Shown: positions 1-35,509 of the stretch, one piece after another
Numbering within the stretch: the stretch's first letter is position 1
Layout of the letters: the number at the start of each line of letters is the position of its first letter
Assembly: GCF_011603975.1 (NCBI RefSeq)
Contig: NZ_JAANNB010000013.1
Location: forward strand, 1 to 35,509
Reading direction: 5' to 3'
DNA length: 35,509 nucleotides
Origin: Cellulomonas sp. IC4_254
GTDB taxonomy: Bacteria > Actinomycetota > Actinomycetes > Actinomycetales > Cellulomonadaceae
Made by a program: the position numbers and the translations under genes
The notes under the pieces: model-generated
Told to the model about the DNA's origin: nothing
Databases searched by the model: none
Seen by the model: only the letters and a program-made list of their open reading frames with translations

Positions 1-2153
1 CCGGCCGCCGCCACCCCGTCCGTCAGCATCACCGTGCAGTAGGGGCACGCGGTCGCGACGACGTCGGCGCCGGTGGCGATCGCCTCCTCCGCCCGGGCCG
101 TGCCGATCCGGGTGCCGATGGACTCCTCGAGCCACATCCGTGCGCCGCCGGCGCCGCAGCAGAACGACCGCTCGCGGGTGCGCGGCATCTCGACGGCCTC
201 GACCCCGGGCAGCGCACCGAGCAGCTCGCGCGGCGGCTCGTAGACCCCGTTGTGCCGGCCGAGGTAGCAGGGGTCGTGGTAGGTCACCTTCTGCGACGAG
301 CCGTCCGCGTCCGCGACCGGCGTCAGCCGGCCCTCGCCCAGGAGCCGGTCCAGCAGCTCGGTGTGGTGCACCACGTCGTACCGGCCGCCGAGCTGCGGGT
401 ACTCCCGGGACAGCGTGTTGAAGCAGTGCGCGCAGGTCACGACGACGGCGCGCGCCTCGGCGGCGGCGAGCGTCTCGACGTTCGCGGACGCGAGCATCTG
501 GTAGAGCACCTCGTTGCCGGCGCGGCGGGCCGGGTCGCCGGTGCAGCCCTCGCCGTCGCCGAGCACCGCGAACGTGACGCCGGCGGTGTGCAGCAGCTCG
601 GCGACGGCGCGGGTGGTCCGCTTGGCCTTCTCCTCGTACGCGCCCGCGCAGCCGACCCAGAACAGGTAGTCGACCTCGGCGGCCGTCGCCACGTCCGCGC
701 CGACGACCGGCACGTCGAACGGCAGGCCCTTCGCCCAGCCCAGCCGCTGCCGCGCGGGCAGCCCCCACGGGTTGCCGCGCCGCTCGAGCTTGGTGAAAGT
801 CCCGCCCAGCTCCGCGGGGAACGCCGACTCCATGAGGGTCTGGTACCGCCGGATGTCGACGATCGTGTCGACGTGCTCGATGTCGACCGGGCACTGCTGG
901 ACGCAGGCGCCGCAGGTCGTGCACGCCCAGAGCGCGTCCGCGTCGATCACGCCGGAGGCGACCAGGTCGACGTCCACGTGGCCAGCGCCCGCCTCGGGCG
1001 CCCCGGCGCGCGCGGCCCGCAGGTACGGGGCCGTCGCGGCGGCGTGGTCCCGGAGCGCCAGCGTGACCAGCTTGGGCGACAGCGGCTTGCCCGTCGCCCA
1101 CGCGGGGCACTGGTCCTGGCAGCGCCCGCACTCGGTGCAGGTCGACATGTCGAGCAGCTGCTTCCAGGTCAGGTCCTCGACGGCGCGGGCGCCGAGCCGC
1201 GCGTCGTCCGGCAGGTCCTCCAGCGCGGCCACGTCCAGGTCCCGGTCGCCCACCCGGATCGGCTCCAGCGGCCCGAGCGCCGGCGCGCCCGCCACGGACC
1301 GGCGCGCGTAGACGTTGAGCACCGCGAGGAACCGGTGCCAGGCGACGCCCATCGTGGGCTGCAGGCCGACGACGACGAACCAGGCCATCGACACCAGGAT
1401 CTTCACGGACGCGCACACCACGACGGCCGTCTCGACCGCGGAGAGCGACGCCCCGGACCACAGCCCGCCGATCCACGCGGTGGTGGGGAAGTGCCAGGCG
1501 CTCGCGAGGGCCGAGCCGTCGCGCGCCGCGAGCTCGTGCTCCAGCCCGCGCAGCAGCAGCACGGCCACGACGACGAGCAGGACGGTCGCCTCGACGACGA
1601 CCGCCTGCGCGGTGCTCGACCCGAAGAACCGCGACCGCCGCTGCGGCAGCGCGCCCGGGTCCGCCACCGGCCCCGAACCGTCGCCGGTGCCCGCCCCGAC
1701 GGCGGCCACGGCCCGCGCGGGCGTCGCCGGCAGCCCCCGCGGCGTGCGCCGCACCCGCACCGCGATCAGCGCCAGGATCCCGGCGAGCGACAGCCAGGCG
1801 ATCCCCTCGGTCAGCCACTCCCACGGCGCCAGGTGCCCGAGCAGCGGCAGCGCCCACCGCGGGTCCACGACCTGTGCGTACCCGGCGACCAGCGTGAAGA
1901 GCAGGACCGGGAACGACACCATGACGACCCAGTGCGCGGCGCGGACCACGGGGGTGTGCTGGAACCGGCCGTGCCCGACCATCTCGCGGACCACGAGCCA
2001 CGTGCGCCGGCCGACGGGGCGTAGCCGGCCCGGGGCCGGGCGGCCGACGCGGATCGTGCGCGTGAGCCGCCGTGCGCCGAGAGCGAACGTCGCGACCCCG
2101 ACGACGGTGGCGACGAGCACCACGACGAGGCAGGTCATCCGCAGCGGGTCCAC
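1..2153 (-). CDS. Membrane-anchored (Fe-S)-binding oxidoreductase with CCG domains (3' end cut off)
   Basis: Reading the minus strand from a GTG at 2153 gives 717 open codons running off the window start, so the C-terminus is missing. The first ~270 residues hold several hydrophobic segments, like the NarI-type membrane domains fused to heterodisulfide-reductase-like proteins. Two 4Fe-4S ferredoxin motifs follow near residues 337-347 ([12 protein letters not shown]) and ~415 ([12 protein letters not shown]). Then come two cysteine-rich CCG domains: the first contains [10 protein letters not shown], the second has [21 protein letters not shown] and CPYCTVML close to the cut end. The family (GlpC/HdrD-like; mycobacterial Rv0338c has the same layout) passes electrons between a membrane quinone pool and an unknown partner, and its substrate is usually unknown. 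An ATG at 2138 is an alternative start; no good ribosome-binding site precedes either. The frame and domain order are certain, the substrate is not. Confidence 0.9.
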
Positions 2154-2444
2154 GTGATCACGCTAATAGCCCGGCACCGGGACCTCCGCGACCGGAGGTC
2201 CCGGGCGGGGTCCCAGCCCTCGTGCTCCCCGTCGTGCTGGGCCATCACTTGATAGAGTCCAGGTAATCCCTCGACCACGGTCGGCCTCCGCACGCTTGCG
2301 TGCGCCGCGTCGCCGTGCGTCCCTGTACCTGCCCGCTGACAACACCACAGCCGTCGAACCGCCGCGGGCGCCCCAGGGCCACCGTGGGCCCGGGTCGGCG
2401 CGACCGACCGACCGACCACCCGCCCACGACAGGACGGAGCGGAC
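2154..2444. promoter_or_regulatory. Divergent intergenic region between the Fe-S oxidoreductase and the mrp operon
   Basis: This 291-bp stretch has no convincing gene. It holds a 12-bp perfect hairpin (2177-2204), an AT-richer patch at about 2246-2272 containing TTGATA, TAGAGT and TAATCC elements that probably carries promoters in both directions, and a short run of GACC units at about 2400-2416 just before mrpA. No single -35/-10 pair stands out. Assigning the patch as the promoter zone is inference. Confidence 0.45.
2177..2204. promoter_or_regulatory. Perfect 12-bp inverted repeat (operator or hairpin)
   Basis: CCGGGACCTCCG at 2177-2188 and CGGAGGTCCCGG at 2193-2204 are exact reverse complements around a 4-base loop (CGAC). 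The element sits 24 bp upstream of the Fe-S protein start and ~240 bp upstream of mrpA, between divergent genes, where a terminator would not be expected. As RNA in the Fe-S leader the stem would contain a GGAGG sequence. It could be a repressor operator or a leader hairpin. Confidence 0.6.
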
Positions 2445-5400
2445 GTGCTGCAGCTCCTCGCGGTGCACCTCGTCGCTGCCCTGGTCGCGCCCGCGCTCGT
2501 CGCGTGGATCGGCCGCAGGGCGTTCTGGGTGCTCGCGCTCGCCCCCGCCGCGGTGGCGGTGTGGGCGCTCTCCCTCACCGGCCGCGTGCTCGACGGCGAC
2601 GGACCCACGCAGGTCGTGCAGTGGATCCCCGGCCTCGGCATGGAGCTGTCGTTCCGGCTGGACACCCTGTCCTGGCTGATGACGCTCCTGGTCGGCGGGG
2701 TCGGCGCGATCGTCCTGGTCTACTGCTCGGCCTACTTCAAGGCCGGCGCGAGCGGCCTCGGGCGGTTCAGCGGGGTGCTGGTCGCGTTCGCCGGGGCCAT
2801 GCTCGGCCTGGTCACGGCCGACGACACCCTGCTGCTGTTCGTGTTCTGGGAGCTGACCACGGTCTTCTCCTACCTGCTCATCGGGCACTACCACGAGCGC
2901 AAGGCCAGCCGCCGGGCGGCGATGCAGGCCATCGTCGTCACGACCGCGGGCGGCCTGACGATGCTCGTCGGCGTCATCCTGCTGGGCGAGGCCGCCGGCA
3001 CGTACCGGATCTCCGAGACGCTCGCGGACCCGCCGCACGGCGCGATGGTCACCGCCGCGGTGGTCTGCCTGCTGGTCGGCGCGATGAGCAAGGCCGCGCT
3101 GATCCCGACGCACTTCTGGCTGCCCGCCGCGATGGCCGCGCCGACGCCGGTGTCCGCGTACCTGCACGCCGCCGCGATGGTGAAGGCCGGCGTGTACCTG
3201 GTCGCGCGGTTCGCCCCGGCGTACGCGGAGCTGTCGGCCTGGCGCTGGATGGTCGTGGTGCTCGGCGGCGGCACGCTGCTGCTCGGCGGATACCGCGCGC
3301 TGCGCCAGCACGACCTCAAGCTGATCCTCGCGTTCGGCACCGTCAGCCAGCTCGGCCTCATCGTGCTGCTGGTCGGCTACGGCACCAAGGCGACCGCGCT
3401 CGCGGGCCTCGCCCTGGTCGGCGCGCACGCCATGTTCAAGGCGGCGCTGTTCCTCGTGGTCGGCGTGGTCGACGCCGCGACCGGCACCCGCGACCTGCGC
3501 CGGCTGTCCGGCGTCGGGCGCGCGCTGCCGATCACCGCGCTCGCCGGCGGGCTCGCCACGCTGTCGATGATCGGCGCACCGCCGTTCGCCGGCTACGTCG
3601 CCAAGGAGGCCGCGCTCGAGGCGCTGGGCCACGGCGGCCACCCGCTCGACCTGGTCGTGCTGGTGCTGGTCGCGGTCGGCTCGGCCCTGACGGTCGCGTA
3701 CGGCCTGCGGCTGTGGTGGGGCGCGTTCGCCACCAAGCCCGTGCTGTCGCCTGCCGCCGTCAAGGCCCTGTCGATCGCCCGCGAGGCGCGGGCCGCGAAG
3801 GACGAGCCGGGCGCGCGCGAGGAGCGCAGCGTCCCCGAGCTCGACGCCCCCGCCGAGGACGACCGCGCGGAGCCCGCCGCCGTCGGCCGGCCCTCGCTGC
3901 TGCTCGTGTGGCCCGCGCTGCTGCTCGCCGTCCTCGGCCTCGCGGTCGCGCTGGTGCCGTCGTTCGGCGAGGAGCTGCTCGCCCCCCAGGCCGACCTCTA
4001 CCCCGAGGGCGAGCCCGGCCACCTGCTGCTCTGGGGCGGCTTCACGCCGACGCTGGCGATCACGGTCGCGGTGCTCGCGGTCGGCGTGCTGCTGTTCCTG
4101 GCCCGGCGCCCCGTCGAGGCGGCGCAGGCAGCGGTGCCGCACATCCCCGAGGCCGACCGGATGTACCGCCGGTTCATGCGGCGCCTGGACGACGTGGCGG
4201 CCGACGTCACCGCGATCACCCAGCGTGGCTCGCTGCCGTTCTACCTGGGCGGCATCCTCGTGGTGTTCGTCGTGACGGTGGGCGTCCCGCTGGTCCGGTT
4301 CACCTCGCTGCCGACCGAGACCCGCGCCTGGGACCGCCCGGCGCAGCTCGTGATCGGCGCCTTCGTCGCGGTCGCCGCCGTGCTGGTCGCCCGCGCGCGC
4401 CGCCGGCTCAAGGCCGTGATCCTGCTCGGGGTCTGCGGCTACGGCATCGCGGCGCTGTTCCTGCTGCAGGGCGCGCCGGACCTCGCGCTGACCCAGGTGC
4501 TGGTCGAGACGGTCACGCTCGTGGTGTTCGTGCTGGTCATGCGCCGGCTGCCCCCGTACTTCTCCGACCGGCCGCTGGTGGCGTCCCGCTGGGTCCGGCT
4601 CGTCGTCGCCCTGTCGGTGGGCCTGACCGTCGGCGCGCTCGCGCTGATCGTTCCGGGCGCCCGCATCCACATCCCGGTGTCGGTGGACTTCGCCGAGGAG
4701 GCCTACTCCTTCGGCGGCGGCAAGAACATCGTCAACGTGACCCTGGTCGACATCCGCGCCTGGGACACCATGGGCGAGATCTCGGTGCTGCTGGTCGCCG
4801 CGACCGGCGTCGCGTCGCTCGTGTTCCTGCGCAAGCGGTCGGGCGCGATCTTCCGCGCCGGCGACGCCCCCGAGCACCGCGCGGTGTGGGGGAGCGAGGA
4901 CGACCCGCAGGCCGCCCTGCGCCGGCCCGTCGAGGCCCGGGCCGGCTACCAGCCGCGCGAGTGGCTGCGCGCCGGCCGGACCCTGGCCCCGCGCCGCCGG
5001 TCCGTGGTGTTCGAGGTCGTGGTCCGGCTGCTGTTCCACACCATGATCGTGTACTCGGTCTTCCTGCTGTTCTCCGGGCACAACGCCCCGGGCGGCGGGT
5101 TCGCGGCGGGCCTCGTCACGGGCATCGCGCTGATCGTGCGCTACCTGGCGGGCGGCCGGTACGAGCTCGGCGAGGCGGCCCCGGTGCAGCCCGGTCTGCT
5201 GCTGGGCAGCGGCCTGTTCCTGTCGGCGGGCGTCGGCCTGGGCGCGCTGGTCTTCGGCGGCACCGTGCTGCAGTCCTGGATCATCGACGTCTCGCTGCCG
5301 CTGATCGGCGACCTGCACCTGGTCACGTCGCTGTTCTTCGACGTGGGCGTGTACCTCGTGGTCGTCGGCCTGGTGCTCGACATCCTGCGCAGCCTCGGCG

Positions 5401-5543
5401 CCGAGATCGACCGGCAGGCCGAGCAGGACGGCGACCCCGAGTCGGTCGGCGGCGACGCCGAGCCGGCGGAGGAGGTCCGCGTCGACGCGGTCGCCGCCGG
5501 TCTGGTCACCCACCGCCACGACGACGCGGAGGGCGCGCGATGA
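2445..5543 (+). CDS. mrpA: Mrp-type Na+/H+ antiporter subunit A with fused MrpB domain
   Basis: This 1032-residue polytopic membrane protein is the largest subunit of the Mrp multi-subunit cation/proton antiporter, related to NuoL of complex I. The proton-channel core is intact: FWELTT with Glu136, the TM7-like MSKAALIP with Lys216, HAAAMVKAG with Lys247 and HAMFKAALF further on. A charged, probably cytoplasmic linker lies near residues 440-485. The last ~180 residues contain the MrpB (MnhB) signature with FHTMIVYSVFLLF and FSGHNAPGGGF, so no separate mrpB is needed, as is usual for actinobacteria. It starts at a GTG with a GGACGGAG-like site upstream. The stop overlaps the mrpC start in ATGA. 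It is the first of six translationally coupled genes exporting Na+ (possibly K+) in exchange for protons. Family and operon are clear; cation preference is not visible. Confidence 0.95.
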   Translation: MLQLLAVHLVAALVAPALVAWIGRRAFWVLALAPAAVAVWALSLTGRVLDGDGPTQVVQWIPGLGMELSFRLDTLSWLMTLLVGGVGAIVLVYCSAYFKAGASGLGRFSGVLVAFAGAMLGLVTADDTLLLFVFWELTTVFSYLLIGHYHERKASRRAAMQAIVVTTAGGLTMLVGVILLGEAAGTYRISETLADPPHGAMVTAAVVCLLVGAMSKAALIPTHFWLPAAMAAPTPVSAYLHAAAMVKAGVYLVARFAPAYAELSAWRWMVVVLGGGTLLLGGYRALRQHDLKLILAFGTVSQLGLIVLLVGYGTKATALAGLALVGAHAMFKAALFLVVGVVDAATGTRDLRRLSGVGRALPITALAGGLATLSMIGAPPFAGYVAKEAALEALGHGGHPLDLVVLVLVAVGSALTVAYGLRLWWGAFATKPVLSPAAVKALSIAREARAAKDEPGAREERSVPELDAPAEDDRAEPAAVGRPSLLLVWPALLLAVLGLAVALVPSFGEELLAPQADLYPEGEPGHLLLWGGFTPTLAITVAVLAVGVLLFLARRPVEAAQAAVPHIPEADRMYRRFMRRLDDVAADVTAITQRGSLPFYLGGILVVFVVTVGVPLVRFTSLPTETRAWDRPAQLVIGAFVAVAAVLVARARRRLKAVILLGVCGYGIAALFLLQGAPDLALTQVLVETVTLVVFVLVMRRLPPYFSDRPLVASRWVRLVVALSVGLTVGALALIVPGARIHIPVSVDFAEEAYSFGGGKNIVNVTLVDIRAWDTMGEISVLLVAATGVASLVFLRKRSGAIFRAGDAPEHRAVWGSEDDPQAALRRPVEARAGYQPREWLRAGRTLAPRRRSVVFEVVVRLLFHTMIVYSVFLLFSGHNAPGGGFAAGLVTGIALIVRYLAGGRYELGEAAPVQPGLLLGSGLFLSAGVGLGALVFGGTVLQSWIIDVSLPLIGDLHLVTSLFFDVGVYLVVVGLVLDILRSLGAEIDRQAEQDGDPESVGGDAEPAEEVRVDAVAAGLVTHRHDDAEGAR

Positions 5544-6070
5544 TCGACATGAGCCCCAACCTCGTCCTGGTCGGCCTGATCGTCGTCCTGGTGACGGCCG
5601 GCGTCTACCTGCTGCTGGAGCGCAGCCTGTCCCGCGTGCTGATCGGGGTCGTCCTCATCGGCAACGGCGCGAACCTGCTGTTCCTCGTCGCGGGCGGCGC
5701 CGCCGGCCGGCCGCCGATCGTCGGGCTCGAGCTCGAGCGCGAGATGGCCGACCCGCTGCCGCAGGCGATGGTGCTGACCGCCATCGTCATCACGCTCGGC
5801 ATGACGGCGTTCCTGCTCGCGATGGCCTACCGGTCCTGGCAGCTGCACCGGCACGACGAGGTCCAGGACGACGTCGAGGACCGCCGCATCGCCCGGCTCG
5901 CCGCCCGCGACGAGCGCGCCTTCGAGGACGACGACACCGAGGAGTCGACGACCACCCTCGACGAGGAGGCCGCGGAGACCCGCGACGAGACCGACGAGGG
6001 CGAACCGTCGCCGGCCGCGGCCGGGGACCACCACCGACCGACCGACGACCGCGGGGAGGGCAGCCGATGA
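5540..6070 (+). CDS. mrpC: Mrp antiporter subunit C with a long acidic tail
   Basis: This 176-residue protein is the NuoK-like small membrane subunit of Mrp. Three membrane segments are visible: residues ~7-25 (VLVGLIVVLVTAGVYLLLE), ~30-52 with the family motif IGVVLIGNGANLL, and ~75-100 (QAMVLTAIVITLGMTAFLLA). Typical MrpC proteins are about 110-120 residues; here ~65 more follow, rich in Asp, Glu and Arg (EDDDTEE, DEEAAETRDETDEGE), and probably lie in the cytoplasm. It overlaps mrpA by 4 bp and mrpD by 4 bp (both ATGA), which implies coupled translation and equal subunit supply. The role of the acidic tail is unknown. Confidence 0.93.
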   Translation: MIDMSPNLVLVGLIVVLVTAGVYLLLERSLSRVLIGVVLIGNGANLLFLVAGGAAGRPPIVGLELEREMADPLPQAMVLTAIVITLGMTAFLLAMAYRSWQLHRHDEVQDDVEDRRIARLAARDERAFEDDDTEESTTTLDEEAAETRDETDEGEPSPAAAGDHHRPTDDRGEGSR

Positions 6071-7617
6071 CCGAGTACACCTGGCTGGTGCCGCTGCCCG
6101 TCGTGGTCCCGCTGTTCGGCGCCGGCCTCGCGCTGGCCCTGTACCGGAGGCCGCGGCTGCAGCGGATCATCAGCGTGGTCGCGCTCAGCATCGTGCTGGT
6201 CGTCGCCGCGACGCTCCTGGTCCTCGCCGACGACGGCCCGCTGGTGGTCGACATCGGCGGCTGGGCCGCCCCGGTCGGCATCGACCTGGTCGCCGACCGG
6301 CTGTCGGCGCTCATGCTCACGGTCTCCGCCGCGGTGACCCTCTGCGTCCAGCTCTACTCGCTGGCCCAGGGCGAGGCCGACGGCGACGAGGCCGCGCCGG
6401 TCTCGATCTACCACCCGACGTACCTGATCCTCACCGCGGGCGTCGCGAACGCGTTCCTCAGCGGCGACCTGTTCAACATCTACGTCGGCTTCGAGATCCT
6501 GCTCGCCGCCTCGTACGTGCTGCTGACCCTCGGCGGCACCGGCGAGCGCATCCGCGCGGGCAGCATCTACGTGGTCGTGGCGCTGCTGTCCTCGCTGCTG
6601 TTCCTCATCGCGATCGCGCTGACCTACGCCGCCGCCGGCACGGTCAACCTCGCGCAGCTCGCCGAGCGGCTGCCGGAGATCGACCCCGGGGTGCGGCTGC
6701 TGCTCCAGGTGCTGCTGCTGCTCGCGTTCGGCATCAAGGCCGCGATCTTCCCGCTGTCCGCGTGGCTGCCCGACTCGTACCCGACGGCGCCCGCGCCGGT
6801 GACGGCCGTGTTCGCCGGCCTGCTCACCAAGGTCGGCGTCTACGCGATCATCCGCACGCAGACCCTGCTGTTCCCCGAGGGCCGGATGGACGACGTCCTC
6901 ATGTGGGCGGCGCTCGCCACGATGGTGGTCGGCATCCTCGGCGCGGTGGCGCAGGACGACCTCAAACGACTGCTGTCGTTCACGCTGGTCAGCCACATCG
7001 GCTACATGCTGTTCGGCATCGCGCTCGCGTCGGAGGCCGGCTGGTCCGCGTCGATCTACTACGTCGCGCACCACATCATCGTGCAGACCGGGCTGTTCCT
7101 CGTGGCGGGCCTGATCGAACGGAGGGGCGGGTCGACGTCGCTCGACTCGCTGGGCGGCCTCGCGAAGCTGGCCCCGGTGCTCGCGATCCTGTTCTTCATC
7201 CCGGCGATGAACCTGGGCGGCATCCCGCCGCTGTCCGGGTTCCTCGGCAAGGTGGGGCTGCTGCAGGCGGGCGTCGCCGACGGGTCCTGGCTCGCGCTGA
7301 CCCTGGTGGTCGGCGGTGTCGCCACGTCGCTGCTCACGCTCTACGCGCTGATCAAGGCGTGGAACAAGGCGTTCTGGCAGACCCCGCCCGAGCCGCTGCC
7401 CGACGCCACGCTGCCGAAGGGCATGGTCGGCTCCGCCGCCGCGCTCGTCGTGCTCGGCCTCGCGCTGACCGTCGGGGCCGGCCCGCTGTACGGCTACGCC
7501 GAGCGCGCGGCCGGGGCGCTCGCCGACCGGTCCGTGTACATCCAGTCCGTGCTGCCCGAGGGCGGCCGCGGGTCCGGGGAGTCCGTCGACGTGGCGCACG
7601 GGGGTGACGACGCGTGA
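6067..7617 (+). CDS. mrpD: Mrp antiporter subunit D
   Basis: This 516-residue NuoM/NuoN-like membrane protein is the second proton-channel subunit of the Mrp complex. Conserved family features are present: FNIYVGFEILLAASYVLL with the TM5 glutamate, GIKAAIFPLSAWLPDSYP with the TM7 lysine, TAVFAGLLTKVGVYAIIR, QDDLKRLLSFTLVSHIGYM, and AMNLGGIPPLSGFLGK. The start ATG overlaps the mrpC stop by 4 bp, and its stop overlaps the mrpE GTG by 4 bp. In Mrp systems both MrpA and MrpD are required for antiport, and this gene looks full length with no missing channel residue that I can see. Confidence 0.95.
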   Translation: MTEYTWLVPLPVVVPLFGAGLALALYRRPRLQRIISVVALSIVLVVAATLLVLADDGPLVVDIGGWAAPVGIDLVADRLSALMLTVSAAVTLCVQLYSLAQGEADGDEAAPVSIYHPTYLILTAGVANAFLSGDLFNIYVGFEILLAASYVLLTLGGTGERIRAGSIYVVVALLSSLLFLIAIALTYAAAGTVNLAQLAERLPEIDPGVRLLLQVLLLLAFGIKAAIFPLSAWLPDSYPTAPAPVTAVFAGLLTKVGVYAIIRTQTLLFPEGRMDDVLMWAALATMVVGILGAVAQDDLKRLLSFTLVSHIGYMLFGIALASEAGWSASIYYVAHHIIVQTGLFLVAGLIERRGGSTSLDSLGGLAKLAPVLAILFFIPAMNLGGIPPLSGFLGKVGLLQAGVADGSWLALTLVVGGVATSLLTLYALIKAWNKAFWQTPPEPLPDATLPKGMVGSAAALVVLGLALTVGAGPLYGYAERAAGALADRSVYIQSVLPEGGRGSGESVDVAHGGDDA

Positions 7618-8195
7618 GCCTGCACCCGCGCCGCAAGAAGCTGGCCGCCCAGTGGCCGACGATGGTCTGGCTGGTCGTCGTCTGGGTGCTGCTCTGGGGC
7701 GACCTGTCCGTCGGGAACGTCCTGGCCGGCGCCGTGATCGCGGTGGCCGTGACCGGGCTGCTGCGGATGACGCCGATCGAGTTCCACGGCACCGTCCGGC
7801 CCTGGCCGCTGCTGGTCCTGGTGGGCCGGTTCGCCTGGGACCTGGTGCACGCGTCCGTCGAGGTGTCCTGGGTCGCCCTGCGGCCGCGGCACACCCCGCG
7901 CGGCGCCGTCATCGGCGTCCAGCTCCGCAACCACTCCGACCTGTACCTCACGATGACCGCCGAGCTGTGCTCGCTCGTCCCCGGCTCGCTCGTCGTCGAG
8001 GCGCACCGGCTCACCGGGATGCTCTACCTGCACGTCCTCGACGTCGAGCAGTCCGGCGGCGTCGAGCGCGCCCGGCAGACGGTGCTCGACCAGGAGGAGC
8101 GGGTGCTGCGGGCGTTCGCCTCCGACGACGAGCTCCGCGAGGCGGGCCTGGCGCCCGGCGGCCGGTCGTCCCGACGCCAGGAGGTGCGCGCGTGA
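7614..8195 (+). CDS. mrpE: Mrp antiporter subunit E
   Basis: This 193-residue subunit lacks a complex I counterpart. It has two N-terminal hydrophobic segments (about residues 16-48, including WLVVVWVLLWGDLSVGNVLAG) followed by the soluble MrpE region with the family patterns WDLVHASVEVSWVALRP and NHSDLYLTMTAELCSLVPGSLVVE. The GTG start overlaps the mrpD stop (GTGA), and the stop overlaps the mrpF GTG in the same way. The C-terminus ends in a short basic stretch. MrpE is thought to help assembly or stability of the complex; that is family knowledge and nothing in this sequence adds to it. Confidence 0.93.
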   Translation: MSLHPRRKKLAAQWPTMVWLVVVWVLLWGDLSVGNVLAGAVIAVAVTGLLRMTPIEFHGTVRPWPLLVLVGRFAWDLVHASVEVSWVALRPRHTPRGAVIGVQLRNHSDLYLTMTAELCSLVPGSLVVEAHRLTGMLYLHVLDVEQSGGVERARQTVLDQEERVLRAFASDDELREAGLAPGGRSSRRQEVRA

Positions 8196-8824
8196 CCGCC
8201 GTCCTGCTGACCTGCGCCGTGCTGCTCACCGTCGCCGGCGTGCTCGCGCTGATCCGCGCCGAGCGCGGGCCGTCGATGCTGGACCGGACGGTGGCGCTCG
8301 ACATCATCGTGACCGTCGTCGTCGCAGCCGTGGCGCTCTACGCCTCGGCCGAGCGTCGCACCGACGTGGTGCCGATCCTCGTGGTGCTGTCGCTGGTCGG
8401 GTTCGTCGGCTCCACGACGATCGCGCGGTTCGCGTCCGTGGAGCCCGCGGGCGAGGGCCGGGTGCGCACCCGCGAGGAGATCGCCGCCGAGGAGGCGGAG
8501 CGGATCCGCGCCGAGGAGGAGGCCGAGCAGGCCCGCCGCGCCCGCCGGGCCCGCGAGGCCGAGAGCGCCGCCACCGAGGCGCCCCGCCCCGCCGCCGGCC
8601 CGGACGAGGTGCGCGCCGAGCACGCCGCGCACGGCGACGACGCGCGCCGCGGCGAGGTCGTGCCCGACGAGGACCGGCGCGAGCACGGCGACGACCCGCA
8701 CGTGGACGAGCACGGGCCGGGCGAGCACGACGACGCCGACGCGGCCGACCTTGCCGACGAGGACGCGGCCGGCGACCGGGACGCCGCCGGCCGCGCGACG
8801 CACGACGGGGGGAGCGACCGATGA
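8192..8824 (+). CDS. mrpF: Mrp antiporter subunit F with a long charged C-terminal extension
   Basis: The first ~90 of 210 residues form a normal MrpF: three membrane segments with the conserved RAERGPSMLDRTVALDII loop and VLSLVGFVGSTTIARF. Usual MrpF proteins stop soon after this. Here ~115 residues follow, starting with an EAER/EEEAEQARRARR-type helix that could form a charged coiled coil and continuing as an Asp/His/Glu-rich, low-complexity tail (for example DDPHVDEHGPGEHDDAD). The GTG start follows from the 4-bp overlap with mrpE and the exact onset of the hydrophobic segment; a longer frame running back to 7604 is spurious. The stop overlaps mrpG by 4 bp (ATGA). The His/Asp tail could sense metal or pH or be a disordered assembly arm; both are guesses. 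Confidence 0.92.
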   Translation: MTAVLLTCAVLLTVAGVLALIRAERGPSMLDRTVALDIIVTVVVAAVALYASAERRTDVVPILVVLSLVGFVGSTTIARFASVEPAGEGRVRTREEIAAEEAERIRAEEEAEQARRARRAREAESAATEAPRPAAGPDEVRAEHAAHGDDARRGEVVPDEDRREHGDDPHVDEHGPGEHDDADAADLADEDAAGDRDAAGRATHDGGSDR

Positions 8825-9225
8825 GCTGGGACTGGGACGTGGTCGCCGACGTCGTGGCCTCGATCTGCCTGATCGGCGGTGCGCTCCTGGCCCTCGCCGC
8901 CGGCGTCGGCGTCCTGCGGTTCCCGGACCTGCTGTCCCGGATGCACGCCGGCACGAAGCCGCAGGTGCTCGGGCTGATCCTGGTGCTGATCGGGCTGTCC
9001 CTGCGGCTGCGCTCGGGCGCGGCCGTGTGGGCGCTGGTGCTGGTCGCGCTGTTCCAGATGCTCACGGCGCCGGTCGCCGCGCACCTCGTCGGCCGCGCCG
9101 GGTACCGCACGGGCAAGGTGCGCCGGGACCTGCTGGTCGTCGACGAGCTCACCGAGGCGCAGGACGAGGCCGCGCAGCGCGGCACCCAGCCCGAGGACGC
9201 GCCGGGGTCGGGCGACCGGGGCTGA
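8821..9225 (+). CDS. mrpG: Mrp antiporter subunit G
   Basis: This 134-residue protein is the last Mrp subunit. Three hydrophobic segments surround the MrpG/PhaG signature: AAGVGVLRFPDLLSRMHAGTK, then LGLILVLIGLSLRL and VWALVLVALFQMLTAPVAAHLV. It starts with an ATG that overlaps the mrpF stop by 4 bp and has a short hydrophilic tail. It ends 10 bp from the stop of the convergent methyltransferase gene; a 7-bp GC hairpin carrying both stop regions may terminate the operon. The six genes mrpA-C-D-E-F-G together encode a complete Mrp complex. Confidence 0.94.
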   Translation: MSWDWDVVADVVASICLIGGALLALAAGVGVLRFPDLLSRMHAGTKPQVLGLILVLIGLSLRLRSGAAVWALVLVALFQMLTAPVAAHLVGRAGYRTGKVRRDLLVVDELTEAQDEAAQRGTQPEDAPGSGDRG

Positions 9226-9234
9226 CCGCCCCGG
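9216..9234. terminator. Short GC hairpin between convergent mrpG and methyltransferase genes
   Basis: CCGGGGC (9216-9222) pairs with GCCCCGG (9228-9234) around a 5-base loop that includes the mrpG stop codon. No T-tract follows on either strand. A bidirectional, T-less terminator is a reasonable reading of the convergent setting, but a 7-bp stem in DNA this GC-rich is weak evidence. Confidence 0.4.
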
Positions 9235-9235
9235 G

Positions 9236-10009
9236 TCAGCGGCGGAACAGCCCGGCCCAGAGGAAGTCCTCGCCGAACGCGTCCCCGCCGGGCCGCATCC
9301 GGCGCAGCTCGACCTCCTCGAGCCAGCCGAACGCCCGGCGCAGGTCGTCCGCCGAGTACGCGAGCCCGCCGCCGAGGCCGCCGTCCCGGTACAGGTCCAC
9401 GTCGTCCGCCCCGGTGCCGCCACGGTCGTCGTGCCCCGCGTCGCCCGAGGCGAAGCACGCGATCCCGAACCGGCCGCCGGGCCGCACCGTGCGCTCCAGC
9501 AGCGCCCGGTACGACACCCGGCGGTGCGGCGGCAGGTGGTGGAAGCAGCCGGAGTCGTACACCAGGTCGTACGGCTCGGCGGGCGGCCGCCACGCGAAGA
9601 TGTCCGTGCGCGCGAACCGCACGTCCACCCCGGCCTCGGCGGCGCGCTCCCGGCCCCAGGCGACCGCCGTCGCGGACAGGTCGAGGGCGTCGACGGTGCA
9701 GCCCTGCTGCGCGAGCCACAGCGCGTTCCGGCCGGGCCCGCAGCCGAGCTCCAGCACCCGGGTGCCGGGCCCCAGCGGGAGCCGCCCGTCGGCGGCCCAC
9801 CCGGCCAGGCTCTCGTCCGGCGCCCAGCGGAAGAACGGCACGGGGCGGTCGCGGTCGGCGTAGAACCGGTCCCAGAAGTCCGCGCCGCCGCGGTCGGTCC
9901 AGCGGTCGGCCCGCTCGGCGAACAGCAGGTCCATCAGCGCCAGGACGTCGTCCACGGTGTGCACGGAGCGGCCCGCGCCGACGGCGGGCTGGTCGGGGGT
10001 TCGGGACAC
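9236..10009 (-). CDS. Class I SAM-dependent methyltransferase
   Basis: The 257-residue product has the Rossmann-type SAM-binding core: motif I VLELGCGPGRNALWLA near residues 85-100, an acidic strand end DALDLS about 20 residues later, FARTDIF, and motif IV-like YDLVYDSGCFHHLPPH. A class I methyltransferase domain fits well, with no sign of the acceptor. An N-terminal part with FWDRFYADRDRPVPFFRWAPDES resembles the small-molecule/thiol methyltransferase-like group. The GTG start at 10009 is preceded by AAGGTGCAGG and by a TAGCCT -10-like element (complement of 10046-10051). It stands alone between mrpG (convergent) and the DUF4235 gene. The substrate cannot be named. Confidence 0.85.
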   Translation of the reverse strand: MSRTPDQPAVGAGRSVHTVDDVLALMDLLFAERADRWTDRGGADFWDRFYADRDRPVPFFRWAPDESLAGWAADGRLPLGPGTRVLELGCGPGRNALWLAQQGCTVDALDLSATAVAWGRERAAEAGVDVRFARTDIFAWRPPAEPYDLVYDSGCFHHLPPHRRVSYRALLERTVRPGGRFGIACFASGDAGHDDRGGTGADDVDLYRDGGLGGGLAYSADDLRRAFGWLEEVELRRMRPGGDAFGEDFLWAGLFRR

Positions 10010-10102
10010 GGCTGACCTGCACCTTCGTCGGCGACTCGGGTGCTCAGGCTAGGACGGGCCGGGTTCCGGCGGGCGGGACCTCGGCCCGTCGACGGCCGGC
10101 CG

Positions 10103-10387
10103 TCAGGCCTTCGGCAGCCGCCGGTTCTTGTCGACCCGCTCGACGAACTTCTTGGTGCCGCGGGTCGCGAACACGCGGGCCACCGTCACGGCGGCGGCGG
10201 TGACCGCGGCGGCCGCGACGACCTCGGCGATGCGGGGGTCGTCGTCGTCCTCCGGCTTCGGGGGCTTGTGCCCGGACGCCGCCTTCCACGCCGCGTCCAC
10301 CGCCTTGCCGGCGATCCAGGCGACGGCGCCGGCGACCACCAGGCCGGTGATCTTCGCGAGGGTGGACTGGGTCTCTTCGTCGGCCAC
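10103..10387 (-). CDS. DUF4235 family small membrane protein
   Basis: This 94-residue protein has two hydrophobic helices, at residues ~11-30 (AKITGLVVAGAVAWIAGKAV) and ~54-70 (AEVVAAAAVTAAAVTVARV), separated by a charged loop (GHKPPKPEDDDD) and followed by a basic tail. This matches the DUF4235 pattern of actinobacterial membrane proteins of unknown function. The GTG start has a textbook AGGAGG site 5-6 bases upstream, and a TAGCGT -10-like element lies at the complement of 10424-10429. It is transcribed divergently from the thiamine operon. No function is known for the family. Confidence 0.85.
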   Translation of the reverse strand: MADEETQSTLAKITGLVVAGAVAWIAGKAVDAAWKAASGHKPPKPEDDDDPRIAEVVAAAAVTAAAVTVARVFATRGTKKFVERVDKNRRLPKA

Positions 10388-10506
10388 GGGACCTCCTGCG
10401 TCGGGACGGCTCTGCTCCGCCCCACGCTAGCGCCGCCCGTGCGGGGCCGCAGGTCAGGCCGCGGGCGGCCGGGGGCGCTGCCGTGCGGTGTAGGGTCGGC
10501 CCCGAA

Positions 10507-10621
10507 CGACAGGGGAGCGTCCCGGACCGTGCGTGACACCGCGGCCCGACCGACGCTGAGAGTGCGGACGGAATCCGCAGACCCTCGCACCTGATCCGGT
10601 TAGCACCGGCGTAGGGAGTCG
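10507..10621 (+). promoter_or_regulatory. TPP riboswitch (THI element)
   Basis: The conserved THI-box is easy to follow: GGGGAGC at ~10512-10518, CTGAGA at 10556-10561, ACCC at 10581-10584, CCTGATCCGG from 10590 and TAGCACCGGCGTAGGGA to ~10617. CGAC at 10507-10510 and GTCG at 10618-10621 can close stem P1. It binds thiamine pyrophosphate in the nascent mRNA and lowers expression of the genes behind it. It lies 85 bp upstream of thiB, so the transporter is repressed when TPP is plentiful. A TAGGGT -10-like element at 10491-10496 may be its promoter. Confidence 0.96.
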
Positions 10622-10678
10622 GGATCTCAGTCGCCCCGCGCCGTCGTGCCCTGCGGGCGCGGTGGTGCGGTGCGGCCC

Positions 10679-10699
10679 CCTCGGTGCACATCGAGGAGG
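10679..10699 (+). promoter_or_regulatory. Possible Shine-Dalgarno-sequestering hairpin of the thi leader
   Basis: CCTCG at 10679-10683 can pair with CGAGG at 10692-10696, which runs into the ribosome-binding site GGAGG (10695-10699) of thiB. The loop is about 8 bases. Because no terminator with a T-run lies between the riboswitch and thiB, this suggests control at translation initiation, as is common for TPP riboswitches in GC-rich bacteria. The stem is short, so this is inference. Confidence 0.45.
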
Positions 10700-10706
10700 A
10701 ACCACC

Positions 10707-11813
10707 ATGGCGCGCACGCGCGCACGCCGCCGGGCACCCCGGCGGACCACCGGGGCCGTCGCCCTCGCGGGTGTCCTGGCCCTGACGGCCTGCTCCGTGA
10801 CGGGGTCGGGCTCCGGCTCGGACGCCGCGTCCGGCTCCGCCACGGACGGGTCCGGCGGGACCGTCACGCTGGTCACGCACGACTCGTTCCACGTGAGCGA
10901 CGGTCTGCTGGAGCAGTTCGAGGCCGACACCGGCCTGACCGTGAAGCAGGTCGCGCCCGGCGACGGCGGCGCGCTGGTCAACCAGCTGATCCTCACCAAG
11001 GACGCCCCGCTCGGCGACGTCGTCTTCGGCATCGACAACACCTTCGCGTCGCGGGCGATCGACGAGGGCGTGCTGGAGCCGTACGAGTCGCAGGCACCCG
11101 CGGCGGCCGACGCCGAGCAGTACGCGCCCGACGCGTCGCACTCGCTCACGGCCGTGGACCTGGGCGACGTCTGCCTGAACGTCGACCACGCCTGGTTCGC
11201 CGAGCAGGGCCTCGCGGAGCCGACGACGCTGCAGGACCTCACCGACCCGCGGTACCAGGACCTGACGGTCGTGACGAACGCGGCGACCAGCAGCCCGGGC
11301 CTGGCGTTCCTGCTGGCGACCGTCGGGGCGTTCGGCGAGGACGGCTGGCAGCAGTACTGGACCGACCTGAAGGCCAACGGGCTCAAGGTCGCGGAGGGCT
11401 GGTCGGACGCCTACTACACCGACTTCTCCGGCGGCGGCGGGGGCGGCCCGCGGCCGATCGCCCTGTCCTACGCGTCGAGCCCGCCCGCGACCGTGCCCGA
11501 GGGCGGTGGCGAGCCGACCACCGGCGCGCTGCTGGACACCTGCTTCCGCCAGGTCGAGTACGCCGGCGTCCTGGCCGGCGCGCAGAACCCCGAGGGCGCG
11601 CAGCAGCTGGTCGACTGGCTGCTGTCCGACGCGGTGCAGGCCGACATCCCGGGCTCGATGTACATGTACCCGGTGAGCACGGCCGTCGACCTGCCCGAGG
11701 ACTGGGCGCAGTGGGCCCCGCTGTCGGACGCGCCGTACGAGGTGCCGCTCGACGACATCGCGGACAACCGCGACGCCTGGGTCCGCGAGTGGACCGACCT
11801 GGTCGTCGGCTGA
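10707..11813 (+). CDS. thiB: Thiamine ABC transporter substrate-binding lipoprotein
   Basis: This 368-residue protein begins with a twin-basic N-region, a hydrophobic core and the lipobox LTAC with Cys29, so it is a lipoprotein anchored outside the membrane. The mature part follows the ThiB/iron-binding-like fold: VTLVTHDSFHVSDGLLEQFE at the start, DVVFGIDNTFASRA, and GGPRPIALSYASSPPA, the last two being characteristic of thiamine-binding proteins. It captures thiamine or its phosphates for import. The ATG at 10707 is preceded by GAGGAGGA at ideal distance. It stands directly behind the TPP riboswitch and is followed after 15 bp by the permease gene, which confirms the substrate by context. 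Confidence 0.94.
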   Translation: MARTRARRRAPRRTTGAVALAGVLALTACSVTGSGSGSDAASGSATDGSGGTVTLVTHDSFHVSDGLLEQFEADTGLTVKQVAPGDGGALVNQLILTKDAPLGDVVFGIDNTFASRAIDEGVLEPYESQAPAAADAEQYAPDASHSLTAVDLGDVCLNVDHAWFAEQGLAEPTTLQDLTDPRYQDLTVVTNAATSSPGLAFLLATVGAFGEDGWQQYWTDLKANGLKVAEGWSDAYYTDFSGGGGGGPRPIALSYASSPPATVPEGGGEPTTGALLDTCFRQVEYAGVLAGAQNPEGAQQLVDWLLSDAVQADIPGSMYMYPVSTAVDLPEDWAQWAPLSDAPYEVPLDDIADNRDAWVREWTDLVVG

Positions 11814-11828
11814 GGCGCGGCTGACGAC

Positions 11829-13604
11829 ATGAGCACGGCGACGCGGACGCCCCCGACCGGCACCGGCCGGCCGGGGGTGCCCGCGCGCCCGGGCGCGCCG
11901 GGTCCGGCCGCACCCGGTCGCCCCCCGCTGCGGGCGCCGGCGCGCGGCTGGGCCCTCGGCCGCGCCGGTGCCTGGGCGCTCGCGGCCGCCGTGCCGCTGC
12001 TGTTCCTCGGCACGTTCTTCGCCTGGCCGGTGCTGGCGCTGGTCGGGCGCGGCTTCCTGCCGGACGGCGCGCTGGACCTGTCGGGGTTCGCGGACGTGTT
12101 CTCCCGGCCCCGGACCTGGCGGATCGTCGGGCTGACGCTCGCGCAGGGCGCGATCGGCACCGTGCTGTCCGTGCTGCTCGGCGTGCCGGGCGCGTACGTG
12201 CTCTACCGGTGCCGGTTCCGCGGGGTCGGCGCGCTGCGGGCGTTCGTGACGGTGCCGTTCGTGCTGCCGACCGTGGTGGTCGGCGTCGCGTTCCGGGCGC
12301 TGCTCCGCGACAACGGCCCGCTGGGCTTCCTGCACCTCGACGGCACGTTCACCGCCATCGTCGCCGCGCTGGTGTTCTTCAACTACGCCGTGGTCGTGCG
12401 GACGGTCGGGAGCCTGTGGCAGCGGCTCGACCCGCGCCCCGAGCAGGCGGCCCGGTCGCTCGGCGCCTCCCCGGCCCGGGCGTTCTGGACCGTCACGCTG
12501 CCGGCGCTGACGCCCGCGATCGTCTCGGCGGCGTCGCTGGTGTTCCTGTTCTGCGCGACCGCCTTCGGGACGGTCCTCGTCCTGGGCGGGATGCGGTACG
12601 GCACGGTCGAGACCGAGATCTGGATCCAGACCACCCAGTTCCTCGACCTGCGCGCCGCCGCGGTGCTGTCCGTGGTGCAGGTGGTCGTCGTGGTCGCCGC
12701 GCTGGCGGTCGCCGGGCGGGCGCGGGCGCGGCGGGAGCGGGCGCTGTCGCTCGTGGCCCCGGGAGCGTCCGGGGCGCGGCCGGCGCGGCCGCACGGGCTG
12801 CCCGCGGTGGTGACGGGGGTGGTGCTGGTGCTGCTGGCGCTGCCGCTGGGCGCGCTGCTGCTCGGCTCGCTGCGCACCGGCGACGGCTGGGGGCTCGACC
12901 ACTACCGGGCGCTCGGCACCACCGGCGGCCGGAACGCCCTCACCGTCACCGTCTGGGAGGCGCTGGGCAACTCGCTGCGGATCGCCGTGGACGCGACCCT
13001 GCTCGCGCTGCTGGTCGGCTGCCTGGTCGCGCTCGTGGTGTCCCGGCGGCCCCGGGCCGGCGCGGCGCGGCGTGCGGTCGGCGTGCTCGACGGCGCATTC
13101 ATGCTGCCGCTCGGGGTCTCGGCCGTGACCGTCGGGTTCGGCGCGCTGCTGACGCTCGGCCACCCGTTCGGCATCCAGACCGACCTGCGGAGCAGCGGGA
13201 TCCTGGTGCCCGTCGTGCAGGCCGTCGTCGCCGTGCCCCTCGTCGTGCGGACCGTGCTGCCGGTGCTCCGGGCGATCGACCCGCGGCTGCGCGAGGCCGC
13301 CGGGACCCTCGGCGCGGGATCCGGGCGGGTGCTGCTCGGGGTGGACGGCGCGCTCGCGGCCCGGTCGATCGGGCTCGCGGTCGGGTTCGCGTTCGCGGTG
13401 TCGCTGGGCGAGTTCGGCGCCACGTCGTTCCTCGCCCGGCCGGACCTGCCGACGCTGCCGGTGGTGATCTTCCGGCTCATCGGGCAGCCGGGCGCGGACA
13501 ACTACGGGATGGCCCTCGCGGCGAGCGTCGTGCTCGCCGCGCTGACGGCCGGGGTGATGGCGCTCGCGGAGCGGTTCCGCGGGCCGGCGGGAGGAGAGCT
13601 GTGA
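11829..13604 (+). CDS. thiP: Thiamine ABC transporter permease (two fused permease domains)
   Basis: The 591-residue protein carries two binding-protein-dependent permease domains in tandem, each with a set of membrane helices and an EAA-type loop: first EQAARSLGASPARAFWTVTLPAL (about residues 205-227), second REAAGTLGAGSGRVLLGVDG (about 490-510). These loops contact the ATPase. Fused duplicates are normal for ThiP and related iron permeases. An N-terminal Pro/Gly/Arg-rich stretch of ~35 residues precedes the first helix. The ATG start lies 15 bp after thiB; the stop overlaps the thiQ start by 4 bp (GTGA). Substrate assignment rests on the riboswitch and ThiB. Confidence 0.93.
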   Translation: MSTATRTPPTGTGRPGVPARPGAPGPAAPGRPPLRAPARGWALGRAGAWALAAAVPLLFLGTFFAWPVLALVGRGFLPDGALDLSGFADVFSRPRTWRIVGLTLAQGAIGTVLSVLLGVPGAYVLYRCRFRGVGALRAFVTVPFVLPTVVVGVAFRALLRDNGPLGFLHLDGTFTAIVAALVFFNYAVVVRTVGSLWQRLDPRPEQAARSLGASPARAFWTVTLPALTPAIVSAASLVFLFCATAFGTVLVLGGMRYGTVETEIWIQTTQFLDLRAAAVLSVVQVVVVVAALAVAGRARARRERALSLVAPGASGARPARPHGLPAVVTGVVLVLLALPLGALLLGSLRTGDGWGLDHYRALGTTGGRNALTVTVWEALGNSLRIAVDATLLALLVGCLVALVVSRRPRAGAARRAVGVLDGAFMLPLGVSAVTVGFGALLTLGHPFGIQTDLRSSGILVPVVQAVVAVPLVVRTVLPVLRAIDPRLREAAGTLGAGSGRVLLGVDGALAARSIGLAVGFAFAVSLGEFGATSFLARPDLPTLPVVIFRLIGQPGADNYGMALAASVVLAALTAGVMALAERFRGPAGGEL

Positions 13605-14656
13605 CGGGGTCGGGAGCCGGGACCGGGCTGGCGGTGCGCGACCTGGTCGTGCGCTACCCGGGCGCGGGCCGGGGCGCCCCGGCGGTGACGGCCGTCGACG
13701 GCGTCACGCTGGACGTCCCGGTCGGCGAGGTGCTCGCGCTGCTGGGCCCGTCGGGCTGCGGCAAGTCGTCGCTGCTGCGCGCCGTCGCCGGGCTGGAGCC
13801 GCCGGCGTCCGGCGCGGTGACCTGGGACGGCGTCGACCTGGCGGCGGTGCCGGTGCACCGACGCGGGTTCGGGCTGGTGTTCCAGGACGGGCAGCTGTTC
13901 CCGCACCGGGACGTGGCGGGCAACGTGGCCTACGGGCTCCGCGGGCTGCCGCGGAACGCCCGCGCCGCGCGGGTCGCGGAGCTGCTGGACCTGGTCGGCC
14001 TGCCCGGCTACGACCGCCGGCCCGTCACGACCCTGTCCGGCGGCGAGCGGCAGCGGGTGGCCCTCGCCCGGTCGCTCGCGCCCCGGCCCCGGCTGCTGCT
14101 GCTCGACGAGCCGCTGTCCGCCCTCGACCGGTCGCTGCGCGAGCGGCTGGCCGACGACCTGCGACGGGCGCTCGTCGCCACCGGCACGACGGCGCTGTTC
14201 GTGACGCACGACCAGGACGAGGCGGCGACCGTCGCGGACCGGGTCGCCGTGCTGTCGGCGGGGCGGCTGCTGCAGGTCGACGCGCCGGAGGCGCTGTGGC
14301 GGCGGCCGGCGACCCGCGAGGTCGCGGAGTTCCTGGGGTACCGGACGTTCCTCGTCGCCGGGCCCGGGCCGGCCGCGGCCGCCGATGCAGAGACCGGGAC
14401 GCTCGCGGTCGCCGCCGGCGGCTGGCGGGTGCTCGGGCCCGCCGACCCCGAGCCCGCCCCGGCGGCCCCGGTGCGCGCGGCCGTCGTCGCGGAGCGCCGG
14501 ACCCGGCGCGGCCGGGCCGAGGTGGTCGCGGTGCTGGAGGCCGAGGACGCGCGGGTCACGGCGGCCCTGCCCGCGGCCGGCGCCGGGGCGCCGGAGCCCG
14601 GGGACCGGGTGCGGCTCGTGGCCGAGGAGGGCGCGGTGGCCGTCGTCGGCGGCTGA
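13601..14656 (+). CDS. thiQ: Thiamine ABC transporter ATP-binding protein
   Basis: This 351-residue ATPase powers the ThiBP importer. Motifs in order: Walker A GPSGCGKSS (49-57), Q-loop Gln95 in VFQDGQLF, signature LSGGE (145-149), Walker B LLLLDEP with Asp169/Glu170, D-loop SALD, and switch His203 in FVTHD. About 110 residues follow the ATPase core and end in a TOBE-like beta-rich region (VRAAVVAERRTRRGRAEVVAVLE), longer than the short enterobacterial ThiQ and more like the iron/putrescine-type ATPases. The GTG start overlaps the thiP stop (GTGA) and has GGAGGAGAG upstream. It ends 18 bp before the stop of a convergent acetyltransferase gene. Confidence 0.92.
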   Translation: MTGSGAGTGLAVRDLVVRYPGAGRGAPAVTAVDGVTLDVPVGEVLALLGPSGCGKSSLLRAVAGLEPPASGAVTWDGVDLAAVPVHRRGFGLVFQDGQLFPHRDVAGNVAYGLRGLPRNARAARVAELLDLVGLPGYDRRPVTTLSGGERQRVALARSLAPRPRLLLLDEPLSALDRSLRERLADDLRRALVATGTTALFVTHDQDEAATVADRVAVLSAGRLLQVDAPEALWRRPATREVAEFLGYRTFLVAGPGPAAAADAETGTLAVAAGGWRVLGPADPEPAPAAPVRAAVVAERRTRRGRAEVVAVLEAEDARVTAALPAAGAGAPEPGDRVRLVAEEGAVAVVGG

Positions 14657-14681
14657 GCCCTCGGCGGCGGGTCGTCAGCCG
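14650..14681. terminator. Inverted repeat covering the two convergent stop codons
   Basis: CGGCTGA (14650-14656) and TCAGCCG (14675-14681) are exact reverse complements and include the stop codons of thiQ and of the convergent acetyltransferase. The 18-base loop is GC-rich and there is no T-tract. It may act as a weak bidirectional terminator; part of the symmetry may be due to the two stop codons themselves. Confidence 0.35.
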
Positions 14682-15802
14682 ATCCGGAGCTGCCACTCCC
14701 CGGAGCCGCCCGCGGGCCGGAAGCCGAGCGCGACGTTGATGGCCAGCATGTGCGCGTTCTCCTCGGCGTTCCAGGTGCCGACCCGGCGCGCGCCCGGCTG
14801 CACCTCGGCCAGCCGGGCCAGGTTCGCCGTCTTGACCAGCATCCCGAGCCGGTGCCCGCGGTGCTCCCGGAGCACCAGGGTGTCGTCCTGGAACACGTAC
14901 TCGTCCGTGTCCGGCCGGCTGAGCAGCGCGGTGTACGCGGCGAGCACCCCGGTCGGCTCGTGCAGGGCCGCCGCGACCCGGTAGGTCATCCCGCGCTCGA
15001 CGAACGACCGCTCGGCGTCCCGCACCCGCGCGCCGTCCCACACGTCCTCGCGCAGGTCGAGCCCGCCCGCCGGGGCGTCCGTGCTCATCCGCGTCTGCAG
15101 CACGGCGAACCGGTCGAGCAGGTCGTCCGGGCACCGGCCCTCCCACAGCACGACCCGGTAGTCCGGGCCGGCCGCCTCCGCCGCGGCCCGGGCGTGCGCG
15201 GCGAGGCGGTCGGCGGGCAGCGGGACGTCCAGGACCGACCGCCGGGTGACCTGCTCCAGGTCCCAGCCCCGGCGCGCCAGGAACCGCACGCCGGGGTGCG
15301 CGGCGGGGACCCTGCCGGTGCCGGTGCTCGGCACCAGGGCGACGGTGGCCGCGTCGGGCTCGGTCGCCTGGTCGGTCGACGTCGTGAGCATGCTGCGCCC
15401 GCGCGCCCGGGCCGTCGCCACCGCGCGCTCGTGCAGCGCCGAGCCGATCCCGCGTCCCCGGTGCTCCGGCCGGACGTCGAGCTGCATCAGCCCGGTGTGG
15501 GTGTTGTCCTGCCGCGGCAGGTTGAGCGCGACGTAGCCCAGCACCCGGCCGGGGTCCGCCGGTCCGTCGTCGACGGGGCCGTCGAGCGCGAGGAACCGGA
15601 GCTTCTCCTCGTACTCCTGGTGTCGCAGCCCCGCGAGCACCTCGCCCGGCGTGCGCGCGTGGTCGAGGTCGCCCCACGCGTCGAGCACGGCGGCGTTCGC
15701 GGTCTCGACCAGGCCGTGCAGCAGCCAGGCGTCGGGCGCGTCGAGCGCGGCGGGCACCGGGAGCGGGACCAGGTGCGGCCGGGTGGCTGCGGAGGTGGTC
15801 AT
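14675..15802 (-). CDS. Two-domain GNAT N-acetyltransferase
   Basis: The 375-residue protein has two GNAT folds in tandem. The first contains the acetyl-CoA loop VRPEHRGRGIGSALHERAV (about residues 108-126). The second has LVLREHRGHRLGMLVKTAN near residues 310-328 and a typical C-terminal WNAEENAHMLAINVALGFRPAG. The layout resembles mycothiol synthase-like and other actinobacterial double-GNAT proteins, but nothing identifies the acceptor. The start at 15802 fits a GACCAT-N7-ATG leaderless pattern; an ATG at 15811 in the same frame is the alternative. It lies alone, convergent with thiQ and divergent from the YgjV-like gene. Confidence 0.85.
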   Translation of the reverse strand: MTTSAATRPHLVPLPVPAALDAPDAWLLHGLVETANAAVLDAWGDLDHARTPGEVLAGLRHQEYEEKLRFLALDGPVDDGPADPGRVLGYVALNLPRQDNTHTGLMQLDVRPEHRGRGIGSALHERAVATARARGRSMLTTSTDQATEPDAATVALVPSTGTGRVPAAHPGVRFLARRGWDLEQVTRRSVLDVPLPADRLAAHARAAAEAAGPDYRVVLWEGRCPDDLLDRFAVLQTRMSTDAPAGGLDLREDVWDGARVRDAERSFVERGMTYRVAAALHEPTGVLAAYTALLSRPDTDEYVFQDDTLVLREHRGHRLGMLVKTANLARLAEVQPGARRVGTWNAEENAHMLAINVALGFRPAGGSGEWQLRIG

Positions 15803-15864
15803 GCGGCCCATGGTCGTCCCGCCCGGGGTGGCGGGCCACGGATTTCCGGGCGGGCGCCGGTTTC

Positions 15865-15883
15865 CGGAGTGCCGCTACCGGAA
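15865..15883 (+). repeat. Copy 1 of a 19-bp intergenic motif (CGGAGTGcCGCTACCGGAA)
   Basis: This 19-mer occurs again with one change at 18157-18175. Copy 1 lies 46 bp upstream of the YgjV-like gene; copy 2 lies 31 bp upstream of the tetR gene. Here it is also part of a small hairpin, GGTT(T)CCGG against CCGGAACC. A shared regulator or a dispersed repeat would each explain it. Confidence 0.6.
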
Positions 15884-15915
15884 CCGGGTCCCGGGCCGGG
15901 GTGACCGCCGACCGG

Positions 15916-15921
15916 TACGGT
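15916..15921 (+). promoter_or_regulatory. -10 element of a leaderless transcript (TACGGT)
   Basis: TACGGT is followed by exactly 7 bases and then the ATG at 15929, so transcription would begin at or within a base or two of the start codon. The same hexamer and spacing occur before the genes at 18206 and, on the minus strand, 33669. No ribosome-binding site is visible, in agreement with a leaderless mRNA. Confidence 0.65.
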
Positions 15922-15928
15922 TCGCGCC

Positions 15929-16606
15929 ATGCCAGTCCTGGAGATCATCGGGTGGGTCGGGTCCGTCCTCGTCGTCGTGTCGCTGATGCAGGCCCGTGTC
16001 CTGCGGTTCCGGTGGCTGAACTTCGCCGGCTCCGTCATCGCCACCGCGTACAACACCGTCGTCGGCATCTGGCCGTTCGCCGCCATGAACGGCGTGATCG
16101 CCGTCATCGACGGGTACTGGCTGTGGCGGCTGACCCGGGAGCGGCACGACGCCGACGTGTACGAGGTCGTGCAGGTCGGTGCGGGCGACCACTACCTGCG
16201 GCACGTGCTCGGTGTGCACGCGGACGACATCGCGCGGTTCTACCCGTCGTTCGGCCTTCCGGGTGACGCGGCGGGTGACGCGCCGGGTGACGTGCCGCCC
16301 GGCGCGGCGGTCCCCGGGCGCTGGGCCTACCTGGTGCTGCGCGGGGACGAGACGGTCGGCGTCGTCGTGGTCCGGGACGCCGGCGGCGGGGTCGGCGAGG
16401 TGGAGCTCGACTGGGTCACGCCGCGGTTCCGCGACTTCGCGCCCGGTGAGTTCGTCTACCGGCGCTCGGGCGCGTTCGCGGGGACCGGGCTGCGGTCGCT
16501 CGTCGTCGCCGAGGACGCGCGGGACACCGGGCCGTACCTCGAGCGCGTCGGGTTCGCGCGGGTCGACGGCCGGTGGCGCCGCGAGGTCGAGGCCGCCGCG
16601 GCCTGA
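15929..16606 (+). CDS. YgjV-like membrane protein with GNAT-like C-terminal half
   Basis: The 225-residue protein begins with three hydrophobic segments (residues ~4-21, 30-48 and 52-68: IIGWVGSVLVVVSLMQ, LNFAGSVIATAYNTVVGIWPF, MNGVIAVIDGYWLW), matching the YgjV family of inner-membrane proteins of unknown function. The soluble second half contains VGEVELDWVTPRFRDF and ends with PYLERVGFARVDGRW, which looks like the end of a GNAT-type domain, although the acetyl-CoA loop is not obvious. A 12-bp triplicated repeat encodes a GDAA-GDAP-GDVP linker between the halves. It appears leaderless. A long hairpin follows it. I cannot assign a function. Confidence 0.75.
   Translation: MPVLEIIGWVGSVLVVVSLMQARVLRFRWLNFAGSVIATAYNTVVGIWPFAAMNGVIAVIDGYWLWRLTRERHDADVYEVVQVGAGDHYLRHVLGVHADDIARFYPSFGLPGDAAGDAPGDVPPGAAVPGRWAYLVLRGDETVGVVVVRDAGGGVGEVELDWVTPRFRDFAPGEFVYRRSGAFAGTGLRSLVVAEDARDTGPYLERVGFARVDGRWRREVEAAAA
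16260..16295 (+). repeat. Three tandem 12-bp repeats inside the YgjV-like gene
   Basis: CGGGTGACGCGG, CGGGTGACGCGC and CGGGTGACGTGC follow each other without gaps and keep the reading frame, coding for a Gly-Asp-rich linker. Such in-frame repeats are prone to gain or loss of units among strains. Confidence 0.85.
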
Positions 16607-16631
16607 CGCGGCGAGGCGGGCCCGGCTGGTC

Positions 16632-16691
16632 CCCACCCGATCGTCGTGCGGCCACCTGATCGACCGGGCGGCGGCGCGACGATCCGGTGGG
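16632..16691. terminator. Imperfect 15-bp inverted repeat after the YgjV-like gene
   Basis: CCCACCCGATCGTCG (16632-16646) matches the reverse complement of CGACGATCCGGTGGG (16677-16691) in 14 of 15 positions, with a 30-base loop. It starts 26 bp after the stop and no T-tract follows. It may terminate the YgjV-like transcript before the mntH promoter. Confidence 0.5.
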
Positions 16692-16720
16692 AATTAGGCC
16701 CGCCGCGCTGCGCGACCCGA

Positions 16721-16736
16721 GTTCGGCGATCCGAAC
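16721..16736. promoter_or_regulatory. Operator dyad 1 upstream of mntH
   Basis: GTTCGG-CGAT-CCGAAC is a perfect dyad (6-bp arms, 4-base spacer). It covers the expected -35 region of the mntH promoter. A second dyad with the same arms lies 33 bp downstream, centre to centre, close to three helical turns. Binding by a metal-responsive repressor is inference from the transporter downstream. Confidence 0.8.
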
Positions 16737-16745
16737 GCGCGTGCC

Positions 16746-16751
16746 TAGACT
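16746..16751 (+). promoter_or_regulatory. Probable mntH -10 element (TAGACT)
   Basis: TAGACT lies between the two operator dyads, 29 bp before the GTG start. TTCGGC at 16722-16727, 18 bases upstream, is the only -35 candidate and lies within dyad 1. Repressor bound to the two dyads would therefore cover the whole promoter. Confidence 0.6.
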
Positions 16752-16752
16752 G

Positions 16753-16770
16753 AGTTCGGACGACCGAACT
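16753..16770. promoter_or_regulatory. Operator dyad 2 upstream of mntH
   Basis: AGTTCGG-ACGA-CCGAACT is a perfect dyad (7-bp arms, 4-base spacer), 2 bp downstream of the -10 element and 10 bp before the start codon, just ahead of the ribosome-binding site GGAGGTG. It shares TTCGG-N4-CCGAA with dyad 1. Confidence 0.8.
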
Positions 16771-16780
16771 TGGAGGTGCG

Positions 16781-18019
16781 GTGACCAGCACGACCGATCG
16801 GCAGGCGGTGCGGCGCGGCCGCGTGCTGCCCCTGGTCGGCCCCGCGTTCGTCGCGGCGATCGCCTACGTCGACCCCGGGAACGTCGCGGCGAACCTGACC
16901 GCGGGCGCGCGGTACGGCTACCTGCTGCTGTGGGTCCTGGTCGGGGCGAACGCCATGGCGGTGCTCGTGCAGTACCAGTCGGCCAAGCTCGGCATCGTCA
17001 CCGGCGACTCGCTCCCGGGCGTCCTCGGGCAGCGGCTGCGCCGGCGCTCGCGGCTCGCGTACTGGGCGCAGGCCGAGGTGGTCGCGGCGGCCACCGACAT
17101 CGCCGAGGTCGTCGGCGGTGCGATCGCGCTGAACCTGCTGTTCGGGCTGCCGCTGGTGCTCGGCGGGCTGATCGTCGGCGGGGTCTCGATGCTGCTGCTC
17201 GCGACGCAGAACCGGTACGGGCAGCGGCGGTTCGAGGCCGTCGTCGTCGGCCTGCTGCTGGTGATCGTCGTCGGGTTCCTCGCGGGGCTGGTCCTCGGGC
17301 CGCCGGACCCGGGCGAGATGCTCGGCGGGCTCGTCCCGCGGTTCGCGGGCACGGACTCGGTGCTGCTCGCGGCGTCGATGCTCGGCGCGACGGTCATGCC
17401 GCACGCCATCTACGTGCACTCCGCGCTGAGCCGGGACCGGTTCGGCCGGGTGCCCGACGAGGGCGCGCGGTCCGGCCTGCTGCGCGCGACGCGGTGGGAC
17501 GTCGGCGCCGCGCTCACGCTCGCCGGGACGGTCAACATCGGCCTGCTCCTGCTCGCGGCCGCGAACCTGCGCGGCGTCGAGGGCACCGACACCATCGAGG
17601 GCGCGCACGCGGCGATCAGCAGCGCCCTGGGCCCGGTGGTCGGCGTGGTGTTCGCGGTCGGGCTGCTCGCGTCGGGCCTCGCGTCGACGTCGGTCGGCTG
17701 CTACGCCGGCGCCGCCGTCATGGAGGGCCTCATCCACCGGCGGATCCCGCTGCTGGTCCGGCGGTCGATCACGCTGGTCCCGGCGCTGGTGCTGCTCGCG
17801 GTGGGCGCGGACCCGACCTGGACGCTGGTGGTGAGCCAGGTGGTGCTGAGCTTCGGCATCCCGTTCGCCGTGATCCCGCTGGTGCGCCTCAACCGCGACC
17901 GGTCCCTGATGGGCCCGCACGCCAACGGCCCCCGGCTGCAGGCGGTGCTGGTCGTCGTCGTCGCCCTGGTCGTCGCCCTCAACCTGGCCCTGGTGACCCT
18001 CCTGGCCCTGGGCCACTGA
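16781..18019 (+). CDS. mntH: Nramp family divalent metal (Mn2+/Fe2+) transporter
   Basis: This 412-residue membrane protein has 11 or so hydrophobic segments and both Nramp signatures: DPGN (residues 31-34, TM1, metal-binding Asp31 and Asn34) and MPH (206-208, TM6) in LGATVMPHAIYVHSAL. It imports Mn2+ or related divalent metals with protons. The family length is usually 400-440 residues, so it is complete. It starts at a GTG 7 bases after GGAGGT. It stands alone, with two identical-arm dyad operators around its promoter and a long hairpin downstream. Manganese preference is suggested only by the family's bacterial members. The regulator is not encoded obviously next to it; the nearby TetR has a different operator. 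Confidence 0.93.
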   Translation: MTSTTDRQAVRRGRVLPLVGPAFVAAIAYVDPGNVAANLTAGARYGYLLLWVLVGANAMAVLVQYQSAKLGIVTGDSLPGVLGQRLRRRSRLAYWAQAEVVAAATDIAEVVGGAIALNLLFGLPLVLGGLIVGGVSMLLLATQNRYGQRRFEAVVVGLLLVIVVGFLAGLVLGPPDPGEMLGGLVPRFAGTDSVLLAASMLGATVMPHAIYVHSALSRDRFGRVPDEGARSGLLRATRWDVGAALTLAGTVNIGLLLLAAANLRGVEGTDTIEGAHAAISSALGPVVGVVFAVGLLASGLASTSVGCYAGAAVMEGLIHRRIPLLVRRSITLVPALVLLAVGADPTWTLVVSQVVLSFGIPFAVIPLVRLNRDRSLMGPHANGPRLQAVLVVVVALVVALNLALVTLLALGH

Positions 18020-18076
18020 CGAATTCCGTAGCGTCGCTCCACATTCCTTACCCGCACTCTGACCAGCGCAGATCCG

Positions 18077-18136
18077 CCGAGCGGGCGGCAGATGTCCCTT
18101 CCCGTGCCCCCGAGGGGACATCTGCTGCCCGCTCGG
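18077..18136. terminator. Very long (22-bp) intergenic hairpin after mntH
   Basis: The arm at 18077-18098 begins CCGAGCGGGC and ends GATGTCCC; the arm at 18115-18136 is its reverse complement except at one position, which would be a G-U pair in RNA. The loop is 16 bases. No T-tract follows. The stem lies 57 bp after the mntH stop and 70 bp before tetR, so it can serve as a T-less terminator or as a dispersed palindromic element. Confidence 0.6.
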
Positions 18137-18156
18137 AGAGGGAGGGTCGGGGTTGT

Positions 18157-18175
18157 CGGAGTGGCGCTACCGGAA
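18157..18175 (+). repeat. Copy 2 of a 19-bp intergenic motif (CGGAGTGgCGCTACCGGAA)
   Basis: It matches 15865-15883 at 18 of 19 positions. Its right half, CGCTACCGGA, together with TCCGTAGCG at 18179-18187, forms a near-palindrome around AGGAA, so it may also belong to the tetR operator cluster. Confidence 0.6.
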
Positions 18176-18180
18176 GGAAT

Positions 18181-18197
18181 CCGTAGCGCTGCTACGG
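18181..18197. promoter_or_regulatory. Autoregulatory operator and promoter of the tetR gene
   Basis: CCGTAGC-GCT-GCTACGG is a perfect 7-bp dyad whose right arm contains the -10 hexamer TACGGT (18192-18197). Seven bases later the GTG at 18206 begins. A bound dimer would block the promoter, the usual TetR autoregulation. A half-site TCCGTAGCG also occurs at 18025-18033, right after mntH. Confidence 0.7.
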
Positions 18198-18205
18198 TTA
18201 CGTGC

Positions 18206-18871
18206 GTGACCAGCAGCGACAGCGCGCCGCGCGACGGGCGGGCCGCCCGGGCCGCCGCCTCCCGCGGGCGGATCGCCGAGGCCGCGACCCGGCTGTTCCT
18301 CGCCGACGGCTACGGCCCGACGACGATCACCGCGATCGGCCGCGCCGCGGGCCTGGGCGTGCAGACCGTCTACTACTCCTACCCGTCCAAGTCGGACATC
18401 CTCGTCGGCTGCCTGGACCACGCCGTCGACGGCGCCGACCGCCGGGACGCCGCGCCGGACCTCGCCGACCAGCCCTGGGTCCGCGCCGTCGTCACCGAGC
18501 CGGACCCGGCCCGCCGGGTGTTCCTGCACGCGCGCGGCGCAGCCGAGCTGCTCGGCCGGGCCGCCGCGGTGCAGGACCTGGTCCGCGCGCACGCCGTCGG
18601 CGACCCCGTGCTGCACGCGGCGCAGGAGCGGGACGAGGCCCGCCGGCGGGGCGTGCACCGGCTGCTCGTCGAGGCGTGCGACCGCGACGGGGTGCTCCGG
18701 GCGGGGCTCGACTTCGAGCGGGCGACCGACGTCGTCGCGCTCGTCCTCGGGCCGGAGACCTGGAACGCGCTCGTGCGCCGGGGCGGGTGGAGCGCGCTCG
18801 CCTGGGCCCGGTGGGCGCACCGCACGCTCCTGGCGGACCTGGTGCCGTCCCGCTGGGACCCCGAGGCCTGA
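18206..18871 (+). CDS. TetR family transcriptional regulator
   Basis: This 221-residue protein has the TetR DNA-binding domain at its N-terminus: RGRIAEAATRLFLADGYGPTTITAIGRAAGLGVQTVYYSYPSK fragments at about residues 19-62, with the helix-turn-helix TTITAIGRAAGLGVQTVYY. The C-terminal ligand domain is Arg/Ala-rich and not recognisable, so the effector is unknown. The start is the GTG at 18206, set by the 7-base distance from the TACGGT -10 element; an open frame from 18092 runs through the operator and is not credible. The dyad over its promoter suggests autorepression. The next gene in the same direction (glutamine amidotransferase) begins 77 bp later and could be a target. Confidence 0.88.
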   Translation: MTSSDSAPRDGRAARAAASRGRIAEAATRLFLADGYGPTTITAIGRAAGLGVQTVYYSYPSKSDILVGCLDHAVDGADRRDAAPDLADQPWVRAVVTEPDPARRVFLHARGAAELLGRAAAVQDLVRAHAVGDPVLHAAQERDEARRRGVHRLLVEACDRDGVLRAGLDFERATDVVALVLGPETWNALVRRGGWSALAWARWAHRTLLADLVPSRWDPEA

Positions 18872-18898
18872 ACCACCTGCGAGGCGCCGGTGCACAGT

Positions 18899-18912
18899 GG
18901 CCCCGAGGGGCC
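18899..18912. terminator. Compact GC hairpin after tetR
   Basis: GGCCCC (18899-18904) and GGGGCC (18907-18912) are reverse complements two bases apart, so in RNA the stem would be 5 bp with a 4-base loop. It lies 27 bp after the tetR stop and 36 bp before the next start. It lacks a T-tract, so the call is weak. Confidence 0.3.
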
Positions 18913-18948
18913 GGCGACGGCGCGGGCCCACCCACGGGGGAGGCCGCC

Positions 18949-19788
18949 ATGTGCCGATGGCTCGCGTACACGGGATCGCCGGTGACGCTCGACGAGCTGC
19001 TCTACAAGCCGGAGAACTCGCTCGTGATGCAGAGCCGGCACAGCCGGCTGGGCGTCGAGCCCATGAACGGCGACGGGTTCGGCGTCGGCTGGTACGACGA
19101 CCACTCGCCGATCCCCGGGCTGTTCCGCAGCATCGAGCCGGCGTGGAGCGACCGGAACCTGCGCGAGCTGTCCCAGCACATCCGGTCCGGCATGGTCATC
19201 GCGCACATCCGCGCGACGACCGGGACCGCCGTGCAGCAGACCAACTGCCACCCGTTCCGGCACGGGCAGTGGCTGTTCGCGCACAACGGCGTGATCAACG
19301 GGTTCAGCACCCTGAAGCGCGACCTGCGCATGGCCGTGGACCCGGCGCTGTACCCGCTGATCGAGGGCTCCACCGACTCGGAGACGCTGTTCTACCTGGC
19401 GCTGACGTTCGGGCTGACCGACGACCCGCCCGCCGCCGTGGCCCGGGCGGTCGGGCTGATCGAGGACGTCGCGCTCCGGCACGGCGTCGCCTTCCCGGTG
19501 CAGGGGACGTTCGCGACGACGGACGGGCAGCGGCTGTGGACGTTCCGGTACTCGTCCGAGGGGCGGTCCAGGTCGCTGTTCCGGAACCGGGACGTCGCCG
19601 TGCTGCGGGCGCAGTACCCGGACAACCCGGTGCTGCACGGGCTGTCCGACGACACCCGGATCGTCGTCTCGGAGCCGCTCGGCGACCTCAAGGGCGCCTG
19701 GCTCGAGGTGCCGGAGAGCACCTGCCTGGTCGTCGAGGACGGGCGCGAGGAGCTGGTGCCCTTCGCGCCCGTCCTGACCACCGCGTGA
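18949..19788 (+). CDS. Class II glutamine amidotransferase (YafJ/EgtC-like)
   Basis: The 279-residue protein begins MCRW, which after Met removal exposes the N-terminal nucleophile Cys2 of class II (Ntn) glutaminase domains. Other hallmarks are MNGDGFGVGWY, IAHIRATTGTAVQQTNCHPF, WLFAHNGVING and EGSTDSETLF. The domain releases ammonia from glutamine for a partner reaction; single-domain members such as YafJ have no known acceptor, and EgtC instead cleaves a gamma-glutamyl bond in ergothioneine synthesis. No egt genes are near, so EgtC is not supported. The ATG start is forced by the Cys2 position and has GGGGGAGG upstream. It ends 3 bp from the convergent exporter permease gene. Confidence 0.9.
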   Translation: MCRWLAYTGSPVTLDELLYKPENSLVMQSRHSRLGVEPMNGDGFGVGWYDDHSPIPGLFRSIEPAWSDRNLRELSQHIRSGMVIAHIRATTGTAVQQTNCHPFRHGQWLFAHNGVINGFSTLKRDLRMAVDPALYPLIEGSTDSETLFYLALTFGLTDDPPAAVARAVGLIEDVALRHGVAFPVQGTFATTDGQRLWTFRYSSEGRSRSLFRNRDVAVLRAQYPDNPVLHGLSDDTRIVVSEPLGDLKGAWLEVPESTCLVVEDGREELVPFAPVLTTA

Positions 19789-19791
19789 GGC

Positions 19792-20568
19792 TCAGCCCAC
19801 CTTGCGCCGGTAGGCCCGCACGGCCAGCGCGTACGCCAGCGCGAGGATGCCGACCAGCCACCCGAGCGCGATCCACAGGTCCGCGCCGACCGGGTCGCCG
19901 GCGAACAGCGCGCGGATCGAGTCGACGACGGCCGTGACCGGCTGGTGCTCGGCGAACCACGCGACCGCGGTCGGCATCGAGTCCGTCGGCACGAACGCCG
20001 AGCTGATGAACGGCAGGAAGATCAGCGGGTAGGAGAACGCGCTCGCCCCGTCGACCGTCTTGGCGGACAGCCCCGCCAGCACCGCGATCCAGGTCAGCGT
20101 GAGCGTGAACAGGACCAGGATGCCGGCGACCGCCAGCCAGGCGAGGGCGGACGCCCCGGTGCGGAACCCCATGAGCAGGGCGATCCCGACCACCAGGACG
20201 ACCGACGTCAGGTTGGCGGCCATCGAGGTGAGCACGTGCGCCCACAGGACGCTCGGCCGGGCGATCGGCATGGACTGGAACCGCTCGACGATGCCGCCCT
20301 GCAGGTCGAGGAACAGCCGATACGCCGTGTACGCGACGCCCGAGGCGACCGTGATGAGCAGGATGCCCGGCAGCAGGTAGTCGACGTACGACGCGGTCGA
20401 CCCGCCGTGGATCGCCCCACCGAACACGTAGACGAACAGCAGCATCAGGGCGACCGGCGTGACGGCGGTCGTGATGATGGTGTCCGGGCTGCGCAGGATG
20501 TGCCGCAGCGACCGGTCGGTGAGGGCGACGGTGTCGCCGAGGACGTGGGTGGTGGCGGTGGCGCTCAT
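19792..20568 (-). CDS. ABC-2 type exporter permease (DrrB-like)
   Basis: This 258-residue protein has six hydrophobic segments and the ABC-2 family pattern of drug/antibiotic exporters: VALTDRSLRHILRSPDTII at the N-terminus, VDYLLPGILLITVASG, ERFQSMPIARPSVLWAHVL as the coupling loop, and FLPFISSAFVPTDSMPTAVAWFAEHQPVTAVVD near the end, the last typical of DrrB relatives. The ATG overlaps the stop of the ATPase gene by 4 bp. It is the last gene of the four-gene padR operon. The exported compound is not known. Confidence 0.9.
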   Translation of the reverse strand: MSATATTHVLGDTVALTDRSLRHILRSPDTIITTAVTPVALMLLFVYVFGGAIHGGSTASYVDYLLPGILLITVASGVAYTAYRLFLDLQGGIVERFQSMPIARPSVLWAHVLTSMAANLTSVVLVVGIALLMGFRTGASALAWLAVAGILVLFTLTLTWIAVLAGLSAKTVDGASAFSYPLIFLPFISSAFVPTDSMPTAVAWFAEHQPVTAVVDSIRALFAGDPVGADLWIALGWLVGILALAYALAVRAYRRKVG

Positions 20569-21365
20569 CGCGGGTCCTTCCCGGCCGGCGTGCTGCCGGC
20601 GCCGACGAGGGCGAGGAAGACGTCCTCGAGCGTGGGCTGCTTCTCGACGTACTCCACCCGGGCGGGCGGGAGCAGCCGCTTGAGCTCGGCGAGCGTGCCG
20701 TCCTGGATGATCGTCCCCTCGTGCAGGATGGCGATCCGGTCGGCGAGGCGCTCCGCCTCGTCCAGGTACTGCGTGGTGAGCAGGACGGTGGTGCCGCCGC
20801 CGGCCAGCTCCTCGACGGTCCGCCACACCTCGGCGCGGGCCTGCGGGTCGAGCCCGGTCGTCGGCTCGTCGAGGAAGATCACCGGCGGGTCGCCGATCAG
20901 GCTCATGGCGATGTCGAGCCGGCGCCGCATGCCGCCGGAGTAGGTCGACGCCCGGCGCCCGCCGGCCTCCGTGAGGGCGAACCGGTCGAGCAGCCGGTCG
21001 GCGACTCCGCCCGGGTCGGGCAGGTGCCGGAGCCGGGCGACGAGCCGGAGGTTCTCCCGCCCGGTGAGCATGCCGTCGACGGCCGCGAACTGGCCGGTGA
21101 GGCTGATCGACTGCCGGACCTCGGCGGCCTGCGCCACCACGTCGAACCCGTGGACGGTCGCCGCGCCCGCGTCGGGCTTCAGCAGCGTCGACAGGATGCG
21201 GACGAGGGTCGTCTTGCCGGCGCCGTTGGAGCCGAGCAGGGCGACGATCGTCCCGGGCGCCACCTCGAGGTCGACGCCCCGCAGCACCGCCAGGTCGCCG
21301 AACGACTTCTCGACGCCGCGGACGGCGACGGCCGGCGCGACCGCACCGGCGGCCCCGGCGCTCAT
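20565..21365 (-). CDS. ABC exporter ATP-binding protein (DrrA-like)
   Basis: The 266-residue ATPase has Walker A GSNGAGKT (45-52), Q-loop Gln92 in LTGQFAAVD, signature YSGGM (142-146), Walker B FLDEP (164-168), and LLTTQYLDEAE, in which Gln199 stands at the usual switch-His position, as is normal in DrrA-type daunorubicin-resistance ATPases. The C-terminal VEYVEKQPTLEDVFLAL matches the same subfamily. It energises export through the permease that overlaps it by 4 bp, and its own start overlaps the DUF1048 stop by 4 bp (ATGA). PadR, the first gene, probably represses the set. Confidence 0.93.
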   Translation of the reverse strand: MSAGAAGAVAPAVAVRGVEKSFGDLAVLRGVDLEVAPGTIVALLGSNGAGKTTLVRILSTLLKPDAGAATVHGFDVVAQAAEVRQSISLTGQFAAVDGMLTGRENLRLVARLRHLPDPGGVADRLLDRFALTEAGGRRASTYSGGMRRRLDIAMSLIGDPPVIFLDEPTTGLDPQARAEVWRTVEELAGGGTTVLLTTQYLDEAERLADRIAILHEGTIIQDGTLAELKRLLPPARVEYVEKQPTLEDVFLALVGAGSTPAGKDPR

Positions 21366-21730
21366 CGGGCGTCCCCCCGCTCGGCCTCGTCGATCGCCCG
21401 GGTCAGCCGGGCGCGCTCCTTGTCGATCCACCGGTCCCCGACGTACGCCTGCGCGAACGTCTCGGCGAACTCGACGGGGTCGTCGCCCACGACGTCGCGG
21501 ACCGGCGTGCCGTCGGTGGCGGCCCGCTCCCACAGGTCCGCGAGGTCCGTGAACATCGTGACCATCGTGTCGCCGTCCGTGACGCCGCCGGAGTACATGA
21601 GGTACCGGTGCGTGGCCTTCGCGGCGGTGCGGTAGGGCTCGGGCAGCGCCTTGAGCCGCGCCATGTCCTGCCGGTACTGCTTCTTCTGCTCGAGCGAGCC
21701 GGTGAGGGCCTCGATCCACTTCGCGACCAT
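21362..21730 (-). CDS. DUF1048 family protein
   Basis: This 122-residue soluble protein begins with KWIEALTGSLEQKKQYRQDMARLKALPEPYR and continues with a helical, acidic body, in line with DUF1048 proteins. Members are often encoded next to PadR regulators and ABC exporters, as here, but have no established function. The ATG follows the padR stop after 1 bp, and its stop overlaps the ATPase start by 4 bp, so all four genes are almost certainly one transcript. Confidence 0.88.
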   Translation of the reverse strand: MVAKWIEALTGSLEQKKQYRQDMARLKALPEPYRTAAKATHRYLMYSGGVTDGDTMVTMFTDLADLWERAATDGTPVRDVVGDDPVEFAETFAQAYVGDRWIDKERARLTRAIDEAERGDAR

Positions 21731-21731
21731 G

Positions 21732-22145
21732 TCAGTCGTCCCCTTCGGTGCGGTCGGTGGTGCGGTGGGTGGTGCCGGAGTCGGTGCTGGTGGTGCCGGT
21801 GCCGGTGCCGGTGCGGTCGGCGTGCGCGGCGCGGAGGTGCTCGATCCGCCCGGCCAGGAAGGCCCAGGTGGTCCAGAAGTCGTCGAGCTGGGCCCGGCCC
21901 GCGGCGTTGAGCGAGTAGACCTTGCGCGGCGGGCCCTTCTCGGACGGGACCTTCTCCACGTCGACGAACCCGCGCTGCTCGATGCGGACCAGGAGCGCGT
22001 ACACGGTGCCCTCGGCCAGGTCGGCGAACCCCTCGTCGCGGAGCTGCGCGGTGATCTCGTAGCCGTACGCCGGCCGCGCCTCGAGGATCGCGAGCACGAT
22101 CCCCTCGAGCGTGCCCTTGAGCATCTCGGTCATCTGGTTGGCCAT
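21732..22145 (-). CDS. PadR family transcriptional regulator
   Basis: The first ~95 of 137 residues are a PadR winged helix: LKGTLEGIVLAILEARPAYGYEI, DLAEGTVYALLVRIEQRGFVDVE and GPPRKVYSLNAAGRAQLDDF. The tail is low-complexity Thr/Gly/Ser/Asp, partly encoded by GGTGCC hexamer repeats on the plus strand, and is probably disordered. The ATG has an AGGAG site upstream. PadR proteins of this type repress drug-export operons and release DNA on binding a ligand; here it heads an exporter operon and faces a paired TACCGGTA operator in its own promoter. Confidence 0.92.
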   Translation of the reverse strand: MANQMTEMLKGTLEGIVLAILEARPAYGYEITAQLRDEGFADLAEGTVYALLVRIEQRGFVDVEKVPSEKGPPRKVYSLNAAGRAQLDDFWTTWAFLAGRIEHLRAAHADRTGTGTGTTSTDSGTTHRTTDRTEGDD

Positions 22146-22174
22146 CGGAGGCTCCTGTACTCGGTGTCGCTGAC

Positions 22175-22205
22175 TACCGGTACAACGTAACGCTAGGTAC
22201 CGGTA
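22175..22205. promoter_or_regulatory. Paired PadR operator, two TACCGGTA palindromes
   Basis: TACCGGTAC (22175-22183) and GTACCGGTA (22197-22205) form a perfect 9-bp inverted repeat with a 13-bp spacer; each arm contains the self-palindrome TACCGGTA, with centres 23 bp apart. One lies between the -35 and -10 of the padR promoter, the other just downstream of the -10. The location supports autorepression by PadR and perhaps control of the divergent AraC-type gene. Confidence 0.75.
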
Positions 22206-22213
22206 CTTGGCAA
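22185..22213 (-). promoter_or_regulatory. padR operon promoter
   Basis: On the minus strand TTGCCA (complement of 22208-22213) is followed after 17 bases by TTACGT (complement of 22185-22190), a good sigma70-type spacing. It is about 40 bp from the padR ATG and is interleaved with the TACCGGTA operators. Confidence 0.65.
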
Positions 22214-22308
22214 CACTGAATACTGGGCAATTCCTGATCGGATCGGGCCAGGATGATCGGGCGCTGCCGGGCGGGCGGCGACCAGGCTGGACCGCGGAAG
22301 GGAGCACC

Positions 22309-23178
22309 GTGATCGCCTCGCTCAACCGGCTCGTCGACCTCGTGGAGGACCGCCTCACCGAGGACCTCGACGTCACCGACCTCGCCGCTGCGCTCGGCAC
22401 GACCGAGTACCACCTGCGGCGGATGTTCTCGTCGCTGGCCGGGATGCCGCTGTCGGAGTACGTGCGCCGGCGGCGGATGACCGTCGCGGCCGCGGAGGTC
22501 GTCGCCGACCGGGGCGACCTGCTCGGCATCGCGGTGCGGTACGGCTACGGCTCGACCGAGGCGTTCGGCCGGGCGTTCCGCGCGGTGCACGGCGTCAGCC
22601 CGGGCGAGGCCCGGCGCGACGGCGGCCCCTTCCGGTCCCAACCCCGCCTCAGGTTCCGCCTGACCGTCGAAGGAGCAGCACCCATGGACGTCCGACTCGT
22701 CACCCGGCCCGGCTTCCGCCTCGCGGGCCACGCCGCCCGCGTCCCGCTCGCGCACGAGGGGGTCAACCCCGCGATCCAGCGGCACGTCGCCTCGCTCCCG
22801 CCCGAGGAGCACGCGCGGCTCAAGGCCCTGGGCGACGTCGAGCCCGCCGGGCTGCTCGCCGTCAGCGCGGACCTCGACCCCGACCGGCGGGAGGGGACCG
22901 ACCTGACCTACGTGCACGGCGTCGCCGTCTCGGACGCCGTCGAGGTGCCCGGCGACCTCGACGTCCTGTCGGTCGCCGCCGGGGCGTGGGCGGTGTTCCG
23001 CGCCGAGGGTCCCTACCCTGCGACGCTCCAGGCCGTCTGGGCGGCGACCGCGACGGACTGGTTCCCGTCCAACCCGTGGCGGCTGCGCCCCGGGCCGGAG
23101 GTGGTCGCGGTGCTCGACCGCGCCGACGACTTCAGCACCGCGACCGTGGAGCTCTGGCTGCCGGTCGAGCCGGCCTGA
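22309..23178 (+). CDS. AraC family regulator with GyrI-like effector domain
   Basis: The 289-residue protein has an N-terminal AraC/XylS DNA-binding domain with two helix-turn-helices: LDVTDLAAALGTTEYHLRRM and the C-terminal signature LLGIAVRYGYGSTEAFGRAF followed by VHGVSPGEARR. Residues ~125-289 are a GyrI-like small-molecule-binding domain, the arrangement of Rob/SoxS-like multidrug regulators such as those with C-terminal effector domains. The GTG start follows GGAAGGGAG; a TTG at 22207 in the same frame lies within the promoter and is rejected. It is divergent from the padR exporter operon, which it may help to control. Its ligand is unknown. Confidence 0.88.
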   Translation: MIASLNRLVDLVEDRLTEDLDVTDLAAALGTTEYHLRRMFSSLAGMPLSEYVRRRRMTVAAAEVVADRGDLLGIAVRYGYGSTEAFGRAFRAVHGVSPGEARRDGGPFRSQPRLRFRLTVEGAAPMDVRLVTRPGFRLAGHAARVPLAHEGVNPAIQRHVASLPPEEHARLKALGDVEPAGLLAVSADLDPDRREGTDLTYVHGVAVSDAVEVPGDLDVLSVAAGAWAVFRAEGPYPATLQAVWAATATDWFPSNPWRLRPGPEVVAVLDRADDFSTATVELWLPVEPA

Positions 23179-23189
23179 CGGCCGCCCGG

Positions 23190-23231
23190 GCACCGCGAGG
23201 GCGCATGAGAGCGCGTCAGCCCTCGCGGTGC
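23190..23231. terminator. 13-bp perfect hairpin between convergent genes
   Basis: GCACCGCGAGGGC (23190-23202) pairs perfectly with GCCCTCGCGGTGC (23219-23231) around a 16-base loop. It sits 12 bp after the AraC-type gene and 23 bp before the end of the convergent SDR gene, so it probably terminates both. No T-tract is present. Confidence 0.65.
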
Positions 23232-23253
23232 GGTGGCCGCCGTCGCGGTCAGG

Positions 23254-24813
23254 TCACCACTGGGAGCGCGCGTAGTCCTTGAGGAAGCAGCCGTACAGGT
23301 CCTCGCCCGCCTCGCCGCGGACGATCGGGTCGTACACCCGCGCGGCCCCGTCGACCAGGTCGAGCGGCGCGTGGAACCCCTCCTCGGCGAGCCGCACCTT
23401 CGTCGGGTGCGGCCGCTCGTCGGTGATCCAGCCGGTGTCGACGGCGGTCATGAGGATGCCGTCGGCGAACATCTCGCCCGCGCTCGTGCGGGTCAGCATG
23501 TTCAGCGCGGCCTTGCTCATGTTCGTGTGCGGGTGGCCGGGGCCCTTGTACCCGCGGGCGAACACGCCCTCCATCGCCGACACGTTCACGATGTACGTCC
23601 GGCGGGCGGGCGAGGCCGCCAGGGCGGACCGCAGCCGGCTGACCAGGATGAACGGCGCCGTCTGGTTGCAGAGCTGGACCTCGAGCAGCTCCATCGGGTC
23701 CACGCCGTCGACGGTCGCGACCCAGGAGTTCGTCTCCGCGACGTCCGGGATCAGGCCGCCGGCGTCGATCGACGTCCCCGCGACCAGCCGCGCCAGGCTC
23801 GCGGCCTCGGCGGTGAGCGACTGCGCGGTCAGCTCCTCCGCGGCGGCGCGTCCCGCCCGCTCGATCGCCAGCGCCGGGCTGCTCAGCTCGCTCACCGACC
23901 CGGCGAGCGCGCGCGGGTGCGCGTCGCTGGTGCGGCCGAAGGTGGTGATCATCTGCGCTGCGTCGGCGTCCAGCGGCGCGTCCTCGGCGTCGGCGATCCG
24001 CGCGTACGCGCCCGGCGACCGGCGCACGGTCTGCGCGGCGTTGTTGATGAGGATGTCCAGCGGCCCCTGGGCGGCGACGTGGTCCGCGAGCGAGACCACC
24101 TGCGCCGGGTCGCGGAGGTCGATCCCGACGACGTGCAGCCGATGCAGCCAGTCGGCGGAGTCGTCCATCGCGCTGAACCGGCGCACCGCGTCCTTGGGGA
24201 AACGGGTGGTGATCGTCAGGTCCGCGCCGTCGCGCAGCAGCCGCAGCGCGATGTACATGCCGATCTTGGCCCGGCCGCCGGTGAGCAGCGCGCGGCGGCC
24301 GGTCAGGTCGGTGCGGGCGTCCCGCTTGGCGTGGTGCAGCGCGGCGCAGTCCGGGCAGAGCTGGTGGTAGAACGCGTCGACCACCGTGTAGTCCTGCTTG
24401 CAGACGTAGCAGGCGCGCGGGCGCAGCAGCGTCCCCGCGATCGCGCCGGTCGCCGACGAGGTGATCTGGATGCCGGCGGTCTCGTCGTCGATGCGGCCCG
24501 GGCTGCCGGTCGCGGTCGCGGCGACCACCGCGGCGTCGGCCTCCGCGATGAGCCGGCGCTTCTCCCCGCGGCGGTGCTTCTTCGCGGCCTTGAACATCGC
24601 GGACGCGGCGCGCCGGGCGGCGGCGTGCTGCGGGTGCGTCTGCGGGAGCGCGGCGACCTGGTCGGCGACCCGCAGGAAGATGGCGAACTCGGCAGGGTCG
24701 ACGCCGGGCACGTCGGCTGCCGGGTCGAGGTCCGTGCCGGCCACGAGGTCGAGGTCCACGTCGTCGCCGGGCCCGTCCGGGTGCTGCGCGGGCGTGGTCG
24801 TCTGCGCGCTCAT
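23254..24813 (-). CDS. SDR-fold protein with N-terminal extension and zinc-ribbon cysteines
   Basis: This 519-residue protein is about twice the usual SDR length. Residues 1-130 are mostly helical and charged. Four cysteines (135, 138, 153, 156; CYVC and CPDC) form a likely zinc ribbon. The SDR domain follows: nucleotide-binding TGGRAKIG (178-185), NNAAQT (257-262), Asn383 and Ser412 in VNVSAMEG. At the usual YxxxK site the sequence is TNMSK, with Thr430 in place of Tyr and Lys434 retained; Tyr422 lies close by. The HPHTNMSKAALNM stretch resembles a little-studied SDR group that I recall from plants and fungi. An insertion of ~55 residues separates NNAAQT from the active site. The ATG start has AGGACGGACGG upstream. 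The substrate is unknown. Confidence 0.85.
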   Translation of the reverse strand: MSAQTTTPAQHPDGPGDDVDLDLVAGTDLDPAADVPGVDPAEFAIFLRVADQVAALPQTHPQHAAARRAASAMFKAAKKHRRGEKRRLIAEADAAVVAATATGSPGRIDDETAGIQITSSATGAIAGTLLRPRACYVCKQDYTVVDAFYHQLCPDCAALHHAKRDARTDLTGRRALLTGGRAKIGMYIALRLLRDGADLTITTRFPKDAVRRFSAMDDSADWLHRLHVVGIDLRDPAQVVSLADHVAAQGPLDILINNAAQTVRRSPGAYARIADAEDAPLDADAAQMITTFGRTSDAHPRALAGSVSELSSPALAIERAGRAAAEELTAQSLTAEAASLARLVAGTSIDAGGLIPDVAETNSWVATVDGVDPMELLEVQLCNQTAPFILVSRLRSALAASPARRTYIVNVSAMEGVFARGYKGPGHPHTNMSKAALNMLTRTSAGEMFADGILMTAVDTGWITDERPHPTKVRLAEEGFHAPLDLVDGAARVYDPIVRGEAGEDLYGCFLKDYARSQW

Positions 24814-24919
24814 GCGCCGTCCGTCCTGGGGTGGGGAGAGGGCGCCGCGGTCGCGCGGGGCCCGGAGGATCCTACGCGGCAGGCCCCCGCAAGCCCACGG
24901 TGGGTCTGGTCACACCGCG

Positions 24920-25306
24920 CTAGAGGGCGTCGGGCTCGGCGGGCCGGAGCGTGCGCAGGATCGTCGCGTGCCGGACCAGGAACGCCCGCTCGTCCAGCCG
25001 CTTGCGCCGGAGCCACCCGGTGACCTCGTCGTTGTGCTTGCTCGCGTTGCACGACGCGCACGCCGGCACCACGTTCTGCAGCGTGTACCGGCCGCCGCGC
25101 GAGATCGCCAGGACGCAGTCCCGCTGCAGCGCGGGGGTCGCCGTCCCGCAGTACGCGCACGCGCCGCCCCACGCGGCGACGAGGTCGGCCCACTCCGCCG
25201 CGGTCAGGTCGTTGTCGGCGAGGGCGACGCGCCGCGCCCGCCGCTTCGCGTACCGCGCGCGGGTCGACGGGGAGGCCCCGGAGGAGACCTTGCGACGGCG
25301 GACCAC
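24920..25306 (-). CDS. HNH endonuclease-like protein with an atypical active site
   Basis: The 128-residue protein has a basic N-terminus and an HNH-type zinc-finger region: Cys50/Cys53 (CAYC), [19 protein letters not shown] and [11 protein letters not shown]. Spacing fits HNH_5-like proteins, in which the second Cys pair completes the zinc site. The residue expected to be the catalytic His (DHV..S.GG) is Cys64 here, read from a clear TGC codon; Asn78 and His91 remain. Nuclease activity is therefore uncertain. The GTG at 25306 stands 6 bases after a TAGCGT hexamer, so the transcript may be leaderless. It is a solitary gene, divergent from the cold-shock gene, with no methylase or integrase nearby. 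Confidence 0.8.
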
Positions 25307-25406
25307 GCGGCGACGCTACCGCCCGCCGCCCGGGGGCGGTTCGTCCCGCGCCGCCGACCGGTGGACACTGGAGGCAGCAACCGCCATCACCACGAGGAGT
25401 ACCACC
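25307..25406. promoter_or_regulatory. Divergent promoter region of the HNH and cold-shock genes
   Basis: On the minus strand TAGCGT (complement of 25313-25318) lies 6 bases from the HNH GTG. On the plus strand TTCGTC (25340-25345) and GACACT (25364-25369) are 18 bases apart and may drive the cold-shock gene, leaving a leader of about 31 bases. The second pair is a weak match. Confidence 0.4.
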
Positions 25407-26366
25407 GTGCCGCAGGGAACCGTCCGCTGGTTCGACACCGAGCGAGGGTTCGGGTTCATCGCGCTCGGCGACGACGCCGAGGACCTGTTCGTCCACGCGT
25501 CCGAGATCGTCGGCCAGGACGGCTCGACGTCGCTCCGCCAGGGCCAGTCCGTCGAGTTCGAGGTGGGCGAGAGCGACCGCGGCCCCCAGGCGCGCCAGGT
25601 CCGCGTCACCGGTGACGTCGCCCCGGACGCCGCGCTCGGCGTGCTGGGCACGGTCAACTGGTACGAGCCGGCCAAGGGCTACGGCTTCGTCACCCCCGAC
25701 AGCGGCGACGGCGAGATCTTCGTGCACAGCTCCGCGATCGTCGGCGGGGGCGTGATCGTCGACGGTCAGCGCGTCGCGTTCCTCGTCGTCGAGGGCGAGA
25801 AGGGGCCGCAGGCCGACCACCTGCTGCCGCTCGGCGCCGACGCGGCCGCGGGCCCGAGCCGCGCCGCCACCAAGGACGACGGCGCCGACGGCACCGTGAC
25901 CTGGTACGACGCGGGCAAGGGCTTCGGCTTCATCACCCCCGACTCCGGGGAGCAGGACGTGTTCGTGCACGCGCGGTCGCTGTCCGGCGACCTGGCCGAG
26001 CTCGTCGAGGGCGACCGGGTGAGCTACCGGGCCTCGGAGGGCGAGAAGGGCCTGCAGGCCCAGGGCGTCCGGCTGGTCGGCGGCCCGTCCCGCGGCGGCC
26101 ACGGGGGCCGCGGCGGCGCGGACCGGCGGGACTCCGGCCGCGGCCCGGCGCCGCGCTCGTCCGCGCGCGGTGGCCAGGGCGTCGTGGCGCGCTACGACGC
26201 GGAGCGCGGCTTCGGCTTCATCACGCCGGACGACGGCGGGCCGGACCTGTTCGTGCACGTGTCGGTCCTGCAGCGCGAGGAGGCGCTCTACGAGGGCGAC
26301 CGCGTCCGGTACCAGGTGCGGCAGAGCGACCGCGGCCCGCAGGCCGACCGGGTCGAGCTGATCTGA
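25407..26366 (+). CDS. Protein of four tandem cold-shock domains
   Basis: This 319-residue protein consists of four cold-shock domains (CSDs): residues 1-68, 80-143, 162-225 and 256-319. Each has RNP1 (RGFGFI 13-18, KGYGFV 90-95, KGFGFI 171-176, RGFGFI 267-272) and RNP2 (LFVH 27-30, IFVH 104-107, VFVH 185-188, LFVH 281-284), so all four should bind single-stranded RNA or DNA. A Gly/Arg-rich linker (226-255, with RGG and SRGG) joins CSD3 and CSD4 and could add RNA contact. Bacterial Csp proteins usually have one CSD of ~67 residues. The GTG start is fixed by CSD1 and by the GAGGAG site upstream; the open frame before it is non-coding. Function as an RNA chaperone is inferred. Confidence 0.93.
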
Positions 26367-26372
26367 CCCGCG

Positions 26373-26409
26373 ACGGCCGGCCCGGGGCACCGCCGCCCCG
26401 GCCGGCCGT
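26373..26409 (+). terminator. Strong hairpin terminator of the four-CSD gene
   Basis: ACGGCCGGCC(C)GGGGC (26373-26388) pairs with GCCCCGGCCGGCCGT (26395-26409): 15 base pairs with one bulged C and a 6-base loop, beginning 7 bp after the stop codon. Only TT follows, so the T-tract is minimal. Confidence 0.7.
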
Positions 26410-26427
26410 TCCGGCATGCTGGCGGCC

Positions 26428-26958
26428 GTGGACACGTACCTGCGCACCGAGCGCGTGACGCTCCGGCCGTTCGGCCCGGACGACGCCGACCTGCTCGTCG
26501 AGCTCGACAGCGACCCCGCGGTGATGCGGTACCTGTCCGGCGGCGAGCCGACCCCGCCGGAGCTGGTCCGCGAGCGCGGGCTGTTCGCCGCGTACGAGAC
26601 GGCCGGCCGGGCGTTCCTCGGGTGGTTCTGCCTGCGCCCCGAGCGGGACGGCCCGCTGGACGAGGTCGAGCTCGGCTACCGGCTGCGCCGCGCCGCCTGG
26701 GGACACGGCTACGCGACGGAGGTGTCGTCGGCCCTCGTCGCCACGGCGTTCACCGACATGGACGTCCGCGTCGTCTGGGGCGCGACGATGGCGCTGAACC
26801 ACGCGTCCCAGCGCGTGATGGAGAAGGTCGGGATGACGGTGACGGAGCCGCTGCCGACCCCCGAGGACATGCTCGCCGTCGAGGGTGCCGAGCTCGGCGG
26901 GTACCGGTACGCGATCACCCGGGAGCAGTGGGAGCGGCGCCGGGCCGCCCGCGGCTGA
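26428..26958 (+). CDS. RimJ/RimL-like GNAT N-acetyltransferase
   Basis: The 176-residue protein shows the RimJ/RimL-type GNAT layout: LRTERVTLRPFGPDDADLL at the start, VELGYRLRRAAWGHGYATEV with the acetyl-CoA loop (RRAAWGHGYA), and ALNHASQRVMEKVGM near the end. Such enzymes acetylate protein N-termini or small amines; the substrate is unknown here. I place the start at the GTG at 26428, 7 bases after CATGCT, a possible leaderless -10; an ATG at 26416 in the same frame would add four residues. It is followed by the dnaK promoter region and is not part of that operon. Confidence 0.85.
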   Translation: MDTYLRTERVTLRPFGPDDADLLVELDSDPAVMRYLSGGEPTPPELVRERGLFAAYETAGRAFLGWFCLRPERDGPLDEVELGYRLRRAAWGHGYATEVSSALVATAFTDMDVRVVWGATMALNHASQRVMEKVGMTVTEPLPTPEDMLAVEGAELGGYRYAITREQWERRRAARG

Positions 26959-26986
26959 CGCCGGGAACATCCGGCGCTCCTCGCGA

Positions 26987-27007
26987 GTTGAGTGGGACAG
27001 ACTCAAG
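26987..27007. promoter_or_regulatory. HAIR element 1 (HspR binding site)
   Basis: GTTGAGT-N7-ACTCAAG matches the known HspR-associated inverted repeat CTTGAGT-N7-ACTCAAG at 13 of 14 fixed positions. It lies about 130 bp upstream of dnaK. With the hspR gene in the same operon, this shows classical negative feedback: DnaK aids HspR binding until misfolded proteins draw DnaK away. Confidence 0.93.
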
Positions 27008-27022
27008 TTCGCAGCCGCGGAG

Positions 27023-27051
27023 TTGCACCGCGACCGACCGCGACGCAGACT
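27023..27051 (+). promoter_or_regulatory. dnaK operon promoter
   Basis: TTGCAC (27023-27028) and CAGACT (27046-27051) are 17 bases apart, a standard vegetative promoter spacing. The -10 overlaps the left arm of HAIR element 2, so HspR bound there would prevent RNA polymerase from binding. Confidence 0.6.
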
Positions 27052-27070
27052 TGAGCGCAGCAGGCTCAAG
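27050..27070. promoter_or_regulatory. HAIR element 2 (HspR binding site)
   Basis: CTTGAGC-N7-GCTCAAG is a perfect 7-bp inverted repeat with the HAIR spacing, differing from the consensus only by a symmetric pair of changes. Its centre is 63 bp from that of HAIR 1, close to six helical turns, so both would lie on the same face of DNA. Confidence 0.92.
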
Positions 27071-27135
27071 GCGCCTCCGTCCCGCCCCGGGGCGGCCGAG
27101 CGCCGGACCACGCAGCACGACGAAGGAGCACAGAC

Positions 27136-29000
<1,865 letters not shown>

Positions 29001-29004
<4 letters not shown>

Positions 29005-29630
29005 CCGACCAGCCGAACCCGCAGGGGCGTGATCCCGAGGAGGAGGCCCCGCGCGTGACCGACAAGCGGCGCATCGACCCGGAGACGGGGAAGCTGCGCG
29101 AGCCGACCGCGGAGGAGCAGGTCCTGGCCGAGGCCGAGCAGGCGGCGACCGCCGCCGAGGAGGCCGTGATGCTGGAGGGCCTGGTCGAGGCGCAGAAGCT
29201 CGCCGCCGAGCGGCTCGACGAGCTGCAGCGGCGGAACGCCGACTACTTCAACCTGGAGCAGCAGTACTCCGCGTACGTGAAGCGGTCCAAGGCCGAGGCG
29301 GTCACCGCCCGGGACCAGGGCGTCGCGTCCGTCGCCGAGGCGCTCATCAGCGTCCTCGACGACATCGAGCTGGCCCGCCAGCACGGCGACCTGGTCGGCC
29401 CGTTCGCGTCGATCGCGGAGAAGCTCGAGGGCACCCTGGGGCGGTTCGGCATCGAGCGCTTCGGCGCCGCCGGCGAGCCGTTCGACCCGACGGTGCACGA
29501 GGCGCTCATGCACGGGCACTCGGCCGACGTCACGGAGCCGACGGTGCAGCAGGTGCTGCAGCCCGGCTATCGGATGGGCGAGCGCGTGGTCCGCGCCGCC
29601 CGGGTGGCGGTCGTCGACCCGGAGGCGTGA
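29001..29630 (+). CDS. grpE: Nucleotide exchange factor GrpE
   Basis: This 209-residue protein releases ADP from DnaK. It shows a charged N-terminal region (~45 residues), a long helix suited to dimeric coiled-coil formation ([25 protein letters not shown] and on), and the C-terminal beta domain with [21 protein letters not shown] and [20 protein letters not shown], the GrpE signature. The GTG start overlaps the dnaK stop in GTGA. A 127-bp GC-rich gap with hairpins separates it from dnaJ. Confidence 0.96.
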
Positions 29631-29655
29631 CGGGCATCATCAGGACCCACCGGCG

Positions 29656-29682
29656 GGGGCCGTGTCGTCACGGCGCGGCCCC
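29656..29682 (+). other. Alternative hairpins between grpE and dnaJ
   Basis: GGGGCCG (29656-29662) can pair with CGGCCCC (29676-29682). Alternatively GCCGTG-TCGT-CACGGC forms a 6-bp stem with a tetraloop (29659-29674). These exclude each other in part. They could be a partial terminator or processing site that sets dnaJ below dnaK-grpE; base pairing by chance is easy at this GC content. Confidence 0.35.
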
Positions 29683-29757
29683 GGCCGGCGGGTCGACCCC
29701 GGTCCGGGGCCGGACGCAGGCCCCGGGGGACCGGACGAGAGAGCGGAAGGAGGCGTC

Positions 29758-30768
29758 GTGAGCGGTCAGGACTGGCTGGAGAAGGACTTCTACGCCGTGC
29801 TCGGCGTCGCCAAGGACGCGGACGCGGCCACGATCAAGAAGGCGTACCGCAAGCTCGCCCGCACGATGCACCCCGACCACAACCCGGGGGACGCCGCGGC
29901 GGAGGCGAAGTTCAAGGAGGTCGGCGAGGCCTACGCGGTGCTCTCGGACCCCGAGCAGCGCCAGCAGTACGACCAGCTCCGGGCGATGGCCGGCGGCGCG
30001 CGGTTCCGCGCGGGCGCGGGCGGCCCCGGTGGCGCCGGCGGAGCCAACGGCGGGTTCGAGGACCTGTTCGGCGGGGTGTTCGGCGGCGGCGCCGGCGGCA
30101 CCCGCGTGCGGTTCCCGCAGGGCGCGGGCGGCAGCACCGCCGGCGGCAACGGCGGGTTCGAGGACCTGCTGGGCGGCCTGTTCGGCGGGGGCGGCGGCTT
30201 CGGCCAGGGCCGCACCGCACGCCGTGGCGCCGACCTCGCGGCCGTGACCACGCTGCCGTTCCGGCAGGCGGTCGAGGGGTCGACCGTGGCGCTCGGCGTC
30301 GAGGGGCGGACCGTCAAGGCCCGCATCCCCGCCGGCGTGCGGGACGGCCAGAAGATCCGGCTGCGCGGCAAGGGCCGGCCCGGCGAGAACGGCGCACCCG
30401 CGGGTGACCTCGAGGTCACCGTGCGCGTGACGCCGCACCCGGTGTTCGCGCTGGACGGGAACAACCTGCGGGTGACCCTGCCGGTCGCCTTCGACGAGGC
30501 CGCGCTGGGCGCCGAGGTGCCCGTGCCGACCCTCGACGGCGGGCAGGTGCGCCTGAAGATCCCGGCGGGCACGCCGTCGGGCCGGACGCTGCGGGTCAAG
30601 GGCCGTGGCGTCACCACGGCGAGCGGCACCGGCGACCTGCTGGTCACGGTGCAGGTCGTCGTGCCGCAGCGGCTCAGCTCCGCCGCGAAGGAGGCCGTGC
30701 AGGCGTTCGGGATCGCGACGTCCGGCGAGGACCCGCGGGCCGACCTGCTCGCGCGCGCCAAGGACTGA
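29758..30768 (+). CDS. dnaJ: DnaJ-type co-chaperone without zinc finger
   Basis: The 336-residue protein has a J-domain at residues ~9-74 with the HPD motif at 38-40 (MHPDHNPGD), needed to stimulate DnaK ATPase. A Gly/Phe-rich region (about 80-155) contains a repeated NGGFEDL(F/L)GG unit. The C-terminal peptide-binding domains follow directly ([31 protein letters not shown] [39 protein letters not shown]). The four CxxCxGxG zinc motifs are absent, so this is a class B (CbpA-like) J-protein, unlike the zinc-finger DnaJ1 of the mycobacterial and Streptomyces dnaK operons. The GTG start has GGAAGGAGG upstream; the frame continues back to 29662 but without a ribosome-binding site. Confidence 0.92.
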
Positions 30769-30774
30769 CCCGGC

Positions 30775-30818
30775 GGCCGGCGCGTCCCGGGGCACGTTCC
30801 CCGCCGGACGCGCCGGCC
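30775..30818 (+). terminator. Large hairpin between dnaJ and hspR
   Basis: GGCCGGCGCGTCC (30775-30787) pairs perfectly with GGACGCGCCGGCC (30806-30818); within it CGGGG (30788-30792) pairs with CCCCG (30799-30803) leaving a 6-base loop and a 2-base bulge. It starts 6 bp after the dnaJ stop and lacks a T-tract. It may be an attenuating terminator that lowers hspR relative to dnaK. Confidence 0.6.
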
Positions 30819-30846
30819 CACGACGGACATCGAGGAGGTGGCGAGG

Positions 30847-31296
30847 ATGGTCTCGGAGGACGCGCAGGTCTACGTGATCTCGGTCGCCGCCGAGCTCGCG
30901 GGCATGCACCCGCAGACCCTGCGGCAGTACGACCGGCTCGGGCTGGTGCAGCCCGGCCGCACCCGCGGCCGCGGCCGCCGGTACTCGCTGCGCGACATCG
31001 CGACGCTGCGCGAGGTGCAGCGGCTCTCCCAGGAGGAGGGCGTCAACCTCGCCGGCATCAAGCGGATCCTCGAGCTGGAGTCCGAGGTCGAGCGGCTGAC
31101 CCGCCAGGTGGAGTACCTGCGGGCGTTCGCCGAGCCCGGGCGGCGCGTGTTCACCGCGCACCCGTCCGGCGACGTCGTCGCGATGGGCCGCGGCCAGCGC
31201 CGTCGCGGGACGCCGGACGGCGCGGCACCCGCCGAGGACCCGCGGGCCGTGGGCGCCCGCGGGGCGATCGTGCTCTGGCGGCCGGGTGCGCGCTGA
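30847..31296 (+). CDS. hspR: Heat-shock repressor HspR (MerR family)
   Basis: The 149-residue protein has a MerR-type winged helix (YVISVAAELAGMHPQTLRQYDRLGLVQPGRTRGRGRRYS pieces across residues 8-47), the RGRGRRYS wing that marks HspR, and a dimerising helix LELESEVERLTRQVEYLRAF (about 77-96), then a disordered Gly/Arg/Ala tail. It represses the operon by binding the HAIR elements with DnaK as co-repressor. The ATG at 30847 has GGAGG 8 bases upstream; a GTG at 30838 overlaps that site and is unlikely. Its end overlaps the beta-lactamase start by 11 bp in another frame. Confidence 0.95.
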   Translation: MVSEDAQVYVISVAAELAGMHPQTLRQYDRLGLVQPGRTRGRGRRYSLRDIATLREVQRLSQEEGVNLAGIKRILELESEVERLTRQVEYLRAFAEPGRRVFTAHPSGDVVAMGRGQRRRGTPDGAAPAEDPRAVGARGAIVLWRPGAR

Positions 31297-32248
31297 GCGC
31301 CGGGTGGCGGCCGGGCTGGTCGCGCTCGCGCTGACGGCCGTGCTCGGGGCGTGCTCGCCGGGGACGCCCGGCGGGCCGGACATGCAGGCGACCGTGCTGC
31401 CCGCGCCGTCGCCGACCCCGAGCACCGCCGCGCCCGCGCCGGCCGACCGCACCGCCGCCGTCGAGGTTGGGCTCGCGGCGCTGGAGGAGTCCACCGGCCG
31501 CCGCGTCGGCGTCTACGCCCGCGACACCGGGTCCGGGGACACCGTGGCGTACCGGGCCGACGAGCGGTTCGGCTACGCGTCCACGCTCAAGGCGCTCGCG
31601 GCCGGCGAGGTGCTGGCGGGGCAGCCGGCGTCGGTGCTGGACCAGCCGCTGACCGTGCTGCCCGAGGACGTCGCGGACGTGGGCCACGCCCCGGTCACCG
31701 CCGGCGCGGCGGGCACGGACCTGACCATCGGCGCGCTGGGCGCGGCCGCGGTCACGGACAGCGACAACGGGGCGCTCAACGTGCTGCTCCGGCACCTGGG
31801 CGGGCCGGCCGCGCTGCAGGCGGCGCTCGCGGCCCGCGGCGACACCACGACCCTGGTCGACGCCGACGAGCCGGGGCTGAACGAGTTCACGCCGGGCGAC
31901 CCCGCTCGGACGTCGACGCCCCGCGCCCTGGCCGAGGGGCTCGCGACGTACGTGCTCGGCGACGCCCTCGACCCCGGGGTGCGCGCGGCCTACGTCGGCT
32001 GGCTCACCGCGAGCACGACGGGCCTCGACGCCATCCGCGCGGGCACGCCCGAGGGCTGGACGGTGGGCGACAAGACCGGCACCGCCGGCCGGTACGGCTC
32101 GCGCAACGACCTCGCGGTCGTCTGGCCCCCGGGGCGCGAGCCGATCGTGCTGGCGGTCCTGACCGACCACCCGGACGAGGCCGCGGAGCCGGACGACGCG
32201 GTGCTGGCCGCGGCGGCGCGGGTCGTGCTGGCCGCCTACTCGGGCTGA
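31286..32248 (+). CDS. Class A beta-lactamase-like lipoprotein
   Basis: The 320-residue product has an Arg-rich N-region, a hydrophobic core and the lipobox LGAC (Cys23), then a Pro/Ser/Thr/Ala linker to residue ~55, so it is an exported, membrane-anchored enzyme. All class A serine beta-lactamase motifs are in place: STLK with Ser99/Lys102, SDN (159-161), ExxLN with Glu195 and Asn199 in EPGLNEFTPGD, and KTG (263-265). The family hydrolyses penicillins or cephalosporins; the spectrum cannot be read from sequence. The GTG start overlaps hspR by 11 bp, so translation may be coupled. The 3' end overlaps the convergent AAA gene by 13 bp. Base use matches its neighbours, with no sign of recent transfer. 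Confidence 0.9.
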   Translation: MRAERRVAAGLVALALTAVLGACSPGTPGGPDMQATVLPAPSPTPSTAAPAPADRTAAVEVGLAALEESTGRRVGVYARDTGSGDTVAYRADERFGYASTLKALAAGEVLAGQPASVLDQPLTVLPEDVADVGHAPVTAGAAGTDLTIGALGAAAVTDSDNGALNVLLRHLGGPAALQAALAARGDTTTLVDADEPGLNEFTPGDPARTSTPRALAEGLATYVLGDALDPGVRAAYVGWLTASTTGLDAIRAGTPEGWTVGDKTGTAGRYGSRNDLAVVWPPGREPIVLAVLTDHPDEAAEPDDAVLAAAARVVLAAYSG

Positions 32249-33669
32249 CCCGGGACGGGCGCGCCGAGCAGCGACCGCGTGACCCGCTGGCCGTAGTCGG
32301 TGAGCTCGGCCACCGTCGCGCGCAGCGCCGGGTCGTCCACCTCCCGGCCCTGCTCGGCCGCGAGCAGCACGGCGCGGCGGATCACCTCCTTGACGAACGA
32401 CGCGGTGACCCCGGCCGTCCCCGCCGCCGCCTCGGCGACCGCCTCCGCGCTCAGGGGCAGCCCGCCGGCGTAGAGCCGGAACAGCCGCAGCCGGGCGTCG
32501 TCGTCGGGCAGCGGGATCTCCACCGCCAGGTCCACCCGGCCCGGGCGCTGCGCGAGCGCCCGCTCCAGCAGGTCGGCGCGGTTGGTGGTCAGCAGGAACG
32601 CCACGTCGGCGTCGCCGCCCAGGCCGTCCATCGCGTCGAGCACCTCGAACAGGAGCGGCTGCGGCCCGGCGTGCAGCGAGCGGTCCTCCGAGATGAGGTC
32701 GACGTCCTCCAGCACGACCACGGCCGGCTGCAGGGCGTGGGCGGTCTCCGTGGCGAGCCGCACCAGGGCGAGCGCCTGGCCGGCCAGCACGATCGCCGTG
32801 GTGCCCGCGTCGGCGCCCAGCAGGTGCCGGACGGTGTGCGTCTTGCCCGTCCCGGGCGGCCCGTAGAGCAGCACGCCGCGCTTGAGGTGCTGGCCCGCGG
32901 CGCGCAGCCGGTCCCGGTGCCGGGCGACGCCGAGCACCTGCCGCTCGACCTTCTCCAGGGTGCCCTCGGGCAGCACGACGTCCGCTGCGGGGACCTGGAT
33001 CCGCGACAGGAACGTCACGCCACCCGCGGACGGCCCGTACGGGCTGGGGGTGAAGCTGATGACCTGCCCGCGCAGCACGGAGTGGCTGAGCATCGCGTCC
33101 CGGACCGCCGCGAGGGCGGCCGCCGCCGCGTCCTCGTCGGGCGACAGCGCCTCGAGCTTCGCCTCCTGCCCCTGCTGCGGCGCGGCGGCGCGCTGCAGCA
33201 GCGCGACCGGGGCGCCGGCGAACCGGAACAGGTGCACGCCGAACGCGACGACCCGCCGGTCCGTGTCCGGCCCGACCGGCACCCGGAGGTAGTCCACGGC
33301 GCCGACCGGGAACTGCGCCCACGCGCCGGAGTGCTCGACGATCTCCGAGAACGACGAGTGCCGCCGCTGCTCACCGCCGCCGACCCCGACCAGCCGCCCG
33401 CCGCCCGCGGCCGCGACGACCACCTCGAGCGCCACGTCGGCGTCCACCGCCCGGAGCGCGCCGACCTCCTCGGTGAGCACGGCGAGGCCGCGGGGGTCGG
33501 TGCCGAGGTGCTCGCGCAGCACCTCGGCGATCGGCGTGGCGTCGTCGGTGCGGCGCCGCTGCGCACGCTCGTTGACGCGCTCGATCAGGCCGCCGACCGC
33601 GTCGAGGAACGCGTCGGTGCGGGCGGGGTCCGGGTCGGGCGCGCCCGCGCCCGGGCTGCGGTCGGTCAT
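32236..33669 (-). CDS. AAA family ATPase with unknown N-terminal domain
   Basis: The 477-residue protein has a C-terminal AAA+ module: Walker A GPPGTGKT (270-277), Walker B VVVLEDVD (317-324), sensor 1 TTN (361-363), RPGRVD (375-380) as in arginine-finger/SRH regions of FtsH/CDC48-type AAA proteins, and a helical lid. The first ~230 residues match no family I know and end in VTFLSRIQVPAADVVLP, which links to the AAA part. Such proteins usually remodel protein complexes as hexamers. The ATG at 33669 is 7 bases downstream of a TACGGT -10 (complement of 33677-33682), so the mRNA is probably leaderless. It overlaps the convergent beta-lactamase gene by 13 bp. Confidence 0.88.
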   Translation of the reverse strand: MTDRSPGAGAPDPDPARTDAFLDAVGGLIERVNERAQRRRTDDATPIAEVLREHLGTDPRGLAVLTEEVGALRAVDADVALEVVVAAAGGGRLVGVGGGEQRRHSSFSEIVEHSGAWAQFPVGAVDYLRVPVGPDTDRRVVAFGVHLFRFAGAPVALLQRAAAPQQGQEAKLEALSPDEDAAAAALAAVRDAMLSHSVLRGQVISFTPSPYGPSAGGVTFLSRIQVPAADVVLPEGTLEKVERQVLGVARHRDRLRAAGQHLKRGVLLYGPPGTGKTHTVRHLLGADAGTTAIVLAGQALALVRLATETAHALQPAVVVLEDVDLISEDRSLHAGPQPLLFEVLDAMDGLGGDADVAFLLTTNRADLLERALAQRPGRVDLAVEIPLPDDDARLRLFRLYAGGLPLSAEAVAEAAAGTAGVTASFVKEVIRRAVLLAAEQGREVDDPALRATVAELTDYGQRVTRSLLGAPVPGQPE

Positions 33670-33676
33670 GCCCTCG

Positions 33677-33682
33677 ACCGTA
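33677..33682 (-). promoter_or_regulatory. -10 element of a leaderless transcript (TACGGT)
   Basis: On the minus strand TACGGT is followed by 7 bases and the ATG at 33669. It is the third copy of the same hexamer and spacing in the window (others at 15916 and 18192, plus strand). Confidence 0.65.
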
Positions 33683-33731
33683 GCGAGCAGCGCTGCTCCC
33701 CGGGGCCGGTTTCTCCCGCGCGCTCGTCCGC

Positions 33732-33790
33732 CGAGTGTCCAGAAACCCGGGGACGAACCGGGACAGATCGCGTCGGTTTCTGGACACTCG
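33732..33790. terminator. 16-bp perfect inverted repeat between two minus-strand genes
   Basis: CGAGTGTCCAGAAACC (33732-33747) and GGTTTCTGGACACTCG (33775-33790) are exact reverse complements; three more bases match beyond a single mismatch on the outside. The loop is 27 bases. It lies 30 bp beyond the stop of the ABC ATPase gene and 63 bp before the AAA gene start, so it could end the ABC transcript. The stem is less GC-rich than the surroundings, which hints at a dispersed repeat rather than chance. Confidence 0.65.
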
Positions 33791-33819
33791 ACGGCGGCGC
33801 GCCGGCGAGGGCGCGGAGC

Positions 33820-34635
33820 TCAGGCCGCCGGGGCGACGACCTCCTCGTGCACCAGGGCCGAGATGCGACGCTTGAGCGCGTTGAACTCCGCCGAGGTCAC
33901 GTCCCGGTCCCCGGCGAGGTCGATCCGCACGACCTCCTTCACGTGCCCCGGGACGCCGTGCGAGGCGCCGCCGGCCATCACCACGACCCGGTCGGCCAGG
34001 AACACGGCCTCCTCGATCGAGTGCGTCACGAACAGCACGGTCGTGCCGGTCTCCCGGTGGATCCGGGACAGCTCGGCCTGCAGCGAGGACCGGGTGAGCG
34101 CGTCGAGCGCGCCGAACGGCTCGTCCATCAGCAGCAGCGACGGGTCGTTGGCCAGCACGCGGGCGATCGCGACGCGCTGCTGCATCCCGCCGGACAGCTC
34201 GCTCGGGTACTTGTCCGCGAACCGGGTCAGGCCGACCGCCGCGAGGAACCGGTCGGTGCGCTCGGCGACGACCGCGCGCTGCAGCCGGGCCTGCCTCGGG
34301 CCGTACGCGATGTTCTCCCGGACGGACAGCCACGGGAACAGGCCGTAGTCCTGGAACACGACGCCGCGCTCGGGGTCGGGGCCGGTCACCGGGGCGCCGG
34401 CGACCTCGACGGCGCCGGACGTGGCGTCCTCGAAGCCGGCGAGGATCCGCAGCAGCGTGCTCTTGCCGCAGCCGGAGGCGCCGACGACGCAGACGAACTC
34501 GCCGGCGGGGACGTCGAGGTCGACGTCGGCCATCGCGGCGACGGTCCCGCCGGACCGGGTCGGGTACTGCTTGCCGAGGCCGGCGACGCGCACGTCGGCG
34601 GGCTGGCGGGGGCGGACGGTGCCGATGCGGGGCAT
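33820..34635 (-). CDS. ABC transporter ATP-binding protein (SsuB/TauB/NrtD-like)
   Basis: The 271-residue ATPase has Walker A GASGCGKST (52-60), Q-loop FQDYGLFPW, signature LSGGMQQRVAIAR, Walker B LLLMDEPFGALD and switch His in FVTHSIEEAVFLADR. The FQDYGLFPWLSVRENI and DEPFGALDALTR patterns are those of the nitrate/sulfonate/taurine importer family. The ATG has AGGAGA 7-8 bases upstream. It follows the permease gene by 31 bp in the same operon. A substrate-binding protein is expected beyond the window end. The exact solute (alkanesulfonate, taurine, nitrate or thiamine precursor) cannot be told. Confidence 0.92.
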   Translation of the reverse strand: MPRIGTVRPRQPADVRVAGLGKQYPTRSGGTVAAMADVDLDVPAGEFVCVVGASGCGKSTLLRILAGFEDATSGAVEVAGAPVTGPDPERGVVFQDYGLFPWLSVRENIAYGPRQARLQRAVVAERTDRFLAAVGLTRFADKYPSELSGGMQQRVAIARVLANDPSLLLMDEPFGALDALTRSSLQAELSRIHRETGTTVLFVTHSIEEAVFLADRVVVMAGGASHGVPGHVKEVVRIDLAGDRDVTSAEFNALKRRISALVHEEVVAPAA

Positions 34636-34666
34636 GGTCGTCTCCTGTCGGGTCGGGCGGGCGGCG

Positions 34667-35458
34667 TCAGGTCAGGGTGGGGCGGCCGCGCGTGGCGAGC
34701 GCGAGCAGGCCGGTGAGCAGGCGGTCGGCGACGAAGCCGCACAGGCCGATCACGACCATGCCGGCGACGATCAGGTCGGTCTTCGACTGGTCGCGGGCCT
34801 GCGTGATCATGGCGCCGAGGCCGGTGTTGATGCCGACGGTCTCGCCGACGACGAGGATCACCCAGGACAGGCCGAGGGCGACGCGCAGGCCGCTGGCGAT
34901 GGACCGCATCGAGGCGGGCAGCACCACCTTGTAGAGCACCTGGGCCTTCTTGGTGCCGAGCATCGCGGCCGCCTCCAGCAGCCGGACCGGCACCTGCCGG
35001 ACGCCGGCGATCGTGTTGAGCAGCACCGGGAAGAACGCGGCGAGGAACACCAGGAAGATCGCGGAGCCGTCGCCGTAGCCGATGATCAGCAGCGTCAGCG
35101 GCGCCCACGCGGTCACCGGGATCGGCCGGGCCAGGTTGACCGTCGGCTCCAGCATCCGGAACGCGAGCGAGAACCGGCCCATCACGACGCCGAGCGGCAC
35201 GGCCAGCGCGACCGCCAGGGCGAACCCGGCGAGCACGCGCTGGGTCGACGCCCACAGGTGGGCGAGCAGGGTGCCGCTGAACGCGTCGTCGACGACGCCG
35301 CCCACCGCCAGGTCGACCAGCCGGCGGCCGACCTCCAGCGGGGTGGGCAGGAAGCCCATCTTGATCCCGAACGGCAGCTCCCACGCCTGCTGCACGCCGA
35401 CGGTCCACAGGACCAGGACGAGCGCGGGCACCGGGAGGGCGAGCAGGAGGGCGCCCAC
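34667..35458 (-). CDS. ABC transporter permease (SsuC/TauC-like), 5' end uncertain
   Basis: The readable 263 residues hold about six membrane segments and the family core: GTLLAHLWASTQRVLAGF, ARPIPVTAWAPLTLLIIGYGDGS, the EAA loop EAAAMLGTKKAQVLYKVVLPASM, and LSWVILVVGETVGINTGLGAMI. It forms the channel of the adjacent importer ATPase. The GTG at 35458 is the first start in frame but has no ribosome-binding site, and the bases from 35450 to the window end are an exact copy of 35100-35159 from inside this gene. The true N-terminus is therefore probably not shown, and residues 1-3 are doubtful. Confidence 0.82.
   Translation of the reverse strand: MGALLLALPVPALVLVLWTVGVQQAWELPFGIKMGFLPTPLEVGRRLVDLAVGGVVDDAFSGTLLAHLWASTQRVLAGFALAVALAVPLGVVMGRFSLAFRMLEPTVNLARPIPVTAWAPLTLLIIGYGDGSAIFLVFLAAFFPVLLNTIAGVRQVPVRLLEAAAMLGTKKAQVLYKVVLPASMRSIASGLRVALGLSWVILVVGETVGINTGLGAMITQARDQSKTDLIVAGMVVIGLCGFVADRLLTGLLALATRGRPTLT
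35100..35159. repeat. 60-bp direct repeat, internal copy
   Basis: This segment inside the permease gene is identical over 60 bp to the last 60 bases of the window (35450-35509). Here it codes in frame, on the minus strand, for the conserved MLEPTVNLARPIPVTAWAP stretch, so this copy is the genuine one. Confidence 0.9.
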
Positions 35459-35509
35459 GCGGTCACCGGGATCGGCCGGGCCAGGTTGACCGTCGGCTCC
35501 AGCATCCGG
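35450..35509. repeat. 60-bp direct repeat, copy at the window end
   Basis: It is identical to 35100-35159, 350 bp away. Because 350 is not a multiple of 3, the copy is out of frame with the permease and does not encode a sensible N-terminus. The window stops within the identity, so its full length is unknown. A misjoin at a contig end is the simplest explanation; a real tandem duplication is possible. Confidence 0.85.

Follow-up and report, generated by a model that had tools for sequence, protein, structure and literature searches.

In this study, we describe a gene that encodes a single protein of 319 amino acids with four complete cold-shock domains (CSDs), as the initial annotation had proposed, and not one domain as in the usual bacterial cold-shock protein (Csp). 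It lies in a stretch of 35,509 nt, referred to as the window, from Cellulomonas sp. IC4_254. The host genome is a 4.05-Mb draft in 407 contigs, and the window is contig 44. Judging from its sequence, the protein most likely binds single-stranded RNA (ssRNA) at several linked sites. With slightly better than even confidence, we read it as a multivalent ssRNA-binding protein that is probably made without a cold-shock leader switch. The features of the locus are summarized in Table 1.

Table 1. The four-CSD gene, its domains and linkers, and the flanking elements (positions within the window).
Feature	Position	Strand	Description
Gene of the four-CSD protein	25407..26366	+	319 aa; GTG start; stop at 26364-26366
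GACACT, predicted -10 element	25364..25369	+	within the RGGGACACTGG block (GGTGGACACTGG in the window)
Predicted ribosome-binding site, GAGGAG	25394..25399	+	from the sequence; ends seven bases before GTG 25407
CSD 1	25413..25607	+	residues 3-67; PF00313 78.0 bits
Linker 1	25608..25646	+	13 residues; length and sequence conserved
CSD 2	25647..25829	+	residues 81-141; PF00313 66.2 bits
Linker 2	25830..25886	+	19 residues; 11-23 aa over 63 orthologs
CSD 3	25887..26078	+	residues 161-224; PF00313 72.9 bits
Linker 3, basic Arg/Gly-rich tether	26079..26174	+	32 residues
CSD 4	26175..26360	+	residues 257-318; PF00313 70.1 bits; Arg instead of Trp
Strong G+C hairpin after the stop	26372..26410	+	no T run; from fold energy; possible terminator

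The Pfam CSD model (PF00313) matched the protein in four stretches of one continuous gene, with an E-value of 1.9e-83 and 274.7 bits for the whole chain. The cut-off of 27 bits was reached by each domain singly; the domain limits were taken from a purpose-built CSD profile. Pairwise identities among the four domains are 37-48%. Further OB-fold models were passed less strongly, i.e. OB_RNB (75.5 bits, cut-off 24) and S1CSD-TOTE-2 (38.7 bits, cut-off 27). The NCBIfam equivalog model for CspE (NF049933) yielded 257.3 bits versus a cut-off of 120, spread over four stretches, and the models for CspA, CspC, CspD, CspG, and the retron Se72 effector were likewise passed over four stretches. Because the score was taken to be a sum over four stretches, the CspE label was given no weight. 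Plasmid matches that covered 80% of the query were discarded, since they are places of about 200-300 bp hit by four pieces, and the most likely explanation is a single CSD that was matched four times over.

The reading frame stays open from a GTG further upstream, at 24951, through 26366. GTG 25407 was taken as the start because of the start codons of the orthologs, the conserved (G/A)AGGAG motif, and the coverage of the whole query by homologs. A start codon is found at the matching position in 66 ortholog upstream regions (63 distinct), with 59 GTG and 7 ATG codons, and (G/A)AGGAG lies within the final 20 bases in 59 of the 63 distinct regions. Among 1833 database homologs, almost all of the best 120 align over the full length of the query; Cellulomonas and a single Cellulosimicrobium entry are the named relatives nearest to the host genome.

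The domains had initially been annotated as showing no sign of degeneracy, a view that holds for the core motifs only. GFGF or GYGF (RNP1) and FVH (RNP2) are seen in all four domains of the window protein, and in all 63 distinct orthologs no domain has lost the RNP1 aromatic pair or the RNP2 His. The RNP2 Phe is also present throughout, except for a Tyr in domain 1 of 10 of the 63. The usual stacking set comprises seven aromatic or His positions, numbered after B. subtilis CspB (Trp8, Phe30, Phe38), and two of the seven have been lost in all domains. The Phe30 position, i.e. the last RNP2 aromatic, is Ala in domain 1 and Ser in domain 2 of all 63 orthologs, Val (35) or Ala (28) in domain 3, and Val (62) or Ala (1) in domain 4. 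The Phe38 loop position has no Phe, Tyr, or Trp in any domain of the 63 orthologs, and a His is found once, in domain 1. Phe, Tyr, or Trp occurs elsewhere in the loop in 2, 0, 4, and 3 of 63 orthologs for domains 1, 2, 3, and 4, respectively, so that in these few the aromatic may have shifted position. In domain 4, Trp8 is replaced by Arg in 63 of 63 orthologs; in domain 3, this position is Phe in 15 of 63.

Mean identities across the orthologs are 0.84 for domain 2, 0.825 for domain 4, 0.79 for domain 1, and 0.675 for domain 3. All 32 domain comparisons, made over 8 genome pairs, give a dN/dS ratio <1 (maximum 0.64), and all domains are therefore under constraint. The fixed, domain-specific replacements speak for specialisation rather than decay, and some domains could have stopped binding, given the loss of aromatics.

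The bacterial CspA family resembles the four-CSD protein in its fold, RNP1, and the FVH core, and the solved structures closest to it in sequence belong to bacterial proteins with a single CSD (5o6f, E 8.7e-19; 1csp, E 1.2e-13). The differences are the number of domains, one of about 70 residues versus four in 319 aa, and the stacking face: the reference single Csp of the host keeps F30 and F38, both of which the four-CSD protein lacks, so that the full seven-position set of a canonical CspA-type protein is absent. The fourth single-CSD protein of the host genome (L008, 1306-1740, minus strand) has a C-terminal extension, FLHA in RNP2, and Ala at the F30 position, as in domain 1 of the four-CSD protein.

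The linkers differ from each other. In 61 of 63 orthologs linker 1 is 13 residues long and in the other two 12, with conserved Thr, Asp, Gly, and Leu. Linker 3 spans 21-76 residues (median 30) and carries a net charge of +1 to +9 in the 63 orthologs; its median content of Arg plus Gly is 47%, versus 20% in linker 2, and it is free of aromatics in 62 of 63. It had been described as RGG-like, and a basic, Arg/Gly-rich tether before domain 4 is indeed conserved. The repeated RGG is not: the window protein has three RGG in linker 3, yet only 18 of the 63 orthologs have an RGG apart from that adjoining domain 4, and 45 have none, so that “RGG segment” is too strong a term and the repeats typical of RGG-box proteins are not found at the family level. 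The protein as a whole is acidic (pI 4.72, net charge -18), with the basic charge concentrated in linker 3 (pI 12 for 31 of its residues in the window protein). Taken together, the linkers suggest a layout of a three-domain unit and a tethered domain 4.

A Csp domain covers about six bases of single-stranded nucleic acid. In the proposed mechanism, each CSD would lay one such short stretch over its RNP1/RNP2 face. Because the stacking surface is thinned in each domain, single sites are expected to bind less strongly than that of a canonical Csp. The tethered layout would offset this weakness: domains 1-3 follow one another at short distances, and domain 4, on its flexible basic tether, could reach another stretch of the same or of a neighbouring RNA. 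The outcome would be a chaperone or coat that keeps mRNA stretches of some 25-40 nt open and works alongside the ordinary single-domain Csps. Ribosomal protein S1, which binds mRNA with tandem OB-fold domains of another OB family, offers a parallel in the way of working only, i.e. a row of OB folds on mRNA, and no homology is claimed.

Such avidity would be analogous to that of Unr, for which a KD of 32 uM was reported for CSD789, with two canonical domains, versus about 200-300 uM for the separate parts CSD78 and CSD9 (PMC7383231). More domains need not bind more tightly, because CSD456, with one canonical CSD, matches this construct (KD 16 uM; PMC7383231). According to a review, CSDs bind ssDNA much like ssRNA (PMC7825780), so that the ligand is not established as RNA. 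The strongly acidic charge of the whole protein counts against the reading as a multivalent RNA binder.

A possible, albeit unlikely, alternative is that the protein is a scaffolded, selective RNA regulator, in which weak or pseudo-binding domains, domain 4 foremost, would position the others or bind proteins, so that particular RNA layouts are recognized in a Unr-like manner. The lack of Trp in domain 4, the loss of two stacking aromatics in all domains with mostly fixed replacements, the nearly invariant length of linker 1, and the high conservation of domains 2 and 4 are all compatible with this alternative. However, the RNP1 pair and the RNP2 His are intact everywhere, unlike in the non-binding domains of Unr, which are described as lacking FGF and (F/Y)FH (PMC7383231). 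Linkers of 13, 19, and 32 residues also leave no space for extra pseudo-domains, and hidden non-canonical CSDs between the four were rejected for the same reason.

The comparison with animal CSDE1/Unr extends to several CSDs per chain and to the role proposed for it, that of a multivalent single-strand binder (PMC7825780). Unr is reported to consist of five canonical and four non-canonical CSDs (PMC7383231), whereas the window protein has four and no hidden ones. The sequence match is weak (2yty, E 7.4e-5), and the interleaved layout of canonical and non-canonical domains was not found. By these comparisons, the four-CSD protein resembles CSDE1/Unr in outline and is outside that family. On a still more tentative view, it might be an actinobacterial Unr-like protein with a rigid three-domain reader and a tethered domain 4 as scaffold or partner module (Trp to Arg), which would select mRNA layouts and, in view of the gene order with dnaK (see below), tie mRNA handling to protein quality control.

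To follow the history of the domains, we used a tree of 85 single domains and 65 columns, with the four-CSD domains represented by ten species. Domains 1, 2, 3, and 4 form four groups, with bootstrap/SH-aLRT values of 100/99, 100/99, 80/84, and 100/97, respectively. The same four groups are found in a second tree, in which one Saprospiraceae single domain joins group 3, and in a smaller third tree, with group 3 at 96/58. As the domains group separately across ten species, the duplications are old, in line with the initial view that the differing sequences of the domains reflect an old duplication. The deeper forks are not resolved by the trees because of the small number of columns.

The number of domains is also constant: among the best 120 of 1833 homologs, 119 have exactly four CSDs, and one entry of 251 residues has three. 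Single Csps are found in addition. The host genome contains four single-CSD matches on other contigs, and at least one single Csp match besides the four-CSD protein was found in 30 of 30 genomes tested; the search returned 2-4 matches per genome, one of which was domain 1 of the four-CSD protein itself in 11 genomes.

Actinobacterial multi-CSD proteins range from 3 to 6 domains, with five CSDs in Klenkia, four in Blastococcus, four or three in Modestobacter, three in the named Geodermatophilus entries, and six in five homologs. The loci and proteins with five, three, or six domains include L079, L080 (Klenkia), L081 (Geodermatophilus), P0130, P0135, and P0138-P0140. The Geodermatophilaceae (Geodermatophilus, Modestobacter, Blastococcus, Klenkia) belong to the same class and share the multi-CSD architecture, but their domains fall among the canonical single Csps (90/88); a six-CSD protein lies outside that group. 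Among 105 other homologs, the three-CSD (57) and five-CSD (8) proteins mostly retain the F30/F38 aromatics, unlike the window protein. Of the 57 three-CSD homologs, 7 have Arg in place of Trp in domain 2, and the five-CSD proteins have Phe in place of Trp in domains 2-4, while the four-CSD subset (35), which may include some proteins of the window's kind, has mixed residues. In a comparison bearing on a common or a separate origin of the Cellulomonas and Geodermatophilaceae kinds, no constrained tree was rejected (p-AU 0.17-0.37). The data contain hints of separate expansions, and within the class the multi-domain build may have originated on more than one occasion.

These results bear on a second alternative, namely that the protein is nothing special, i.e. 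a fused Csp array that performs ordinary RNA-chaperone work and has been kept by drift or dosage. The fold family and motifs shared with the single Csps, their co-existence in the same genomes, and the proteins with 3-6 domains in other actinobacteria are in its favour. We nevertheless regard it as doubtful: the four old, separate domain groups with their fixed specific residues are not interchangeable, and the count of exactly four domains is almost without exception.

Upstream of the gene, GA(C/G)A(C/A)T is present in 63 of 63 distinct ortholog regions, although this count is no independent test, because the motif was defined on the same sequences; the exact RGGGACACTGG occurs in 33 of 63. 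The motif begins 42-44 nt ahead of the start codon in 48 of 63 regions. Tied to the ribosome-binding site, it occurs once in its own genome, with a reversed control of 0. At other genes, 5 of 18 sites of GA(C/G)A(C/A)TGG are placed 5-8 nt upstream of a start codon, versus 0.33 expected; this count leaves out the upstream regions of the four-CSD gene and the loci fetched for the motif. TANNNT peaks at the same 5-8 nt spacing (110 versus 25). As the octamer thus sits where TANNNT peaks, the most plausible reading of the block is a -10 element whose first base is G; transcription is then predicted to start near 25376 and to give a leader of some 31 nt. Cold-induced genes of the cspA type have a long thermosensing leader of about 160 nt, for which the predicted leader would therefore leave no room.

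No conserved -35 was found in the 63 distinct ortholog upstream regions, and a scan found no classical -35/-10 pair (0.0 expected). Reading the block as an ECF-type -35 was rejected, since it has no conserved partner 16-18 nt downstream. The block is conserved upstream in L009-L078, Pseudonocardia included, and a G-first -10 without a conserved -35 is unusual at such conservation. A search of 9 genomes with the exact 13-mer TCNGGGACACTGG found no regulon sharing the block: there were six matches in four genomes, four ahead of the four-CSD gene and two at leaderless starts of other genes, with none in its own genome and three in the reversed control. Behind the stop codon, the fold of 26355-26425 has an energy of -43.3 kcal/mol (z -2.46), and 5 of 200 shuffles are equally stable; a scan for T-run terminators found none (0.3 expected).

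Downstream of the four-CSD gene lie first a GNAT acetyltransferase gene and then the dnaK region, with genes assigned from their sequences as dnaK, grpE, dnaJ, and a MerR-like regulator. Both the four-CSD gene and dnaK could be placed in 64 genomes. They are on one contig in 45 of these, and on the same strand in 40 of the 45. In 38 of the 45, dnaK follows the four-CSD gene in the same orientation at a distance of up to 100 kb, and in 15 of up to 2.5 kb; inside the 100-kb range it never lies upstream or on the opposite strand, and in seven genomes the two are further apart. The gene order is old and the distance variable, and order does not prove an operon or a functional tie. Two inverted repeats of the HspR type were found at 26987-27007 and 27050-27070, with one and two mismatches to the consensus of the HspR box (average in shuffles, 0.15); both lie ahead of dnaK and behind the four-CSD gene.

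On the other side, a small HNH endonuclease-like gene (24920-25306, minus strand) is divergent from the four-CSD gene. L010, L012, and L013, which are close relatives, have the same neighbour, and L018 has a match on the same strand (flanks of 1.5 kb). Another gene (23254-24813, minus strand) encodes a protein of 519 residues that combines a short-chain dehydrogenase domain with an N-terminal part lacking a domain assignment; this protein is 84-92% identical in five relatives (L010-L013 and L020).

No pointer to RNA polymerase was seen in the sequence or the neighbourhood. It is quite improbable that the protein is not an mRNA coat but an antiterminator, i.e. a binder of ssDNA or nascent transcripts at the polymerase, even though NCBI family names call related E. 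coli Csps antiterminators and CSDs are described as hardly discriminating ssDNA from ssRNA (PMC7825780).

The gene is widespread in the genus: 24 of 25 same-genus genomes carry it, 20 of them at full length in one stretch, which bears out the annotation as one continuous gene rather than separate single-CSD genes at the locus. In the remaining four carriers it is split or cut, i.e. in two pieces of one open frame (G007), partial (G013, G020), or in two frames with an internal stop (G012, a draft at 89% completeness). It is absent only from G004. In the order, matches at E 1e-30 or better were found in 54 of 396 genomes and 18 of 109 genera. In the class, 11 of 394 genomes had a match at 1e-25; seven of these are outside the order, three of them with a full-length gene. 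The only match in the phylum sample (1/396) was the window's own genome. Named carriers with 63-75% identity include Sanguibacter, Actinotalea, Oerskovia, Isoptericola, Promicromonospora, Miniimonas, Knoellia, Terrabacter, Serinicoccus, and Pseudonocardia. Outside the order, the spread is patchy and identities are still 63-68%, which would fit some horizontal transfer. An assembly error or a mis-join of tandem csp genes, conceivable for a draft of 407 contigs, is refuted, with a negligible residual probability, because six one-contig assemblies (G003, G006, G008, G011, G014, G021) and many named genera carry the same full-length gene.

A review describes bacterial Csps as having one CSD (PMC7825780), and a paper from 2015 states that CSD duplication was known in alphaproteobacteria only (PMC4551563). 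Caulobacter CspC and CspD and other alphaproteobacterial two-CSD proteins likewise carry duplicated CSDs on one bacterial chain (PMC4551563), but they have two domains rather than four and belong to another phylum. The rhizobial matches to the four-CSD protein (28-32% identity) have fewer than two CSDs each by our own profile and hence did not serve as a test. A dinoflagellate protein also has several CSDs on one chain, i.e. three repeats, but it is eukaryotic and carries an RRM; this comparison is by description only (PMC4863620). Among the matches listed in our literature search, which covered titles, abstract openings, and few subscription papers, no study of an actinobacterial multi-CSD protein was found.

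Automatic naming of such proteins as CspA or CspE calls for caution, as it may rest on summed domain scores. Textbook bacterial Csps have one domain, whereas some actinobacteria have four different CSDs on one chain, and this build is conserved. Four non-equivalent domains, as a conserved exception to the one-CSD rule, represent a natural test of how, through tethering and thinned stacking surfaces, affinity per site is traded for avidity or selectivity. Bacteria with one four-CSD gene and few single Csps would be a simple system for the multi-domain question that is posed by animal CSDE1.
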